A DNA stretch of 64,000 nucleotides, taken from NCBI RefSeq assembly GCF_024171955.1, contig NZ_JAMTCS010000002.1:1-64000 (forward strand), given 5' to 3'. Below are positions 1 to 64,000 of this stretch, piece by piece. A model generated the notes under the pieces. It saw only the letters and a list, made by a program, of their open reading frames with translations, was not told where the DNA came from and did not search any database. The stretch's first letter is position 1. Each line of letters opens with the position of its first letter. Both the position numbers and the translations under genes were made by a program. Source of the DNA: Promicromonospora thailandica (lineage in GTDB: Bacteria > Actinomycetota > Actinomycetes > Actinomycetales > Cellulomonadaceae).

Positions 1-566
1 AGGACGCCGCGGCCTTGGGCGCCGGCGGCCCAGTGGGCCACGGTGGAGCCGGGGAAGTGTCCGCCGGGCTGGGTCAGGGTGATGCCGGGCAGGATCTGGA
101 GGTCGGTCTTCCAGGTCTGGACGGCGGGGTCGGTGCGGGCCAGCCAGTCGGCGTCGTCCTGGGCGACCAGGATCGGCACGCCGCCCAGGCGGCGGCTCCA
201 TTCGACCTGGACGCCGTACATGTGGGGGTGGCTGGCCACGATGCAGGCCAGGCCGCCGAGGTCTTGGACGGCGGCCACGGCGGTGTCGTCGAGGTAGCCG
301 GGTACGTCGAACAGGAGGTTGCCGGCGGGGGTGCGTACGAGCTTGGCGGTGGGGCCGATGCCGACGTCGGGCACGGTGGTCAGGCCGTACAGGTCGGGTT
401 CGAGCTCTTCGACGGCGATGCTCTGCCCGGCCGCGGCCAGCTCCTCCAACGTCGTCCAGTGCTGCCCGTCGGCGGGCACCCACTGGCGCTCGTCGGCGCA
501 CACGGCGCACACGTCGGGGCGGGACTCGTGCTCCACACCGCAGGTACTGCAGATCCAGAACGTCAT
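1..566 (-). CDS. MBL-fold metallo-hydrolase with N-terminal zinc ribbon (partial, C-terminus off window)
   Basis: The minus-strand frame is open from the ATG at 566 to the window edge, giving 188 codons of an incomplete protein. It begins with a zinc ribbon (C6-x2-C9 and C20-x2-C23). It continues into a metallo-beta-lactamase-like fold with SHPHMYG near residue 110 and GGHFPG further on. In this family the usual HxHxDH metal motif is replaced by HPHxY, so the metal site is non-classical. A GGGAAG Shine-Dalgarno sequence precedes the ATG. The gene diverges from the sensor kinase gene at 697. The substrate is unknown. Coding sense is clear: the plus-strand frames over the same DNA give only low-complexity Gly/Ala/Val protein. 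Confidence 0.8.
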   Translation of the reverse strand, partial: MTFWICSTCGVEHESRPDVCAVCADERQWVPADGQHWTTLEELAAAGQSIAVEELEPDLYGLTTVPDVGIGPTAKLVRTPAGNLLFDVPGYLDDTAVAAVQDLGGLACIVASHPHMYGVQVEWSRRLGGVPILVAQDDADWLARTDPAVQTWKTDLQILPGITLTQPGGHFPGSTVAHWAAGAQGRGV

Positions 567-684
567 CGGGCTTCCCTTCGTGAAGACTGATGCCGTCACA
601 CTGCGCCACCGCGCGCCCCCTGTCCAGCAGGTTTTTCGCCGTCGTCTCCGCCTCCAGGCGGAAGCGCGGGCGCCCGTGGCTTCC

Positions 685-690
685 TAGGCT
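685..690 (+). promoter_or_regulatory. -10 hexamer TAGGCT, leaderless start at 697
   Basis: TAGGCT ends six bases before the ATG at 697, so transcription should begin at the start codon itself. No Shine-Dalgarno sequence is present. Confidence 0.6.
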
Positions 691-696
691 GGGGTC

Positions 697-2169
697 ATGT
701 CCGACGCACCACCGCCCGCCGACGCACGGCGTCCCGGCACGCCGCCGTCCGCCCCGAGCCGCCCCGCCGAGGGTGTGGCCGGCCGCGTGCTGGACTGGTT
801 CGGCGTCGACTCCGACTGGGAGCGCGTACCCGCGGGCCGCGACGCCTACCGGCGCGACCTGATGCTGGGCGCCGCCTTCATGGTGTTCGCCGCGATCTCG
901 GTGGAGCTGGGCCGCAGCATGGGGCTGTTCGACGGCACCCGGCACCCCCTCTGGCTGATCTTCGTGTTCGGGGTGGTCAGCATGGTGCCGCTGGCCTGGC
1001 GCCGCCGGTACCCCCTGGTGTCGGTGGTGCTCGTGTACGGGATGTGGCTGGGCATCGGGCTGACCCTGCCCGAGGTGACCGTGCTCATGCCCATGCAGAT
1101 CATGTACTTCGTGGCCCTGTTCACCGCGGTGGCATGGGCGCGGGACCGGCGCGCCATGCTCGTGGTGGTCGCCGCGTGCGTGCTCGCGATGTTCTCCTGG
1201 GTGATCTGGATGTTCGCGGTCCAGCAGGGGATGGAGAACATCCTCGAGGAGTACCCGACGCGCGCGGACTGGCCCGGCACCGTCGAGCCCTACCTCGCCA
1301 ACGCGATCTACCAGTTCGTCATGAACGTCGCGTTCTTCGGCGGCGCGGTCGTGGCGGGGCAGATGCAGTGGAACGGGGCCCGACGGCGGCAGCTCCTCGC
1401 CGACCAGGCGGTCACCATCGAGAAGCAGGCCGACGCGCTCACCGACCAGGCGGTCGTGGCGGAACGGGTGCGCATCGCCCGTGAGCTGCACGACGTCGTC
1501 GCGCACCACGTGTCCGTGATCGGCATCCAGGCCGCGGCCGCGCGCCGGGTGCTGGGCCGCGACCCCGCGCGGGCCGAGGAAGCCCTCGTCACGATCGAGC
1601 GCGAGTCGCGCGAGGGCGTGGCGCAGATGCGCAACCTGGTGGGCACGCTCCGTGCGGTGCCCGACGGCGACCCGCGGTCGGCCTCCCGGTCCCCCGAACC
1701 GGGCCTGGCCGACCTGCCGGCTCTCGCCGCCGCCGACCACGACGGCCTCGACACGGCGTTCCGGCAGGTCGAGGAGCCTCCGGGCATCGCGGCCGAGGTG
1801 CCCGAACCCATGGGGCTCAGCCTGTACCGCACCGCACAGGAGGCGATGGCGAACGTGCGCAAGCACTCGACGGCCCGGTCCGCGACGGTGACGCTCCGCG
1901 TGGTGCGCGAGGCGGCCGACCCGGCGGGCGAGCGGTTCGCGCACGGCTTCGCCGAGGTGGAGGTGCTGGACGACGGCCGGCCGCGCCACGGCACGTCCGG
2001 CTCCCGGCTCGGGCTGCTCGGCATCCGGGAGCGCGCGGCGACCCACCAGGGCGTGGTCGAGATCGGTCCGCGGGCGACGGGCGGGTTCCGCGTGCGCGTG
2101 CGGCTGCCGCTGCCGGCCCCCGACCCGGCCCCGGCCGCCCTCGAGACGCGGACGGAGGCGGCCCGGTGA
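697..2169 (+). CDS. NarL-type sensor histidine kinase
   Basis: Membrane sensor kinase of 490 aa. A proline-rich cytoplasmic N-terminus is followed by about six hydrophobic segments between residues 54 and 220. Next come a short coiled region, a HisKA_3 dimerisation domain with RELHDVVAHHVS (phospho-accepting H265), and a HATPase_c domain with N-box RTAQEAMANVRKHS and G-box GLLGIRERA. The TGA stop overlaps the GTG of the response regulator at 2166, so the two are translationally coupled as a two-component system. The signal sensed cannot be read from the sequence because there is no extracytoplasmic domain of note. The start is leaderless (TAGGCT at 685-690). Confidence 0.92.
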   Translation: MSDAPPPADARRPGTPPSAPSRPAEGVAGRVLDWFGVDSDWERVPAGRDAYRRDLMLGAAFMVFAAISVELGRSMGLFDGTRHPLWLIFVFGVVSMVPLAWRRRYPLVSVVLVYGMWLGIGLTLPEVTVLMPMQIMYFVALFTAVAWARDRRAMLVVVAACVLAMFSWVIWMFAVQQGMENILEEYPTRADWPGTVEPYLANAIYQFVMNVAFFGGAVVAGQMQWNGARRRQLLADQAVTIEKQADALTDQAVVAERVRIARELHDVVAHHVSVIGIQAAAARRVLGRDPARAEEALVTIERESREGVAQMRNLVGTLRAVPDGDPRSASRSPEPGLADLPALAAADHDGLDTAFRQVEEPPGIAAEVPEPMGLSLYRTAQEAMANVRKHSTARSATVTLRVVREAADPAGERFAHGFAEVEVLDDGRPRHGTSGSRLGLLGIRERAATHQGVVEIGPRATGGFRVRVRLPLPAPDPAPAALETRTEAAR

Positions 2170-2858
2170 CGCGCGTGCTGCTGGCCGACGACCAGGCGCT
2201 GGTGCGGTCGGGCTTCTCCCTCATCCTCTCGGTGGACGACGACGTGGAGGTGGTCGGCGAGGCGGGTGACGGCGCCGCCGCGATCGAGCTGACCCGCGAG
2301 CTCCGGCCCGACATCGTGCTGATGGACGTGCAGATGCCGGTCATGGACGGCATCGAGGCGACGCGCCGGATCGTCGCGGAGGACCTCGCGAAGGTGCTGG
2401 TGCTGACGACGTTCGACCACGACGAGTACGTGTTCGACGGGCTCGCAGCGGGCGCCTCCGGATTTCTGCTCAAGAACTCCGACCCGGAGCACCTGGTCGA
2501 GGCCGTGCGCACCGTGGCGGCGGGGCACGCGCTGCTCGCCCCGCAGATCACGCGCCGCGTGATCGAGCAGATGGTGGCGGGCGAACGGACCGTGGGCGCC
2601 GCCCGGTCGGCCGCGTCGTCCGGCGCGCCGGAGCCGGCCGGCCCGGCCGTGGTCCCCGCCGGTCTCGCGCAGCTCACCCCGCGCGAGCGGGAGGTGCTGG
2701 AGCTCGTGGGTACGGGCCTGTCGAACGCCGAGATCGCCTCGACGCTCTACCTCGGCGAGGCGACGGTGAAGACGCACGTGTCGAACGTGCTCGCCAAGCT
2801 GCACCTGCGCGACCGGGTCCAGGCCGTGGTGCTCGCACACCGCGCGGGCCTGGTCTGA
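2166..2858 (+). CDS. NarL/FixJ-family response regulator
   Basis: Response regulator of 230 aa and partner of the kinase encoded just upstream (GTGA overlap). The receiver domain occupies residues 1-120 with the acidic pair D8-D9, phospho-acceptor D54 in LMDVQMP, and the switch Thr and Lys regions (LTTFDH, LKNS). An Ala/Pro-rich linker near 140-165 leads to a C-terminal LuxR-type helix-turn-helix (LTPREREVLELVGTGLSN and VKTHVSNVLAKL). It probably binds DNA as a dimer once phosphorylated. The NatAB-type exporter and propeller genes downstream are possible targets, but the hipBA remnant lies in between and nothing in the sequence proves the link. Confidence 0.93.
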   Translation: MTRVLLADDQALVRSGFSLILSVDDDVEVVGEAGDGAAAIELTRELRPDIVLMDVQMPVMDGIEATRRIVAEDLAKVLVLTTFDHDEYVFDGLAAGASGFLLKNSDPEHLVEAVRTVAAGHALLAPQITRRVIEQMVAGERTVGAARSAASSGAPEPAGPAVVPAGLAQLTPREREVLELVGTGLSNAEIASTLYLGEATVKTHVSNVLAKLHLRDRVQAVVLAHRAGLV

Positions 2859-2873
2859 GCCGCCTTGGCGAAA

Positions 2874-2893
2874 ATGTCACCGATCGGTGACAT
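2874..2893. promoter_or_regulatory. Operator 1 of the hipB module, perfect 20-bp palindrome
   Basis: ATGTCACCGATCGGTGACAT is a perfect palindrome, placed 43 bp before the hipB start at 2936. Its half-site TGTCAnCGATCG recurs at 2904-2921, which is the pattern expected of an autoregulated HipB-type operator. Confidence 0.65.
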
Positions 2894-2903
2894 GCACCCA
2901 TGG

Positions 2904-2921
2904 TGACAACGATCGTTGACA
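2904..2921. promoter_or_regulatory. Operator 2 of the hipB module
   Basis: TGACAACGATCGTTGACA has a perfect 12-bp core (CAACGATCGTTG) and the same right half as operator 1. The two centres are 29 bp apart, close to three helical turns, which favours cooperative binding on one DNA face. Confidence 0.55.
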
Positions 2922-2935
2922 TCCGAGGGGGTTCG

Positions 2936-3190
2936 ATGCGGGTCTCCAACGCCGCCGACGTCGGCGCGGTCCTCCGAGACGGTCGGCAGCGCCAGGGCAT
3001 GACCCAGGCCCAGCTCGCGGAGGTGGTCGGGACGTCTCGCGCCTGGATCGTCGCCGTCGAGGCGGGCTCGCCCAATGCACGCCTCGACCTGGTGCTCCGC
3101 GCCCTCCAGTGGGTTGACCTCGCGGTAGACGTCGCCCCGGACCGGGCCGGTGCGGAGCTGGACCGCCTGCTGGACCGTGACGACGGCTGA
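2936..3190 (+). CDS. XRE-family HTH protein, HipB-like antitoxin/autorepressor
   Basis: Small DNA-binding protein of 84 aa. The Cro/C1-type helix-turn-helix occupies roughly residues 11-65, with the recognition region TQAQLAEVVGTSRAWIVAVE. The ATG at 2936 is preferred because GAGGGGG lies directly before it. The in-frame ATG at 2900 would put the second operator inside the coding region. The 3' end overlaps the GTG of the hipA remnant by 14 bp, the usual hipBA arrangement. In intact modules HipB binds HipA and represses the operon. Here the toxin is broken, so the protein may survive as a stand-alone repressor. Confidence 0.8.
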   Translation: MRVSNAADVGAVLRDGRQRQGMTQAQLAEVVGTSRAWIVAVEAGSPNARLDLVLRALQWVDLAVDVAPDRAGAELDRLLDRDDG

Positions 3191-3583
3191 CCGACTGACC
3201 GTCTGGCTCGACGGACGAGTTGCCGGTCGTCTCGACCAGTCGGACGACGGCACGCTGGCATTCAGATATGACGACGACTATCGCCTCGGCGTGAGCGCGA
3301 CCCCCCTGTCCGTGTCGTTGCCGATCGCCCGACGCGATCACGCGGATGCGGCGATCCGACCGTGGATCGACAACCTGCTGCCGGACAACGGTGACGTTCG
3401 GGCGCGCTGGGCACGAGAGTTCGACGAGCGTCGCGTCACGGCGTTCAACCTCCTCAAGCACAGGGGCGCGGACTGGCGTTCGCGGATGCGGTCGACCGTG
3501 CCGGGCCTGCCATCGCGCCGGAGGTCGCGCGCCGTTTCAAGGACGGAATCGCCGGTCTCAACGCGCGCTCGAAGCCCTCCTGA
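3177..3583 (+). pseudogene. hipA-like kinase remnant (internal deletion plus frameshift)
   Basis: From the GTG at 3177 the frame reads the HipA N-terminal (couple_hipA) region. It includes LTVWLDGRVAGRL, PLSVSLPI, DNLLPDNGDVRARWARE and NLLKHRGADW, the last matching the family's LLxHxGxDC. Just after 3475 the homology stops. A different frame then reads GLAFADAVDRAGPAIAPEV and so on to a TGA at 3581-3583, which resembles the end of a HipA C-terminal helix bundle. The roughly 400-residue family is thus reduced to about 135 codons. The central kinase lobe, with its ATP-binding and catalytic residues, is missing. Read in frame 1 alone, the open frame continues as nonsense through a terminator and antisense to the next gene. 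Confidence 0.75.
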
Positions 3584-3604
3584 CCCGGTTCTGATACGCG
3601 CGCC

Positions 3605-3638
3605 GGAAAGCGGGAACGTCTCGGCGTTCCCGCTTTCC
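3605..3638. terminator. Bidirectional hairpin terminator
   Basis: A perfect 14-bp stem (GGAAAGCGGGAACG and its complement) encloses a six-base loop. It lies between the hipA remnant and the convergent proline-rich protein gene. Confidence 0.7.
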
Positions 3639-3688
3639 GTGGTGAATTGTCGCCGCTCCCCTTTCCGGGAAGACGGGCATTTCCGAGA

Positions 3689-4408
3689 TTACGCGGAGGT
3701 GCTGCCCGACGGTTCCGGCGTCGGCTCTTCTGACGGCGGGTCGGACGGCTCCGGAGACGGTTCGGTGGACGGCTCCGGGGTCGGCTCGGGCGTGGGTTCC
3801 GGCGTCGGCTCGGGCGTCGGCTCGGTGCTCGGCTCCGTGGGCGGCGGCTCGGTCGGCTCGGTCGTCGGCGGGTCCGACGGTTCCGGGGTGGGCGTGGGTT
3901 CCGGCGTCGGCTCCGGTGTGGGGGTCGGCGTCGGGGTGGGGGTGGGCGTCGGCTCCGGGCTGGGCGACTGCGTGGGCGGCGTGGTCGGCCGCACGGGCGT
4001 GGGGGTCGGCGTGAACGACGGCGGCGCGGGCTGCGTCGGCGAGGCACCGTTGCCCAGGTCGATGCCCGGCAGCGGCGCGTTCGTGAAGCTGCTGCCCGGG
4101 GTCGCGGGCCGGTCGGCCATGTGCCGGGGCACGTACTCCGTGGCCGGCGGGGTGTAGGTGAACGGGCTGGGCTGTGCGTCCGGCTTGGCGCGGACGTCCA
4201 CCGTGCCCCCCTCCCCCGGCTGGGCACCCGGGTCCCGCTTCACCATCATCGGCGGCAGGCCCTGCAGCACGTCGGGCAGGGCCGCGGGCCCCGCCGTCGT
4301 CTCGCGGTCCTGCGAGTGTCCGGACGGCTGCACGGCCACGGCACCCACGATCCCCGCCGTCAGCACCATGGCCGCGGCTGTTCCAGTGACGATCAGACGG
4401 TTGCGCAC
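3689..4408 (-). CDS. Secreted proline/threonine-rich repeat protein
   Basis: Protein of 239 aa starting at a GTG preceded by GGGGGAG. It opens with a basic N-terminus (RNR) and a hydrophobic stretch to about residue 27, a probable signal peptide or anchor. A folded-looking but unrecognised segment covers residues 30-130. The C-terminal 110 residues are almost entirely PTP, PEPTP and EPS units, typical of extended wall-spanning or glycosylated linkers in actinobacterial exported proteins. There is no sortase motif. The composition is extreme, but the reading direction is supported by the start, the signal sequence and the shared terminator. The function is unknown. Confidence 0.75.
   Translation of the reverse strand: MRNRLIVTGTAAAMVLTAGIVGAVAVQPSGHSQDRETTAGPAALPDVLQGLPPMMVKRDPGAQPGEGGTVDVRAKPDAQPSPFTYTPPATEYVPRHMADRPATPGSSFTNAPLPGIDLGNGASPTQPAPPSFTPTPTPVRPTTPPTQSPSPEPTPTPTPTPTPTPEPTPEPTPTPEPSDPPTTEPTEPPPTEPSTEPTPEPTPEPTPEPTPEPSTEPSPEPSDPPSEEPTPEPSGSTSA
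3722..3960. repeat. Low-complexity PT/PEP-coding repeat tract
   Basis: Degenerate short units of 6, 12 and 18 bases encode PTP and PEPTP repeats of the minus-strand gene. On the plus strand the same tract reads as GSGVGSGV, which should not be taken for a gene. Confidence 0.75.
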
Positions 4409-4727
4409 GCTTTGCTCCCCCTGCGGGCTCAGATACTGCGAGGCGCCCTCCGGAGTGCGGTGCTGGTATCTCCGTACCGGGCTGTCGAACCATTCAGCGC
4501 CGCCTCTTTCTCGCGACGTTCCGCTCGGGACAATACGTGGCAGAACGGCATCGGCAACCGGGGCCTGTAATACCAGGTCAATGCCGGTTCATTCACCAAT
4601 GGAACGGTCCAGGATGCCGTTTTTCCGGTATTTCGCCGGAGTCTTCTTCGCGAGCCCGTCCGGAGGTGGAGCCGGTTCCGCCTCGCGGTGGATCCGTGCC
4701 CGCGCCGGGCGGCCTAGCGTGGCCGTC
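4409..4727. other. Divergent intergenic region without a gene
   Basis: The 319 bases separate the GTG of the proline-rich protein from the ABC ATPase start. No credible open frame was found. Local GC drops near 4620 (a TTTTT run). The only promoter element I can name is the hexamer at 4715-4720. Confidence 0.6.
4715..4720 (+). promoter_or_regulatory. -10 hexamer TAGCGT, leaderless start at 4728
   Basis: TAGCGT lies seven bases before the ATG at 4728 and supports that start over the much longer open frame upstream. Confidence 0.6.
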
Positions 4728-5627
4728 ATGAGCGATCTGGAGGTGCGGGACCTGACCCGCGTGTTCGCCTCGGGCGGCACGGCCCGGCGGGCGGTGGACG
4801 GCGTCAGCTTCACGGCGACGTCCGGCCTGCTCACGGGCTTCGTCGGTGGCAACGGCGCGGGCAAGACCACGACGATGCGCATGATCATGGGCGTCCTGGC
4901 GATCACGGGCGGCGAGGTGCTGTTCGACGGCGCCCCGGTCACCCGCGCGGACCGGCGCGAGTTCGGCTACATGCCCGAGGAGCGCGGCCTGTACCCGAAG
5001 CAGCCGGTGCTCGACCAGCTCGTCTACCTGGCCCGGCTCCGCGGGATCGCGCCCGCGGCGGCGCGGCGGGAGGTGCTGGAGCACCTGGACCGGCTGGGCC
5101 TCGCCGACCGGGCCAAGGAGCACGTCGAGAAGCTGTCGCTCGGCAACCAGCAGCGTGTGCAGATCGTCGCCGCGATCATGGGGCAGCCCAAGGCGCTCGT
5201 GCTCGACGAGCCGTTCAGCGGCCTCGACCCCGCGGCCGTCGATGCGATGGCCGACCTGCTGCGCGAGCACACCCGCCGCGGCGTGCCCGTGCTCTTCAGC
5301 TCGCACCAGCTCGACCTGGTCGAGCGTCTGTGCGAGCGGCTCGTCATCCTCGGCGGCGGCCGGGTCCTGGCGAACGGGACCCCCGACGAGCTGCGCTCGT
5401 CCGGCGTCACGCGGCACCGGCTGGTGCTGTCCGGGGACGCCGGCTTCGTGCGCGGCGTCCCCGGCGTCCGCGCCGTCGACGTGGACGGCGCCGTCGCTCT
5501 CCTCGAGCTGGACGACGACGCGGCCGCGTCCCGCCTGCTGTCCGCCGCCCTGGAGCGTGGCGCGGTGCACGAGTTCTTCCCCGTCCGGCCCACGCTGGCC
5601 CAGATCTACCGTGAGGTAACCGCATGA
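4728..5627 (+). CDS. ABC transporter ATP-binding protein, NatA type
   Basis: ATPase subunit of 299 aa. It has Walker A GGNGAGKTTT (near residue 42), a Q-loop region with GYMPEERGLYPKQ, signature LSLGNQQRVQ, Walker B ALVLDEPFSGLD and the switch His in SSHQLD. The C-terminal 75 residues form the DUF4162-type extension seen in NatA-like exporters. The ATG at 4728 is chosen because the domain begins at once (MSDLEVRDLTRVF) and a leaderless -10 precedes it. The stop overlaps the permease start (ATGA). Family knowledge suggests ATP-driven export of sodium, a small molecule or an antibiotic. The cargo cannot be read here. Confidence 0.92.
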   Translation: MSDLEVRDLTRVFASGGTARRAVDGVSFTATSGLLTGFVGGNGAGKTTTMRMIMGVLAITGGEVLFDGAPVTRADRREFGYMPEERGLYPKQPVLDQLVYLARLRGIAPAAARREVLEHLDRLGLADRAKEHVEKLSLGNQQRVQIVAAIMGQPKALVLDEPFSGLDPAAVDAMADLLREHTRRGVPVLFSSHQLDLVERLCERLVILGGGRVLANGTPDELRSSGVTRHRLVLSGDAGFVRGVPGVRAVDVDGAVALLELDDDAAASRLLSAALERGAVHEFFPVRPTLAQIYREVTA

Positions 5628-6859
5628 CCGGCCCGACCCGCGCGGGGGACACCGCGCGCAACGCCTGGATGGTGGTGGCCACGCGCGAGATCGTCGTGCG
5701 GGCGCTCAACAAGGGCTTCGTCATCGGCCTGCTGGTCACCATCGCGCTGATCGGCGGGCTGATCGGCTTCACGTCGTACATGGAGAGCCGCACGGAGTCG
5801 TTCGACGTCGCGGTGGTCGCCGGCGACGAGTCAGCCGCGACCGCGCTGGACTCGCTGGCGGACGGGCGGGGCGCGGCGTCGTCGGACGACTCGGTCGAGG
5901 TCACCGTGGTGCGGGTGGACGACGCGGCCGCGGCCGAGGCCGCCCTGGCGGACGAGACCGCGGACGCCTGGCTCAGCTCCGCCGCGGGTGGCGACGGTGA
6001 GTGGACCCTGTCCGGCTGGCGCGAGCCCGACGGCACCCTGGCCCGGCTCGTCGGCACCACCGTGCGCGGCCAGGTGCTCGCCGACCGTGCCGCCGGCGTG
6101 GGGACCAGCATGGACGACCTGACGGCGGGCAGCGAGGTCGTGACCGAGCGCCTCGACGGCAACCCGGTGGACCCGCAGGTCGTGTTCGTCGCGGGCTTCG
6201 TGCTCGCCTTCCTGTTCTTCATGGGCGCCGTCGGCTCGGGCTCGATGATCGCCGGCAGCGTGATCGAGGAGAAGCAGTCCCGCCTCGTCGAGATCATCGC
6301 CACCGCCGTGCCGCTGCGACAGCTCCTGGCGGGCAAGATCGTGGGCAGCTCCGTGATCGCGCTGGGGCAGAACCTCGTGCTCGCCGGTGTGGGCCTCGTC
6401 GGCGCCTCGTTCACGGACCTGTCGTCGATCCTGCCCTCGATGACGGCGAGCATGCTGTGGTTCGTCGTCTTCTTCACCGTCGGGTTCGTGGCGGTAGCGG
6501 CGCTCTACGCCGTGGCGGGCTCGCTCGCGTCCCGCACCGAGGACCTGCAGTACACGACCAGCCCGCTGATGATGCTGCTCATGGCCGTCTACATCGTGAC
6601 GTTCTCGGCCGACGGCGTGCTCGAACGCGTCCTGTCCTACATCCCGCCGGCGTCGATCGTGTCGATGCCGGTGCGGGTCCTGGCGGGCGACACGCTGTGG
6701 TGGGAGCCCCTGCTCTCGCTCGCGATCCTCGTCGCCACCACGGTCGGTGCCGTGCTGCTCAGCGAGCGTGCCTACCGCGGGGCGCTGATGCAGACCGGCG
6801 GGCGCGTCTCCTGGAGGTCGGCCATGGCCGCGGAGCGGGGCACTACCCTCGGGGCGTGA
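5624..6859 (+). CDS. ABC-2 type permease, NatB family
   Basis: Membrane subunit of 411 aa. It has one transmembrane helix near residues 30-50 (VIGLLVTIALIGGLIGF), an extracytoplasmic domain of about 130 residues, and then five or six helices from about residue 190 on. This is the ABC2_membrane_3 layout. The conserved cytosolic segment EEKQSRLVEIIATAVPLRQLLAGK lies after the second helix. The gene is overlapped at both ends, by ATGA with the ATPase and GTGA with the first propeller gene, so the propeller may be an accessory of the exporter. Confidence 0.9.
   Translation: MTGPTRAGDTARNAWMVVATREIVVRALNKGFVIGLLVTIALIGGLIGFTSYMESRTESFDVAVVAGDESAATALDSLADGRGAASSDDSVEVTVVRVDDAAAAEAALADETADAWLSSAAGGDGEWTLSGWREPDGTLARLVGTTVRGQVLADRAAGVGTSMDDLTAGSEVVTERLDGNPVDPQVVFVAGFVLAFLFFMGAVGSGSMIAGSVIEEKQSRLVEIIATAVPLRQLLAGKIVGSSVIALGQNLVLAGVGLVGASFTDLSSILPSMTASMLWFVVFFTVGFVAVAALYAVAGSLASRTEDLQYTTSPLMMLLMAVYIVTFSADGVLERVLSYIPPASIVSMPVRVLAGDTLWWEPLLSLAILVATTVGAVLLSERAYRGALMQTGGRVSWRSAMAAERGTTLGA
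6844..6849 (+). promoter_or_regulatory. -10 hexamer TACCCT inside the permease gene, leaderless start at 6856
   Basis: TACCCT ends six bases before the GTG at 6856. It gives the first propeller gene its own possible promoter despite the overlap with the permease stop codon. Confidence 0.5.
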
Positions 6860-8667
6860 CCGATCGCACCCCGCACGACGACGCCGCGCCCGGGAGCTCC
6901 GACCCCGAGAAGGTGCACACCTTCGACCTGATCGACGAGGTCCCGGGCGTGTCCGACAGCGCGCCCGGCACCGACGGCACCGACCCGGACGACACCGAGC
7001 CGGGCGCCGGGCCCGACACGCAGGCCGACGAGGCGGCCGGGGCGCCCGGGCCGCGGGAACCCGGCCGGGCGGCGCTCGCGCTGGGCAGTGCCCGCGCCGC
7101 CACCGGCCGGACGGCGCGGCGTGCCCGGGCGGCCGTCCGGCGTCGGCTCCCGACGAGCCGCCGCGGCCGGGCGCTCCTGGTGGGCGGCACGGCGGCCGTC
7201 GTCGTGCTCGCTGTCGCGGGGGCCGCCCTGGTGGACGCGCAGGTGCGTCACCGCGACCTGCTCGCCGCACCCGGTGGCGTGCGCAGCCTCGCGGAGCGTC
7301 CGGCGGAGCAGTGGGAGCTCGACCTCGAGAACCCGATCTCCGCGACGCTGGTGCGGATGCCGGGGGTGCTCACGGTCGTCGGCGACGGGAAGGTGCAGGG
7401 GGTGGACCCCGCGTCGGGCGAGGTGCGGTGGACGGTCGACGTCGGCGAGAACGCGTGGTGCGGCCCGACGCCCTGGGTCGGGATCGGCGGCCCGGCCACG
7501 ACGGGCCCGGCCGACCCGCTGGTCTGCGTGACGTTCAGCGACGGCACGGACGAGGCCGGGCCCGAGCAGGGCGTGACCGTCGTGGACCCGGACGGCACCG
7601 TGACCACGCGGGAGCTCGATCCGGGCGGCCACGTGGTGCCGGGACCCGACGGTGCCCTGGTCCACCTGGAGCCCGTGGGCCAGGTACCGGAACAGGAGCC
7701 CGTCGTGGTCGACAAGACCGGCACCGCGCACCTCCCCAAGGACTTCGTCGCCCCGGACGTGACGGTCCGGGTGGAGGACGCCGCGACAGGGACGGAGCGC
7801 TGGAGCGAGACCCTCTCGGCCGGTGAGCCCGAGGCGAGCTCCTGCCTCACCTACAACCAGGTGGGCGACGACGCCCCGGTCCCGCTGCTGGACGTCCGGG
7901 GCGGGCTGAACGCGAACCTGGAGCAGGGGATCCTGGACATCGACGGGTGCGGCGTCTCGGCGGCGTTCCTGCTCGACGGCACGCGCCTCGACGACCCGGC
8001 ACACGCGGGCGACCTCGAGGCGGGCGCCGCGGTGGGCCAGTTCACCGCCCTGCCCGACGGCGGCTGGGTGGGCCCCGACCAGACGGACGCCCCGGCGGGC
8101 GAGACCAGCCTGCCCAACCAGGTCGCGCACCTGCCGCACGGCGAGACGGTGTCGCTGGGCGGCCAGGCCCTCGTGCCGTGGGCCACCGACGGTCGCGACC
8201 CGGGTCTTCTCCTGGTGCGGGCCGGCCTGAACACGGTGGCCCTGTCCACCGACGAGCGCGACGCGGGCGCGGTGCTCTGGACGGCGCGCCTGCTGCGCGG
8301 GACGGACCTGCTCGCCCGCGTCGGGGGCACCGCCGTGCTGGTCGACGAGCTCGGCGCGGTCCGCGCCGTCGACCTGGGCACCGGGGCGGAGCGCTGGGTG
8401 CTCGACCCCCAGGTGCTCGGGTTCGAGGGCGGCGTGTGGGACGCGGGGTCCACGATCTTCGGTGCGTACACCGACGGCGACGTGCTGCTGCTCCCGGTGA
8501 CCGCGGACCCGCACGGCGGCGCGTCCGGGCTGCACCTGGTGGCCGTCGACCTGCGCGACGGGACGGTCCGCTGGGAGATCGAGCAGGAGACGCCGTACAC
8601 GCAGGTGGTGAGCGTGGACGGCCACCTCGCGCAGATCACGCAGCAGGGCGTCGTGGGCCTGGGCTGA
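6856..8667 (+). CDS. Membrane-anchored PQQ-type beta-propeller protein, paralog 1
   Basis: Protein of 603 aa. The cytoplasmic N-terminus carries HTFDLIDE at residues 21-28, an acidic stretch and a basic stretch (RRARAAVRRR). One transmembrane helix at about 106-127 leads to an extracytoplasmic beta-propeller of PQQ/BamB type, with blade motifs such as GVDPASGEVRWTVDV, ATGTERW and DLGTGAERWVLD. Conserved cysteines are in WCGP, LVCVTF, SSCLTY and DGCGV. It lacks the extra C-x4/5-C pair of paralogs 2-4. The GTG start overlaps the permease TGA. Family members usually act as protein-binding scaffolds. There is no sign that PQQ is bound here. Confidence 0.85.
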   Translation: MTDRTPHDDAAPGSSDPEKVHTFDLIDEVPGVSDSAPGTDGTDPDDTEPGAGPDTQADEAAGAPGPREPGRAALALGSARAATGRTARRARAAVRRRLPTSRRGRALLVGGTAAVVVLAVAGAALVDAQVRHRDLLAAPGGVRSLAERPAEQWELDLENPISATLVRMPGVLTVVGDGKVQGVDPASGEVRWTVDVGENAWCGPTPWVGIGGPATTGPADPLVCVTFSDGTDEAGPEQGVTVVDPDGTVTTRELDPGGHVVPGPDGALVHLEPVGQVPEQEPVVVDKTGTAHLPKDFVAPDVTVRVEDAATGTERWSETLSAGEPEASSCLTYNQVGDDAPVPLLDVRGGLNANLEQGILDIDGCGVSAAFLLDGTRLDDPAHAGDLEAGAAVGQFTALPDGGWVGPDQTDAPAGETSLPNQVAHLPHGETVSLGGQALVPWATDGRDPGLLLVRAGLNTVALSTDERDAGAVLWTARLLRGTDLLARVGGTAVLVDELGAVRAVDLGTGAERWVLDPQVLGFEGGVWDAGSTIFGAYTDGDVLLLPVTADPHGGASGLHLVAVDLRDGTVRWEIEQETPYTQVVSVDGHLAQITQQGVVGLG

Positions 8668-8684
8668 CGGCCGGCGCCCGGGGG

Positions 8685-8690
8685 TAGGCT
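8685..8690 (+). promoter_or_regulatory. -10 hexamer TAGGCT, leaderless start at 8697
   Basis: TAGGCT ends six bases before the ATG of paralog 2. Confidence 0.6.
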
Positions 8691-8696
8691 CCCGCC

Positions 8697-10313
8697 ATGC
8701 CCCGGCCGGACCCGCAGGAACCCGTCGTCTTCGAGCTGGTCGAGGGAGACCCTGCCGAGGACGGTGCCGGCGGCGCCGAGGGCACCGGTCCCGACGACAC
8801 GGGCGCCGCCGCCTCCGGGAGGCGTCGGCTCCGCCTTCCCGACCTGCCCCGGCGCACCTGGCTGACCGTGGCCGCGGTGGCGGCCGTCGTCGCGGTGACG
8901 CTCACGACGGCCGGCCTGGTGCGCGACCACCAGCGGGCGGAGCTGATGCGCACCTCGCCGGTGGGCGTGGCGTCGCTCGCCGACCCGCCGGAGGAGGTCT
9001 GGACGCTCCCGTTCGACCGTGCCTTCGGGCGGAGCGACTTCGTCGACCAGCCGACGGTGGTGATGGACGGCCTGCTCGTGCTGCTGCCGACCGTGCGCCG
9101 GGACTACTTCGTGCTGCCCCCGGCGACCGGCGCCGCCGATCCCGCCCCGGCCGGCTTCGACGACGTGACCGCCGTCGACCCCGCCTCGGGTGAGGTGGCG
9201 TGGCAGGTGCCGGTGGGCGAGGACCCGGAGTGCGGGCCGAGCGGCTACGACGCGACGATCCGCACGGGGCTGCTGACGTGCGTCCAGGGGCCGCCGGACG
9301 CCCGCGAGGTGCTTGCGATCCAGCCCGACGGCGGCACGTCGCTCCGCCGGGCCGGGCTGTCCGACGACGAGCAGCTCGTCCCCGGGCCCGCGGGCCTCGT
9401 GGTCCGGCTGCGGCGGCTCGGCGACCCCGTCGAGCCGCCGCCCGCCCCCGTGTGCGATCCCGAGGGCGTCTGCGACTCGCTGCTGCTCACCGAGGGGCGC
9501 GACGTGCGCGTGACCGGCGAGGACCCGCTGACCGGCGCCGAGCTGTGGCGGGAGCGTGTCGCGTTCGAGCCGCGGGAGGCCGCCAGCTGCTTCACGCCGT
9601 GGACCGGCACCGACGGTGCCCAGGAGCTGGACCTCGACCACGTGACCGCGAGCGCGGGCGCGGAGACGGTGGCGGTAGAGGGCTGCGGCGTGCAGGCCAC
9701 GTTGTCGGCGGACGGCGTGCGCCTGGACACCGCGGGCGAGCGACAGGCGGGGCGGCCCGCCTGGGTCACGGAGCTCGGCTCGGGGCGGTTCGCCGTGGAG
9801 TCCGGCTCGTCGACATCATTCCTCGTGGACGGGGCCGGCGCGGTCCTGGGCACGGTCGCGGGGTACCCGCAGCCCGTGGAGGCGTCCCCGGACGCTCCGG
9901 ACGACCTGCTGTTCCCCAGCTCCATGAATGGTGCCGGGTTCGACGCCGTCCGCGAGGACGGGACGGTCCTGTGGACGGAGCGGTACGCGACGCGCGTGCT
10001 GCTCTCCGCCCGGGACGTGGTGGTCGCGGACCGCGGCAGCAAGCTCGTGGGCCTGGACCGGGACACGGGTGCGGAGGTCTGGGAGTGGGAGCACGACGAC
10101 CCGCGCGGCCTGGGCCTGTTCCGGACGGTGACGGACGGCGAGACCGTTGCCTCCGTCTACCTGCCGCAGGACGACGCGGCCCGGGGAGAGCTCGTCGCGA
10201 TCGACCTCGCCACGGGCAAGGAGCGCTGGGCCGTGCCCGTCGCGGGCCCGGTCGTCGCCGTCGACGGCAACCTGGTCGCGATCACGCCGAACGGTCTGCA
10301 CGGCCTGGGGTGA
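8697..10313 (+). CDS. Membrane-anchored PQQ-type beta-propeller protein, paralog 2
   Basis: Protein of 538 aa. The N-terminal box VVFELVEGD lies at residues 10-18, followed by an acidic linker, a basic patch and a transmembrane helix at about 54-74. The propeller domain has DPASGEVAWQVPVGED, DPLTGAELWRE and DRDTGAEVWEWEHDDP. Cysteines occur in ECGPS, LTCVQG, VCDPEGVC (five-residue spacing), ASCFT and EGCGVQA. The last five-blade region ends in the shared NGLHGLG terminus. It lies 29 bp after paralog 1. Length and cysteine layout match paralogs 3 and 4 more closely than paralog 1. Confidence 0.85.
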   Translation: MPRPDPQEPVVFELVEGDPAEDGAGGAEGTGPDDTGAAASGRRRLRLPDLPRRTWLTVAAVAAVVAVTLTTAGLVRDHQRAELMRTSPVGVASLADPPEEVWTLPFDRAFGRSDFVDQPTVVMDGLLVLLPTVRRDYFVLPPATGAADPAPAGFDDVTAVDPASGEVAWQVPVGEDPECGPSGYDATIRTGLLTCVQGPPDAREVLAIQPDGGTSLRRAGLSDDEQLVPGPAGLVVRLRRLGDPVEPPPAPVCDPEGVCDSLLLTEGRDVRVTGEDPLTGAELWRERVAFEPREAASCFTPWTGTDGAQELDLDHVTASAGAETVAVEGCGVQATLSADGVRLDTAGERQAGRPAWVTELGSGRFAVESGSSTSFLVDGAGAVLGTVAGYPQPVEASPDAPDDLLFPSSMNGAGFDAVREDGTVLWTERYATRVLLSARDVVVADRGSKLVGLDRDTGAEVWEWEHDDPRGLGLFRTVTDGETVASVYLPQDDAARGELVAIDLATGKERWAVPVAGPVVAVDGNLVAITPNGLHGLG

Positions 10314-10351
10314 CCTTCCCGGCGAGGGCTGTCCCGCGTGGCGGGCCGCAC

Positions 10352-10357
10352 TACGCT
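10352..10357 (+). promoter_or_regulatory. -10 hexamer TACGCT, leaderless start at 10365
   Basis: TACGCT lies seven bases before the ATG at 10365. It argues for that start over the in-frame start at 10338, which would code through the promoter. Confidence 0.6.
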
Positions 10358-10364
10358 CGGCCGC

Positions 10365-12005
10365 ATGGCGCGCGAACCCGCCGACGGCGACGCGTTCGTC
10401 TTCGACCTGGTCGGCGACGACGCGCCTGCCGACGCGGACCCGGGCCCGGGGGCACCTCCGCCGTCCGACGGACCGGGCCGCAGGCGGCGGTTCGCGGCCC
10501 AGACCGCCGCGGTCCTCGCGATCGTGCTCGGCACGGGTGTCGCCGTGGACGGCGCGCGCGACCACGCCCGGATGGAGCGCATGCGGGACGTGCCCGGCGG
10601 GGTCGCGGACCTGTCGTCGCCGCTCGTGGAGGCCTGGGCGTGGAGCGGCAGCGTCGGCCCGGGCGAGAGCACCACGGACGTGGCGGTGCTGGGTGACGTG
10701 CTCGCCGTGGAGTCCGACGACGGCCTGGTCGCCCTCGACCCCGGCTCCGGCGCCGTGGCCTGGACGGTCCCGCTGCGGGAGGACGCCGACTGCGGGCCCA
10801 TGGTGCCGCCGACCTCGCCGGACCCGGCGACGTCCGCGCTGGTGTGCCTGCAGGGTACGGGCGCGGACCGGGAGGTGGTGGCGGTCGGTCCGGACGGCGT
10901 GCTCTCCGCGTCCCGGCCGCTCGACGCCTCGGACTCCCGGCGGTACGGCCTGCCGCACACGGGCCCGGACGGGACGGTGCTGCGGGCCCGGCGCGTGGGG
11001 CCGCCGTCGGCCGTGGACCTGGGCGACGCCCGGTGCACGCCGGCCGGGGACTGCACGGGGACGGTCGAGGCGGGCCGCGACCTGGTGCTCCGCGCCGAGG
11101 ACGCGGCGACGGGCACGGAGCGCTGGAGCGTGACGGTGCCGTTCCGGGCGGTCGACGCGACGCAGTGCACGGGTACCTTCGGCGCCTCGTGGGGCCGGTC
11201 CGAGACCCGGCTGGTGATCAACGGCCTGCTGACGCCGGACACCTTCGGCGGCCGCGTCACGGCCGGGCTGGTGGAGCTGACGGGCTGCGGCGTGCAGGCC
11301 GCCGTCACGCCACGCGGCAGGGTGCTGAGCACCGGGGCGGAGCCCGGGCGGGGCGGCGTCACGCGGCTCGGGGGCGGCTACGCCGCCACCCGGTTCGACG
11401 GCGTGCCCCGCGCCACCCTCTACTCGGCGGACGGCGCTCGGCTGGGCGAGGTCACCGGCTACCCGCTCGCCCCGCAGGCGACCGACGAGGCCGAGCGGGC
11501 CACCGTGCTCGGGGTGGACGAGCCCGGCCGGCGTCTGCGCGCGTACGACGGCGACGGGACGCCGCGCTGGGACGTGGTGCTCCAGTCGGGCGGGCAGCAG
11601 TTCCTGGCGCAGGTCGGCGGCACCGTCGTGGTCTCGACCGGCGCGGGGTCGGTGCGCGGCCTCGACCTCGGCACCGGCGAGGAGCGGTGGGTGTGGGACG
11701 GGTCCGTCCCGTCGTCGCCCGCGGACGACGGCGGGTACTTCGGGACCGCTTCCGTGGTGCAGGCCTTCACGGACGGCGAGACGGTGCTGCTGCTGACCGA
11801 GGGCGACACCGGCGGCACGCACGGTCTTGTCGCGCTGGACGCCGACACCGGCGCGGTGGTCTGGGACCGGCCGGGTGGGGCGGCGGTCACCACGTTCGAC
11901 CCGGCCGCGGGCGGTCTGGGTGAGCAGGGGGTGGTCGGCGGGCTCGTCGCGGTCGACGGCACGCTGCTGGAGGTCACGCCGCGCGGAGTGCGCGCCCTGC
12001 GCTGA
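10365..12005 (+). CDS. Membrane-anchored PQQ-type beta-propeller protein, paralog 3
   Basis: Protein of 546 aa. The N-terminal box FVFDLVGDD lies at residues 11-19, followed by a Pro/Asp-rich linker, RRR and a transmembrane helix at about 43-62. The propeller has ALDPGSGAVAWTVPL, GRDLVLRAEDAATGTERW, LGTGEERWVWD and DADTGAVVWDRP. Cysteines are in DCGPM, VCLQG, RCTPAGDC, TQCTG and TGCGVQA. Paralogs 3 and 4 are closest to each other (ARMER, PGGV and DLS, RRVGPP, DTFGG or ESFGG). The start agrees with both the N-terminal alignment and the leaderless hexamer. Confidence 0.85.
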   Translation: MAREPADGDAFVFDLVGDDAPADADPGPGAPPPSDGPGRRRRFAAQTAAVLAIVLGTGVAVDGARDHARMERMRDVPGGVADLSSPLVEAWAWSGSVGPGESTTDVAVLGDVLAVESDDGLVALDPGSGAVAWTVPLREDADCGPMVPPTSPDPATSALVCLQGTGADREVVAVGPDGVLSASRPLDASDSRRYGLPHTGPDGTVLRARRVGPPSAVDLGDARCTPAGDCTGTVEAGRDLVLRAEDAATGTERWSVTVPFRAVDATQCTGTFGASWGRSETRLVINGLLTPDTFGGRVTAGLVELTGCGVQAAVTPRGRVLSTGAEPGRGGVTRLGGGYAATRFDGVPRATLYSADGARLGEVTGYPLAPQATDEAERATVLGVDEPGRRLRAYDGDGTPRWDVVLQSGGQQFLAQVGGTVVVSTGAGSVRGLDLGTGEERWVWDGSVPSSPADDGGYFGTASVVQAFTDGETVLLLTEGDTGGTHGLVALDADTGAVVWDRPGGAAVTTFDPAAGGLGEQGVVGGLVAVDGTLLEVTPRGVRALR

Positions 12006-12008
12006 GCA

Positions 12009-12042
12009 CCGGTTCCGGTGAGCTCGTCCGGTTTCCGGTGAG
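12009..12042. repeat. Direct repeat CCGGT(T)TCCGGTGAG in front of paralog 4
   Basis: Two near-identical units (12009-12022 and 12028-12042), about 19 bp apart, reach the expected -35 position of the promoter at 12061. They may be an activator or repressor site. No equivalent was seen before paralogs 1-3. Confidence 0.4.
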
Positions 12043-12060
12043 AACCCGACGTCCGCGACA

Positions 12061-12066
12061 TACCCT
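12061..12066 (+). promoter_or_regulatory. -10 hexamer TACCCT, leaderless start at 12074
   Basis: TACCCT lies seven bases before the ATG at 12074, which is the start that aligns with the other paralogs. Confidence 0.6.
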
Positions 12067-12073
12067 CGATCGC

Positions 12074-13735
12074 ATGACGCGTGATCCGGAGCCGGGTGGT
12101 GCCTTCGTCTTCGACCTGGTCGACGACGCGGAGGGTCCCGCAGACCCGTCCGGGGGAGCCGGCGCGGGTGGTTCGGACGACGGCCCCGGCGACCGTGCGG
12201 CGGACGGTCCCGGGGCCGAGGGGGAGGGCGCCGGGCCGGTGCAGCCGCCGGCTCGCGACCGCGGCCGGTACCTCCGCGTCGTGGGCCCGGTCGCGGCCCT
12301 GCTGGCGGTGGTGCTCGGTACGGGCCTCGCGGTCGAGGGGGTGCGGGACGGCGCCCGCATGGAGCGGGTGCGCGAGGTGCCCGGCGGTGTGGTGGACCTG
12401 TCGGTGCCGCTCGAGCAGACCTGGGAGTGGCGGGGCGACGTCGGCCCCGAGCAGACGGCCGACGACTGGCCCATGACGGTCGTGGCGGTGCTCGGCGGCA
12501 GCATCGTCTTCCCCTCCGACGAGGACGTCGTGGCGCTCGACCCGGCGTCGGGCGACCTGCTCTGGACGGTGCCCCTGGGGGACAACCCCATCTGCGGGCC
12601 GCTGGGCGCCGTGCACTGGGGCGAGGTCACCGCCCGGCGCCTGACCTGCGTGGCAGGCCCGCCGCTCGCGCGGGTGGCACGCGTGATCGAGGCGGACGGC
12701 ACGGTCTCGGCCGAACGCACCCTGGACGCGGCGGACGACGCCCGCTACGGCTCGGTGCGGCCCGGGCCGGACGGCCTGCTGGTGCGCGCGCGCCGCGTCG
12801 GTCCGCCGGACGCGGTCGACGTGTCCGCCGCCCGGTGCACCGACGACGGGTGCACCGGCACGGTCGAGGACGGGCGTGACCTGACGCTCCGCGCGGAGGA
12901 GGTGGGCACGGGCGAGGTGCGCTGGACCGTGACGGTGCCCTTCCGGCCCACGGGTGCCGACCTGTGCACGGGCTGGTACGAGAGCTCCTGGAGCGGCGGG
13001 AACCAGAACCGGACCTATGACAGCACGATCGACGCCGAGTCGTTCGGCGGGACGGTCACCGACGGTCTGGTGCAGCTGCAGGGCTGCGGGGTCGAGTCGG
13101 CGGTCACGCCGGACGGGGTGGTGTTCGGTCTCGACCAGGATCCCGGCACCTGGGGCGTCACGGACCTGCGCGGTGGCGGGTACGCAGTGTTCGAGGGTGA
13201 CGGCCGGACCGTGCTGCGCGACGCTGCCGGCGACGTGGTCGGGGAGACCGAGGGCTACCTGACGCAGGCGACCGCCGACGACGGGACCGCACCGGAGGTG
13301 CTGCTGACGACGACCGAGGAGGAGCGGTCCGCCGTCGAGCCGGACGGGACGACGCTCTGGACGGACGACACGGCAGGGGTCTGGCAGCTCTTCCTCGCCC
13401 GGGTGGGCCGCACCGCCGTGGTGCAGACGATGGCCGGCCTGGAGGGGCTGGACCTCCGGACGGGCGAGACCCTCTGGGAGACGGTGGACAGCGAGCAGGT
13501 CGGGTTCGGCGTGCGGGCGTTCACCGACGGCCGCTTCGTGATGCTGTCCGACATGTTCGGCGGCGGCCCGGCGATGCGGGTCGTGGACCCGGTCTCCGGC
13601 GACGTGCTGTGGGAGCGGGCGCTGCCCGGGGCGGACGTCCGGACCGGGCCGTGGGCGGACCCGGACAGCGCGCTGGTGGCGGTGGCCGGTCACGTCGTGC
13701 AGATCACCGCGGGCGGGGTGCGGGGGCTCGGCTGA
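12074..13735 (+). CDS. Membrane-anchored PQQ-type beta-propeller protein, paralog 4
   Basis: Protein of 553 aa. The N-terminal box FVFDLVDDA lies at residues 11-19, followed by a long Gly/Asp-rich linker and a transmembrane helix at about 67-87. The propeller has ALDPASGDLLWTVPLGDN, GTGEVRWTVTVPF, LRTGETLWETV and DPVSGDVLWERAL. Cysteines are in ICGPL, LTCVAG, RCTDDGC (four-residue spacing), DLCTG and QGCGVES. It ends in the shared ITAGGVRGLG motif. It lies 68 bp after paralog 3 with its own promoter, so the four genes need not be one transcript even though they are co-linear. Confidence 0.85.
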   Translation: MTRDPEPGGAFVFDLVDDAEGPADPSGGAGAGGSDDGPGDRAADGPGAEGEGAGPVQPPARDRGRYLRVVGPVAALLAVVLGTGLAVEGVRDGARMERVREVPGGVVDLSVPLEQTWEWRGDVGPEQTADDWPMTVVAVLGGSIVFPSDEDVVALDPASGDLLWTVPLGDNPICGPLGAVHWGEVTARRLTCVAGPPLARVARVIEADGTVSAERTLDAADDARYGSVRPGPDGLLVRARRVGPPDAVDVSAARCTDDGCTGTVEDGRDLTLRAEEVGTGEVRWTVTVPFRPTGADLCTGWYESSWSGGNQNRTYDSTIDAESFGGTVTDGLVQLQGCGVESAVTPDGVVFGLDQDPGTWGVTDLRGGGYAVFEGDGRTVLRDAAGDVVGETEGYLTQATADDGTAPEVLLTTTEEERSAVEPDGTTLWTDDTAGVWQLFLARVGRTAVVQTMAGLEGLDLRTGETLWETVDSEQVGFGVRAFTDGRFVMLSDMFGGGPAMRVVDPVSGDVLWERALPGADVRTGPWADPDSALVAVAGHVVQITAGGVRGLG

Positions 13736-13768
13736 GCCCTCGTCCGCCGGAGTGTCGGTGACCCGTCC

Positions 13769-13774
13769 TAGGGT
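13769..13774 (+). promoter_or_regulatory. -10 hexamer TAGGGT, leaderless start at 13781
   Basis: TAGGGT ends six bases before the ATG of the endonuclease IV gene. Confidence 0.6.
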
Positions 13775-13780
13775 GGGGTC

Positions 13781-14566
13781 ATGGTGAAGATCGGCGCGCA
13801 CGTGGACCTGTCCGACGCGATCGGGGCGGCGAAGGCCCTCGACGCGGACGCGGTGCAGGTGTTCCTGAGCGACCCACAGGCGTGGAAGGTTCCCGAGCTG
13901 CCGTACGAGGGTGGTGCGGAGGCGTTCCGCGCCGACGTCGAGGCGGCGGGCCTCGACGTCTACGTGCACGCGCCCTACGTCATCAACGTGGCCTCCACCA
14001 ACAACCGCATCCGTATCCCGAGCCGCAAGCTGTTGCAGCAGATCATGGACGGCGCCGCGGCCGTCGGCGCCAAGGGCGTCGTCGTGCACGGCGGCCACGT
14101 CACCGCGAACGACGACCCGGCCAAGGGCTTCGACAACTGGCGCAAGGCCATCGACGCGCTCGAGACCGACGTGCCGGTGCTCATCGAGAACACCGCGGGC
14201 GGGGACTACTCCATGGCGCGCCGCCTGGAGCGCATCGAGCAGCTGTGGGCGGCCGTGACCGCGGCCGACGGGGGCGACGACGTGGGCTTCACGCTCGACA
14301 CGTGCCACGCGTGGGCCGGCGGCATCGATCTCGCGACGGCCGCCGAGCAGATCCGCGCGATCACGGGCCGCATCGACCTGGTGCACGCCAACGACTCCCG
14401 CGACGTGGCCGGCTCCGGTGCCGACCGGCACATCAACTTCGGCCAGGGGAACATCCCCGAGGACCTGCTGGTGGGCGTGATCGCCGCGGCGGGCGCCCCG
14501 GTGATCTGCGAGACGAAGGGCGACATGGCCCCGGACATCGCCTGGCTCCGCGCCCGACTGGGCTGA
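13781..14566 (+). CDS. nfo: Deoxyribonuclease IV (AP endonuclease, Nfo family)
   Basis: Cytoplasmic TIM-barrel DNA repair enzyme of 261 aa that cuts 5' of abasic sites. The zinc-binding residues are visible in order: GAHVDLS, VHAPYVINVAS, VVHGGHV, ENTAGGDYS (Glu), DTCHAWAGG, VHANDSRDVAGSGADRH and the Glu of ICETKGD. The length is slightly under the usual 280 or so. The gene stands alone between a propeller gene and an epimerase with short gaps of 45 and 42 bp, and has its own leaderless promoter. Confidence 0.9.
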   Translation: MVKIGAHVDLSDAIGAAKALDADAVQVFLSDPQAWKVPELPYEGGAEAFRADVEAAGLDVYVHAPYVINVASTNNRIRIPSRKLLQQIMDGAAAVGAKGVVVHGGHVTANDDPAKGFDNWRKAIDALETDVPVLIENTAGGDYSMARRLERIEQLWAAVTAADGGDDVGFTLDTCHAWAGGIDLATAAEQIRAITGRIDLVHANDSRDVAGSGADRHINFGQGNIPEDLLVGVIAAAGAPVICETKGDMAPDIAWLRARLG

Positions 14567-14608
14567 CCCCGCTTCCCCGGACGGGGTCCGTCGGGCAGGA
14601 TCGGGCGC

Positions 14609-15463
14609 ATGGCGACGACGCAGCGGGTAGTGGTCACGGGGGCGAGCGGGAAGCTCGGCCGGTTCGTGGTGGAGCACCTGGCGGACGCGGGGTACTCCGT
14701 GGCGGCCACCGACCGGGTGGCGCCCCCGGCGGGCAGCCCCGGCGACTTCACGGTGGCGGACCTGACCGACCTCGGCCAGGTCGTCGAGCTGCTGTCGGGT
14801 GTCGACGAGCGGCGCCCGGCCGACGCCGTCGTCCACCTGTCCGCGATCCCCGCCCCCGGGCTGGCGACCAACGCCGCCACCTTCCGCAACAACGTGCCCG
14901 GCACGTACAACGTGCTGCGCGCCGCGCAGGTGGTGGGCATCCGGAACATCGTGACCGCCTCGTCCGAGACTGTGCTGGGCCTGCCGTTCGACGTGCCGCC
15001 GCCATACCTGCCGGTGGACGAGGAGTACGACGTGCTGCCGCAGTCGACCTACTCGCTCGGCAAGTCGCTCGAGGAGGAGATGGCGCGGCACTTCACGCGC
15101 TGGGACCCCGCGCTGAAGGTCGCGGCCCTGCGGTTCTCGAACGTGATGCGCCCGGAGGACTACGCACAGTTCCCGTCCTGGCAGGACGACGCACGGGCCA
15201 GGCGCTGGAACCTGTGGGGCTACATCGACGGCCGCGACGGGGCGCAGGCCGTGCGCCGCGCCCTGGAGGCGGACTTCACGGGTTTCGAGGCGTTCGTCAT
15301 CGCGAACGCCGACACCGTGATGGAGCGCGACTCGGCCGACCTGGCCGCAGAGGTCTTCCCCGACGTACCGCACAAGCGCCCGATCCAGGGTCGGGAGACG
15401 CTGCTGAGCATCGACAAGGCGCGCCGCGTGCTCGGGTACGCCCCGGAGCACGGCTGGCGCTGA
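14609..15463 (+). CDS. NAD(P)-dependent epimerase/dehydratase (extended SDR)
   Basis: Rossmann-fold protein of 284 aa. It has the cofactor motif VTGASGKLGRF (residues 9-19), HLSA in the nucleotide pocket, a Ser in TASSE, and the catalytic YSLGK (YxxxK). The substrate-binding C-terminal half is short. The family includes sugar-nucleotide epimerases and reductases. Nothing nearby names the substrate. A weak leaderless -10 (CAGGAT at 14596-14601) precedes the ATG. The gene converges on a TetR gene. Confidence 0.85.
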   Translation: MATTQRVVVTGASGKLGRFVVEHLADAGYSVAATDRVAPPAGSPGDFTVADLTDLGQVVELLSGVDERRPADAVVHLSAIPAPGLATNAATFRNNVPGTYNVLRAAQVVGIRNIVTASSETVLGLPFDVPPPYLPVDEEYDVLPQSTYSLGKSLEEEMARHFTRWDPALKVAALRFSNVMRPEDYAQFPSWQDDARARRWNLWGYIDGRDGAQAVRRALEADFTGFEAFVIANADTVMERDSADLAAEVFPDVPHKRPIQGRETLLSIDKARRVLGYAPEHGWR

Positions 15464-15471
15464 CCCGCCCC

Positions 15472-15494
15472 CGCGCGGCCTAGGCGGCCGCGCG
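15472..15494. terminator. GC-rich hairpin between convergent genes
   Basis: An imperfect stem CGCGCGGCC/GGCCGCGCG spans the TAG stop of the TetR gene, just after the epimerase stop. It is a likely bidirectional terminator without a U tract. Confidence 0.45.
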
Positions 15495-16064
15495 CTCCGC
15501 CGAGCCGACGACGGCCCGGCAGCTCCGCAGGAACGAGGCGGCGACCCTGCTCGGGTCGCCGAGGTAGCCGGCGACCATGACACCGTCGCGCAGCAGGACG
15601 AGGTCTTCGGCGACCGCGTCGGGGTCCGCGAGGCCGAGCGGCTCCACGAGCCGCACGAACGCGCTCGCCCACCACGCGCGGTGCGTGTCGACGACGCGCC
15701 GCACCGCGCTGTCCGGGTCGGCGTACTCGGCCGCCGCGTTGATGAACGGGCAGCCGCGGAAGCCCGGCGTGCACGCCATGGTCCCGGTGTGGTCGGCCAT
15801 GAGGCCGAGCGTGACGTCGACGTCCCCGCCGCCGTAGGCGATGGCGGCGTCGACCCCCTCGCGCTCCTGTGCGGCCCGGTGCTCCAGGTAGGCGACCACG
15901 AGGTCGTCCTTGGTGGGGAAGTGCCGGTAGAAGGTGACCTTGGTGGTGCCGACGCGCTCGATCACCTTGTCCGCGCTCACGGCGCGCAGGCCGTGCGCGT
16001 AGAAGAGCTCGTTCGCCGCCTCGATCAGCCGGTCCCGCATGGATCCCCGCACGGTCGCGATCAT
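15480..16064 (-). CDS. TetR/AcrR-family repressor
   Basis: Regulator of 194 aa. The N-terminal helix-turn-helix covers residues 8-55 with IIEAANELFY-like helix 1 and KVTFYRHFPTKDDLV as the recognition helix. The ligand domain contains CTPGFRGCPFINAAAEY, which carries two cysteines and could in principle sense thiol-reactive compounds. GAAGGAGG lies five bases before the ATG. It is divergent from the membrane protein and oxidoreductase pair at 16178, with an inverted repeat between them (16122-16149). It is therefore probably their repressor and its own. Confidence 0.88.
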   Translation of the reverse strand: MIATVRGSMRDRLIEAANELFYAHGLRAVSADKVIERVGTTKVTFYRHFPTKDDLVVAYLEHRAAQEREGVDAAIAYGGGDVDVTLGLMADHTGTMACTPGFRGCPFINAAAEYADPDSAVRRVVDTHRAWWASAFVRLVEPLGLADPDAVAEDLVLLRDGVMVAGYLGDPSRVAASFLRSCRAVVGSAERAAA

Positions 16065-16121
16065 ACGTGCCTCCTTCTCGTCGTCTCTTGCGCCCTGGCG
16101 TCCGGGTGTGTACCGTCAGCC

Positions 16122-16149
16122 TAGGTAGAGTAACTAGTAAGTCTACCTG
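16122..16149. promoter_or_regulatory. Candidate TetR operator
   Basis: TAGGTAGA (16122-16129) and TCTACCTG (16142-16149) form an inverted repeat with seven of eight bases matched and a 12-base AT-rich centre containing ACTAGT. It sits between the divergent TetR and membrane protein starts. Confidence 0.55.
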
Positions 16150-16177
16150 GTAGGTCAATCCTCTGGAAGGGAAGCTC

Positions 16178-16735
16178 ATGTCGACCACCGCGGAATCTCC
16201 CGCAGCCACCGCGACCGCGCTGCGAAACCTGTACCTCGTACGGTTCGGCTTCGCCATCGTCTGGGCGGTGCTGCTGTTCCTCACCGGCTCCGCGCTCGGA
16301 CCGGTCAGCATCCCGCTGCTCGTGCTGTACCCGCTGTTCGACGTGGCCGCCGCCGTCGTCGACTTCCGGTCCTCGAAGGCGGCACGGCCCACCGTGGGTC
16401 TGTACTTCAACATGGCGCTCAGCCTGCTGACGACGATCGGCCTGATCGTGGCCGTCACGTCCGGCATCCCCGCCGTGCTGCGCGTCTGGGGCGTGTGGGC
16501 CATCACCGCCGGCATCGTCCAGCTGATCGTCGCGATCATGCGGTACCGCCTCGGCGGCCAGTGGCCGATGATCCTCAGCGGCGGCATCTCGGTGTTCGCC
16601 GGCTCCGGCTTCTTCGCGATGGCCGGCGGCCCGAACGCGATGCTGACCTCGCTGGCCGGGTACGCGACCCTCGGCGGCATCTTCTTCCTGGTCTCCGCGC
16701 TCCGCCTGAACAGCGTCGCCAAGAAGGAGAGCTGA
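16178..16735 (+). CDS. DUF308-like integral membrane protein
   Basis: Protein of 185 aa with six predicted membrane segments from about residue 20 to 178, in pairs of short helices separated by small loops (YPLFD, RYRLGG). This resembles HdeD/DUF308 proteins. A GGAAGGGAAG Shine-Dalgarno sequence precedes the ATG. The disulfide reductase start follows one base after the stop, so the two are co-transcribed. Its role is unknown. Control by the divergent TetR protein is inferred from the operator. Confidence 0.78.
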   Translation: MSTTAESPAATATALRNLYLVRFGFAIVWAVLLFLTGSALGPVSIPLLVLYPLFDVAAAVVDFRSSKAARPTVGLYFNMALSLLTTIGLIVAVTSGIPAVLRVWGVWAITAGIVQLIVAIMRYRLGGQWPMILSGGISVFAGSGFFAMAGGPNAMLTSLAGYATLGGIFFLVSALRLNSVAKKES

Positions 16736-16736
16736 C

Positions 16737-18179
16737 ATGACCGAGCAGATCTTCGACGCCGTCGTCATCGGCGCCGGACCCGTCGGCGAGAACGTCGCCG
16801 ACCGGATCGTCCAGGGCGGCCTCACGGTCGCGATCGTGGAGCGCGAGCTCGTGGGCGGGGAGTGCTCCTACTGGGCGTGCATGCCCACCAAGGCCCTGCT
16901 GCGCGACGCCGCCGCGCTGCGCGCGGTCCGCAGCCTGCCCGGGGCGCGCGCCGCCGTCACCGGTGAGCTGGACACGGCCGCCGTGCTGGCCCGCCGCGAC
17001 GCGTTCGCCGCGCACTGGCACGACGACGGTCAGGTCGACTGGCTGAACGGCGCGGGCATCACCCTCGTCCGCGGTACGGGGCGCATCAGCGCCGCCCGCA
17101 CCGTCGAGGTGACCGACGCCGAGGGCGCCACGACCGTGCTGCGGGCGCGGCACGCCGTCGTCGTCGCGACCGGGACGAGCGCCCGCCTGCCGGAGATCCC
17201 CGGCCTGGCCGACGCCGCGCCGTGGACCAGCCGGGAGGCCGCGTCCGCGCAGGCCGTGCCCGGGCGACTCGCGGTGATCGGTGGCGGCGTGGTCGGCACC
17301 GAGATGGCGACCGCCTACGCGGCGCTGGGTGCCCAGGTCACGATGATCGCCCGCGACGGGCTGCTGCCCGCGGTCGAACCGTTCGCGCGGGACCACGTGG
17401 CCGAGGCGCTCAAGGCGCACGGCGTGGCGCTGCACCTGTCCGTCGGCCCGGAGCGGGTCGACCGGAACGGCGACGGCACGGTGCGCACGACGCTCGCGGA
17501 CGGCACCGTCCTGGAGACCGACGAGGTGCTGGTCGCGACCGGCCGCACGCCGAACACGACCACGCTGGGCCTGGACCACGTCGGGCTGACGCCGGGCGAC
17601 TGGCTCCGCGTGGACGACTCCCTGCGCGTGCTCGGCACCGAGGGCGAGCCGGTCGGCGACGGCTGGCTCTACGCGGCGGGCGACGTCAACCGGCGCGCCC
17701 TGCTCACGCACCAGGGCAAGTACCAGGCGCGCGCGGTGGGCGACACGATCGTTGCCCGCGCGCAGGGCGCCGACGTGGACCTCGCGCCCTGGGGCCGCCA
17801 CGCGGCCACGGCCGACGAGCGCGCCGTGCCGCAGGTGATCTTCACCGACCCGGAGATCGCGAGCGTCGGGCACACCGCCGCCTCCGCCCAGGCCGCCGGG
17901 CTGCGCGTGCGCGCGGTCGAGTACGACCTGGGTGCCGTCGCGGGCGCGTCCCTGCACGCCGACGGCTACACCGGGCGTGCCGCCATGATCGTGGACGAGG
18001 ACCGGAAGGTGGTCGTCGGCTTCACCGCCGTCGGGCCGGACGTGGCCGAGCTGCTGCACGCCGCCACGATCGCCGTGGCGGGCGAGGTGCCGATCGACCG
18101 CCTCTGGCACGCCGTGCCGGCCTACCCCACCGTCAGCGAGATCTGGCTCCGGCTCCTGGAGACGTACGGTCGCGACTGA
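16737..18179 (+). CDS. FAD-dependent pyridine nucleotide-disulfide oxidoreductase
   Basis: Flavoprotein of 480 aa in the dihydrolipoamide dehydrogenase/mercuric reductase superfamily. It has FAD motif VVIGAGPVGENVADRI (residues 9-24), redox-active disulfide GGECSYWACMPTK (C-x4-C), NAD(P) motif VIGGGVVGTEMATAYA, second FAD motif LYAAGDVN and a C-terminal dimerisation domain. The catalytic His in LWHAVPAYPTVSE is present, as in the dehydrogenase family. There is no N-terminal heavy-metal domain and no mer genes, so mercuric reductase is not supported. It is probably a thiol or quinone-type reductase induced with the upstream membrane protein. Confidence 0.85.
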   Translation: MTEQIFDAVVIGAGPVGENVADRIVQGGLTVAIVERELVGGECSYWACMPTKALLRDAAALRAVRSLPGARAAVTGELDTAAVLARRDAFAAHWHDDGQVDWLNGAGITLVRGTGRISAARTVEVTDAEGATTVLRARHAVVVATGTSARLPEIPGLADAAPWTSREAASAQAVPGRLAVIGGGVVGTEMATAYAALGAQVTMIARDGLLPAVEPFARDHVAEALKAHGVALHLSVGPERVDRNGDGTVRTTLADGTVLETDEVLVATGRTPNTTTLGLDHVGLTPGDWLRVDDSLRVLGTEGEPVGDGWLYAAGDVNRRALLTHQGKYQARAVGDTIVARAQGADVDLAPWGRHAATADERAVPQVIFTDPEIASVGHTAASAQAAGLRVRAVEYDLGAVAGASLHADGYTGRAAMIVDEDRKVVVGFTAVGPDVAELLHAATIAVAGEVPIDRLWHAVPAYPTVSEIWLRLLETYGRD

Positions 18180-18192
18180 CGACGTGGCCGGC

Positions 18193-19089
18193 TCAGGGCA
18201 GCGTGATCTCGGCGGGCGTGCGGATCTCCGACCACGCCCGCGCCCGGGGGAGACGCTGGACGGTGATGTCCGTGGGCCGGCTGCCTGCGGGCGTGACGTG
18301 CGGCCCGGCCAGCACGTCCGCCCGGGGCAGCGGGCCCAGGTCCAGCCGGGTCAGCGCGGCGACGTCGGGCACCGGGACCTGGTAGGTCCGGAACGGCCCG
18401 AGCGGCGGGATGTCGTCCCGGGCGAGCGCCTGGGCAGTGATCTCGGACAGCCGGGCGTCGTCGAGCTGGGGCGTCTGGTCGAGCACGAACGCGGTCGACC
18501 GCAGCACGTCGCCCGGACCGACCCACGCGACGACCTTCCAGAACAGCCGCGGGATGCGCACGCCGCGGTAGGGCGGGTCGTCCGCCCCGAAGACGGGTCC
18601 GGTCTGGACGACGATGCGGTGGTCGTACGCCGCCGCGTACGCCAGCACGTGGTCCTCCAGCCCGTTCCACAGCTCCTTGGACTGGTTGAACCTGTTCACC
18701 TGCGGCGCGGCGTTCGGGTACCGGAACGTGTCGCGGTTGGCGCGCGCCGCCGTCTCGGCGTCGCCCCAGACCGGGTCGAGGCGCCGCACGAGATGACCAC
18801 GGTCCAGCGGGTTGCGCGCGTAGAGCTCCGCGCCGGCCTGCTCGCCGGCCGCGACGCGGTCGTCCAGCCGCCAGCGCCCGCTGCGGGGCAGCGCGAGGAG
18901 CGCGGCGCCGTCGACGGCGCAGACCGTGGCCGCCGCCAGCCGGCGGACCGGGTCCAGGAGCACCGAGAAGTGCGTGTAGTGGAGCACACGGACCTCGCCC
19001 GGCGGGACGGGGAGGGGTACGCCGAGCCCGAGAAAATCCGCGTCGTAGCCGGTCACAGGCCGACAGCCAACCAGAGTCCCGCAGGTCAT
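18193..19089 (-). CDS. DNA/RNA non-specific endonuclease (EndoG/NucA fold)
   Basis: Protein of 298 aa with the betabeta-alpha-metal nuclease core. NPLDRGHLVRR contains the DRGH catalytic motif (H99). YPNAAPQVNRFNQ supplies the conserved Asn after PQ (N135), which binds magnesium, and FWKVV lies in the expected strand. No signal peptide or membrane helix is seen, unusual for a family that is often exported. The start is uncertain. The ATG at 19089 has no Shine-Dalgarno sequence, and a GTG at 19056 would give a slightly shorter protein beginning VTGYDADFLG. It is divergent from ppc. Confidence 0.82.
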   Translation of the reverse strand: MTCGTLVGCRPVTGYDADFLGLGVPLPVPPGEVRVLHYTHFSVLLDPVRRLAAATVCAVDGAALLALPRSGRWRLDDRVAAGEQAGAELYARNPLDRGHLVRRLDPVWGDAETAARANRDTFRYPNAAPQVNRFNQSKELWNGLEDHVLAYAAAYDHRIVVQTGPVFGADDPPYRGVRIPRLFWKVVAWVGPGDVLRSTAFVLDQTPQLDDARLSEITAQALARDDIPPLGPFRTYQVPVPDVAALTRLDLGPLPRADVLAGPHVTPAGSRPTDITVQRLPRARAWSEIRTPAEITLP

Positions 19090-19138
19090 GACCAGACCAA
19101 CAATCGGACACGATGAACGGGCATTGGCAATCTCGGCC

Positions 19139-19144
19139 TAGGCT
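19139..19144 (+). promoter_or_regulatory. -10 hexamer TAGGCT, leaderless start at 19152
   Basis: TAGGCT lies seven bases before the GTG at 19152 and rules out the in-frame ATG at 19113 as the main start. Confidence 0.6.
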
Positions 19145-19151
19145 CAGGCTC

Positions 19152-21839
<2,688 letters not shown>

Positions 21840-21854
21840 CCCTGGCCGGCCGCC

Positions 21855-21918
21855 AGGTCGGTCCCTTGCCCCGAGATCGGTCCATCGAGCGACCGATCTC
21901 GGGGCAAGGGACCGACCT
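21855..21918. repeat. Long palindromic element, copy A (28-bp perfect arms)
   Basis: Arms 21855-21882 and 21891-21918 are perfect complements around an eight-base loop. The element sits 16 bp after the ppc stop, where it can terminate transcription. Nearly the same sequence occurs inside hemG at 63621-63688, so it is a dispersed element and not only a local terminator. Confidence 0.85.
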
Positions 21919-21957
21919 CGGCGCCTCGGGCTGACAGCTGGGATGAGGGGAGACGCG

Positions 21958-22767
21958 ATGGGTGCGGTACTGGTCGGGACGTCCCACGGGACCGACGACC
22001 CGGCAGGTCAGGCCGCGGTGCGGGCCTTGCTCGACGGTGTCCGCGCGGCCCGGCCCGGGCTGGACGTCCGCGAGGCGTTCGTCGACGTGCAGCAGCCGGA
22101 GGTGGGTGACGTGCTCGCCGAGGCGGTGCGCGACGCCGGGGCGCTCGGCGGATCCGGACCTGCCGCCGTGGTGGTGCCGCTGCTGCTGTCGACCGGGTAC
22201 CACGTGCGGCACGACATCGCGCAGGCGGTCGCGGCCGTCAACGACGCGGCGGCTCCTGCGGCCGGCGCTGCGCCTGCCCCGGGCGCTGCGGCCGGCCTGA
22301 CCCGCGTGGCGGTCGCCGCCGAGCCGCTCGGCCCGCACCCGCTGCTCGTGGACATCCTGGCCGACCGGTACGCCGCCGCCGAGGCGGCGCACGGCCCCTT
22401 CACGTCGGACGACGCCGTGGTGCTCGCCGCCGCGGGCTCGTCGGTGCCGGCCGCCGCGACGGCCGTCGAGGAGGTCGCGAGCGCGCTGGCCCAGCGGCTC
22501 GGGCGCCGGGTGACACCCGCCTACGGTGCGGGCGCCGAACCGCGCGTCCCGGCAGCGGTGGCGGCGGCGCGGGCCGCGACGCCGGGCACCGCACGCGTCA
22601 TCGTGGTGTCCTACCTGCTCGCGCCCGGATACTTCCTGGACCGGGTGCTGGAGGCGGGCGCCGACGTGGTGACCGACCCCGTGGCGGGCCCGGCGGGGGC
22701 CGAGAAGGCCGACCCGCGCCTCGTGCAGGTGGTGCTGGACCGGTACGACGCGGCGCTCGGCGCCTGA
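21958..22767 (+). CDS. CbiX-type sirohydrochlorin chelatase family protein
   Basis: Protein of 269 aa with two CbiX-like halves. The first begins LVGTSHGTDDPAG, where the His is the predicted metal or substrate ligand. It continues with VDVQQPEV and VVVPLLLSTGYHVRHDI, carrying a second conserved His. The second half begins VVLAAAGSSVP, in which the equivalent His is replaced. An Ala/Pro-rich linker lies near residues 100-120. The family inserts cobalt, nickel or iron into sirohydrochlorin. Which metal is used here cannot be read. GAGGGGAG directly before the ATG at 21958 supports that start over the ATG at 21943. Confidence 0.82.
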   Translation: MGAVLVGTSHGTDDPAGQAAVRALLDGVRAARPGLDVREAFVDVQQPEVGDVLAEAVRDAGALGGSGPAAVVVPLLLSTGYHVRHDIAQAVAAVNDAAAPAAGAAPAPGAAAGLTRVAVAAEPLGPHPLLVDILADRYAAAEAAHGPFTSDDAVVLAAAGSSVPAAATAVEEVASALAQRLGRRVTPAYGAGAEPRVPAAVAAARAATPGTARVIVVSYLLAPGYFLDRVLEAGADVVTDPVAGPAGAEKADPRLVQVVLDRYDAALGA

Positions 22768-22777
22768 CGCGCCGGCG

Positions 22778-23710
22778 TCACACCCAGCCGAAGGCCTGCC
22801 GCACGCGCTCCACGCTGGACCGCAGGCCCCATCGCGCGGTCAGGGCGTCCAGCGCCTCCGGATCGGCCGGCGCCTTCGGTACCGCCGGGTCGAACGGGGG
22901 CACGGCCGCGTCGCGCGCCACCTGCACGACGACGGGTGCCACCCGCAGGTACTCGTCGGCCTCCTGCAACCGCCGGCGCTGCGTGGCGGTGAGCCCCTTG
23001 TCGCCGTCGTCCCGCGCGGCCAGGATCCCGGCCAGCGTGCCGTACTGCGCGAGCATCTTGGCCGCCGTCTTCTCGCCGATGCCGGGCACGCCCGGCAGAC
23101 CGTCGCTCGGGTCGCCCCGGAGCGTCGCCATGTCGGCGTACGCCTGGCCCGACGCCACGCCGTACTTCGCGGCCAGCCGCTCCTCGTCGACCACGTCGGG
23201 GTCGCGTACCCCGCGCGCGGGGTAGAGCACGCGCACCCCGGCCGCGTCGTCGACGAGCTGGAAGAGGTCGCGGTCCCCCGTGACGATGTCGACGGGGCCC
23301 GCGTCCTGCTCCACCGCCCGCGCCGTCAGGGTGCCGATGACGTCGTCCGCCTCGTAGCCGGGCACGCCCACGCGTGCGATGCCGAGCGCCGCGAGCACGT
23401 CCACGATCACCGGGACCTGCGCGAGCAGGTCCGCCGGCACCTCCTCGATCCCGGTGGTGCCCGGCACCTCCTGCGCGACCCGGTGCGCCTTGTAGCTGGG
23501 GATGGCGGCCACGCGGAACGCGGGCCGCCAGTCGTCGTCCCAGCACGCCACCATGCGGTCCGGGCCGTGGGTCGTGGCGAGCCACGCGATCGTGTCCAGC
23601 AGGCCGCGCACCGCGTTGACCGGCACGCCGTCGGGCGAGCGCAGCGAGTCGGGCACGCCGAAGTACGCGCGGAAGTACAGCGAGGCGGAGTCGAGGAGCA
23701 TGAGGCTCAT
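22778..23710 (-). CDS. Stand-alone 5'-3' exonuclease (DNA polymerase I N-terminal domain family)
   Basis: Flap-endonuclease-type enzyme of 310 aa. It has LMLLDSASLYFRAYF, metal-binding acidic residues in ACWDDD, the arch region YKAHR, PGYEADDVIGTL, VTGDRDLFQLV, and the helix-hairpin-helix DGLPGVPGIGEKTAAKML near residue 215. There is no polymerase domain, so it resembles the actinobacterial free-standing proteins that process RNA primers or flaps. The start at 23710 is supported by its immediate fit to the family. A weak leaderless hexamer (CAGGCT at 23718-23723) precedes it and no Shine-Dalgarno is present. Confidence 0.88.
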   Translation of the reverse strand: MSLMLLDSASLYFRAYFGVPDSLRSPDGVPVNAVRGLLDTIAWLATTHGPDRMVACWDDDWRPAFRVAAIPSYKAHRVAQEVPGTTGIEEVPADLLAQVPVIVDVLAALGIARVGVPGYEADDVIGTLTARAVEQDAGPVDIVTGDRDLFQLVDDAAGVRVLYPARGVRDPDVVDEERLAAKYGVASGQAYADMATLRGDPSDGLPGVPGIGEKTAAKMLAQYGTLAGILAARDDGDKGLTATQRRRLQEADEYLRVAPVVVQVARDAAVPPFDPAVPKAPADPEALDALTARWGLRSSVERVRQAFGWV

Positions 23711-23748
23711 GGAGGGAAGCCTGCCACGGGCCACCGACACGCGGCCCG

Positions 23749-24183
23749 TCAGCCGGACAGCCCGCCCACCGCGGCACCCACCGCGATACCCACCTGGATA
23801 CCCGCCGCGGCTGCCAGCACGGTCGCCACCAGCGTGCCGAGCGTGTTGCCGAGCGCGAGGTGCAGGCGCCCGGACTGCGCCAGCCGCACGGACTCTACGG
23901 TGGACGTGGAGAACGTGGTGTACCCGCCGCACAGGCCCACCATCAGCGGGTACTGGACCAGGTGCGCCACCTCCGCGGGCACCCCGAGCGGCGTGAGCGT
24001 GGCCACGAGGGTGGAGAACACGCCGATGAGGAACGAGCCGCTCACGTTCACCACGACGGTGCCCCACGGGAAGCCGCCACGGTGCCGGGACCGGATCTCG
24101 CCGTCGACCATGAACCGGGCGGCGGCGCCCACCCCGCCGCCGAGGCCGAACAGCGCGAGGTCGAGCAACGAGAACTCGATCAC
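23749..24183 (-). CDS. crcB: Fluoride efflux channel, CrcB/FluC subunit
   Basis: Membrane protein of 144 aa with four transmembrane helices. The Fluc signatures GGGVGAAARFMV, PWGTVVVNVSGSFLIG (pore Asn) and GLCGGYTTFSTSTVES (Phe-box and Thr track) are all present. The GTG start overlaps the stop of the other crcB gene (GTGA). Actinobacteria often encode two unequal subunits that pair as an antiparallel heterodimer, which this arrangement fits. Fluoride leaves the cell passively through the pore. Confidence 0.92.
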   Translation of the reverse strand: MIEFSLLDLALFGLGGGVGAAARFMVDGEIRSRHRGGFPWGTVVVNVSGSFLIGVFSTLVATLTPLGVPAEVAHLVQYPLMVGLCGGYTTFSTSTVESVRLAQSGRLHLALGNTLGTLVATVLAAAAGIQVGIAVGAAVGGLSG

Positions 24184-24647
24184 AGGCTCCTCCGTCGGCG
24201 GTCGGTGCGCGTCGCGAGCGCGATCCCGGCGAGGCAGGCCGCGGTACCGCCGGCGAGGGTGAGCACCACGTAGAGCAGGGCGATCCACGGCACCCCCGCG
24301 GCGAGCAGCTCCTGCGTGTCCAACGCGAGCGCGGAGTACGTGGTGAAGCCGCCGAGCACGCCCGTGCCGATGCCGAGCCGGATCTTGCGCCGCCGCACGG
24401 TCTCGCGACCGCGCCGGGCGAGCGCCTCCAGGAGGTAGCCCAGGGCGAAGGCACCGAGCACGTTCACGAGGAGCGTGCCGAGCGGGAACCACAGGACCGC
24501 GTCGGCCGTGCCAGGGAAGAGCGTGATCAGCGGTACCTGGAGGTACGTGGCCCACCCGCCGACGAGGACGCGGGCGACCGAACCGCACGCGCCGCCGAGC
24601 GCGACGAGGCCCACGTACCGCCAGTCGCGGTGCAGCGGTCGGGTCAC
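24180..24647 (-). CDS. crcB: Fluoride efflux channel, second CrcB/FluC subunit
   Basis: Protein of 155 aa with four transmembrane helices. It contains GGACGSVARVLV, PLGTLLVNVLGAFALGYL (pore Asn) and GVLGGFTTYSALALDTQELL. It is encoded directly upstream of its partner. GAGGGGA is followed by a GTG at 24647, so that start is chosen. No fluoride riboswitch was recognised in the short leader. Confidence 0.9.
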   Translation of the reverse strand: MTRPLHRDWRYVGLVALGGACGSVARVLVGGWATYLQVPLITLFPGTADAVLWFPLGTLLVNVLGAFALGYLLEALARRGRETVRRRKIRLGIGTGVLGGFTTYSALALDTQELLAAGVPWIALLYVVLTLAGGTAACLAGIALATRTDRRRRSL

Positions 24648-24697
24648 GCGGCGGGTCCCCTCGGGAGTGGTCGGCAGGCCTGTGGAGAATCTAGCGC

Positions 24698-25159
24698 TCA
24701 CGGCGCCGTGACCGTCTCGGGGAGCACCACGACGGGCCGCGCCTGGTTGTGGATGAGCCGACCGGCCACGGTGCCGCCCACGAGGTTCGTGGTCCAGCCT
24801 CGCAGGCCGGACCGGTGCGCCCCGACCACGATCATCACGGCCCCCACCTCGTCGGCGACGCGGCCGAGCTCGACGGCCGGGTCGCCCGCGCCGCGGTGCG
24901 CGCTCCACGGCAGGCCGACGTCGGCCATGGCCCGGTGCAGCCCGGCCAGGACGTCCGCCCCGTACGCGTCGGACGACACCGCGATGTCGGGGTCCACCGA
25001 CACGGTGAAGCCCCGGGAGTCCGAGACGGCGGTCTCGTCGACCCACACGCAGACGAGCTCGATCAGACTTCCCCCCAGGGACTGGACGAGCGACGCTGCC
25101 CGCCGGGCCAGGTCCGGATGCTTGTGGTCCACGCCGACCACCACGGATCGCACAGTCAC
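24698..25159 (-). CDS. Universal stress protein (UspA fold)
   Basis: Single-domain Usp of 153 aa. VRSVVVGVDHKHPD begins strand 1 and VMIVVGAHRSGLRGWTTNLVGGTVAGRLIHNQARPVVVLP carries the G-2x-G-9x-G-(S/T)-like ATP-binding track, with T in place of S. It probably binds ATP. The gene lies just downstream of an unusual sigma factor gene on the same strand and close to a SpoIIE-type phosphatase, which suggests a stress locus. Confidence 0.85.
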   Translation of the reverse strand: MTVRSVVVGVDHKHPDLARRAASLVQSLGGSLIELVCVWVDETAVSDSRGFTVSVDPDIAVSSDAYGADVLAGLHRAMADVGLPWSAHRGAGDPAVELGRVADEVGAVMIVVGAHRSGLRGWTTNLVGGTVAGRLIHNQARPVVVLPETVTAP

Positions 25160-25166
25160 CCTGGTG

Positions 25167-25172
25167 AGGGTA
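25167..25172 (-). promoter_or_regulatory. -10 hexamer TACCCT (minus strand), leaderless start at 25159
   Basis: On the minus strand TACCCT lies seven bases before the GTG of the universal stress protein gene. Confidence 0.6.
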
Positions 25173-25183
25173 TTGCCAAAACG

Positions 25184-26206
25184 TCAGTCGAGGTGGTCCG
25201 GCAGGCCGAAACGCGAGAACCACTTCTCCGTGTCGAGGAACGTGGTGATGCCCGTGATGTGCGTGCCGTCGTTCTCCAGCACCACGATGCCCCACGGGAA
25301 GTGCCCGCCCTTCGGGTCCGCCCGGTACTGCGCGAACCCCGGGGTGCCGTTGACGTGCACCGGTACGCAGCGCGAGCCCTCGCACTCGCTGCCCGGGCCG
25401 AGCATCCAGGCCTGGATGTTCTCGATGCCCTCCAGCCACATGGCGTACGGCGGCATGTTCATGACCGCGTCCTCCCGGAGGAGGTTGGCCAGGGCCGCCA
25501 TGTCGTACCGCTCGAACGCCGCGACGTAGCGCTCCAGCAGGTCGGACTCGTCCGCCGTCGCCGGCGCGGGGGCTGTCGAGGCGTCGGACCGGTCCGGCGC
25601 CTTGTCGGCGAGCGTGGCCCGGGCGCGCTGCAGCGCGCTGTTCACCGAGGCCACCGTCGTGTCCAGCAGCGCGGCGACCTCCGTGGCGGGCCAGCGCAGC
25701 ACCTCGCGCAGGATGAGCACGGCGCGCTGCTTGGCGGGCAGGTGCTGGAGCGCGGCGACGAAGGCGAGCCGGACCGACTCGCGCGCGACGGCGGTGTCCG
25801 CGGGGTCGCTCGCGCCGGGCAGCACGTGGTCCGTGGGGACCGGCTCCACCCAGGCGTACTCGGGCAGCACCGTCGCGAGGCTCTCCTCCACCGGGTCGGC
25901 TGCGGCGCCGAGACCCATGGGACGCTCACGCTTGGCCCGGCTCGAGCCGAGCTGGTCGAAGCACACGTTGGTGGCGATGCGGTAGAGCCACGTGCGCAGC
26001 GAGGAGCGGCCCTCGAACCGCTCGTAGGACCGCCAGGCGCGCAGGAGGGTCTCCTGCACCGCGTCGTCCGCGTCGAACGCGCCGCCCAGCAGCCGGTAGC
26101 AGTAGCCGGTGAGCTCGCGGCGGTACGTCTCGAGCTGTGCCGAGAGCTCGTCCGTCGCCAGGGCCGCACCGGTGCCTTGCCCAAGATCTGACGCTGTCTG
26201 TGCCAT
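25184..26206 (-). CDS. ECF sigma factor with C-terminal SnoaL-like domain (SigG-like, TIGR02960 type)
   Basis: Sigma factor of 340 aa. Region 2 contains DADDAVQETLLRAWRSYERFEG and LRTWLYRIATNVCFDQL. Region 4 contains LPAKQRAVLILREVLRWPATEVAALL followed by SVNSALQRAR. From about residue 215 to the end a SnoaL/NTF2-like domain is fused (ERYVAAFERYDMAALANLL, EDAVMNMPPYAMWLEG). In this sigma group no classical anti-sigma factor is found and the fused domain is thought to modulate activity. None is visible next to the gene. The hexamer TACCGT at 26214-26219 supports the ATG at 26206. Confidence 0.9.
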   Translation of the reverse strand: MAQTASDLGQGTGAALATDELSAQLETYRRELTGYCYRLLGGAFDADDAVQETLLRAWRSYERFEGRSSLRTWLYRIATNVCFDQLGSSRAKRERPMGLGAAADPVEESLATVLPEYAWVEPVPTDHVLPGASDPADTAVARESVRLAFVAALQHLPAKQRAVLILREVLRWPATEVAALLDTTVASVNSALQRARATLADKAPDRSDASTAPAPATADESDLLERYVAAFERYDMAALANLLREDAVMNMPPYAMWLEGIENIQAWMLGPGSECEGSRCVPVHVNGTPGFAQYRADPKGGHFPWGIVVLENDGTHITGITTFLDTEKWFSRFGLPDHLD

Positions 26207-26213
26207 GGATCAC

Positions 26214-26219
26214 ACGGTA
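26214..26219 (-). promoter_or_regulatory. -10 hexamer TACCGT (minus strand), leaderless start at 26206
   Basis: On the minus strand TACCGT lies seven bases before the ATG of the sigma factor gene. Confidence 0.6.
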
Positions 26220-26283
26220 CGCGCGACCACTGACACTCCGGCCGGGATTCGTCTGACGCCGAAGCACCGGGACGCCGAGGACG

Positions 26284-28479
26284 TCAGCTCAGATCCAGCT
26301 CGAACCACACGGTCTTGCCGGTGCGCCGGCGGGCGCGCGACCCGCCCGGCCGGTCCGCTGCCGCCGCCTCACCGTGCCGGTCGACGCCCCAGCGCGACGC
26401 GAGCCGCTCCAGGAACTGCACACCGCGCCCACCGAACTCGGTGACCGCCGGGTCGCGCAGCTCGGGCTGGACGGTCGACGAGTCGCGCACCCCCACCCGC
26501 AGCCTGTCGGCGTCCACCTCGACCGTGGCGGTGAACGGCGCCTGCCCGTGGTCGACCGCGTTGGTCAGCACCTCCGACGTCAGCAGCATCACGGTGCGCC
26601 GCAGCGGCATCGGCACCCCGCAGCTCTCCAGCACGTCGTCGACCCAGATGCGGGCGGGCCCGACGTCGAGCAGGGACGGCGCCAGCTTGCGCTCCGCCGT
26701 GGCGGGCCGGCCCAGCGACGGGGGACCGGACGGTGCCGTCGCCCGCACGCGGACGGCGAGCACGGCGACGTCGTCCCGCTGGTCGTCGGACGCGAGCCGG
26801 CGCACCAGGGTGACGGGCAGCGCCGCCGTCGCCGTGTCGCCCAGCATGCCGAGCGTCTTCTGCAGGCGGCTGAGCCACTGGTCGGGGGTGGTGCCGCGCT
26901 GCTCCGCGAGCCCGTCCGTGTACAGCAGGAGCGTGTCGCCGGGACGGAGCAGCGTCGTGTGGTCGGTGCGCTTCGCCGTGGGCCGCACGCCCAGCATCAT
27001 GTCCGGCAGCACCGACAGCCGCTCCACCGTCCCGTCCTGCCGGAGCACGAGCGGCGGCGGATGGCCGGCCGTGGACCAGGTGAGCTGGTAGGCGCCGGGC
27101 CCCCGCTCCAGGCGGGCCACCACCGCGGTCCCGCTCGCGAGCAGCCCCAGCCCCGAGTTGGCCTTGTCCAGCAGCGACAGCAGGGCCGACGGCGACTCGT
27201 CGTGGCTCCAGGCGAACGCGCGCAGCAGGGACCGGAGCTGGCCCATCTTCGCGGCCGCCCGCATGTCGTGGCCGGTCACGTCGCCGATCATGAACATCGT
27301 GGTGTCGTCGTCCACCGCTACGGCGTCGTACCAGTCGCCGCCGATCTGGTCCGAGCGCGTGGCGGGCGCGTACGTCGCCGCCATGTCGAGGTGCGGCACC
27401 TCGGGCAGCCGGCTGAGCATCGCCCGCTGCAGCGTCTTCGCCGACTCGCGCCGCTCCTCCAGCAGGCGCGCCCGCTCCAGGGCGTGGCCCGTGTAGTGCG
27501 CGAGGCCCGTCTGCAGGGCGTACGAGTCCTTGTCGGGCCCGCGGTCGCGCTCCCACGCCAGCACGACGACGGCGACCACGGCGCCCGCGGTGACCACCGG
27601 GAGGAAGGCCCGGGCCTCGATCTCGGGGCTGCAGTGCTCGCGCAGGTGGGGGAACGCCGAGTGCATCTCCTCCGCCGTCCGGAAGAACAGCGGCCGGCCC
27701 GTGCGTGCCGCCTCGGCCAGCGGGCGCTGCTCGTCCAGCTTGGCCTGCCGGAGCCGCTGCGGGAACTGCGGCTCGGCGTGCACCAGGGACCGGTAGGTGA
27801 TGCCGCGGCCGTCGGCGTCCGTCACGGCGAACGCGCAGTAGCGCGCGCCGATCCCCGCCGTACCGACCTCGATGATCACCTCCTCGACCTGGTCCATCGT
27901 GTTCGCGTTCGCGAACGCCTCGCTCAGCGACAGCAGGAACCGGCTGCGCCGGTTGGCCCGCACGGCCGTCTCCTGGATGCGCCGGGCGCGCTCGCGCTCG
28001 GCCCGCAGCCGCAGCTCGGCGGTGCACGCCGCCGCCAGGTCGGCGAGCGAGTCCAGGTCGTCGCCGGACCACTCCCGGGGCTCGTCCACGACGGCGCAGA
28101 GCGCGCCCACCGCGCGCCCGCGCAGGTCGAAGACCGGGTAGCCGGCGAGCGCGACCAGGCCCATCTCCCGCACCAGGTAGTTGTCCCGCAGCACCGGGTC
28201 CAGGCGTGCGTCCGCGGTCACCACGGGCTCGGCACGCGCGGTGATCAGGTTCGTGAGGGTGCCGGGGTGCTGGAGCAACCTCTTCGTCTGCATCGGCTCC
28301 GGCATGCCGGACGCACCCGCGAGCACCTGGCCGTCCTGGACCGTGAAGTACACGACCGCGGCGGGCACCCGCAGGTGACGCCGGACCAGGCGGGCGAACC
28401 GGTCGAATGCCTCGTCCGCGGTGGGTGATCCAAGACCGACGTGCTCAAGGTCTCGCAGCGCCTGGAGGTCCGTCGGCAT
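26284..28479 (-). CDS. GAF-GAF-PP2C (SpoIIE) phosphatase with C-terminal HATPase domain
   Basis: Cytoplasmic regulator of 731 aa. The first GAF domain spans about residues 20-160 and the second about 185-345. A SpoIIE-type PP2C phosphatase follows at about 365-590, with metal-binding GGDWYDA and GDVTGHD. At about 610-731 lies a GHKL ATPase/anti-sigma-kinase-like domain with LTSEVLTNAVDHG. Having phosphatase and kinase-like modules in one chain is typical of actinobacterial partner-switching regulators, where they act on STAS anti-anti-sigma proteins. No STAS gene is in the window. AATACT at 28486-28491 is a weak leaderless -10. Confidence 0.9.
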   Translation of the reverse strand: MPTDLQALRDLEHVGLGSPTADEAFDRFARLVRRHLRVPAAVVYFTVQDGQVLAGASGMPEPMQTKRLLQHPGTLTNLITARAEPVVTADARLDPVLRDNYLVREMGLVALAGYPVFDLRGRAVGALCAVVDEPREWSGDDLDSLADLAAACTAELRLRAERERARRIQETAVRANRRSRFLLSLSEAFANANTMDQVEEVIIEVGTAGIGARYCAFAVTDADGRGITYRSLVHAEPQFPQRLRQAKLDEQRPLAEAARTGRPLFFRTAEEMHSAFPHLREHCSPEIEARAFLPVVTAGAVVAVVVLAWERDRGPDKDSYALQTGLAHYTGHALERARLLEERRESAKTLQRAMLSRLPEVPHLDMAATYAPATRSDQIGGDWYDAVAVDDDTTMFMIGDVTGHDMRAAAKMGQLRSLLRAFAWSHDESPSALLSLLDKANSGLGLLASGTAVVARLERGPGAYQLTWSTAGHPPPLVLRQDGTVERLSVLPDMMLGVRPTAKRTDHTTLLRPGDTLLLYTDGLAEQRGTTPDQWLSRLQKTLGMLGDTATAALPVTLVRRLASDDQRDDVAVLAVRVRATAPSGPPSLGRPATAERKLAPSLLDVGPARIWVDDVLESCGVPMPLRRTVMLLTSEVLTNAVDHGQAPFTATVEVDADRLRVGVRDSSTVQPELRDPAVTEFGGRGVQFLERLASRWGVDRHGEAAAADRPGGSRARRRTGKTVWFELDLS

Positions 28480-28596
28480 CTGCTCAGTATTGCGAGAGAA
28501 GTACGCCTGCGCGATAGATGTACCGGATGTGTCCCTTTTGCTCCGGGCGGGTAGTCTGCGGGCCTCGCGGTGACGTTCCCGAGCCGGAGACCGGCA

Positions 28597-31500
28597 TCAG
28601 ACCTCGAGCAGACCCCGCTGGTGCGCCAGGCTCACGGCCTCCGCACGGCCCGACGCGCCGAGCTTGGCCAGCAGGTTGGACACGTGCACGCTCACCGTCT
28701 TGGTCGAGATGAACAGGCGCTCGCCGATCTGCCGGTTGGACAGCCCCTGCGCCACCAGGCCGAGCACCTCCTCCTCCCGCTCGGTGAGCGTCGACGCCGT
28801 CGCGCGCCGCACCCCCGGCAGGTCGAGGCGGGCCCGCCGGGCCAGCCCCCGGACCGCCTCCGCGAGCGGCCGCGCACCCATCTCCTGCGCCTCCGTCAGG
28901 GCCTCCGCCGCTTCGACCTCGGCCGCCTCGCGCTCACCCGCGCCCAGCAGCGCCTCCGCCCACCGGTAGCGCGAACGCGCCACCTCGTAGCGGTAGCCGA
29001 AACCGAAGAGGTTGACCGTCTCCTGCCAGGCGCTCGCGGCGTCGGCCCAGAGCACGGCGGACGACGACCCGCCGTCCGCGACCGAGCCCGTCACCGCGTG
29101 CAGCCGGGCGTTCTCCGCGGCCGCCCGCTGCAGCCAGGCCAGGCCCTCCGGGCCGAGCACGCCGCCGCGCGGACGGCCTCGCTGCGCGGTCTCCCGCGCG
29201 ACGGCCAGGAGCGAGTCGCCCCGGTCGAGCCGTTCCGCGGCGCGGGTCTCGACCGCCGTGGCCGCCGCCGAGCCGGGCGCACCGGCCCGGCCCGCCGACC
29301 GCTCGGCCTCGGCGGCGTCGGCCAGCGCGGCGATGGCCAGCGCGGACAGCCAGATCCGGCCCAGGAACACCTCGGACCACACCTCACCGAGGTGGGCGGT
29401 GATGCGCTCGGCCAGAGCGGCCGCGTCGTCGTACCGGCCGGCCCAGGTGAGGGCGTCGACCAGGCTGCCGCCCCCGATGAGGGCGATCTGGCCGTCGGTG
29501 GCCCAGTGGTCGATCAGCGCCTCGCCGCGCGCGATCGCGTCGTCGTCCCCGCGCGCGACGGTCGCGTACATCCGGACGGCCTCCATGACGTACCGGGCCG
29601 TCGCGGGCACGCCGGGGCCGCCGCGCTCGGTGAGGTCGCCGCGGAAGTAGAGCATGACCTCCTGCAGGATGCGCAGGTTGACGGTCGGCGCGCTCCAGGC
29701 GAGGCCGAGCTCGTCGGCCCGGGCCAGCGCGTGCCGCACGCGCTGCTCGGCGGCCTCCAGCTCGCCCGCGTAGAAGCGGTTCGCCGTACCGCTGTACAGG
29801 GTGCGCATCTCGGTCAGGACGTCCCCCGCCTCGACCGACGCCGTCCGCGCCTCGTCGAGGATCTCGGACGCCCGGTCCGGCGCGTCGACGTTCAGCACGG
29901 CGAGCGTGGACAGGGCGACGGCGAGCGCACCGGCCTGCCCCGTCGCCCGCGCCTCCTCCACGGCGCACTCGACGTACTCGCGCGCGTCCTCGTCGCGGTC
30001 GAGGATCATCGCGAGCCGCGCCGACAGGGCGTTGGTCCAGATCCGGTCGGGGCTGCGCGGCGGCAGCTTCGCCAGGGCCGACCGCAGGTCGGCGATGGCC
30101 TGCTCGACCTGCCCGGGCGTCTCGTCCCAGGTGGGCAGGTCGAGGTAGCGGTGCACCAGCACGTGCTCCAGGCCCGCGCGGCGCACCGGGTCGGTGACGC
30201 CCTCGACCGCGCGCCGGGTCAGCTTGACGGCGCGCATCGGGTCGCCCGCCCGCGCCGCCGCCTCCCCCGCGGAGAGGGCGACGTCCACCCGGTCGCGGCC
30301 GATGCGCCGCTCGGCGTCCGGCACGGACTCCCAGAGGGCCAGCACCTGCTCCCAGTGCCGCAGCTCCTCCTCGGGCGCGAGGAGCCTGCGGGCCCGGAGC
30401 GCGGCGTCCCGCGAGGCGCTGAGCGCCGCGGGCAGGTCGTGCCCCTCGAAGGCGTGGTGGGCGCGCTCGGCGGCGCTGCCGATCGGCATGCCGTCCGGCC
30501 CCTCCTGCTCGATGACCGCGAGGTAGGCGCGGTGCACGGACGACCGCTCGCCCGGCAGCAGGTCGGCGTAGAGGGCCTCGGCGAGCAGCGCGTGCCGGAA
30601 CTCCAGGTGGGTGCCGGACACCACCAGGACCTGCTGGGTCACGGCCTCGCGCAGCGCGGCGTCGATGTCCGGCGAGCCCGACCGTGCGGCGGCGGCCCGC
30701 AGCAGGTCCTCACGGACCCGGCGTCCGGCGACCGACGCGATGCGCAGCACCTGCTGCACCTCGGGGTCCAGCCGTTCGAGCCGGGTGCGGAGCACCTCGG
30801 TGAGGGTCCAGGGCAGGCTCGCGGAGTCCGGGCCGGCGTCCAGGAGCTCCTCCGCGAAGAAGGCGTTGCCCTCGGACCGGTCCAGCACCTCGGCGAAGCC
30901 CGCGGGCGGCAGCGGCCGGCCGGCCAGGGCGGTGGTGAACTCCCGCAGCTCGGCCTCGTCGAACGGCCGCAGGTCCATCCGCTCCACGTGCTCCAGCCGG
31001 GACAGCTCGGCGAGCAGCGGGCGCAGCGGGTGGCGCCGGTCGACGTCGTCCGCGCGGTAGGTGACGACGAGCAGGACGTTCTCCGACCGCGCGCGGGCCG
31101 CGAGGAAGCGCAGCACGTCACGGGTCGACGCGTCGGCCCAGTGGGCGTCCTCGACCACCAGGACCAGGGGCCGCTCGGGCGCGCCGGCGACCGCCAGGCT
31201 GCGCGCGATGCCCTCGAAGAGCTGAAGTCGTTCGTCGTGGTCGGCGTCCCCGCTGACGCCGGGCTCCAGGAGCCGCCACAGCGCGGGACGCTCCTTGACG
31301 AGGTCGGCGACCCGGGTGGCCGCCTCGGGGCCGGCGGCCCCGGCCTGCAGCTGGGTCAGCGCGTCGGTGAACGGCAGGTACGGGATGCCCACCTGGCCCA
31401 GGTCGACGCAGTGCACGACGACGACGTTCGCGCCCGCCTGCTCCGCCGCCTGCGCCACGTGGCTGATCAGGCGGGTCTTGCCGACGCCCGCGTCACCGCC

Positions 31501-31686
31501 CACGAGCGTGAGGCCCGGCCGGCCCGCCGACGCGCGCCCGACCGCCAGCAGGAGAGAGGCGACCTGCTCCTGCCGGGAGACCAGGGGGATCGTCGTGGAC
31601 CGTCGCACCTGCACATCGTGCCACCGGTCACCGACACTCCCCCTGGCCTTTTCCCCGACGCCGGGCGTCGGTTCCCCCTGCGTCAT
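28597..31686 (-). CDS. LAL-type LuxR transcriptional regulator (AAA ATPase plus HTH)
   Basis: Large regulator of 1029 aa. The N-terminal ATPase has Walker A GGDAGVGKTRLI (residues 63-74) and Walker B LVLVVEDAHWAD. A long helical TPR-like sensor region makes up the middle 600 residues. The C-terminal LuxR helix-turn-helix has LTEREEEVLGLVAQGLSN and VSVHVSNLLAKLGASGR. These MalT-like proteins oligomerise with ATP and inducer and bind direct repeats. The ATG at 31686 overlaps the TGA of the small gene upstream (ATGA), so the two are coupled. The longer upstream frame has no start signal. A phased TCTGAGGT array at 32046-32098 precedes the operon and may be its own site. Confidence 0.9.
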   Translation of the reverse strand: MTQGEPTPGVGEKARGSVGDRWHDVQVRRSTTIPLVSRQEQVASLLLAVGRASAGRPGLTLVGGDAGVGKTRLISHVAQAAEQAGANVVVVHCVDLGQVGIPYLPFTDALTQLQAGAAGPEAATRVADLVKERPALWRLLEPGVSGDADHDERLQLFEGIARSLAVAGAPERPLVLVVEDAHWADASTRDVLRFLAARARSENVLLVVTYRADDVDRRHPLRPLLAELSRLEHVERMDLRPFDEAELREFTTALAGRPLPPAGFAEVLDRSEGNAFFAEELLDAGPDSASLPWTLTEVLRTRLERLDPEVQQVLRIASVAGRRVREDLLRAAAARSGSPDIDAALREAVTQQVLVVSGTHLEFRHALLAEALYADLLPGERSSVHRAYLAVIEQEGPDGMPIGSAAERAHHAFEGHDLPAALSASRDAALRARRLLAPEEELRHWEQVLALWESVPDAERRIGRDRVDVALSAGEAAARAGDPMRAVKLTRRAVEGVTDPVRRAGLEHVLVHRYLDLPTWDETPGQVEQAIADLRSALAKLPPRSPDRIWTNALSARLAMILDRDEDAREYVECAVEEARATGQAGALAVALSTLAVLNVDAPDRASEILDEARTASVEAGDVLTEMRTLYSGTANRFYAGELEAAEQRVRHALARADELGLAWSAPTVNLRILQEVMLYFRGDLTERGGPGVPATARYVMEAVRMYATVARGDDDAIARGEALIDHWATDGQIALIGGGSLVDALTWAGRYDDAAALAERITAHLGEVWSEVFLGRIWLSALAIAALADAAEAERSAGRAGAPGSAAATAVETRAAERLDRGDSLLAVARETAQRGRPRGGVLGPEGLAWLQRAAAENARLHAVTGSVADGGSSSAVLWADAASAWQETVNLFGFGYRYEVARSRYRWAEALLGAGEREAAEVEAAEALTEAQEMGARPLAEAVRGLARRARLDLPGVRRATASTLTEREEEVLGLVAQGLSNRQIGERLFISTKTVSVHVSNLLAKLGASGRAEAVSLAHQRGLLEV

Positions 31687-31931
31687 GCGTACAGGCCCGG
31701 CTGTGCGCCGGCCGGGCGCATGCCCGCGAGGCCCTCCCTGATCTGCTCGGCGCGGGCCGGGCGCTCGGTGGCCCGCTCGGTGCCCCGTCCGGTGCCCCGG
31801 TCCGTCCGGCGCTCGGCAGCACGCCGCGCACGCCCGGACCGGTCCTTCGCGCGCCGGCCGCCCCACGCCCGCTCGAGCTCGGCCTGCCGGTACTTGATCT
31901 CCGCCTCGGCGGCGGGTCCCCACAGCGACAT
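31683..31931 (-). CDS. Small basic protein coupled to the LAL regulator
   Basis: Protein of 82 aa, strongly basic in its centre (RRAKDRSGRARRAAERRTDR). Its N-terminus MSLWGPAAEAEIKYRQAELE looks like a helix with amphipathic character. AGGAGGAA lies two to three bases before the ATG at 31931, a strong ribosome binding site. The stop overlaps the LAL start by ATGA, so its translation should drive that of the regulator. No family is recognised. It could be a small partner protein or mainly a translational leader. Confidence 0.65.
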   Translation of the reverse strand: MSLWGPAAEAEIKYRQAELERAWGGRRAKDRSGRARRAAERRTDRGTGRGTERATERPARAEQIREGLAGMRPAGAQPGLYA

Positions 31932-32225
31932 GGTTCCTCCTGGTGTCCCCGGCGGGCCGTGCGCCCGTCCGGCTGATGAGGAAGACACTCGTCCTGAGGC
32001 CCGGGCCGGCGGATCGGGAGATCGCCCGGTCCTGACCGGCCGGGTACCTCAGAACGCCGTCTGAGGTACCTCTGAGGTGGGGCGGGACCGTCTGAGGTGC
32101 CCGGTGCGGCGTCCGTGGCCGGGGCGCAGGGGCGAGTTCCGGCGGGTTCGCGGGCGCACTATTGCGATCTACGTCACACCGGACGCACACTGGAACAAGT
32201 AGCGGACCCAATTCGGGGGTGGATC
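31932..32225. other. Divergent intergenic region, no gene seen
   Basis: The 294 bases hold the TCTGAGGT array and possible promoter AT-rich patches near 32160-32210. No credible coding frame of its own was found. The open frame from 32097 lacks a ribosome binding site. Confidence 0.55.
32046..32098. promoter_or_regulatory. Array of four TCTGAGGT sites (one inverted, three direct)
   Basis: ACCTCAGA at 32046-32053 is followed by TCTGAGGT at 32060-32067, 32071-32078 and 32091-32098. The first pair forms a perfect 11-bp inverted repeat (32043-32053 and 32060-32070). Direct copies start 11 and 20 bases apart, near helical phasing. The array lies between the divergent LAL operon and the gene at 32226. 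Confidence 0.65.
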
Positions 32226-32930
32226 GTGACCGGAACCGAAGCTGGAACGTACGACATCTTGCCCATGCTGGGCCGTGGGAAGCACCGCAACCCCAAGAAG
32301 GGCGCGTGCTTCATGGAGCTCGCCTCCTTCCTTGCGGGGGAGAAGTGGAGCGACCACCCCGCCTGCACGCACCCGCTGATCGCCATGCTGGCGCGGGCGG
32401 TGAACGACCTCACGGCGGACCACGCCCGGCCGAGGCTCGCGCCGCTCATCCCGTCGGTGATCGGCCTGACCAGCACCGACCCGCGCTGGGACGTGCGCAT
32501 CGCACTCCGCGCCGCGCAGACGGCGCTGCCCGTGTCGCCCGCCGACCGCCAGCAGACGCTGGCCGTGGCGATCCTCGGCTCGGAGCGCATGCTCGACGTC
32601 CTCGAGGACCGTCCCGCCGGGACGCTCGCGCCCGAGAGCAAGGACGCGCTGGCGGCGGTTCCGAAGACGGCGGCCTGGGCCGAGCGGTTCTGCGCCGGCA
32701 CCAGCGTGCGGCCCAAGCGCTTCGTGCGGGACGCCGCGCCGAGCGTGGTGTCCACCGCGGTACAGGGGATCTCCGAGGCCTTCGTGCCCGACGTGGACGC
32801 GCGCCTGCGCGACCTCCTCGCGGCCACGATCGCCGACGCGCGCCGGTGGGCCGGGGCGGCGGACGACGACGACCGTGCGCTCGACCCGCTGGCGTGGGGG
32901 CCGGTGGTGAAGGCGGCGCCGTCCGTCTGA
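32226..32930 (+). CDS. Conserved hypothetical protein
   Basis: Protein of 234 aa starting at a GTG with GGGGGTGGA just upstream. The N-terminus contains LGRGKHRNPKKGACFMELASFLAGEKWSDHPACTHPL, a motif I know from actinobacterial proteins without assigned function. It has a Cys and several His that could bind metal (CTHP, SDHP). The rest is predicted helical with no membrane segment or signal peptide. It is followed by a hairpin terminator, so it is a single-gene unit, divergent from the LAL operon and sharing its control region. Confidence 0.78.
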   Translation: MTGTEAGTYDILPMLGRGKHRNPKKGACFMELASFLAGEKWSDHPACTHPLIAMLARAVNDLTADHARPRLAPLIPSVIGLTSTDPRWDVRIALRAAQTALPVSPADRQQTLAVAILGSERMLDVLEDRPAGTLAPESKDALAAVPKTAAWAERFCAGTSVRPKRFVRDAAPSVVSTAVQGISEAFVPDVDARLRDLLAATIADARRWAGAADDDDRALDPLAWGPVVKAAPSV

Positions 32931-32952
32931 GAGACCGGCAGCACGAGGAGAC

Positions 32953-32984
32953 GGGCCGGGGCGCACCAGGGGGCGCTCCGGCCC
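32953..32984. terminator. Hairpin terminator
   Basis: A 12-bp stem (GGGCCGGGGCGC and its near complement, one G-T pair) encloses an eight-base loop, 22 bp after the stop of the hypothetical gene. Confidence 0.55.
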
Positions 32985-33072
32985 GCGTCGTGCCCGGTCC
33001 CGCCTGTCGATCGGGCGCCGGTGAGATCGTCACCCCGGTGACAGACCCCGACACCGACCGGAGGACGGAACC

Positions 33073-33441
33073 ATGCGATACACGATCCTGCTGCACTACC
33101 CGGAGATGACGCCTGAGGAGCTCGGCGACGGCTGGGCGGAGGGCGAGCGGGCGTTCGAGGCCTACGCCACGGCGCTCGACCAGGCGGGGGTGCTGCTCTC
33201 GGCGGAGGTGCTGCAGCCGTCGTCGGCCACCACCACCGTGACCGTGCGCGACGGCGAGCTTCGGGTCCAGGACGGTCCCTTCGCCGACACCAAGGAACAG
33301 CTCGGCGGTACCTTCGTCGTCGACGTGCCGGACCTCGACGCCGCGCTCGCCTGGGCGCAGAAGGCGCCGTCGGTCCAGTGGGGCACCGTCGAGGTGCGGC
33401 CGAGCGCCACCCACTTCGAGAACGGCGCGTGGACGCGCTGA
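33073..33441 (+). CDS. YCII/DGPF-domain protein
   Basis: Protein of 122 aa. It has MRYTILLHYPE at the start, the DGPF signature QDGPFADTKEQLGG (residues about 66-79), and a dimeric alpha/beta ferredoxin-like fold expected from the family. GGAGGAC precedes the ATG. It overlaps the sigma factor gene by 13 bp. DGPF proteins are the conserved genomic partners of ECF42-type sigma factors and are thought to take part in their control, though the mechanism is not settled. Confidence 0.9.
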   Translation: MRYTILLHYPEMTPEELGDGWAEGERAFEAYATALDQAGVLLSAEVLQPSSATTTVTVRDGELRVQDGPFADTKEQLGGTFVVDVPDLDAALAWAQKAPSVQWGTVEVRPSATHFENGAWTR

Positions 33442-34664
33442 CCCCGCACCCCGACGTGCGGGCCGCCGCGGAGGCGGCCGCCCGCACGTCGTACGGCCGC
33501 CTGCTCGCCCTGCTCGCGGCACGCGACGGCGACATCCGGCGCGCCGAGGACGCGCTCGCCGAGGCCTTCGAGCAGGCGCTGCGGCACTGGCCCGACGACG
33601 GCGTGCCGCACAACCCCGACGGCTGGCTCCTCACCGTGGCCCGCAACCGGCTGCGCGACCTGTACCGCTCCGCGGCGCACCGCACCACGGCGCCGCCCGG
33701 CACCGGGCCGGAGCCGGCCGCGCCGCCCGCCGACCTCGACCCCGACGCGATCGGGGACCGCCGCCTCGAGCTCATGTTCGTCTGCGCCCACCCCGCGATC
33801 GAGGCGGGCGTCCGGACCCCGCTCATGCTGCAGACCGTGCTCGGTGTCGAGGCCCGCGACGTCGCGGCGGCCTTCGCCGTCCCGGCCCCGACCATGGCCC
33901 AGCGGCTCGTCCGGGCCAAGCGCCGGATCCGGGACGCCGGCATCCCGTTCCGCGTGCCGGGCCGCGACGAGCTGCCCGGCCGGCTGCCACCCGTGCTGGA
34001 GGCGGCGTACGGCGCGTACGCGATCGACTGGCGGGGCGCCGCCCCCGAGGTCCGCGGGTCCCTCACCGGCGACGCGCTCACGCTCGCCCTCCTGCTCGCG
34101 CGGCTGCTGCCCGAGCCGGAGGTGCTGGGCCTGGCCGCGCTCCTCTGCTTCTCCGTGGCCCGCGCCGACGCACGCGAGACGGACGGCACCCTCGTCCCGC
34201 TCGACGAGCAGGACGCCGCCCGCTGGGACCATGCGCTCATCGAGCGCGGGGAGGCGCTGCTCCGGCGCGCGCTGGCGGCTCCCGGACCGCCCGGCAGGTT
34301 CCGGCTGGAGGCGGCCGTCCAGTCGGTGCACTGCGCGCGTGCCCGGACCGGGCGCACCGACTGGCCGGCCCTGCTCACCCTGCACCGGGCGCTCGTGCGC
34401 GTCGCGCCGACCCTCGGCGGGCGGGTCGCGCTCGCGGCGGTGCTCGGCCGGGTCGAGGGCGCGGCGGCAGGTCTGGCCGAGCTGGACCGGGTCGCCGCGG
34501 CGGACCCGGCGTCGGGGCGGTTCCAGCCGCTGTGGGCCACCCGGGCCCACCTCCTGGCGGCGTCCGGCGCCCCGGACGCCGCCCGTGCCGCGTACGAGAA
34601 GGCCCTGTCGCTCACCACCGACCCGGCAGTGCGTGCGTTCCTGGACGCCCGCTCCGCCGGGTGA
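33429..34664 (+). CDS. ECF42-type sigma factor with TPR-like C-terminal extension
   Basis: Sigma factor of 411 aa. The N-terminal half has sigma region 2 (DIRRAEDALAEAFEQALRHW, PDGWLLTVARNRLRDLYR) and region 4 (TMAQRLVRAKRRIRDAGI). The C-terminal 230 residues form the helical DUF6596/TPR-like extension characteristic of ECF42, with LPPVLEAAYGAYAIDW and LLTLHRALVRVAPTLGG. The GTG at 33429 lies inside the end of the DGPF gene, so the two are translationally coupled. No anti-sigma factor is present, in line with the family. Confidence 0.9.
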   Translation: MDALTPHPDVRAAAEAAARTSYGRLLALLAARDGDIRRAEDALAEAFEQALRHWPDDGVPHNPDGWLLTVARNRLRDLYRSAAHRTTAPPGTGPEPAAPPADLDPDAIGDRRLELMFVCAHPAIEAGVRTPLMLQTVLGVEARDVAAAFAVPAPTMAQRLVRAKRRIRDAGIPFRVPGRDELPGRLPPVLEAAYGAYAIDWRGAAPEVRGSLTGDALTLALLLARLLPEPEVLGLAALLCFSVARADARETDGTLVPLDEQDAARWDHALIERGEALLRRALAAPGPPGRFRLEAAVQSVHCARARTGRTDWPALLTLHRALVRVAPTLGGRVALAAVLGRVEGAAAGLAELDRVAAADPASGRFQPLWATRAHLLAASGAPDAARAAYEKALSLTTDPAVRAFLDARSAG

Positions 34665-34784
34665 AGTCCGCCGTCGCGGTCACGAAGCACCGGTTCCCGC
34701 CTCCCTCACAACGAAACGAGCTTCTCGCGCGTCCTTGTTCTCCGAGGGCTGCCCGCACGAGGAGCCAGAGAACGGGGAACCACC

Positions 34785-34970
34785 ATGACGACCAGCACAG
34801 CAGCGGTCACCGGCACCGACGTCGCCGGGATCGAGCGCGACCTGCGCCGCATGGAGCTGCTCGTCCGGCGTGAGCACAAGATCCGTGCCGCCGGCCGGTC
34901 GGCACCGGTGACCTCGTATCTTCAGCTCGCCACGCGCTCCCGGGACCGCAAGCGGTCCCTGGACGCGTGA
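34785..34970 (+). CDS. Small hypothetical protein
   Basis: Protein of 61 aa with MTTSTAAVTGTDVAGIERDLRR at its start, then a predicted amphipathic helix rich in Arg and Glu. GGGGAA precedes the ATG by about seven bases, and a classic terminator closes the unit right after the stop. These two signals support a real gene in spite of its size. It is not recognised. It lies 120 bp after the ECF42 gene and may belong to its regulon. Confidence 0.6.
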   Translation: MTTSTAAVTGTDVAGIERDLRRMELLVRREHKIRAAGRSAPVTSYLQLATRSRDRKRSLDA

Positions 34971-34976
34971 CGTCGC

Positions 34977-35021
34977 GGGCGGAGCCGCAGATCCAGGGGG
35001 TTCGGCGGCTCCGCCCTTTTT
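34977..35021 (+). terminator. Rho-independent terminator
   Basis: The 12-bp perfect stem GGGCGGAGCCGC/GCGGCTCCGCCC is followed by TTTTT. It is the clearest U-tract terminator in the window. Confidence 0.85.
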
Positions 35022-35060
35022 CACCCAGGAATGTGCACGAGCGAATCATGACCAGGCCCT

Positions 35061-35066
35061 TAGGCT
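35061..35066 (+). promoter_or_regulatory. -10 hexamer TAGGCT, leaderless start at 35074
   Basis: TAGGCT lies seven bases before the ATG of the penicillin-binding protein gene. Confidence 0.6.
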
Positions 35067-35073
35067 CTCGGGC

Positions 35074-37161
35074 ATGAGCGGATACTCGTCTCCCCACCCG
35101 CCGACGGACGGTCACGCGCCGGTGCCGCCGCCACCCGGGGGATACGCCGCCGTCCCTCCGGACACGGTGCCACCGCCGCCGCCCCCGCCGCCCGCCGCCG
35201 GGCGCCCGGGCCGCCGCGCCCTGGTCATCGGAGTCGTCGTGCTGCTCCTCGCGGCCGCCGGCGTCGCCGCGTGGTTCCTGTTCTTCCGTCAGCCGCCCGT
35301 GCCCGACCCGGAGCCCGCCGCCGAGCGGCTCGCCGCGGCGCTCCAGGCGGGCACGCCGGCGGACGTGCCGCTGGTCCTGGACACGTCGGCCTCGCCGGAC
35401 GAGCAGTACGCCCAGGTGTTCGAGCAGCTCAGGGCCGCCGTCGGCGAGGAGGCCGGGACCGTGACGGTCGCGGACGTGACCCCGGTCGAGGAGGGCGACG
35501 GCGGCACCGCGACCGCGACCGCGACGCTCGCCTGGAGCTGGCCCGTCGCGACCGACACGGCCTGGGACTACGAGACCGTCGTCCGGCTCAGCTACCCGGG
35601 CGCCACCGACGGCGAGGCCGGGGAGTGGGCCGCCGCCTGGGACCCGGGCGTGCTGGTGCCCGGCCTGGAGCCCGCCGAACGGCTCGCCGTCGAGCGCACC
35701 GAACCCGCGCGCGGCGAGATCGTCACGACCACGGGTGAGACGCTCGTGGGCATCACGCCGGTGCACCACGTCGGCATCGACAAGACCCGGCCGGGCTGGG
35801 ACACCGCTGCCCCGCAGCTCGGCACGGTGCTCGGGCTCGACCAGGCGGCGACGGACGACGTCGCGGCGCGGGTCGCATCGGCCGGAGAGAAGGCGTTCGT
35901 CCAGGTCATCACGATCCGCGACGGTGACCCGGAGTACGACTTCGACGCCGCGATGGCCATCCCCGGCGTGGTCGGCATCCCGGACGAGATGCCGCTGGCC
36001 CGGAGCCGCGACTTCGCGCGGAGCGTGCTCGGCACGGTCGGTGAGGCCACGGCGGAGATCATCGAGGAGTCGGAGGGCACCGTCCGGCAGGGCGACGTCG
36101 TCGGCGTCTCCGGGCTGCAGGCCGCCTACGACGAGCAGCTGCGCGGCGTGCCGGGGCTGGCCGTGACCATCGAGCCGGCGGGCGAGGGCGACGAGGGCGG
36201 TGCGAGCCGCGAGGCGTTCACGATCGAGAAGCAGGACGGCAAGCCGCTGGTCGTCACGCTGGACCCCGCCACGCAGCTCCGCGCCGAGGCCGCCCTCGCC
36301 GACATCACCGACCTGGCCAGCGCCATCGTGGCGATCCGGCCGTCGTCGGGCGAGGTGCTCGCCGTCGCGTCCGGGCCGGGGTCGGAGGGGTACAACACGG
36401 CGACCCTGGGCCAGTACCCGCCCGGGTCCACGTTCAAGATCGCGACGTCGCTCGCGATGATCCGGTCCGGCGTCACGCCCGACACCCCGCTGCCCTGCAC
36501 GCCGACCATCGCGGTCGAGGGCCGCGAGTTCCGGAACGTGCCGGGCTACCCGGCGTCCGCCCTCGGCGACGCGGTGCCGTTCCGCACCGTCTTCGCCAAC
36601 TCGTGCAACACGGCGTTCATCGCGCAGCACCAGTCCGTCACGCAGCAGCAGCTGCACGACGCCGCGGCGTCGCTCGGCCTGGGCGTCGAGGCCACCGGGT
36701 TCGGCGCCGCGGGCACGATGGGTGACGTACCGGCCGAGGCGACGGGTACCGAGCACGCCGCGTCGATGATCGGTCAGGGCCAGGTGCTGGCCACGCCGCT
36801 GGCGATGGCCACGGTGGGCGCCAGCGTGGCCGCCGGCCACACGGTCTCCCCGTGGCTGGTGCAGCCGGAGAACGGTGAGGCGCCCGAGGCGCCGTCGGGC
36901 GACCTGACCGCCGAGGAGGCCGCCACGCTGCGCGACCTGATGGGTGGTGTGGTGCGCGAGGGGTCCGGCACGACGCTGCAGGACGTGCCGGGCATCGTCG
37001 GCGCGAAGACCGGCACCGCCCAGTTCGGCGACGGGTCGAAGGCGCACGTGTGGATGGTCGCCGTGACGGACGACCTGGCGGCCGCCGTGTTCATCGAGGA
37101 GGGCGACCTGGCCTCGACGGTGGCGGCGCCCGTGATGCACGAGTTCCTCACCAACGGCTGA
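35074..37161 (+). CDS. Class B penicillin-binding protein (MecA-N/NTF2-like plus transpeptidase)
   Basis: Cell wall transpeptidase of 695 aa. A proline-rich cytoplasmic tail is followed by a transmembrane anchor at about residues 50-70, an NTF2-like MecA-N domain at about 80-200 and a PBP dimerisation domain. The transpeptidase domain has SxxK at STFK (S452), SxN at SCN (S510) and KTGT (K645), so all three active-site motifs are intact. It cross-links peptidoglycan outside the membrane and is the target of beta-lactams. The MecA-N layout resembles low-affinity PBPs, but resistance cannot be inferred from sequence. It is a single-gene unit closed by a strong hairpin. Confidence 0.93.
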   Translation: MSGYSSPHPPTDGHAPVPPPPGGYAAVPPDTVPPPPPPPPAAGRPGRRALVIGVVVLLLAAAGVAAWFLFFRQPPVPDPEPAAERLAAALQAGTPADVPLVLDTSASPDEQYAQVFEQLRAAVGEEAGTVTVADVTPVEEGDGGTATATATLAWSWPVATDTAWDYETVVRLSYPGATDGEAGEWAAAWDPGVLVPGLEPAERLAVERTEPARGEIVTTTGETLVGITPVHHVGIDKTRPGWDTAAPQLGTVLGLDQAATDDVAARVASAGEKAFVQVITIRDGDPEYDFDAAMAIPGVVGIPDEMPLARSRDFARSVLGTVGEATAEIIEESEGTVRQGDVVGVSGLQAAYDEQLRGVPGLAVTIEPAGEGDEGGASREAFTIEKQDGKPLVVTLDPATQLRAEAALADITDLASAIVAIRPSSGEVLAVASGPGSEGYNTATLGQYPPGSTFKIATSLAMIRSGVTPDTPLPCTPTIAVEGREFRNVPGYPASALGDAVPFRTVFANSCNTAFIAQHQSVTQQQLHDAAASLGLGVEATGFGAAGTMGDVPAEATGTEHAASMIGQGQVLATPLAMATVGASVAAGHTVSPWLVQPENGEAPEAPSGDLTAEEAATLRDLMGGVVREGSGTTLQDVPGIVGAKTGTAQFGDGSKAHVWMVAVTDDLAAAVFIEEGDLASTVAAPVMHEFLTNG

Positions 37162-37176
37162 CGCCGGACAGGACGA

Positions 37177-37214
37177 GAGGACCCCCGGTCCGCTGCGGCG
37201 GTCCGGGGGTCCTC
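37177..37214. terminator. Bidirectional hairpin terminator
   Basis: A 12-bp perfect stem (GAGGACCCCCGG and its complement), extended by further pairs, lies between the convergent PBP and lipoprotein genes. Confidence 0.75.
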
Positions 37215-37241
37215 TGTGTGCGTGGTGCGTGCGGCGGGCGC

Positions 37242-37715
37242 TCAGCCCTTCCAGCCGGCCTCGGTGCACGTGTCGCGGTAGTCCTTGATCGCCTTCTGGA
37301 CCGCGGTCGGACGGGCGATGGTGCCGTCGAGCGCCTGGTCGAACGGCGCGCGGACCGCCTCCAGGTGAGCGATGCTCACCTCGTCGGCCTTGCCGATGAT
37401 GAGGCCGATGCTCTTGCTGACGCCGCTCGCGAGGCCCGTGTACTCCTCGTTGAGCGGTGCCGCGACGGCCTGCGAGAGACCCGTGATGCTCTGGACGAGA
37501 GGGCCCTTGAAGAAGGTGTTGCACGCCTCGACCAGGTCGTACTCGCCGGTGCTGATGGGGGCCTGGACGGCCTGCTCCGACGGGTCGGCCTGCTGCTGCA
37601 CCTCTTCTCCCGAGGGCATGAAGTCGTTGGCCATGTCCTCGAGGGCCGCGCATCCGGACAGCAGGAGCGCGCACGAGACCAGTGCGGCGGCCCCCCACTT
37701 CTTGCTGGTGCTCAC
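37242..37715 (-). CDS. Small lipoprotein, unknown function
   Basis: Protein of 157 aa. A basic N-terminus (MSTSKK) and hydrophobic run lead to the lipobox LLLSGC, so Cys22 is the expected lipidation site and the mature protein is anchored on the outer face of the membrane. The rest is soluble and helical with no recognised domain. It has two further Cys (EACNTFFKG, RDTCTEAG) that may form a disulfide. The GTG start follows GAGGGAAG. Confidence 0.8.
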   Translation of the reverse strand: MSTSKKWGAAALVSCALLLSGCAALEDMANDFMPSGEEVQQQADPSEQAVQAPISTGEYDLVEACNTFFKGPLVQSITGLSQAVAAPLNEEYTGLASGVSKSIGLIIGKADEVSIAHLEAVRAPFDQALDGTIARPTAVQKAIKDYRDTCTEAGWKG

Positions 37716-37840
37716 GATGTACTTCCCTCACGTCAACGGTTCGGAAGAGTGCGGTCCGTCGCACCCGCCGCGAGTCTAGCGCCACGGTCCCGCCGGAACA
37801 CCAATCGCCCGGGGCCTCGGGACAGGCTCACCCGCACGTG

Positions 37841-37879
37841 CCGGGACGCCCGGACCGCGCGGGCGGTCCGGGCGTCCGG
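37841..37879 (-). terminator. Hairpin terminator after the SHOCT gene
   Basis: A long GC-rich stem of about 17 bp with one bulge (CCGGACGCCCGGACCGC on the minus strand) lies 10 bp after the SHOCT-domain gene's stop. Confidence 0.6.
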
Positions 37880-37888
37880 ACGGGGGGC

Positions 37889-38272
37889 TCAGCCCTCGGC
37901 CGGCGGGCGGTCCTGCGGCCCGGGGGCCGCGGGCGGCACGTCGGACGCCGGGGCGCCGCCGGGGTGAGCGGTCGGGTACGGGTCGGCGGAGCGCAGCACG
38001 GCCAGGCGCGAGCGGTACTCGGCCTCGTCGATCTCCCCGCGCGCGAACCGGGTGCCCAGCAGCGTCACCGGATCCGTCCCGGCCGCCGCGTGGGCGGCCC
38101 ACGGCCCGCCCCAGCCGCCGCGCGGGCCGCGGCGTGCCCGGCGGGCGATCAGGATGATCACCGCCACGAACAGCAGGAACCACAGCAGCGGAAAGATGAA
38201 GAAGAACGGTCCGGGCCCGCCCCAGCCGTCGTGCGGCCCGTTGGCGAGGACCTCCGTCGTCGCGGTGAGCAT
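37889..38272 (-). CDS. Membrane protein with SHOCT domain
   Basis: Protein of 127 aa. The N-terminal segment precedes a single transmembrane helix (FFFIFPLLWFLLFVAVIILIA, residues about 23-43), then RRARRG on the cytosolic side. A SHOCT motif follows (LLGTRFARGEIDEAEYRSRLAVL, residues about 75-97), and the protein ends in a proline-rich tail. GGAGG precedes the ATG by five bases. Such short proteins are thought to aid oligomerisation or localisation of partners. The nearest neighbours are a two-component system, transcribed in the same direction. Confidence 0.82.
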   Translation of the reverse strand: MLTATTEVLANGPHDGWGGPGPFFFIFPLLWFLLFVAVIILIARRARRGPRGGWGGPWAAHAAAGTDPVTLLGTRFARGEIDEAEYRSRLAVLRSADPYPTAHPGGAPASDVPPAAPGPQDRPPAEG

Positions 38273-38393
38273 GTCGACCTCCAGCAGTCGGTTCGGCCGG
38301 TCGTTCCGGCCGTACCACCAGGCTGCCGCCGCCGGACCACGCGGTCGTCAGCCCGGTGTGCCTGGTCGTCTACCCCCGTGGTGCCGGCGTCGT

Positions 38394-39068
38394 TCAGGAG
38401 TCGCCGTGCGACCAGCCGGGCCGGACGAGGCCTGCCTCGTACGCCAGGACCACGAGCTGCGCGCGGTCGCGCGACCCGGTCTTCATGAGCACCCGGGAGA
38501 CGTGCGTCTTCACGGTCGACTCCGACAGGTAGAGCCGGCTCGCGATCTCGTCGTTCGCCAGCCCGCCCGCCACCTCGACCAGCACCTCGCGCTCGCGCGG
38601 GGTGAGCTCGGCCAGCGCGGGCACGGGGCGCACCTCGCGGGTCGCGTCCGCGACCCGCGCCAGCAGGCGACGGGTGACGGTCGGCGACAGCAGCGCGTTG
38701 CCCGACGCCGCCACCCGCACCGCGCGCACCAGCTCCGCGGGCTCGGTGTCCTTGACCAGGAACCCCGACGCCCCGGCCCGGATCGCGTCCGTCACGTACT
38801 CGTCCAGCTCGAAGGTGGTCACGACCACCACGTGCACGTCCGCGGCGCGCGGCTCGGCGATGATCCGGCGGGTCGCCGCCAGCCCGTCCAGGCCCGGCAT
38901 GCGGATGTCCATGAGCACCACCTGCGGCAGGTGCTGCAGCGTCAGCGCGACGGCGTCGTCGCCCGTCGCGGCCTCGGCGACGACGCGCATGTCGTCCTCC
39001 GAGTCGATCAGGGCGCGGAACCCGCCGCGCACCAGGGCCTGGTCGTCGGCGAGCAGGACGTCGATCAT
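38394..39068 (-). CDS. NarL/FixJ-family response regulator
   Basis: Response regulator of 224 aa. The receiver has D8-D9, phospho-acceptor D54 in LMDIRMP, TTFELD and LVKDTEP. The LuxR-type helix-turn-helix has LTPREREVLVEVAGGLAN and VKTHVSRVLMKTGSRDR. The ATG overlaps the kinase stop (ATGA). It is the second NarL-type pair in the window and is about as similar to the first as is usual for the family. Targets are unknown. Confidence 0.93.
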   Translation of the reverse strand: MIDVLLADDQALVRGGFRALIDSEDDMRVVAEAATGDDAVALTLQHLPQVVLMDIRMPGLDGLAATRRIIAEPRAADVHVVVVTTFELDEYVTDAIRAGASGFLVKDTEPAELVRAVRVAASGNALLSPTVTRRLLARVADATREVRPVPALAELTPREREVLVEVAGGLANDEIASRLYLSESTVKTHVSRVLMKTGSRDRAQLVVLAYEAGLVRPGWSHGDS

Positions 39069-40483
39069 GCGGCCCCTCCGGGGGTCTCGGTGGTGTCGGG
39101 GCTGTCAGCCGGGTCGGGCGACGGGCCGGACGGCGGCCGGGTCCCGCCCCGCGGGGCCGGGAGCAGCGCCCGGACCTGCCAGCCCGTACCGTCGGGCCGC
39201 GGCCCCACGTCGAGCGTGCCGCCCGCGCCCTCGACGCGCTCGCGCATCCCGACCAGGCCGTAACCGGGCGCGGACGGCGCGGCGGGCCCCGGGCCGTCGT
39301 CGGTCACGACGACCTCCAGGGCGTCGGCCCGGGCCACCCGCAGGGTGACACGGCGGGCGGACGGCGCATGGCGCCGCACGTTCGTGAGCGACTCCTGGAC
39401 CACGCGGTGCACGACGCCGGCCACGTGGTCGGGCAGGTCGTCCAGGTCGGGGGCGACATCGGCGGTCACGACGAGCCCGTCCGCCCGCGCCTGCTCGACC
39501 AGGCGGTCCAGGGCGGTGCGGTCCCACGTCGGGGTGAGCGGGGCGGCGGCGTCCCAGCCGGGGCGCGGGCCTCCGGCGTCCGGGGCGGCCGGCGTCCCGT
39601 CGCGCACGATCCCGAGCACCGTGCGGACCTCGGTGAGCGCCTCCCGGCTCGTGTCGCGGATGTTGGTCAGCGCCTCGCGCGCCTGCCCCGGATGCTTCTC
39701 CAGCAGGTGGAGTCCGACCCCCGCCTGCACGTTGATCGCGGACAGGGAGTGGGCGAGGACGTCGTGCAGCTCGCGGGCGATCCGGAGCCGCTCCGAGGTG
39801 ACCGCGGTGCGCTCGCGCTCGGCCGCCGTCTCGCGGGCCGCGGCCTGCGCGGCCAGCCGGCGCGACACCCGGTCCCGGGCGGCGCTCGCGACCAGCATCG
39901 CGACGGCGAGCCACGCGACCCCCGCGATCAGGGAGCCCGGGCTCAAGAACCAGGCGCCGTCGTCGGCCCAGCCCGGCCCGTGGAAGCCCGGTCCGGGCGG
40001 ACCCCAGTCCTTGACCCACGCCGCCGGGTGGTCCCGGAGGTACTGCTCGGCGTGCGGTGCGACCAGCACGGCGACGGCCGCCCCGCCCCCCGCGAGCAGC
40101 GCGGCCCCGGACCAGGCGACCAGCCGCGCGCGGCGCACCGGCCCGCTCAGCATCACACCGACGAGCACCGCGACCGGGCCGATGAAGACGGGACCCCACG
40201 GGAACCGGAGCAGCAGGAACGCGAGCGTGGCCGCGACGGCCGCCGTCGTGGCGAGGGCAGGCCGGCGCGGCAGGAGCAGCACCAGCGCCGCCGGCGCCAC
40301 CAGCAGCAGGAGCAGGCCGACCAGCCCGGGCTCGTCCGTCCAGCCCTGGTTGCGGGCCGCGAAGACCGACCCCGTGGTGCTGAACAGGGCGGCGGCCAGC
40401 GCGACCAGGACGCGCGGCCGCAGACGGTCGAAGGGCCCGGGGGCGGCGGGGTCGTCGCGCGCGGGTCGGATGGTGCCCAGCAT
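39065..40483 (-). CDS. NarL-type sensor histidine kinase
   Basis: Membrane kinase of 472 aa. About five transmembrane segments lie within residues 25-140, then a Trp/Gly/Pro-rich extracytoplasmic loop (KDWGPPGPGFHGPGWADDG) and another helix near 185-200. HisKA_3 has RELHDVLAHSLS (H240) and the HATPase_c domain has VVQESLTNVRRHA and GYGLVGMRERVEG. The unusual GPGFHGPGW loop could be the sensor. The TAGCGT hexamer at 40490-40495 makes the ATG at 40483 a leaderless start. Confidence 0.92.
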   Translation of the reverse strand: MLGTIRPARDDPAAPGPFDRLRPRVLVALAAALFSTTGSVFAARNQGWTDEPGLVGLLLLLVAPAALVLLLPRRPALATTAAVAATLAFLLLRFPWGPVFIGPVAVLVGVMLSGPVRRARLVAWSGAALLAGGGAAVAVLVAPHAEQYLRDHPAAWVKDWGPPGPGFHGPGWADDGAWFLSPGSLIAGVAWLAVAMLVASAARDRVSRRLAAQAAARETAAERERTAVTSERLRIARELHDVLAHSLSAINVQAGVGLHLLEKHPGQAREALTNIRDTSREALTEVRTVLGIVRDGTPAAPDAGGPRPGWDAAAPLTPTWDRTALDRLVEQARADGLVVTADVAPDLDDLPDHVAGVVHRVVQESLTNVRRHAPSARRVTLRVARADALEVVVTDDGPGPAAPSAPGYGLVGMRERVEGAGGTLDVGPRPDGTGWQVRALLPAPRGGTRPPSGPSPDPADSPDTTETPGGAA

Positions 40484-40489
40484 GCTCGC

Positions 40490-40495
40490 ACGCTA
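40490..40495 (-). promoter_or_regulatory. -10 hexamer TAGCGT (minus strand), leaderless start at 40483
   Basis: On the minus strand TAGCGT ends six bases before the ATG of the kinase gene. Confidence 0.6.
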
Positions 40496-40590
40496 CGCCC
40501 GGCGCGTGACGCCCGCGTCGGTCCGCGGTACCGCCGCGTGTCGTCCGGTGGTGCCACCGGCCACCGGCCGCCGGCCGCCGGCCACCGGCC

Positions 40591-40732
40591 GCCGCCGACT
40601 GCAGACTTCCGTGCGTCCCGCCGTCGACTGCAGAGTTTCGTGCGCCGGTGCCCCCCGATGCGGGCGACAACTCTGCAGTCGACTACTCGCCGGGAGGAAG
40701 TCTGCAGTCGGCGGCAGTCTGCAGTCGGCGGC
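40591..40732. repeat. Nested inverted repeats with an extra arm copy
   Basis: Outer arms 40591-40610 and 40696-40715 (20 bp) and inner arms 40623-40637 and 40669-40683 (15 bp) are each perfect, and both contain GACTGCAGA. A further copy of the right outer arm (17 bp) follows at 40716-40732. The structure lies 20 bp after the amidohydrolase stop and upstream of the kinase promoter. Confidence 0.8.
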
Positions 40733-40751
40733 GGGGCAGCGGACGGTGGTG

Positions 40752-41987
40752 TCAGGCGAAGCGGGTCGTGCGCTCCCGCACGCGGCCCGCGCCGCGGCCG
40801 GCGTCGGCCTCCGGGTCCCAGGTGTAGACCTCGGTACCCGTGATGAACACCCGCTCGGCGCGCTGGTCGGTGTCGAACGGGTCGCCGGACCAGAGCACGA
40901 CGTCGCCGTCGAGCCCCTCCGTGATCGACCCCACCCGTGAGTCCAGACCCAGGAACGACGCCGGGTTGGCGGTGATTGCGGCCAGCGCCGTCTCGCGGGG
41001 CAGGCCGTCGCGCGCGGCGAACGACGCCTGGTGCACCAGGAAGTTGATCGGGATCACGGGGTGGTCGGTGGTGATCGCGACGCGCACGCCGGCGGCCGCC
41101 ATCGCCGCGATGTTGCGGTTCGCGCGCTGCCGCACCTCGACCTTGGAGCGCGAGACGAACATGGGCCCGTAGATGACGGGGATGTCCTTCTCGGCGAGCA
41201 CGTCGGCGATGAGGTGACCCTCGGTGCCGTGGTTGATCACGAGCCGGTAGCCGAACTCCTCCGACAGCCGGATCGCCGTCGCGATGTCGTCGGCGCGGTG
41301 CGTGTGCTGGTCCCACGCCAGCTCGCCGGCCAGCACGCGGGCCAGGGTCTCCTTGCCCAGGTCGCGCTCGAACGGCTTGCCCTCGGCGGCCGCGGCGTCG
41401 CGCCGGGCCACGTAGTTCTGCGCCTCGACGAACGCCGCGCGGATCACGTTGGCCACGCCCAGCCGGGTCGACGGGAGCTGCTTCCTGTCCCCGTACACCC
41501 GCTTCGGGTTCTCGCCCAGGGCGCTCTTGACCGACACGGAGTCGCTGATCAGCTGCTCGTCGATCGTGCGGCCGCCCCAGGTCTTGATGGCGACGGTCTG
41601 CCCGCCGATGGGGTTGCCCGACCCGGGCTTGATGACCGCCGTCGTCACGCCGCCGGCGAGCGCGTCCCGGAAGCCCTCCTCGTCGATCTGCACCGCGTCG
41701 ATCGCGCGCAGGGCCGAGCCGTTCGGGTCGGTCATCTCGTTGGTGTCGTTGCCGGCCCAGCCCTCGCCCTCCTCGTGGACGCCGAGGTGGCCGTGGCCCT
41801 CCACGAAGCCGGGCAGCAGCCACCGGCCGCCCGCGTCGATCGTCTCGACGCCGTCGGGCACGACGACGTCCTGCCCGACGGCGGTGATCACGCCGTCCTC
41901 GATGAGTACCGTGCCGTCCTCGATCGGCTCGGCGGAGACAGGGACCACGTAGGCGTGGGTGATGGCGATGCTGGAGCGCGTTGTCAT
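40752..41987 (-). CDS. Amidohydrolase-family protein
   Basis: Metal-dependent hydrolase of 411 aa with a TIM-barrel core and a beta-sandwich formed by both ends. Metal motif PGFVEGHGHLG replaces the first Asp of HxDxH-type motifs, as in some imidazolonepropionase-like members. Later ligands are in QHTHRADD, INHGTEGH and ITTDHPV. AITANPASFLGLDSRVGSI and DGDVVLWSGDP close the fold. The substrate is unknown. A TTACC-GAA-GGTAA inverted repeat at 41998-42010 overlaps the probable -10 (TAATGA at 41995-42000) and may be an operator. Confidence 0.88.
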   Translation of the reverse strand: MTTRSSIAITHAYVVPVSAEPIEDGTVLIEDGVITAVGQDVVVPDGVETIDAGGRWLLPGFVEGHGHLGVHEEGEGWAGNDTNEMTDPNGSALRAIDAVQIDEEGFRDALAGGVTTAVIKPGSGNPIGGQTVAIKTWGGRTIDEQLISDSVSVKSALGENPKRVYGDRKQLPSTRLGVANVIRAAFVEAQNYVARRDAAAAEGKPFERDLGKETLARVLAGELAWDQHTHRADDIATAIRLSEEFGYRLVINHGTEGHLIADVLAEKDIPVIYGPMFVSRSKVEVRQRANRNIAAMAAAGVRVAITTDHPVIPINFLVHQASFAARDGLPRETALAAITANPASFLGLDSRVGSITEGLDGDVVLWSGDPFDTDQRAERVFITGTEVYTWDPEADAGRGAGRVRERTTRFA

Positions 41988-41997
41988 GGGTACATCA

Positions 41998-42010
41998 TTA
42001 CCGAAGGTAA
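41998..42010. promoter_or_regulatory. Candidate operator TTACCGAAGGTAA
   Basis: This five-plus-five inverted repeat overlaps the presumed promoter of the amidohydrolase gene. No regulator gene is adjacent. Confidence 0.35.
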
Positions 42011-42026
42011 CGACGTCCCGGAACCG

Positions 42027-42323
42027 TCACCCGGTCGTCGCCGGGTTGGTCGCCTTCCCGTCGAGCCACAGCGTGTCGGAGGCGTCACGGTGCGTGCCCG
42101 ACGAGCCGACGTGCTTCGCGCTGATCTGCGGCCCCTTGGTGATCACGTGGACCATCGCCATCCCGTGCCCCCGGCCCAGGCCGTAGTCCTCCTTGAGCCA
42201 CTCCAGGATGGGGCCTGCCTTCGTCGACGCGTCGAAGCCGCGCTCCTGCGCGAGCGCGACGAGCTCCCGCGGGCTGTGACCGGTCTTGTCCTCGACGGCG
42301 TCGAGATAGGCCTGGAACGACAT
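42027..42323 (-). CDS. DUF4287-domain protein
   Basis: Protein of 98 aa. SFQAYLDAVEDKTGHSPRELVALA and GPILEWLKEDYGLGRGHGMAMVHVI are the hallmark of this small helical family of unknown function, sometimes found with DUF5655. GAGAGGA precedes the ATG. There is no signal peptide or membrane segment. It lies 39 bp upstream of the amidohydrolase on the same strand but has its own ribosome binding site. Confidence 0.85.
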   Translation of the reverse strand: MSFQAYLDAVEDKTGHSPRELVALAQERGFDASTKAGPILEWLKEDYGLGRGHGMAMVHVITKGPQISAKHVGSSGTHRDASDTLWLDGKATNPATTG

Positions 42324-42413
42324 CGGCGATCCTCTCGTCAGCAGCGGGCGCCCGTGCGCCCCACCAGGACAGACGTCCCGGTCGCGGAGAACTCATCGCT
42401 TCCGGGGCGCGGG

Positions 42414-42845
42414 TCAGCCGGCGGCACGCAGGAGGTCCGCCGCGGCGGCGATGCGGGCGGGGTCGCCCGGCGTCGGCGTCCACGGGAGGCGGAGCGAGTC
42501 GCGGGCCTGGTCGTCGCGGTAGCGCGGCACCACGTGGAGGTGGAAGTGGAACACGGTCTGCCAGGCGGCCTCCCCGGCGCAGTTGATCAGGTTCACGCCG
42601 TCGGCGCCGAGCTGTCGCACCGCCCGGCCCGCGACCCGCTGCGCGGTCACCGAGCAGGCGGCCAGGTCGCCCGGGTCGATGTCGTACAGGTCGCGCGCGT
42701 GCGCCTTGGGGATCACGAGGGCGTGCCCGTCGGTGCCGGGGTTGATGTCCATGAACGTGAGCGTGCGCTCGTCCTCGTCGACCTGTGTCGAGGGGACCGT
42801 GCCGGCAACGATCCCGCAGAACAGGCAGTCGGGTTGCTGGGTCAT
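42414..42845 (-). CDS. HIT-family (histidine triad) nucleotide hydrolase
   Basis: Protein of 143 aa. CLFCGIVAGTVPSTQV contains a C-x2-C pair near the N-terminus that may bind zinc. DINPGTDGHALVIPKAHARDL and the triad HFHLHVVPR (HxHxHxx) follow. The family cleaves AMP-lysine or AMP-amino substrates and dinucleotides. The gene is divergent from nadE with only 71 bp between the starts. Both are leaderless. Confidence 0.9.
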   Translation of the reverse strand: MTQQPDCLFCGIVAGTVPSTQVDEDERTLTFMDINPGTDGHALVIPKAHARDLYDIDPGDLAACSVTAQRVAGRAVRQLGADGVNLINCAGEAAWQTVFHFHLHVVPRYRDDQARDSLRLPWTPTPGDPARIAAAADLLRAAG

Positions 42846-42851
42846 GCGCGG

Positions 42852-42857
42852 ACTCTA
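42852..42857 (-). promoter_or_regulatory. -10 hexamer TAGAGT (minus strand), leaderless start at 42845
   Basis: On the minus strand TAGAGT ends six bases before the HIT-gene ATG. Confidence 0.6.
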
Positions 42858-42903
42858 GCCGAGGGCGCACACACCGTCGCCGGGCAGGTCACGCCCACGT
42901 ACC

Positions 42904-42909
42904 TAGACT
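42904..42909 (+). promoter_or_regulatory. -10 hexamer TAGACT, leaderless start at 42917
   Basis: TAGACT lies seven bases before the GTG at 42917 and favours it over longer upstream readings. Confidence 0.6.
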
Positions 42910-42916
42910 CGCAGAC

Positions 42917-44971
42917 GTGGACTTCTACAACGCGTACGCCCACGGGTTCGCCCGGGTCGCGGCCTGCACCATCCCCGTCACCGTCGCCGACCCCGCGGCG
43001 AACGCCGCCGTCGTCCTGGAGCAGGCCCGGCGCCTGCACGACGACGGCGTGGCGGTCGCCGTCTTCCCGGAGCTGTCCCTGAGCGGCTACGCGATCGACG
43101 ACCTGTTCCTGCAGGACACCCTCCTGGAGGGCGTGCTCGACGCCCTCGCCGAGATCAAGGCCGCCAGCGTCGAGCTCATGCCGATGCTCGTGGTCGGAGC
43201 CCCGCTCCTGGTCGGCAGCCGCCTGCTGAACACCGCCGTCGTCGTGCACCGGGGGCGCATCCTGGGCGTCGCGCCCAAGTCCTACCTGCCGAACTACCGC
43301 GAGTTCTACGAGAAGCGGTACTTCGCCTCGGGCGACGAGCACCGCGGCACCCTCACGCTGCTCGGCGAGGAGGTGCCCATCGGCCCGGACCTCGTCTTCC
43401 GGGCCGACGACGTCCGCGGGCTGGCCGTCCACGTCGAGGTCTGCGAGGACATCTGGGTGCCCGTACCGCCCAGCTCGCTCGCGGCGCTCGCGGGCGCCAC
43501 CGTGCTGCTCAACCTCTCGGCCAGCCCCATTACCGTGGGCCGCGCCGAGGACCGCCGCCTCGTGGTGCGCGACCAGAGCTACCGCTGCAGCGCTGCCTAC
43601 GTCTACACCGCGGCGGGCCAGGGCGAGTCCAGCACCGACCTGTCCTGGGACGGCCAGACGCTCGTGTACGAGGCGGGGGACCTGCTCGGCGAGACCGAGC
43701 GGTTCCCGGACGGCCCGCGCGCGACGGTCGTCGACGTCGACCTGGACCGCCTGCGGCAGGAGCGGCTGCGGCAGGGCACGTTCGACGACAACCGGCGCGG
43801 CCTCGGGCTGGAGCCCGGCGAGGGGTTCCGCGACGTGGCCTTCAGCGTGCACCCGCCCCAGGGCGACCTCGGCCTGCGCCGCAAGGTGGACCGCTTCCCC
43901 TTCGTGCCGGACGACCCGGCCCGCCTCGCCCAGGACTGCTACGAGGCCTACAACATCCAGGTCACGGCCCTGGAGCAGCGCCTGCGCGCGATCGGGCAGC
44001 CGAAGGTGGTGATCGGCGTGAGCGGTGGCCTCGACTCGACGCACGCCCTGATCGTCGCGGCCAAGGCGATGGACCGGCTGGGCCGGCCCCGCACCGACAT
44101 CCACGCGTTCACGATGCCCGGCTTCGCGACGGGCTCGGAGACCAAGGGCCGCGCGTACCGGCTGGCCGAGGCGCTGGGGGTGACGTTCGAGGAGATCGAC
44201 ATCCGGCCCGCCGCCGAGCAGATGCTGCGCGACCTCGGCCACCCGTACGCCGAGGGCGCCAAGCAGTACGACGTGACGTTCGAGAACGTGCAGGCCGGTC
44301 TGCGCTACGACTACCTGTTCCGGCTCGCGAACCACCGCGGCGGCATCGTGCTCGGCACAGGCGACCTCTCCGAGCTGGCGCTCGGCTGGTGCACCTACGG
44401 GGTGGGCGACCAGATGTCGCACTACGGCATCAACGCGGGCGTGCCGAAGACGCTGATCCAGCACCTGATCCGCTGGACGGTCGACAGCAGGCAGTTCGCG
44501 GCCGAGCCCGACAGCCCCGTCAACGCCGTGCTGACGGAGATCGTCGAGCAGGAGATCACACCGGAGCTCATCCCGACCGAGGAGGGCGAGACACCGCAGT
44601 CCACCGAGGCGACCGTAGGCCCCTACGCGCTCCAGGACTTCACGCTGTTCCACGTGCTGCGCTACGGCTTCCGGCCGTCGCGGATCGCCTTCCTGGCCTG
44701 GCACGCCTGGCACGCCGCGGACGACGGCGAGTGGCCCCCCGGCTTCCCCCACGCCCGGCGCACGGCGTACGACCTGGCCACGATCCGGCACTGGCTGGAC
44801 GTGTTCCTGCGCCGGTTCTTCGCGTCGCAGTTCAAGCGGTCCGCCCTGCCCAACGGCCCCAAGGTGTCGGCGGGCGGCACGATGTCCCCGCGGGGGGACT
44901 GGCGCATGCCCTCGGACGCCGCGCCCACGGCCTGGCTGGCGGAGCTGGAGCGCGACGTCCCGGAGTCCTGA
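42917..44971 (+). CDS. nadE: Glutamine-dependent NAD+ synthetase
   Basis: Enzyme of 684 aa catalysing the last step of NAD synthesis: deamido-NAD plus ATP plus glutamine gives NAD. The N-terminal nitrilase-type glutaminase has catalytic Glu in FPELSLSGYAIDDL, Lys in PKSYLPNYREFYEKRYF and Cys in EVCEDIWVP. The C-terminal synthetase has the PP-loop GVSGGLDSTHAL, GTGDLSELALGWCTYG and the ending typical of the long actinobacterial form. The length matches that form. The GTG start is set by the leaderless hexamer. Confidence 0.96.
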   Translation: MDFYNAYAHGFARVAACTIPVTVADPAANAAVVLEQARRLHDDGVAVAVFPELSLSGYAIDDLFLQDTLLEGVLDALAEIKAASVELMPMLVVGAPLLVGSRLLNTAVVVHRGRILGVAPKSYLPNYREFYEKRYFASGDEHRGTLTLLGEEVPIGPDLVFRADDVRGLAVHVEVCEDIWVPVPPSSLAALAGATVLLNLSASPITVGRAEDRRLVVRDQSYRCSAAYVYTAAGQGESSTDLSWDGQTLVYEAGDLLGETERFPDGPRATVVDVDLDRLRQERLRQGTFDDNRRGLGLEPGEGFRDVAFSVHPPQGDLGLRRKVDRFPFVPDDPARLAQDCYEAYNIQVTALEQRLRAIGQPKVVIGVSGGLDSTHALIVAAKAMDRLGRPRTDIHAFTMPGFATGSETKGRAYRLAEALGVTFEEIDIRPAAEQMLRDLGHPYAEGAKQYDVTFENVQAGLRYDYLFRLANHRGGIVLGTGDLSELALGWCTYGVGDQMSHYGINAGVPKTLIQHLIRWTVDSRQFAAEPDSPVNAVLTEIVEQEITPELIPTEEGETPQSTEATVGPYALQDFTLFHVLRYGFRPSRIAFLAWHAWHAADDGEWPPGFPHARRTAYDLATIRHWLDVFLRRFFASQFKRSALPNGPKVSAGGTMSPRGDWRMPSDAAPTAWLAELERDVPES

Positions 44972-45046
44972 CCGCGGCCGGGACTCCCCGAGGCGCCAGG
45001 GTTACGCCCGTGACGAAGGCCCCGGCGCCCGCCCGGAGGGGGCCGG

Positions 45047-45052
45047 TAGGGT
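45047..45052 (+). promoter_or_regulatory. -10 hexamer TAGGGT, leaderless start at 45059
   Basis: TAGGGT ends six bases before the ATG of the copC-like gene. Confidence 0.6.
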
Positions 45053-45058
45053 GCCGTC

Positions 45059-45790
45059 ATGCCTGCCGTCTCCCCTGCTGCCCCCGCCCGCTCGGTAGCC
45101 CTGGCCCGGCCCGCGATCCGGCGCCGGCTCGGCCTGGTCGCCGCGCTCGCGGCCGTCCTGACCCTCGTCGGCGTGCTCCTGGTGGCCGGACCGGCGAGCG
45201 CGCACGACCAGCTGCTGTCGTCCGACCCGAAGGACGGCGCCACCCTCGACGCGGCGCCGGAGCAGATCAGCCTCACGTTCAGCTCGGAGCCGCTCGACAC
45301 CGGCATCGAGATCGTCCTCTCGGGTCCCGACGGCGTCACCGCGCGCGGCGAGGACATCCAGGTCGAGGACCGGGTGGTGACCGCGCGGCTCGACGCCGGG
45401 CTGCCCGCCGGCGCGTACGACGTGGCCTGGCACGTGGTGTCCTCCGACGGCCACCCGATCGAGGGCGAGCTCGCCTACACGGTCGAGGGCGAGCTGGAGC
45501 CGGAGCCGTCGACGGAGCCGAGCGAGCCCGAGATGTCCACGCAGGAGGCGGAGCCCACCGAGCCCACCGCCGACGCGAGCACCCCGTCCGAGCTGGCGGG
45601 CGCGGGCGACGGCGCGAGTCCCAACGGGCTCGCCGTGGGCGGCGGCATCCTCGCCGCCGTGCTCGTCGTGCTCGGTCTCCTGGTGATCATGCGCCGCAAG
45701 ATCCTGGAGAACGACCGTCTGCGCCAGGCCGACGAGGCGGAGTCCCGCGACCCGGGCAAGCCGAACGAGAACCGCGACACCAAGCACTGA
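45059..45790 (+). CDS. CopC-domain copper-binding protein, membrane-anchored
   Basis: Protein of 243 aa. A signal peptide ends at ASA, leaving His49 as the first residue of the mature protein, which is the N-terminal copper ligand of CopC. The CopC domain covers residues 49-145 with SSDPKDGATL, and SSDGHPIEGE supplies the second copper His. A Glu/Pro/Thr-rich linker leads to a C-terminal helix (GGGILAAVLVVLGLLVIM) and a charged tail. It is probably fixed to the outer membrane face and binds Cu(II). There is no CopD/YcnJ fusion or neighbour. A csoR-copZ pair lies 11 kb away. Confidence 0.9.
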   Translation: MPAVSPAAPARSVALARPAIRRRLGLVAALAAVLTLVGVLLVAGPASAHDQLLSSDPKDGATLDAAPEQISLTFSSEPLDTGIEIVLSGPDGVTARGEDIQVEDRVVTARLDAGLPAGAYDVAWHVVSSDGHPIEGELAYTVEGELEPEPSTEPSEPEMSTQEAEPTEPTADASTPSELAGAGDGASPNGLAVGGGILAAVLVVLGLLVIMRRKILENDRLRQADEAESRDPGKPNENRDTKH

Positions 45791-45798
45791 CCCGCGAC

Positions 45799-45842
45799 GT
45801 GCCAGACCCTCAGGTCACCCGGGTGGCCTGAGGGTCTGACAC
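45799..45842. terminator. Bidirectional terminator containing the MFS stop codon
   Basis: A 16-bp stem with one mismatch (45799-45814 and 45827-45842) lies between the convergent copC and MFS genes. The last codons and TGA of the MFS gene fall inside the hairpin. Confidence 0.7.
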
Positions 45843-47222
45843 GGGGGCGCGGGAGCGGGTGGCCAGGACCACCGCGACCACGGCGGGCGCCAGCAGCACC
45901 GCGCCCGCCGTGTTGACCGCCTCGAAGCCGCCCCAGGCCAGCAGCGGCCCGGCCAGGGCCGCGGCTCCCGCGCCGAAGTAGTTCATCAGGGCGTCCGTCG
46001 CGCCCTGCAGCGGCAGCTTGACCCGCGGCTCCGCCACGGCCGCCAGCACGGCCGACGACGCGATGACGCACGCCGACCAGCCGAGTCCGAGCAGCACGAG
46101 CGCGACCGCCGTCAGCACCTCGGTGTCCAGGGCCGGGCCCGCACCGTGGCCCGCGTGCCGCGGCGCGTCCGGGACGAGGGCCGCGGCGGTGAAACCGAGC
46201 ACGACGGCCGCGCCCTGGAGCACCATGCCGCCCACCGCGACGCGCAGCGGTCCGAACCGGTCGGCCAGCCACCCGAACACGGGGCTGAGCGCGAACATCC
46301 CCAGCACGTGCAGGCTGATCACGATGCCGACGAGCTGCAGCGACATGCCGCCGTGCTGCATGTGCACCGGCGTCATCACCATCACCATGATCATCACCGC
46401 GTGCGCGGCGGCCGTGGTCACGACGGCGAACCGGGCCCGCGGGTGCGCCCAGGCCCAGCGCAGCGCGCCGAGGGCACCGGTCCGGCGGGCCCTGGCGGGC
46501 GGCGTCCCCGCGTCCGGTGCGGCCGCGACCCCGCCGGGCTCCGTCGCGCCGGCCGCGACCCCGCCCGGCTCCGTCGCGCCGGCCGCCGTCGCCGCCCCGG
46601 CCGCCGTCCCGGCGCGGCCCACGGGTTCGACCACCCCCACCGGGTCGCGGTAGAGGGCGGCCAGCAGCAGGCCCGCCAGCAGGTAGGCCACGACCGAGAA
46701 CAGGTACGGGCCGCCGAGGTCCGGCACACCGAACCCCTGCCCGACGACGGCGCCCGGCGCCGCGAGGTTGGGGCCCACGACCGACCCGACGGTCGTGGAC
46801 CACAGGACCACCGACATGGTGCGGGCGCGCGTGCCGGAGCCGACGTTGTCGGCCGCGGCGTACCGGGACTGCAGGTTGGTCGCGTTGGCGACGCCGTAGA
46901 GCGTGAGACCCACGAGCAGCACGACGAGCTGCCCCAGCACGGCCGCGGTGACGATGAGCACCGCGCCGACGGTCGACAGCGCGTACCCGAGCGACAGCGC
47001 CCAGCGCCGTCCGCGGGTCTGGGCGAGCGTCGCGAGCGGGATCGACGCCACCGCGGCGGCCAGGATGCCCACGGCCTGCGCCAGGCCGGCCATGGCGGTG
47101 CCGCCGAGCTGCTCGGCGAGCAGGGCCCCGACGGCGGCGCCCGACGCGACCCCGACGCCGGCCAGCAGGTTGCTGAGCACCAGGATCACGAGGTTGCGGC
47201 GCTCGTGCGGCGGTTTCTCCAC
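45810..47222 (-). CDS. MFS-family efflux permease
   Basis: Transporter of 470 aa with twelve predicted membrane segments in two halves. Motif A-like loops are present (TRGRRWALS after helix 2, GWLADRFGPLRV after helix 8). The central cytosolic loop is enlarged by an Ala/Gly/Pro-rich stretch coding two copies of GATEPGGVAA. The substrate is unknown. The GTG start follows GAGAGGAAA. The 3' end lies within the terminator shared with copC. Confidence 0.88.
   Translation of the reverse strand: MEKPPHERRNLVILVLSNLLAGVGVASGAAVGALLAEQLGGTAMAGLAQAVGILAAAVASIPLATLAQTRGRRWALSLGYALSTVGAVLIVTAAVLGQLVVLLVGLTLYGVANATNLQSRYAAADNVGSGTRARTMSVVLWSTTVGSVVGPNLAAPGAVVGQGFGVPDLGGPYLFSVVAYLLAGLLLAALYRDPVGVVEPVGRAGTAAGAATAAGATEPGGVAAGATEPGGVAAAPDAGTPPARARRTGALGALRWAWAHPRARFAVVTTAAAHAVMIMVMVMTPVHMQHGGMSLQLVGIVISLHVLGMFALSPVFGWLADRFGPLRVAVGGMVLQGAAVVLGFTAAALVPDAPRHAGHGAGPALDTEVLTAVALVLLGLGWSACVIASSAVLAAVAEPRVKLPLQGATDALMNYFGAGAAALAGPLLAWGGFEAVNTAGAVLLAPAVVAVVLATRSRAPVSDPQATRVT
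46521..46580. repeat. 30-bp tandem repeat, two copies, in the MFS loop
   Basis: Units 46521-46550 and 46551-46580 differ at one base and encode GATEPGGVAA twice in the central loop of the MFS protein. It is a likely length-variable site. Confidence 0.75.
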
Positions 47223-47495
47223 GATTTCCTCTCATCGACGGGGCCCTACCGGAACGGTAGACCGCTCTGGGTTGCGGAAGTCATCGGATAGTGCAGGGTG
47301 ACACGGCCGCGACGGGCCTCCGACGTCGTCATCCACAGGCTCGTACACAGGTTCGTGTCCTCTGAGAGCGGAAAGTTAGCCACGACTCGCCGTGGAAGTG
47401 CCCGTTCTCCGCGAATTCCCGCCGATCTGCTGGCAGTATGGGGCCTCGTCGTCGGGCGGGTACCGCCGCACGACGTGACCGATGAAGGGAACCGC

Positions 47496-47777
47496 ATGTC
47501 GCTCAACAAGTCCGAGCTCGTCTCGGCCATCGCCAGCAAGGCCGAGATCAACAAGTCCGAGGCCGAGGCCGCGCTCAACGCCTTCCAGGAGGTGCTGATC
47601 GAGTCGCTCGCCAAGGGCGAGGCCGTCAAGGTGACGGGCTTCCTCTCGGCCGAGCGCGTCGAGCGTGCCGCCCGCACGGGCCGCAACCCGCGCACCGGCG
47701 AGGAGATCTCGATCCCGGCGAACTTCGGCGTCAAGATCAGCGCCGGCTCGCTGCTGAAGAAGGCCGTCGCGAAGTGA
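47496..47777 (+). CDS. hupB: HU-family DNA-binding protein
   Basis: Nucleoid protein of 93 aa with the complete HU fold: MSLNKSELVSAIASKAEINKS at the N-terminal helices, a KVTGFLSAERVERAARTGRNPRTGEEI beta-arm carrying the RNP motif, and ISAGSLLKKAVAK at the end. It lacks the long Lys/Pro/Ala tail of mycobacterial HupB. GAAGGGAA precedes the ATG. The 104-bp palindrome follows 11 bp after the stop. Divergent from the MFS gene, with a 273-bp upstream region that should hold a strong promoter, though I could not assign its -35 and -10 with confidence. Confidence 0.95.
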   Translation: MSLNKSELVSAIASKAEINKSEAEAALNAFQEVLIESLAKGEAVKVTGFLSAERVERAARTGRNPRTGEEISIPANFGVKISAGSLLKKAVAK

Positions 47778-47788
47778 CGCTTCGCCGT

Positions 47789-47892
47789 TGATCTGCCGAG
47801 GTAGAACTCTGGCGAGATAGAACTGGGGCCGAGGTGCTGATCAGCACCTCGGCCCCAGTTCTATCTCGCCAGAGTTCTACCTCGGCAGATCA
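47789..47892. repeat. 104-bp perfect palindrome (52-bp arms, no loop)
   Basis: The arms meet at 47840/47841 in GCTGATCAGC and match over all 52 bases. The palindrome contains the TGA stop of the convergent YbhN gene (47890-47892) and starts 11 bp after hupB. It can act as a two-way terminator, but it is far longer than termination needs. Confidence 0.9.
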
Positions 47893-50466
47893 GAGGTCGC
47901 CCTTGCGCTCCAGGTAGCGCATCGCGACCCAGCCGATCGGCACCCGGCCCCAGTAGGTGCACAGGCGGTACAGGATGGTCGCGGAGAACGCGATGGTGGC
48001 CGGCACGCCCGCGGCCGACATGCCCGCCGTCAGGGCGCCCTCGACACCGCCCAGGCCGCCCGGCGTGGGGATCAGCGCGCCGAGCGCGTTGCCCACGAGG
48101 TTGACGAGTGCGATGTCGACCAGCGAGAGCGACTCGCCGAACGCCGCGAGGCAGCACCACAGCGCCACGATGTAGCCGAGGGTCATGACGAGGTTCCCGG
48201 CCACGCCCAGCGCGAGCCGGCCCGGGTGGCTCAGCATCTGGGCCAGGCGGGGCCAGACCTGGCGCAGCCGTGGCCCGATGTACCCCATGCCCCACCGGCG
48301 TACGGGCGGCACCAGCAGCGCGGCGACGACGGCCAGCGCCACGCCCGCGAGCGTGATGAGCACCGCCGGGGAGGGCAGCTCGACCAGCGCGCCCGAGCCG
48401 GTGAAGATCGAGAGCCCCACCAGCAGCAGCACGGTCACCACGAACTGCGACACCTGGACGAGCGCGACCGTGGCCACCGCCATCGACATCGACACGCCGC
48501 GCTGGGTCAGGAGCCGCAGGTTGAGCGCCGCCGGGCCGATCCCCGCGGGCGCGGCGAGTGCGACGAACGAGCCCGCCGCCGCGGTGAGCGTGGCACGCGT
48601 GACCGGCACGCGCGCCGGCGAGAACGCGACGAGCGTCAGCCCGGCCCCGAACCACGTGACGAGGGCGAGCGCGAACGCCACCGCGATCCACCACGGGTTG
48701 GCCTCGCGCACCGCCCGGGTGATCTCGTTGAAGTTGATGGTGGTGACGACGACGGCGATCGCGACGATCATCAGCGTCGTGGTCAGCACGGTGCGGGCGC
48801 TGAACCGCGAGATGCGCTGCGGCTGGACGCTGGCCTCGGGCAGTCGCTCGACGAGGGCGCCCCGCAGCTCACCCAGGAGGCCCTTCGCGCGGCGCACCTC
48901 CTCGCGGGTGGTCCGCGGCAGGGCGATCGACTGGATCAGGGGTCCGATGGCGGCGATGTCGGCGTCGGGCAGCACCCGCACGGCGGACGCGACGGCCCGG
49001 CGCGGGCCCACGCGCAGCCCGAGCAGCGCGAGCATCTGCACCAGGTCGAGGCGCCGCGACAGCGGCGACGACGCGATGTCGCCCTGCTCCCAGCCCGTGA
49101 GCCACACGTGCGGGCTCCCGTCGCCCCCGGCGGGGCCCGCGCCGTCGGTGCTGTCCGTGCCGGACACGTCGCGGTGCAGGAGCAGCACGTCCTGGGTGAG
49201 CGCACGGTGCGTGAGCCCGGCGGCGTGCGCGCGTCCGAGCTGCTCCCAGGCCTTCGCCAGCACGTCGTCGCGGACCTCGTCGTCCGGCAGGTCGCGGAGC
49301 GAGACGGCCGAGGAGGCGTGCTCCAGGACGAGCGCCACCGAGTCGCCGAACTCACCGATTCCCAGCAGGCGCGGCGTGCGCACCCCCGCGGCCGTGGCGG
49401 CGTAGGACAGCAGGGCCGTGCGCTCGGCCACGGCCTTGAGCGAGATGGCGGCACGGCCCTCGATGCCCCGCAGGCGCAGGGATCGCCACAGGCGCGTGAT
49501 GAGGCCGACCACCTGCCTGTCGCCGTCGAGCACCACGACGTCGCGGCGCACGCCGTCGGCGTCGTACAGGGCGTAGACGCGGTTGTCGCCGGCGCGGCTC
49601 AGGGCGAGGGCCGCCGGGTCGCCCGCGCGTCCGGGGCCGACGTCGGAGCGCGCGCCGTCGTCGTGCGCCCCGCCGTCCGTCACGTCGCGGACCCGGGCCA
49701 GCGACGTCGGCGCGAAGCCCGCCCGGCGCACCGCCTCCACCAGGTCGGGACCGTAGGCGCGCTCGCTGCGCGTGCCCGACACGTACTGCACGGCCGACCC
49801 CGCCAGCCGCCCGAGCAGGAGCGCCAGGAGCACGCCGGGCAGGGACACCTGGCCGGTGATCAGCACGATCAGCAGCGCGGCGAACATCAGGTTCCACGAG
49901 ATGCGGACGGTCCGGCGGCGGGTCGCCGGACCGGCGACCGTCAGCATCGCGGTGAGGGCGACGGCGTACTCGGGCACCGCCAGCACGTACCCCGTGCCGC
50001 GCTCCCACACCGACATGCCGCGGACCAGCTCGTCCGAGCCCAGGTGCCGCACGAGCAGGGTCGTCGCGACGCCGAGCACCAGGCCGGTGACACCCGCGAC
50101 GATCGACTCGACGATCTGCCGGCCCAGCCGCCGCACCCCGAGCTCGATCATCACGGCGACGGGCGCGAACAGGCTGACCAGGCCCTGGAGCACCGCGACC
50201 GGCACGAACAGCAGGGTGGCCAGCAGGTCGTTGAAGCTCCGGACGTCCTCGGTCACGCCCGCCGTCGTGCCGTGCGCCACCACCGACAGGACCATGACCG
50301 CCGCGACGCCGACGGCGCAGCCGATCATCCAGACCAGCGCGCGCGGGTGCCGCACCCGCTCCTCGGGGGTGTCGATCACGCGCACGAGCCCGGGCGGCGG
50401 CTGCTGCTGCGGCGCCTCGGACAGCCGGGCACCGGCATCGGCGCTTCCGGTGCGCGGCTCGGACAT
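47890..50466 (-). CDS. YbhN/MprF-type flippase fused to a pseudokinase domain
   Basis: Membrane protein of 858 aa. The N-terminal third has about six helices. The middle (about residues 270-560) resembles an APH/ABC1-like kinase: a probable VVVLDG strand, helix AERTALLSYAATAAGV, hinge LVLEHASSAVSLRDL, catalytic-loop-like GLTHRALTQDVLLLH and DFG-like WLTGWEQGD. The catalytic Asp of HxD is Ala (A422) and DFG is lost, so activity is unlikely. The C-terminal third is the lysylphosphatidylglycerol synthase TM (UPF0104) domain with eight helices. TAGACT at 50474-50479 supports the ATG at 50466. Confidence 0.85.
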   Translation of the reverse strand: MSEPRTGSADAGARLSEAPQQQPPPGLVRVIDTPEERVRHPRALVWMIGCAVGVAAVMVLSVVAHGTTAGVTEDVRSFNDLLATLLFVPVAVLQGLVSLFAPVAVMIELGVRRLGRQIVESIVAGVTGLVLGVATTLLVRHLGSDELVRGMSVWERGTGYVLAVPEYAVALTAMLTVAGPATRRRTVRISWNLMFAALLIVLITGQVSLPGVLLALLLGRLAGSAVQYVSGTRSERAYGPDLVEAVRRAGFAPTSLARVRDVTDGGAHDDGARSDVGPGRAGDPAALALSRAGDNRVYALYDADGVRRDVVVLDGDRQVVGLITRLWRSLRLRGIEGRAAISLKAVAERTALLSYAATAAGVRTPRLLGIGEFGDSVALVLEHASSAVSLRDLPDDEVRDDVLAKAWEQLGRAHAAGLTHRALTQDVLLLHRDVSGTDSTDGAGPAGGDGSPHVWLTGWEQGDIASSPLSRRLDLVQMLALLGLRVGPRRAVASAVRVLPDADIAAIGPLIQSIALPRTTREEVRRAKGLLGELRGALVERLPEASVQPQRISRFSARTVLTTTLMIVAIAVVVTTINFNEITRAVREANPWWIAVAFALALVTWFGAGLTLVAFSPARVPVTRATLTAAAGSFVALAAPAGIGPAALNLRLLTQRGVSMSMAVATVALVQVSQFVVTVLLLVGLSIFTGSGALVELPSPAVLITLAGVALAVVAALLVPPVRRWGMGYIGPRLRQVWPRLAQMLSHPGRLALGVAGNLVMTLGYIVALWCCLAAFGESLSLVDIALVNLVGNALGALIPTPGGLGGVEGALTAGMSAAGVPATIAFSATILYRLCTYWGRVPIGWVAMRYLERKGDL

Positions 50467-50473
50467 ACTCGGG

Positions 50474-50479
50474 AGTCTA
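50474..50479 (-). promoter_or_regulatory. -10 hexamer TAGACT (minus strand), leaderless start at 50466
   Basis: On the minus strand TAGACT lies seven bases before the ATG of the flippase gene, which excludes the longer frame beginning near 50547. Confidence 0.6.
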
Positions 50480-50577
50480 GGGCGGTTGGGCGTGCCATGA
50501 CCGGGAAAGGGGAGTGACACCCGCGATACCCCGGACCGGGTCCGCAACGGCTCAGGTCACGACCAGGACCTGGAAGC

Positions 50578-51357
50578 TCACCGGATACCGAGCGCCTCGC
50601 GCCACTCGGCGGGCACGAGGGCGTACCCGACGAACGCCACGACGTCGAGCAGCGTGTGCGCGACGACGAGCGGTGCCACGCGCCCTCGCCCGCCCGCCGC
50701 GAACCGGGGCGACGTGTAGAACCACGAGAAGACGACGCCCATCACGACGTTCCCCAGGAACGGCCCGAACCCCTGGTACAGGTGGTAGGAACCGCGCAGG
50801 AGCGAGCTCGCCACGACGAACCTGACCCGGTTCCAGCCCAGCTCGCGCGTGCGCTCGAAGAGGTAGCCGACGGCGATCACCTCCTCGAGCAGACCGTTCT
50901 GGAACGCGCTGAGCAGGAGCACCGGCACGGTCCACCAGTGCGTGTCCAGGGCGCTGGCCTGCACCTCCACCGTGATGCCCAGCGCCCGGCCCAGGGCGTA
51001 GAACGCCAGGCCGGGCAGGCCGATGGCCGCGGCGAGGGCCACGCCCCACCCGAGGTCGCGGCCCGGCCGGCTCCGGTCCAGGCCGAGCAGGCGGACGGCG
51101 CTGCGGCCGTGGTCGCTCAGCAGGTACAGCGCCAGCGCCACCGGCACGAGCGCGAACCCGATGGAGAGGAGCTGGTAGACCAGGTCGAGGTACGGGCGTT
51201 CGGAACGGCTCGCGTTGAGCGTGGCGGTCTGCTCGGCCAGGGGCGTCCCCGCGGTGAGCCGGGCCGCGATGTTGACGAGCGCGTACACCGCGGACTGGCC
51301 CAGGCTGAGCCCGAGCACGATCCACACCTCGGCGGCGACACGGCGGTTGGAGGGCAC
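50578..51357 (-). CDS. CPBP-family intramembrane metalloprotease
   Basis: Membrane protein of 259 aa with about seven helices. The ABI/CPBP motifs are present: NGLLEEVIAVGYLFER (EE plus R, catalytic Glu), SSLLRGSYHLYQG (conserved His) and FLGNVVMGVVFSWFY (Asn). The domain usually cleaves or modifies membrane proteins, or processes CAAX-like or bacteriocin substrates. The target is unknown. The GTG start has TATAAC six bases upstream (51364-51369), a variant leaderless promoter. Confidence 0.9.
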   Translation of the reverse strand: MPSNRRVAAEVWIVLGLSLGQSAVYALVNIAARLTAGTPLAEQTATLNASRSERPYLDLVYQLLSIGFALVPVALALYLLSDHGRSAVRLLGLDRSRPGRDLGWGVALAAAIGLPGLAFYALGRALGITVEVQASALDTHWWTVPVLLLSAFQNGLLEEVIAVGYLFERTRELGWNRVRFVVASSLLRGSYHLYQGFGPFLGNVVMGVVFSWFYTSPRFAAGGRGRVAPLVVAHTLLDVVAFVGYALVPAEWREALGIR

Positions 51358-51420
51358 GGCCCCGTTATAGCAGCCGAGGCTGGGGCCCGGCCGGGGAGGC
51401 CGGCCGGGCAGCGCGGGCGC

Positions 51421-52923
51421 TCAGCGGTTCGAGGCCCGCCGCACGAAGTCCGCCAGGTCCGCCGCCTGCGCGACGCGGGACTCCGGGTGGATGTACATCA
51501 TGTGCCCTGCCGGGTACACGCGGGTCTCGATGCGCTCGCGGTACGCCGCCGGGATGTCCATCTGGTCGAGGCTGTACTCGATGGCCTCGACCGGCACGCC
51601 GCCGTCGTACCGCCCCATGGCGACGTGCACCTGGAGGTGCGGGTTCAGGAGCATCGCGGTGGCCAGCTTGTCCGCGACGTCGACCGCCTTGCCCTCGAAC
51701 TCCTTGAACGACCACGGGTGCACGTGGCGGGACAGCACCTCGTAGACCGCGTCGTGCTCGTAGCCGAGCTCCCCGCGCAGGTAGTGGTGCAGCGCGGCCG
51801 TGTACGGGCCGGAGATGGCGGTGATGAACGGGTCGTACGGCATCTGCTCGTGGATGTAGTGGTCCGCCGGGCCGGTGAACCGCGTGTCGAGCCGCCCGGT
51901 GACCAGGCGCCGGGAGCGCAGCAGCTCCGCGTAGACGCGCGTGTGCTCCAGGCGCAGGTTGGCGCGGTCCACGTAGTCCTCGCTCAGGCCGGTCAGGGCG
52001 GCGATCTTGGTGACGGCGGCGGCGCGCTCGTCGTCCGGCACGCGGGCGCCGCGCGCCAGCACCGAGGCATAGGTCTCGGCCCAGTCGCGGGCCTCGGCCA
52101 CGACGTCGTCGAGCTCTCGGTCGCCGTGCAGCCCGTGGTAGTGCGCCGTCGCCGCGTAGAGCGGCAGGAACAGCGGGTGCGGCAGGTTGGAGCGCTCGGC
52201 GTCGAACAACGCCTCCAGGTTGAAGGCGGGCGCGATGAGCATGACGCCGTTGAGGAACATGCCGAAGCGCTGCTGGAGGTACTCGGCCAGGGCGGCGCTG
52301 CGCGTGCCGCCGTAGGACTCGCCGATGAGGAACTTGGGGCTCATCCACCGGTCGTGGCGGCTCGTCCACAGGCGGATGATCTCGCCCACCGACTCCAGGT
52401 CGCCCGTGAACCCGTGGAACGGCGTCGCCTGCTCGCCCTCGCTGGCGCGCGAGAAGCCGGTGGAGACGGGGTCGATGAACACCAGGTCGGAGACGCGCAG
52501 CAGGGTCTCGTGGTTGTCGACCAGACCGTAGGGCGGCGGGGTCAGGTGGCCCACGTCGCCCGAGTCGACCCGGCGCGGGCCGAGCACCCCGAGGTGCAGC
52601 CACACCGACGACGACCCCGGGCCACCGTTGAATGCGAACGTCACGGGGCGCTCGGTCACGTCGGCACCGTCGAGCGTGTAGTAGGTGAGCGAGACCTCGG
52701 CCTTGGGCCTGCGGCCGTCGTACTTCTCGTCCTTCACGACCTCCTGGCGCAGCACGACCCGGCCCGTCGTGGCGGTGTAGGCCAGGTCGCCGTCGGCGGT
52801 GTGCAGGGTGTGGTGGCTGGTGACGAGGTCGTCGGCCGGCTCCCGCCGCGCCTTCTTCTCGCTGTCGGACGCCGCCGGGGTCGCCTCGGGCTGGTCGGTA
52901 CTGGTGCTCTTCGCATCGGTCAC
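51421..52923 (-). CDS. S10-family serine carboxypeptidase-like protein
   Basis: Alpha/beta-hydrolase peptidase of 500 aa. It has FAFNGGPGSSSVWLHLG (oxyanion hole region), nucleophile S203 in IGESYGG, an Asp in GRYDGGVPV and His in YPAGHMMYIH. There is no signal peptide, so it should act in the cytoplasm, unlike secreted eukaryotic members. Removal of C-terminal residues is the family reaction. The peptide source is unknown. The GTG at 52923 has TAGGTT six bases upstream, and a long inverted repeat begins near the expected -35. Confidence 0.9.
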   Translation of the reverse strand: MTDAKSTSTDQPEATPAASDSEKKARREPADDLVTSHHTLHTADGDLAYTATTGRVVLRQEVVKDEKYDGRRPKAEVSLTYYTLDGADVTERPVTFAFNGGPGSSSVWLHLGVLGPRRVDSGDVGHLTPPPYGLVDNHETLLRVSDLVFIDPVSTGFSRASEGEQATPFHGFTGDLESVGEIIRLWTSRHDRWMSPKFLIGESYGGTRSAALAEYLQQRFGMFLNGVMLIAPAFNLEALFDAERSNLPHPLFLPLYAATAHYHGLHGDRELDDVVAEARDWAETYASVLARGARVPDDERAAAVTKIAALTGLSEDYVDRANLRLEHTRVYAELLRSRRLVTGRLDTRFTGPADHYIHEQMPYDPFITAISGPYTAALHHYLRGELGYEHDAVYEVLSRHVHPWSFKEFEGKAVDVADKLATAMLLNPHLQVHVAMGRYDGGVPVEAIEYSLDQMDIPAAYRERIETRVYPAGHMMYIHPESRVAQAADLADFVRRASNR

Positions 52924-52929
52924 GCGAGG

Positions 52930-52935
52930 AACCTA
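52930..52935 (-). promoter_or_regulatory. -10 hexamer TAGGTT (minus strand), leaderless start at 52923
   Basis: On the minus strand TAGGTT ends six bases before the GTG of the S10 peptidase gene. Confidence 0.6.
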
Positions 52936-52956
52936 CCGCGAGCCCGGGTGCGGCCC

Positions 52957-53038
52957 GCCTGATCCCCTTCGAGACCGAGGTTGCTTCGCTTTGAGGCCCC
53001 GCAAACGCGAGCAACCTCGGTCTCAAAGGGGATCAGGC
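52957..53038. repeat. Long inverted repeat between two divergent promoters
   Basis: Arms of about 28 bp (52957-52984 and 53010-53038), with one mismatch and a one-base bulge, carry CCGAGGTTGC on one side and GCAACCTCGG on the other. It lies upstream of both neighbouring genes, so it is not a terminator for either. Confidence 0.8.
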
Positions 53039-53076
53039 CGGATGGAGGGTTGCGAAACCGCCGCGGCGTGCGGCAG

Positions 53077-53099
53077 ACTGGTTTGCGGTACAAACCAGT
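53077..53099. promoter_or_regulatory. Candidate operator ACTGGTTTG-N5-CAAACCAGT
   Basis: A perfect 9+9 inverted repeat with a five-base spacer lies 22 bp before the membrane protein start at 53121. A TTGCGA (53051-53056) and CAGACT (53074-53079) pair spaced 17 bases could be the promoter. The repeat would cover its -10 and start site. Confidence 0.65.
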
Positions 53100-53120
53100 T
53101 TGGGCGACGAGGTGGAGATC

Positions 53121-53822
53121 ATGGTGAGCGATCCGACGGCAGGAACCCCGGCGGGGGCCGGGCAGGACGGCGACGGTGGCGCGCTCGACGCCGCCGAGAC
53201 CCTGCGCCTGATCCGCGAGCAGCAGGAGCGTGCCCGCGACGCCACCGGACCCGACGGGCGGCTGCTGTTCGGCGCCTGGGGCCTCGCCTGGCTGATCGGC
53301 TACCTCGCGATGTGGACCACGGCGCGCACGGCAGGCCTGCCCGCGGCCTGGGCCGGCTGGGTGTTCGCCGGGTGCATCGTCGGCGCGATGGTGTTCACCA
53401 TCGTGCACAGCGTCACCCGCACCGCGGGCGTGCGCGGCGTGAGCGCCCGGATCGGCGCCATGTACGGGTGGACCTGGTTCCTCGCGTTCCTGGGCCTCGG
53501 CGTGCTGCTCGGGGCGATGGGCCGGGCCGGCGCGGAGCCCGAGATCATGGCCATCGCGGCCAACGGCTTCGCGGCCCTGATCACCGGCCTCCTGTACATC
53601 GCGGGCGGCATGCTGTTCGAGGAGTACCGCATGTCGGCCGTCGGCGGCTGGATGCTCGTCACCGCGGTGGTCGCCGCCTTCGCGGGCATGCCCCACACCT
53701 ATCTCGTCATGGCGCTCGCGGGCGGGGGCGGGTTCCTCGCGATGGCCGTCGTCGAGCACGTGCTGCGCCGGCGCCGCCGCTCGACCTCTGCCCGGACGGA
53801 GGGCGGTGTGCGGAGTGCCTGA
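53121..53822 (+). CDS. Integral membrane protein of the wHTH-ABC operon
   Basis: Protein of 233 aa. A soluble N-terminus with a helix AAETLRLIREQQERARDATGP is followed by about six membrane segments between residues 50 and 210, and then a basic tail (RRRRRSTSARTE). GGTGGAG precedes the ATG. It overlaps the winged-helix gene and is first in a four-gene operon with an ABC exporter. Membrane partners of this kind occur beside ArsR/PadR-like regulators in actinobacteria, but I know no function. Confidence 0.78.
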   Translation: MVSDPTAGTPAGAGQDGDGGALDAAETLRLIREQQERARDATGPDGRLLFGAWGLAWLIGYLAMWTTARTAGLPAAWAGWVFAGCIVGAMVFTIVHSVTRTAGVRGVSARIGAMYGWTWFLAFLGLGVLLGAMGRAGAEPEIMAIAANGFAALITGLLYIAGGMLFEEYRMSAVGGWMLVTAVVAAFAGMPHTYLVMALAGGGGFLAMAVVEHVLRRRRRSTSARTEGGVRSA

Positions 53823-54114
53823 GGACCTCGACCCGGTCATCCACGCCCCCGCCCGCCTGCGCGTCGTGGCCTCGCTCGCGGCGCTGGGACGCGGCGACGA
53901 GCTGGCCTTCCCCAAGCTGCGCGCACTGCTGGACATGACCGCCGGGAACCTGTCGACCCACCTGCGCAAGCTGGAGGACGCCGGGTACGTGCAGGTCACC
54001 AAGACGCACGAGGGCAGGATGCCTGCCACGTACCTCGCCCTCACCGACAAGGGCCGCACCGCGTTCGCGGACTACCAGGCGGCACTGATGGACCTTCTGA
54101 AGGGAGCACAGTGA
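53815..54114 (+). CDS. Winged-helix transcriptional regulator (MarR/ArsR-like)
   Basis: Regulator of 99 aa: VIHAPARLRVVASLAAL, FPKLRALLDMTAGNLSTHLRKLEDAGYVQVTK (recognition helix) and a wing followed by ATYLALTDKGRTAFADYQ. It is the HTH_34/ transcriptional regulator type that binds DNA as a dimer. GTG at 53815 gives the family-like N-terminus. A GTG at 53806 is the alternative. The stop overlaps the ATPase start (TGATG). It probably represses its own operon through the inverted repeat at 53077. Confidence 0.85.
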   Translation: MPEDLDPVIHAPARLRVVASLAALGRGDELAFPKLRALLDMTAGNLSTHLRKLEDAGYVQVTKTHEGRMPATYLALTDKGRTAFADYQAALMDLLKGAQ

Positions 54115-54959
54115 TGAGCGCGGTAGAGGTCAGCGGGGTGACCAGACGCTTCGGCACCGTCGTCGCCCTCGACGACGTCTCGCTGGAGGTGGGGCACGGC
54201 GAGCTCGTCGGCCTGCTCGGCCCCAACGGGGCCGGCAAGTCCACGCTGCTGTCGCTGGTCAGCGGCCAGCGACGGCCCGACGCCGGAGAGGTGCGCCTCG
54301 ACGGTCGCGACCCCCGGGACCCCCGGGCCCGCACGACGCTGGGCCTGACCCCGCAGGAGACGGGCCTGCCCGCGACCCTGCGGGTGCGCGAGGTCGTGGA
54401 CTTCGTCGGCGGGCACTACCCCGACCCGGTGCCGACCGGCGAGCTGCTGGACCAGTTCGGCCTCGACGACCTCGGCAAGCGGCAGACCGGGTCGCTGTCC
54501 GGCGGTCAGAAGCGGCGGCTCGCCGTCGCGCTCTCCCTCGTGGGCAGGCCGCGCGTCGTGCTGCTCGACGAGCCGACCACCGGCCTCGACGTCAGCGGCC
54601 GCGCCGCCCTGTGGGACGCGATCCGCGCCTACCACGCGAGCGGCGGCACGGTGCTGCTCACCTCGCACTACCTGGAGGAGGTCCAGGCGCTGGCGGAGCG
54701 CGTCGTGGTGATCGACCACGGCACGGTGCTCGCCGACGACTCCCTCGCGGCGATCCTGCGCCGGGTGGGCGTGCGGCGCGTGCAGCTCACCGACGGCGAC
54801 GGCGTGCGCCAGGAGCACCTCGTGGCCGACTCGGACGCGTTCGTCCGCGACCTGGTCACCTCCGGCACGCGGTTCAGCGACCTGGAGATCCGGGGTGCGT
54901 CCCTCGAGGAGGCCTTCGGTCAGCTGGTCGCCCACGGGAACGAAGGAGCACTCCGATGA
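54114..54959 (+). CDS. ABC transporter ATP-binding protein
   Basis: ATPase of 281 aa. It has Walker A GPNGAGKSTL (near residue 40), Q-loop in LTPQETGLP, signature GSLSGGQKRRLAVAL, Walker B VVLLDEPTTGLD and switch His in LTSHYLEE. It ends in a short domain typical of CcmA/drug-exporter ATPases. The ATG at 54114 shares a base with the upstream stop and follows AGGGAG. The permease start overlaps its stop. The cargo is unknown. Confidence 0.92.
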   Translation: MSAVEVSGVTRRFGTVVALDDVSLEVGHGELVGLLGPNGAGKSTLLSLVSGQRRPDAGEVRLDGRDPRDPRARTTLGLTPQETGLPATLRVREVVDFVGGHYPDPVPTGELLDQFGLDDLGKRQTGSLSGGQKRRLAVALSLVGRPRVVLLDEPTTGLDVSGRAALWDAIRAYHASGGTVLLTSHYLEEVQALAERVVVIDHGTVLADDSLAAILRRVGVRRVQLTDGDGVRQEHLVADSDAFVRDLVTSGTRFSDLEIRGASLEEAFGQLVAHGNEGALR

Positions 54960-55777
54960 GCCCTGTCACGACGAGCCCGGCCACGGCCGCGGCGTCCGCC
55001 CACGCCGAGCCGGAGCGGCGGACCCGCCCGTTCTGGGTGCTGGCCTGGCTGCACCTGCGCTACCAGTTCCTGGAGACGGTGCGGATCCCGGTCGCGGTGC
55101 TCGGGAACCTGCTGTTCCCCTCGCTGTCCATGTTCTTCTTCGTGGTGCCGCAGCGGACCGTGGCGGACGACCCGCTGTTCGCGACCGTCGCGGTGGCCGG
55201 CCTGGGCCTGTTCGCCGTGTGCTCGGCGAGCCTGTTCACCTACGGCCTCGGCGTGGCGGAGGACCGGCAGCTGCCGTTCTACCCGTTCCTGCGCTCGCTG
55301 CCCACCGGGCCCGGCCCGCAGATGGTGGCGCGCGTGCTGAACGGCGGCATCTTCTCGCTGTTCGGGCTCCTGCCGCTGATCGTCATCGGCTGGCTGTTCA
55401 CGGCGGCCACGGTCACGCCGGGGCAGCTGCTGGCCGGCATCGGGACCATCCTGGCCGTGTCCGTGCCGTTCGTGCTGCTGGGCATGGCGATCGGGCACGC
55501 GCTGTCGGCCAAGGCCGCGCTGCCGGTGGTGCAGGTCATCCTGTTCCCGCTGGCCTTCGCGGGTGGGCTGTTCCTGCCGCCGCAGATGTTCCCCGGCTGG
55601 CTCGACGCGATCTCGCAGGCCACGCCCACCCGCGCCGGCCGTGATCTGCTGGTGCAGGCCACCACCGGCGCCGAGGGCTACGCTCTCGCACTCCCGGTCC
55701 TCGTCGGCTGGACGGTGCTGTTCGCCGTGCTGGCGGTGCTCGCCTACCGGCGGGACGAGGGGCGGCGGTTCCGTTAG
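54956..55777 (+). CDS. ABC-2 type permease
   Basis: Permease of 273 aa with six transmembrane helices after a short soluble N-terminus. It shows the amphipathic coupling segment RYQFLETVRIPVAVLGNLLFP and late FAGGLFLPPQMFPGWLDAISQATPTRAG, which matches drug- or lantibiotic-exporting ABC-2 proteins (DrrB/YadH-like). GAAGGAG precedes the ATG. It closes the wHTH operon. Confidence 0.9.
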   Translation: MSPVTTSPATAAASAHAEPERRTRPFWVLAWLHLRYQFLETVRIPVAVLGNLLFPSLSMFFFVVPQRTVADDPLFATVAVAGLGLFAVCSASLFTYGLGVAEDRQLPFYPFLRSLPTGPGPQMVARVLNGGIFSLFGLLPLIVIGWLFTAATVTPGQLLAGIGTILAVSVPFVLLGMAIGHALSAKAALPVVQVILFPLAFAGGLFLPPQMFPGWLDAISQATPTRAGRDLLVQATTGAEGYALALPVLVGWTVLFAVLAVLAYRRDEGRRFR

Positions 55778-55789
55778 GGCCGGCGCCCG

Positions 55790-56308
55790 TCAGCTGGTGC
55801 CCGACGGCGCCGTGCGCAGCGTGATCACGCCGCGCACGGCGCCGTGCCATGCCACGGCGACGGCGTCCGCCGCACCCTGCTCGTCGAGCGGCCCGTCCAG
55901 CGGCCCGACGGCGGCAGCCACCTCGGGCGGCACGGTCACGCCCTGCCCGGCGAGCCAGGCGGGCGGGCCGAGCAGCACCCGGCGGGTGTTGAGCAGGCCG
56001 CCCGGCGCCAGACCGGCGTGCGCGCGGCGGACGAGCCCCTCGGCACCGCCGTCCGCGTGCGCCACGAATCCGCCGACCTCGAGCTCCGGCCGGGCGTCGC
56101 CGTCGTCCGCCGCCTCGTTCGCTGCCCGGTCCGCCGCCGCGATCGCGCGCCACACCGGGCCGTCGCCGAGGGCGGCGACGGCACCGGCATACCGCAGGAT
56201 CTCGGCCCGCTGCTCCGGCGCCCCGTCCTCCGGGCCCGCACCCGCACCGACCACCTGCACGGCCGAGACCCGCGGGTCCGGCCCGGTGGCGCCGGTCATG
56301 CCGGTCAC
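55790..56308 (-). CDS. Hypothetical protein, third gene of the csoR-copZ operon
   Basis: Protein of 172 aa with high Ala/Gly content and third-position GC typical of real genes here. It has motifs WRAIAAADRAANEAADDG and LLGPPAWLAGQGVTVPPEVAAA but no recognised domain, signal peptide or metal-binding cluster. The GTG at 56308 lies five bases after the copZ stop, so it is probably translated by coupling. An ATG at 56299 is an alternative. It could be an accessory of the copper response or merely a passenger. Confidence 0.6.
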   Translation of the reverse strand: MTGMTGATGPDPRVSAVQVVGAGAGPEDGAPEQRAEILRYAGAVAALGDGPVWRAIAAADRAANEAADDGDARPELEVGGFVAHADGGAEGLVRRAHAGLAPGGLLNTRRVLLGPPAWLAGQGVTVPPEVAAAVGPLDGPLDEQGAADAVAVAWHGAVRGVITLRTAPSGTS

Positions 56309-56313
56309 CGCGA

Positions 56314-56622
56314 TCAGGACGGGATGATCGGGAGCGTGCGCTTCGCCTGCTTGCCCGGCGCCTGCGCGGCCGACTCGGCGGCCACGGCGTTCTCGAGCAC
56401 GTCGACCCCCGACACCGCGTAGCCGGCCTCGTCGACGGCGTCGCGCAGCGGCTGCTCCGCGAGCGGCGCGTCCGAGATCACGCGCACCTGCGACGTCTCG
56501 CCGGCGTGCAGCTCGACGGTGACGTCCTGGACGTCCGGCACGTTCCGCAGCTCGCCGGTCACGGCGGACACGCAGTGCCCGCAGGTCATGCCGGTCACGG
56601 CGAGCGTGGTCACGGTGGTCAT
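56314..56622 (-). CDS. copZ: CopZ-like copper chaperone with C-terminal extension
   Basis: Protein of 102 aa. The heavy-metal-associated domain covers residues 1-70, with AVTGMTCGHCVSAV providing C14 and C17 for Cu(I). A 28-residue extension (ENAVAAESAAQAPGKQAKR and so on) follows, which ordinary 68-residue CopZ proteins lack. It is encoded 50 bp after csoR. It should pass Cu(I) to an exporting ATPase, but no copA lies in the window. Confidence 0.9.
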   Translation of the reverse strand: MTTVTTLAVTGMTCGHCVSAVTGELRNVPDVQDVTVELHAGETSQVRVISDAPLAEQPLRDAVDEAGYAVSGVDVLENAVAAESAAQAPGKQAKRTLPIIPS

Positions 56623-56672
56623 GTCGTGTGGTCCCCTCGGGTCGAGAAAGTTCGGTTCGAGAAAGTCGGCGG

Positions 56673-57047
56673 TCACATGCGCACGAGGCGGGCGATCGCC
56701 TCGGAAGCTTCCTTGACCTTGGCGGCGCCCTCGTCGTCGGACGCCTTGGCCGCGTCCACGACGCAGTGCGCCAGATGATCCTCCACCAGGGCGAGGCTCA
56801 CCGCCTGCAGGGCCTTGGTCACGGCGCTGACCTGGGTGAGCACGTCGATGCAGTACTCGTCCTCGTCGATCATGCGCGCGATGCCCCGCACCTGGCCCTC
56901 GATCCGGCGCATCCGCTTGAGGTACCCCGGCTTGTCGGACGCGTAGCCGTGCGGCCCGTCGTGCGGGCCGTGCCCGTGGTGGTCGTGGTGGTCGTGCTGT
57001 CCGGCGGCGGCCTCGGTCGCCTCGGTGGTCTCCGTCGCCTCGGTCAT
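56673..57047 (-). CDS. csoR: CsoR-family copper-sensing repressor with His-rich N-terminus
   Basis: All-helical repressor of 124 aa. The DUF156 core has KRMRRIEGQVRGIARMI and the Cu(I) ligands C66, H91 and C95 in the C-H-C pattern that defines copper sensors. The N-terminal 35 residues are Glu/Thr-rich and then histidine-rich (HDHHDHHGHGPHDGPH), which is unusual and may bind extra metal. Binding of Cu(I) releases the operator and induces copZ. The operator TACCCC-TCG-GGGGTA lies 13 bp upstream. Confidence 0.92.
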   Translation of the reverse strand: MTEATETTEATEAAAGQHDHHDHHGHGPHDGPHGYASDKPGYLKRMRRIEGQVRGIARMIDEDEYCIDVLTQVSAVTKALQAVSLALVEDHLAHCVVDAAKASDDEGAAKVKEASEAIARLVRM

Positions 57048-57059
57048 CCCCCAATGACA

Positions 57060-57074
57060 TACCCCTCGGGGGTA
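57060..57074. promoter_or_regulatory. CsoR operator TACCCC-TCG-GGGGTA
   Basis: This six-plus-six inverted repeat with a G-tract matches the known CsoR/RcnR operator style. It adjoins the TATGTC -10-like hexamer of csoR and lies between the divergent csoR and response regulator promoters. Confidence 0.75.
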
Positions 57075-57116
57075 GTGCGTCAAGTGCGCCGAACGGCGTG
57101 GTGGCCAGGCGGTTGC

Positions 57117-57122
57117 TACGTT
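57117..57122 (+). promoter_or_regulatory. -10 hexamer TACGTT, leaderless start at 57129
   Basis: TACGTT ends six bases before the ATG of the orphan response regulator gene. Confidence 0.6.
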
Positions 57123-57128
57123 CGGCAG

Positions 57129-57863
57129 ATGGACCAGTCCGGGGGGCGGGGTGTCGCCGTCGTGGTCGAGGACGACGACCTCATCCGTGAGGTCATCGAG
57201 GTGATCCTCCAGCAGGCCGGCTTCGTCGTGCACCCCGCGGCCACCGGGGCGCAGGGTGTGGCGCTGGTCAAGGCGCACCGGCCCGTCGTGACCACCGTGG
57301 ACGTGTCCCTGCCCGACATCGACGGCTTCGAGGTCGTGCGCCGGCTCCGGACCTTCTCCGACACGGTGGTCGTGATGCTCACGGCACGGGTCGACGAGGT
57401 CGACACGCTCATGGGCCTCGAGTCAGGTGCCGACGAGTACGTCACCAAGCCGTTCCGGGCGCGTGAGCTGCGCGCCCGGATCGACGCGCTCCTGCGCCGG
57501 ACCGGTCACCTCGCTCCGGTGCCGGTCGTGGAGGAGCACGCCCCCGGCGTGGACGGCGGAGGGCTCGAGATCGACACCGCCCGGGGCACGGTGCGCCTGG
57601 GCAGCGAGCCGGTCCACCTCACGCGCACGGAGTTCGCCCTGCTCGCGGCCCTGCACGACGCGCGGGGCCGGCCGGTGCCGAAGGGCGACCTGGCCGCCCT
57701 GCTCCGGCCCGAGGACCACGGCTACGGCGGGGTCACCGAGGCGGACCGCCGCACGGTCGAGGTGCACGTGGCCAACGTCCGGCGCAAGCTGGGCGACAGC
57801 CCGACCCACCCGCGCTTCATCCATACGGTCCGGGGTCTGGGGTACCGGTTCGAGAGAGCCTGA
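57129..57863 (+). CDS. OmpR-family response regulator without a neighbouring kinase
   Basis: Regulator of 244 aa. The receiver has acidic residues E14-D15-D16, phospho-acceptor D58 in TTVDVSLPDIDG, MLTAR and VTKPF. The winged-helix DNA-binding domain has LTRTEFALLAALHDARGRPVPKG, TVEVHVANVRRKLGD and the IHTVRGLGYRF ending. No histidine kinase is adjacent on either side. Instead the gene converges with a 47-bp overlap on an Hpt-like protein that lacks the phospho-His. This suggests phosphate comes from a distant kinase. Confidence 0.9.
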   Translation: MDQSGGRGVAVVVEDDDLIREVIEVILQQAGFVVHPAATGAQGVALVKAHRPVVTTVDVSLPDIDGFEVVRRLRTFSDTVVVMLTARVDEVDTLMGLESGADEYVTKPFRARELRARIDALLRRTGHLAPVPVVEEHAPGVDGGGLEIDTARGTVRLGSEPVHLTRTEFALLAALHDARGRPVPKGDLAALLRPEDHGYGGVTEADRRTVEVHVANVRRKLGDSPTHPRFIHTVRGLGYRFERA

Positions 57864-58275
57864 CCAGGGCGCTCTCGGTGTCGTGCGCCAGCCACATGAG
57901 CCGCTCCAGCGCGTCGACCTGAGGCACGGCGCGCGTCTGCACCACGTCGTGCGCGACGGCCCAGGCCGCCTTGGCCAGGGCGACCGCTCCCACCGTGGCG
58001 CTGCTGACGGCCAGGTCGAGTGCCGTCTCGCAGACGGCGTGCTCGCGGACCTCCAGCGCGGCGACGGTGAGGAGCTCGATGCGTCGCTTGAGGCTCGTGC
58101 GGTACCGCTCGGCGCAGCGGCGCGCGGCCGGCTGGCCGAGGTCGCGGGCGAGGTCGAGGAGCACGCCCTCGTCGAGGACGTCCGGCGCGGGGCCGGTCCC
58201 GAGGTCGTCCGCGCGGTGCGAGCCCGCAGTCAGCGAGCCGACGCCCCACTCGGGGTGTCGTCGTGTCTCCGCCAT
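57817..58275 (-). CDS. Degenerate Hpt (histidine phosphotransfer)-like protein
   Basis: Helical protein of 152 aa. Residues about 36-140 fit an Hpt four-helix bundle (VLLDLARDLG, then CAERYRTSLKRRIELLTVAA). In the phospho-site helix, ALDLAVSSATVGAVALA aligns with the family's AHxLKGSSxxLGAxxLA, but the phospho-accepting His is Leu (L86) and the Lys-Gly is Ala-Val. It should therefore not carry phosphate and may act as a binding partner. ACGGAGG precedes the ATG at 58275 by about seven bases. Its 3' end overlaps that of the response regulator. Hpt assignment is from my own alignment and remains tentative. Confidence 0.65.
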   Translation of the reverse strand: MAETRRHPEWGVGSLTAGSHRADDLGTGPAPDVLDEGVLLDLARDLGQPAARRCAERYRTSLKRRIELLTVAALEVREHAVCETALDLAVSSATVGAVALAKAAWAVAHDVVQTRAVPQVDALERLMWLAHDTESALVRLSRTGTPDPGPYG

Positions 58276-58338
58276 GGCATGCCTCCGTCGAGTGGACCTG
58301 CCTCCAGCGTGGCGGGTGAAACTCAACGCTCAGCCGAA

Positions 58339-58393
58339 GAACCTCAAGGGCTGCCCGGGATCGCCCTTGAGGTTCTTGAGGTTCTTGAGGTTC
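58339..58393 (-). terminator. Terminator hairpin with triple 9-bp repeat after hemL
   Basis: GAACCTCAAGGG (58339-58350) pairs with CCCTTGAGGTTC (58364-58375). The right arm's TTGAGGTTC is repeated twice more in tandem up to 58393, next to the hemL stop, so three alternative stems can form. Confidence 0.65.
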
Positions 58394-58394
58394 G

Positions 58395-59777
58395 TCAACG
58401 CGTGGCGGCGGCGGCAGCCTCGGCGGCGCGCGGCAGGGCGTCCAGGATGCGGGCCAGAGCGGCGTCGTCATGGGCCGCGGAGAGGAACCAGGCCTCGAAG
58501 ACCGACGGCGGCAGGTTGACGCCCGCCTCCAGCATCGCGTGGAAGAACGGCGTGTACCGGAAGGTCTCCGCGGCCTGGGCCTGCGCGTAGTCGCGCACCC
58601 CCGACGCCGCGGCCAGCGGCCCGAAGAACACCGAGAACAGCGAGCCCGCCCGCTGCACGCGGTGCTCGACGCCCGCGGCGGTCAGCGCCTCGCCGACGGC
58701 GTCCGACACCGTGCGCGAGACCTCGTCCACGCGGGCGTACACGGCGTCGTCGGCCAGGCGGAGGGTCGCGAGGCCGGAGGCGACCGCGACGGGGTTCCCG
58801 GAGAGCGTGCCCGCCTGGTAGACGGGACCCAGCGGGGCCAGGTGGTCCATGATCGCGGCGGGGCCACCGAGCGCCGCCACGGGCATGCCGCCGCCGACGA
58901 CCTTGCCGAACGTGAACAGGTCGGGCGTGTAGCCCTCGCCCCCGGCGGTCCGGATCGCGGCGTTCTCCACGCCCCACCAGCCGGCCGGGCCCACGCGGAA
59001 GCCCGTCAGCACCTCGTCCATGACGAACAGCGCGCCGTGCGCCGCCGTGATCCGCCGCAGCCCTTCGTTGAAGCCCTCGGCGGGCGGTACGACGCCCATG
59101 TTGGCGGGCGACGCCTCCGTGATGACGGCGGCGATCTCCGAGCCGCGCTGCGCGAACGCCGCCTCGACGGCCGCGAGGTCGTTGTACGGCAGCACCAGCG
59201 TCTCGGCGGCGGTCGCCTCGGTCACCCCTGCCGAACCGGGCAGCGCGAGCGTCGCGACGCCCGACCCGGCCTCCGCCAGCAGCGCGTCCATGTGCCCGTG
59301 GTAGCACCCGGCGAACTTGACCACGAGCGGCCGGCCCGTGACACCACGGGCCAGACGGATCGCCGTCATGGTCGCCTCCGTGCCGGTCGAGACCAGGCGG
59401 ACCCGCTCCGCGGCGGGCACCCGGCGGCGCACCTCCTCCGCCAGCTCGACCTCGCCGACCGTCGGGGCGCCGAACGACAGCCCGCGCGCGGCGGCGTCCT
59501 GCACGGCCGCCACGACATCGGGGTGCGCGTGCCCCAGGAGCGCCGGGCCCCACGACCCGACCAGGTCCACGTACTCGCGCCCCGCGACGTCGGTGACGTA
59601 CGGGCCGCGGGCCGACGCGAGGAACCGCGGGTCGCCGCCCACGCTCCCGTAGGCCCGCACCGGCGAGTTCACGCCGCCCGGGATGGCGCCCTGCGCCCGC
59701 AGGAACGCCGCGTGGTTGGCCTCGGGCGCCCGGCGCAGCCCCTGCGCCTCGACGGTCTCCTGGCTCTGCTCGCTCAC
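58395..59777 (-). CDS. hemL: Glutamate-1-semialdehyde 2,1-aminomutase
   Basis: PLP enzyme of 460 aa that converts glutamate-1-semialdehyde to 5-aminolevulinate in the C5 heme pathway. It has [69 protein letters not shown] and the PLP Lys in [13 protein letters not shown]. The GTG at 59777 overlaps the hemB stop (GTGA) and follows GGTGG. A GTG nine bases upstream is the alternative. It is the last gene of the heme operon in the window. Confidence 0.96.
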
Positions 59778-60775
59778 TTGATCCACCCCGCGATCTCCAG
59801 CGCCCAGTAGGTCAGGATGACATCGGCACCGGCGCGCTTGATGCTCGTCACCGACTCCAGCACCGCGCGGTCGCGGTCGATCCAGCCGTTCGCGCCGGCC
59901 GCCTCGATCATCGCGTACTCGCCCGACACCTGGTACGCCGCCACGGGCACGTCGCTGCGGTCCGCGACCGCGCGCAGCACGTCCAGGTAGGAGCCGGCCG
60001 GCTTCACCATCACCAGGTCGGCGCCCTCGGCGAGGTCCAGGTCCGCCTCGCGCAGGCCTTCGCGGCCGTTCGCGGGGTCCATCTGGTAGGTCTTCCGGTC
60101 ACCCCTGAGCTCGGAGTCCACGGCCTCGCGGAACGGGCCGTAGTAGGCGCTCGCATACTTGGCGCTGTAGGCCAGGATGCTCGTGTCGGCGAAGCCTGCG
60201 TCGTCCAGGGCGTCGCGGATCATCGCGACCTGGCCGTCCATCATCCCCGACGGCGAGATGACGTCCGCGCCCGCCTTGGCCTGCGCCACCGCCATGGATG
60301 CGTACCGGATCAGCGTCGCGTCGTTGTCCACAGCCCCTGTGGACGTCAGGACACCGCAGTGGCCGTGGTCCGTGAACTCGTCGAGGCACGTGTCCGCCAT
60401 GAGCACCGGCGTGGCCTCGCCCGGGGCCAGGCCCTCGTCGAGCGCGGTGCGCGACGCCCGCAGCGCCCGCTGCAGGATGCCGTCCGGGGCGTCGGCCTGC
60501 GACCCGTTCGCGTCCTTCTCGGCGGGGATGCCGAACAGCATCACGCCACCCAGGCCGGCGTCTCGCGCGGCCCGGACCGCCTCGACCAGCGACTCCTCGG
60601 TGTGCTGCACCTGCCCGGGCATGCTCGCCAGCGGCACCGGCTCGGTCAGGCCCTCCTTGACGAAGAGCGGCAGTACGAGGTCGGCGGGGTGCAGGCGGGT
60701 CTCGGCGACGAGGCGGCGCATACCCGGCGTGGCGCGCAGACGGCGCGGCCGGTACACGATCCCGGAGGTGCTCAC
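59774..60775 (-). CDS. hemB: Delta-aminolevulinic acid dehydratase (porphobilinogen synthase)
   Basis: Enzyme of 333 aa joining two aminolevulinates to porphobilinogen. Schiff-base lysines are in [13 protein letters not shown] and [11 protein letters not shown]. The metal site reads [15 protein letters not shown], with two cysteines and Asp in place of the middle Cys of the classical zinc triad, so metal choice may differ from the three-Cys zinc enzymes. AAGGA precedes the GTG at 60775. It lies 25 bp after hemD and overlaps hemL. Confidence 0.97.
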
Positions 60776-60800
60776 GGTGTCCTTCTCTCTCGGTGTGGTG

Positions 60801-61895
60801 TCAGGCTCTGACGATGGCTTCGGTCACGGCGTCGGCGAGGGCCTCGTCCGTAGGGCTCGCCGCGACGCCGAGCACCGTGTGCCCGACGTCGCCCGCTGCG
60901 CGGGCCGACGGCTCCCCGATCGCGACCACCCGCTGCGGGCCCACCTCGGCGGCGAGCCGGCGCGCGGCCGATCCGGAGGCGACCACGACGACGTCGTACC
61001 GGCGCCGCCGCACCGCCGCGGGCAGCTCGCGCGCGACCGTCCGGTAGGCCGTCACGACGTCGACGGCCCAGCCCTTGGCGACGAGGCCCGCGCGGACGGT
61101 GTCGGCCGCGAGATCCCCGAGGGGCAGCAGCACGCGCGGGCGCCCGGCGTCCTCCGGCGCGGGGCTGCCGGACCGCCGCTGTCCGGTCGGGCCGGCGTCG
61201 GGCCGGCGCGGTGCGGCGGGAAACGCGTCGGCGAGACCGGCCCCGGTCGCGGTGCCGGGCACCAGCTCGGCGGAGATGCCGTGCGCGGCGAGCGCCTGCT
61301 CGGTCGCGGGCCCGACGGCGGCCCACCGCACGGACCGTGCGCCGACCGCGCTGTGCGCTCCGGTCGTGTCGCGTGCCGTTTCGCGTGCGCCGGCCACTTC
61401 GTGGGCGCTGGACGTGTTCGGCGTGTCGATGGTCCCGGGCGTGTCGCCGCGGGGAGAGTCGCCTGCGCGCGCGTGTGTTGCGCTGAGTAGACGCTGTCTA
61501 CTCTGAGCAACCCGTCCGCGCGAGACTGTCTCTTCCAGTGGCCCTCCCGCAGCCGGGGCGGCGGGGCGCGCGGAGGCACCGAGCAGGGCGTCCACGGCGT
61601 TCACGCTGGTGACCGCCACCCACGCGTACGCGCCGGCAGCGAGGCGCTCGCGGGCCGCGTCGAGCACTGCCTGGTCCTCGACGGGCGCGCGCTCGATGAC
61701 GGGCGCCGCGACCACGTCCAGCCCGCGCTCGCGCAGCAGCGCCAGCAGACCGGCGGCTCGCTCGGGCGAGCGCGCGACCAGGACGGCGGGCGCCCCGGCG
61801 GCGGCGTCGGTCGGCGACGCAACGTCCGGCCGGCCGGCGTCCGGTCGCGCGGGATCCTCTGGGGCGGCGCCCGGCGGGGGGACCGGCTCGGTCAC
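60801..61895 (-). CDS. hemD: Uroporphyrinogen-III synthase with enlarged linker
   Basis: Enzyme of 364 aa, about 100 longer than usual, that cyclises hydroxymethylbilane with inversion of ring D. Domain 1 begins [19 protein letters not shown] and runs through [13 protein letters not shown]. Domain 2 begins [17 protein letters not shown] and ends with [17 protein letters not shown] and [14 protein letters not shown]. Between them, and again near [14 protein letters not shown], lie low-complexity inserts. The first, of about 65 residues, includes a DNA hairpin (61477-61511). A Pro-rich N-terminal tail precedes domain 1. The GTG overlaps the hemC stop. Confidence 0.9.
61477..61511. repeat. Hairpin inside the hemD insert
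   Basis: GTTGC...GAGTAGA and TCTACTC...GCAAC form a 12-pair stem with a three-base internal loop and a five-base apical loop. It lies in the part of hemD that codes for the extra linker. Confidence 0.65.
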
Positions 61896-62935
61896 GCCTT
61901 CTCCGGGACCGTCGCGCTCAGCGGGGCGAGCCGCTCGGCGCCGTCGGCCAGCAGGTGCTCGGCGACCGACACGCCCAGCGTGCGGGCGGCGGCGTCGATG
62001 ACGTCGGGGGCGACGTCCGGCGAGAGCCGGGTCTCCGCGGTGCGCGCCATCTGCTCCGAACCATCGACGGCGGCGACGACGGCGCGCAGTCGCAGCGTCG
62101 AGCCGGACACCGTGGCGTGCGCGCCCACCGGGGCGGCGCACCCGGCTTCCAGGCGGGCCAGCACGGACCGCTCGGCGAGGACGGCGAGGCGGGTGGGCCG
62201 GTCGTCGAGCAGGTGGACGGCCTCGGCGAGGTCGGGTACGCGGGGACCGGCCTCGCCGGACGCGATGTCGGCGGTGCGCACCTCGACGGCGAGCGCACCC
62301 TGCCCGGGGGCCGGCGCGACGACGTCGACGTCGAGCACCTCGCTGATCACTTCGGTGCGCCCTAGGCGGGACAGGCCGGCGTACGCGAGGACCACGGCGT
62401 CGAGGTCGGCCTCGGGGCCGAGCGCGCGGTCGAGGCGGGTGCCGACGTTGCCGCGGATGTCCACGACGTCGAGGTCGGGGCGGGCCGCGCGGATCTGCGC
62501 CGCACGGCGCGGCGACCCCGTACCGACACGTCCGCCGCGCGGCAGCGTCGCGAGCGTGAGGCCGTCACGGGCGCACAGCGCGTCGCGCGGGTCCTCGCGG
62601 TCGGGCGTCACGAAGGTGAGGCCCTCGGCGGGCGTGGTGGGCAAATCCTTGAGGGAGTGGACGGCGACGTCGCAGCGGCCGTCCAGCAGCGCCTCGCGCA
62701 GGGCCGTGACGAACACGCCGGTGCCGCCCAGGCTCGCGAGGCTCCCCGTCTTCACGTCGCCCTCGGTCCGGATGCGCACCAGCTCGACCGGCCGTCCGGT
62801 GAGCTCCTCCAGGCGCCGGGCCACGAGCCCGCTCTGCGTGGTGGCCAGGGCGCTCGCGCGCGTGCCGAGGCGGATCGGCGCGGCGTCGGCCCGGTCGCTT
62901 CCGGGGGTGCTGACGGAGAGGGGGGTCGGGGTCAC
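61892..62935 (-). CDS. hemC: Hydroxymethylbilane synthase (porphobilinogen deaminase)
   Basis: Enzyme of 347 aa that polymerises four porphobilinogens. It has IRLGTRASALATTQSGLVA, VAVHSLKDLPTT (catalytic Asp), GTGSPRRAAQIRAARPDL, RGNVGTRLDRAL, and the dipyrromethane-cofactor Cys in LEAGCAAPVGAHA. The GTG at 62935 is chosen because it is closest to the domain and has a leaderless-like GAGACT six bases upstream (62942-62947). The longer frame to 63001 adds residues not seen in the family. The stop overlaps hemD (GTGA). Confidence 0.94.
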   Translation of the reverse strand: MTPTPLSVSTPGSDRADAAPIRLGTRASALATTQSGLVARRLEELTGRPVELVRIRTEGDVKTGSLASLGGTGVFVTALREALLDGRCDVAVHSLKDLPTTPAEGLTFVTPDREDPRDALCARDGLTLATLPRGGRVGTGSPRRAAQIRAARPDLDVVDIRGNVGTRLDRALGPEADLDAVVLAYAGLSRLGRTEVISEVLDVDVVAPAPGQGALAVEVRTADIASGEAGPRVPDLAEAVHLLDDRPTRLAVLAERSVLARLEAGCAAPVGAHATVSGSTLRLRAVVAAVDGSEQMARTAETRLSPDVAPDVIDAAARTLGVSVAEHLLADGAERLAPLSATVPEKA

Positions 62936-62997
62936 CAACCCAGTCTCCACCCGAACCCCCACCGGGAGAAAACCGGGAGGCGCAGCCCGGACGGATC

Positions 62998-64000
62998 TCA
63001 CAGGGTTGCTGGCGGCCTGTCAGAACGAGGCTCCCCCGGAGCGGTGGGTGGGGGCACCTCGAGGCGTTCGGCGGTGCGCTGCGCGTGCGCGACGACCGCA
63101 GCCAGGCCCGTGCCCGCGACCCAGCCGCCGGTGACGTCAAGGCCCGGTTCGGCCCGGACCGCCTCGGCGTACGCCGTCACGGCGGCACGGTAGGCCGGCG
63201 TGGGCGGGGGCAGAGCGCCGTCCCAACGCTGGTGCAGCACCTCGCGGACCCGGTCGGTCAGGTCCACTCCGAGCAGGGCCGAGGCATCACGTGCGGCCTC
63301 CTCGGCCGTGGGCTGCGCGGTCCGCTCGCCCATGCGGCCGTAGCTGAGCCGGACCACGTGCACCCCCGGCCCGGCAGCGGCACGCACCCGCCGGGCGAGC
63401 CAGGGCCACTTCGCCGTCGCGTGGGTCAGCGCCTTGGCGCGCACGGTGCCCGGCGTGGTGCCGGGCGCGACGAGCATCCCGGAGCCACGCGGCGCCGCGT
63501 CCAGCTCGGGCGCGTCGACCAGCAGGGTCACGAGCCGGATGTCGGCGCCGCGCTCGTCGCGGACCGGCGCCATGACCCCGCCGGCTGCGCCTAGTTCGGT
63601 CGGTTGCTTGGTGGCTGCGTCGAGGTCGGTCCCTTGTCTCGAGATCGGTACATCGTCGGACCGATCTCGAGACAGGGGACCGACCTCGCTGGCGGATCTG
63701 GGCAGGCGACCGATCTCGGCGTCCGGCGCCGCCGCCAGGACCACGCGCGGGGTGCGCAGCACCTGACCGTCGGCGGTGCGGACCAGCCAGTCGGCCCCCG
63801 GCGCCGGGGCGGCCACCCGGGCCAGGCTCGTGACCCGCGCGCCGAGGCGGACGTCCAGGCGGTCCACCAGGGTGTCGACCAGCGCGTGGATGCCGCCGTC
63901 GATCCCGCGCACGGCCGAGCCCGGCGGCGCGGCGGCGCGCAGGGAGGCCACGGCGCGGGACAGCGAACCCGTTCCGGCGTAGGCGGCGGAGAGCCCGGGG
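62998..64000 (-). CDS. hemG: Protoporphyrinogen/coproporphyrinogen III oxidase (partial, N-terminus off window)
   Basis: The C-terminal 333 codons are present and the FAD-binding N-terminus lies beyond the window. Visible are GIDGGIHALVDTLVDRLDVRLG, VRTADGQVLRTPRVVLAAAPDAEI and VTGGWVAGTGLAAVVAHAQRTAERL, the flavin-amine-oxidase-type ending. In actinobacteria this enzyme (also called hemY or cgoX) usually oxidises coproporphyrinogen III. About 35 extra residues (SEVGPLSRDRSDDV and onward) are coded by a palindromic element inserted at 63621-63688, just before ADIRLVTLLVDAPEL. The frame stays open through it. Confidence 0.88.
   Translation of the reverse strand, partial: PGLSAAYAGTGSLSRAVASLRAAAPPGSAVRGIDGGIHALVDTLVDRLDVRLGARVTSLARVAAPAPGADWLVRTADGQVLRTPRVVLAAAPDAEIGRLPRSASEVGPLSRDRSDDVPISRQGTDLDAATKQPTELGAAGGVMAPVRDERGADIRLVTLLVDAPELDAAPRGSGMLVAPGTTPGTVRAKALTHATAKWPWLARRVRAAAGPGVHVVRLSYGRMGERTAQPTAEEAARDASALLGVDLTDRVREVLHQRWDGALPPPTPAYRAAVTAYAEAVRAEPGLDVTGGWVAGTGLAAVVAHAQRTAERLEVPPPTAPGEPRSDRPPATL
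63621..63688. repeat. Long palindromic element, copy B, inside hemG
   Basis: Arms 63621-63649 and 63660-63688 (29 bp, one T-G pair) surround a ten-base loop. It is the same element as at 21855-21918. Where copy A has CCC/GGG in the stem, copy B has TCT/AGA, so the pairing is kept. An extra partial unit GCGACCGATCTCGG lies at 63706-63719. Confidence 0.85.

Follow-up and report, generated by a model that had tools for sequence, protein, structure and literature searches.

A palindromic repeat family of Promicromonospora, read in frame within conserved genes: a probable behavioral counterpart of the Rickettsia and Wolbachia protein-coding palindromic elements

A porphyrinogen oxidase gene of Promicromonospora thailandica carries, in frame, a long palindrome that is very probably one copy of a Promicromonospora repeat family whose behavior matches that of protein-coding palindromic elements known from Rickettsia and Wolbachia. 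Most copies of this family sit directly behind genes, where they would be able to form a strong RNA hairpin, and a few occupy loops or linkers of conserved proteins. The host gene lies at the end of the stretch of 64,000 nucleotides of contig NZ_JAMTCS010000002.1 that was analyzed (hereafter, the window): its C-terminal part occupies positions 62998..64000 of the minus strand, with the stop codon at 62998, and the gene extends past the window. Its product matches the Pfam family Amino_oxidase above the cut-off, and the best NCBIfam match, PRK11883, stays below its cut-off. The host gene, labeled heme oxidase in the first-pass annotation, encodes an FAD-type porphyrinogen oxidase, HemG or CgoX, rather than a heme oxidase; we take it to be of the CgoX/HemY type and refer to it below as hemG.

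The description of the hemG palindrome as a near-perfect inverted repeat of 68 bp, read in frame, stands up to closer analysis. The core (63621..63688, no strand) consists of two 29-nt arms, 63621-63649 and 63660-63688, which are 97% complementary and enclose a 10-nt loop (63650-63659). The 68-mer folds as RNA with -57.3 kcal/mol (z of -9.65), a value equaled by none of the 200 shuffled sequences. When the 131-nt stretch 63590-63720 is folded, a pair of outer arms is formed as well, weaker than that of the core arms; with limits that are approximate, being taken from the fold, the left outer arm (63591..63608) holds a divergent unit, TTCGGTCGGTTGC, and the right one (63702..63719) the unit GCGACCGATCTC. 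The minus-strand ORF is open across the palindrome, the core codons 63622-63687 being read in its self-symmetric frame, and the element-derived segment as a whole comprises 42 in-frame codons (63592..63717, minus strand) with the sequence EIGRLPRSAS-EVGPLSRDRSDDVPISRQGTDL-DAATKQPTEL. The GC content at third codon positions (GC3) is 0.67 in this segment as opposed to 0.94 in the rest of the gene, so that the segment looks foreign to its host.

The element also occurs free. A copy at 21853..21920 (no strand) starts 13 nt past a stop codon and ends 37 nt ahead of the next gene, as delimited by our own gene finder, which bears out, with adjusted limits, the copy reported earlier at 21855-21918 behind ppc, the gene name being adopted here as an assumption. 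The arm of this copy has 4 matches in the 64-kb window and none in 100 shuffled windows. The genome search with the arm that had been proposed as a check gave 24 matches for the hemG arm, with at most 3 mismatches allowed, and the reversed control matched nowhere. A covariance model built from 16 copies yielded 131 matches in the same genome, which correspond to at least 66 places, and 93 matches in G009, a congener assembled into a single contig, which correspond to at least 47 places; these place counts are lower bounds, with 150 candidates scored per genome. The consensus of the core starts with CGAG and ends with CTCG, and the CGAGNTCGGT units within it keep a fixed spacing of 19 nt, while the centre and the arms vary among the copies.

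A looser arm pattern detects at least one arm in 24 of 200 genomes of the family, namely, in 12 of the 13 Promicromonospora genomes and in 12 others, 7 of which have at least 6 arm matches. Within Promicromonospora, the number of arm matches per genome ranges from 0 to 96; the congener G008 shows no match with two arm patterns, yet it holds a diverged copy in its helicase gene. A search with one mismatch allowed, which misses diverged relatives, scored in one of the 396 genomes of an order-wide sample, the own one, 361 of these genomes belonging to other families. A viral carrier was considered and set aside, the full palindrome pattern having no exact match in viral_contigs. Searches of open papers brought up no description of elements of this kind from Promicromonospora or any other Actinobacteria. 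In several spacer copies of G003 (L332-L344), the arm units can be seen by eye to run on beside the core as tandem arrays of about 30 nt.

The placement of the copies was derived from gene calls of our own hidden Markov gene finder, which was trained on long GC3-rich ORFs and scored the element neutrally. The 66 copies of the own genome fall into 57 intergenic ones, 3 across gene ends and 6 inside genes; the respective numbers for the 47 copies of G009 are 40, 3, and 4. Altogether, 97 of the 113 copies found are intergenic, 6 lie at gene ends, and 10 are within genes, in agreement with the suggestion that a small element has colonized both spacers and coding DNA of an actinobacterium. The intergenic copies are not scattered evenly: 67 of 97 lie no more than 60 nt past a stop codon; convergent spacers harbor 38 of 97 copies compared to 45 of 283 among element-free control spacers of the own genome (Fisher test, 6.5e-6), and divergent spacers harbor only 7 of 97 compared to 61 of 283 (Fisher test, 0.0011). 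Between tandem genes, the copy is closer to the upstream stop in 30 of 34 cases in the own genome (median distance, 28 nt) and in 15 of 18 cases in G009 (median, 34 nt). Together with the high stability of the hairpin, these data could be taken to mean that the family is mainly a signal of the 3'-end, either a transcription terminator or an mRNA stabilizer, and that the in-gene copies are rare accidents made harmless by translation. We give this possibility serious weight, if somewhat less than even credence. Against it, no TTTT follows the hairpin within 15 nt on either strand in any of the 97 free copies, so that these copies resemble REPs in their placement and differ from T-tailed terminators; given that the number of arm matches varies from 0 to 96 within one genus, the element cannot be a general terminator; and the single reading frame of the in-gene copies, to which we turn now, is left unexplained.

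The six host genes of the own genome encode HemG, RecD, an Ada/AlkA protein, an MpaB-like oxygenase, a sacsin-like ATPase, and a DECH-box helicase. In the Ada/AlkA protein, the insert occupies the linker that joins the AraC-type domain to AlkA_N. The identities of the hosts are backed by protein families that span or flank the insert; among those matching across it are TIGR01447 for RecD (470 bits) and TIGR03817 for the helicase (1045 bits). Four of the six genes are occupied in G009 as well. All 10 in-gene copies are read in the same frame, the first codon of which begins at the second base of the 68-mer. Since 68 = 1 + 66 + 1, this frame maps onto itself upon inversion, and the same type of peptide is specified in either orientation, a polar stretch of 22 residues with the approximate consensus E-x-G-xxx-RDRS-xxx-PIS-x-Q-x-T-D-L.

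It might be thought that this frame is used simply because it is the most open one. Among 194 strand readings of the free copies, the three frames are open in 112, 113 (the symmetric frame), and 171 cases, so that the frame in use is not the most open; the third frame, the most open one, is used by none of the 10 genic copies, and openness was rejected as the cause of the rule. With the symmetric frame weighted by its openness, at 0.285, the probability of its use in all six host genes is 0.00054; with equal frames, it is 0.0014. Stops in the symmetric frame were found in 81 of 194 strand readings of free copies and in none of the 10 genic copies (Fisher test, 0.0067). The majority of these stops in free copies (65 of 111) are TGA replacing CGA at residue 7 of the peptide, where all 10 genic copies have CGA. 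As for the earlier emphasis on the frame that stays open through the palindrome, the hemG ORF is indeed open; a part of this openness is inherent to the element, as the 113 of 194 readings of free copies testify.

One of the six gene-end copies, in G009, makes up the whole in-frame C-terminus of a protein, and another, in the own genome, is read in the symmetric frame and then terminated by a stop. At L275 (G009:C1:2821921), the element supplies, in the symmetric frame and right up to the stop codon, the C-terminal 22 residues of what looks like a membrane protein. At L297 (G180:C1:786740), a sister copy is read in the symmetric frame within a gene for what looks like an MFS transporter, its peptide being EIGASRRDRSVEAPISDRTTAL; G180 represents another genus of the family, perhaps Cellulomonas. 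One more in-gene call in G180 (L309), in another frame, was left out by judgement as a spurious ORF. The four host sites of G009 being common to the own genome, the frame rule rests on six host genes, together with one C-terminus and a single gene from another genus.

Relatives differ in whether they carry the hemG segment. Of 11 readable Promicromonospora hemG genes, 7 have the full element, always at the same loop, and 4 lack it; relative to these four HemG proteins without the full core, the insert adds 36, 38, 40, and 43 residues, in place of the earlier estimate of about 35. The short stretches that the four retain may be remnants. In other genera, for which HemG is the protein compared, the peptide was found in none of 67 loci, not all of which contain the complete gene; in 8 of the 67, a weak palindrome with 5-9 mismatches between its arms is present within 1.8 kb, again with no such peptide. 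Within a set of 34 of the 77 loci, the segment was readable in 18 of 25 loci from other genera, and none of these contained the element. Thus, as the alignment proposed in the first-pass annotation was meant to reveal, relatives without the element lack this segment. The notion that a conserved part of the gene is interrupted had to be abandoned: both the alignment and a structural model place the insertion in a variable loop flanked by conserved stretches. The alignment used with the model comprised 45 of the 77 HemG loci, and the one host modeled was the HemG of P. iranensis (AlphaFold, mean pLDDT of 85). In this model, the core of the insert (residues 303-324) falls within a stretch, 299-332, with pLDDT below 50, between the strands 285-288 and 348-356; the modeling check suggested in the first-pass annotation thus speaks for a loop position. 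The plain reading of the model is that the predicted insert is a passenger in a disordered loop.

The other host genes vary in a similar manner. The RecD site holds the element in the own genome and lacks it in all 7 orthologues fetched, a comparison from which five other congeners were left out; the limits of the RecD insert are blurred, with about 8 native residues seemingly replaced. In addition to the own copies, orthologues with the palindrome numbered 6 of the 11 fetched for Ada, 7 of 12 for MpaB, 5 of 10 for the helicase, and 4 of 10 for the sacsin-like protein, with R-x-R required at residues 7-9 of the peptide, and with the helicases of G011 and G004 and the sacsin-like gene of G001 left out of the counts. 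The R-x-R rule missed the MpaB of G004 and the sacsin-like protein of G005, which peptide alignment identifies as bearing diverged copies, and some other sites counted as empty are partial, with element-like ends in the alignment. The sacsin-like protein of P. soli (G006) has right-arm peptide units without the core, and G007 has a tandemly repeated peptide unit, TDLASIAGQP. At the Ada and MpaB sites, two subfamilies with different centres are present in different species.

The recurrence of filled sites brings up the possibility that the peptide is useful, i.e. that the insert has been retained as a linker with a function and is the source from which the free copies spread. The same loops are indeed filled in several species (7 of 11 HemG; the own MpaB and 7 of its 12 fetched orthologues), and the peptide is similar at each site. 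We nevertheless regard a useful peptide as quite unlikely: the segment is absent from the same gene in several species where the protein is otherwise intact, the host proteins are unrelated, the likeness of the peptides largely follows from the palindrome, and the insert is disordered in the HemG model. An artefact of assembly or annotation would come to mind, as repeats are often misassembled; it is hardly conceivable here, since the same sites are filled, with species-specific sequences, in several independent assemblies including the single-contig G009, and it was rejected on these grounds. On the HemG tree with its 11 rows, three changes between filled and empty states are needed, and 212 of 500 shuffles of the labels gave a number as low, so that the tree fits one gain followed by losses and several gains alike.

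Within a copy, the arms tend to change in concert. For the own genome, the arms of one copy differ on average at 3.4 of 29 places, compared to 7.2 between copies, and none of 2000 shuffles reached this value; the partner arm is the nearest arm in just 24 of 66 copies. Across species, within-copy arm distances are also low in HemG (2.9 versus 5.4; 16 of 5040 permutations as low), MpaB (3.0 versus 5.6; 2 of 5000), and Ada (3.7 versus 7.7; 1 of 5040). The sacsin-like gene shows a weak effect (6 of 120 permutations as low), and the helicase displays no co-change across species (7.0 versus 6.4; 660 of 720). As far as can be judged from these sequences, co-change in three of five host genes indicates that the palindrome is maintained within coding DNA at some sites. 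The most likely source of the likeness of the arms would be template switching in the hairpin or exchange with other copies.

Co-changing arms, combined with the fixed 19-nt spacing of the units, would also befit a DNA-binding site, for instance, one involved in chromosome organization, repair, or recombination, the sequence of which is selected wherever it is located; that three of the six host genes are those of DNA repair proteins or helicases points in the same direction. We deem such a site unlikely, considering that G008 yields no match with two arm patterns (its helicase gene with the diverged copy notwithstanding), that the centre and the arms are variable, and that there is no candidate protein. 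A more far-reaching extension of the comparison with protein-coding palindromic elements, which we put forward tentatively and with considerable doubt, is that an orientation-independent element is kept palindromic while being translated, its arms changing together within one gene across species, and that different subfamilies refill the same few protein loops, of which half belong to products of DNA repair or helicase genes. If so, hairpin-templated copying or exchange between copies would be active within coding DNA, and in several distinct lineages of bacteria, repair genes would either draw in or tolerate elements of this sort.

How would these elements move and persist? A RAYT-driven REP was considered and rejected: the Y1 transposase (PF01797) was found in none of the 13 genomes of the genus, as compared to 5 of 14 control genomes. 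Of 12 flanks of G003 copies sought in G002, 11 were located, and 2 of these 11 sites lack the palindrome, one of them retaining part of an arm and the other being unaligned on one side; thus, the G003/G002 pair offers no clean empty site and, hence, no visible target duplication. Given these two negative results, we infer mobility from the copy number and the patchy presence of the element. In the scenario that we favor, that of a family behaving like protein-coding palindromic elements, genic copies would persist where the symmetric frame is free of stops, as in suitable variants, where the 22-residue peptide that may be translated is polar and, presumably selected to be harmless, and where the downstream frame remains intact. 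Copies would decay through partial deletion and grow through tandem repetition of the outer-arm unit of about 30 nt, with their arms kept alike by the processes proposed above.

The hemG element has company in the window. A palindrome with perfect 52-nt arms (47789..47892, no strand), composed of 16-nt units (CGAGGTAGAACTNNNG) and assignable to a sister family, is located between convergent genes; by eye, it follows a gene that reads like HU and has a TAG in one frame. The sister family has 126 matches in the own genome and 315 in that of P. panici (G005), and none in 4 of the 13 genomes of the genus. Additional long palindromes, which belong to different sequence families, are found at 45798-45843 and 52954-53041, and still more in six stretches of the own genome (L075, L095, L081, L099, L105, and L107); TGTCAGACCCTCAGG and CGAGATCTGGYGTTYGCGC are examples from these and the window ones. 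Finally, an ORF that reads by eye like hemD, the gene of uroporphyrinogen-III synthase (60801-62141, minus strand), seems to have a long low-complexity insert at approximately 61336-61417, with a direct repeat spaced at 48 nt.

Rickettsia and Wolbachia are obligate intracellular bacteria, and Promicromonospora are culturable bacteria of the soil. The habit of in-frame palindromes known from the former is met here in a culturable actinobacterial genus with large genomes. The orientation-independent frame offers a straightforward explanation for the ability of a palindrome to enter genes at all, and the series of species makes the translation of the insert, its cost, and its movement amenable to testing.

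The palindromic elements of Rickettsia (RPE) are described as repeats that reside in spacers and, in frame, in conserved genes, where they encode a conserved, solvent-exposed peptide, with the same site filled in orthologues (PMC3767692, PMC2229807, PMC10969869); translation of the insert was demonstrated for Gmk, the activity of which was compared with and without the insert (PMC2229807), nearly half of the RPE of R. conorii are inside genes (PMC10969869), and the R. conorii elements are described as having a CGTC end tag (PMC3733652). The Promicromonospora element shares with the RPE the occurrence of a repeated palindrome in spacers (97 copies) and genes (10 copies, with 6 more at gene ends), the in-frame reading with one recurring peptide (10 of 10 in-gene copies), the absence of the segment from orthologues outside the group (0 of 67 HemG loci of other genera), and a disordered place in the host protein, as predicted for one host, the HemG of P. 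iranensis. It differs in belonging to an actinobacterium, in its 68-bp core of units spaced at 19 nt versus 100-150 bp in the RPE, in the absence of the CGTC tag (CGAG...CTCG delimit the core), and in the smaller share of in-gene copies, 10 of 113. Rickettsia as the precedent, named in the first-pass annotation, is therefore apt for the behavior, that is, a single frame, read in frame, in spacers and conserved genes alike, and inapt for the tag and the core length; the element may be called RPE-like by analogy of behavior alone, and we claim no membership in the Rickettsia families.

Palindromes resembling the Wolbachia palindromic elements (WPE) are in frame in addA, addB, and priA (PMC4224334), and REPs with GTAG or CGTC tags are placed downstream of genes or between convergent genes, with in-gene copies in functions of DNA synthesis and repair, the products of recBCD and uvrABCD being named, and REPs inside genes being known from some other species (PMC3733652); the stems of these REPs measure 5-13 bp (GTAG) and 8-9 bp (CGTC), and the GTAG REPs are linked to RAYT transposases (PMC3733652). 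Our element, compared to the WPE by description only, likewise consists of palindromes in frame within genes, in another phylum; it resembles the REPs in its placement downstream of genes and between convergent ones and differs from them in its 29-bp stem, in having neither a GTAG nor a CGTC tag, and in that no Y1 transposase was found. RecD, Ada/AlkA, and the helicase are among the six hosts here, a match with the REP and WPE hosts that was noticed post hoc and involves a small number. In mitochondria of Nematomorpha, protein-coding inverted repeats are kept as palindromes (PMC6649704); the arms there encode conserved native protein, whereas those of the Promicromonospora element encode an added segment.

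Among Actinobacteria, the MIRUs of mycobacteria are small interspersed repeats with coding potential at gene ends. Our element is similarly small, interspersed, and actinobacterial, and unlike it, MIRUs are not palindromic and are found at gene junctions. Taken together, these comparisons identify the Promicromonospora element as a new actinobacterial family of a known kind, to which it adds a self-symmetric reading frame, the co-change of arms in coding DNA, and a series of species with filled, partial, and empty sites.
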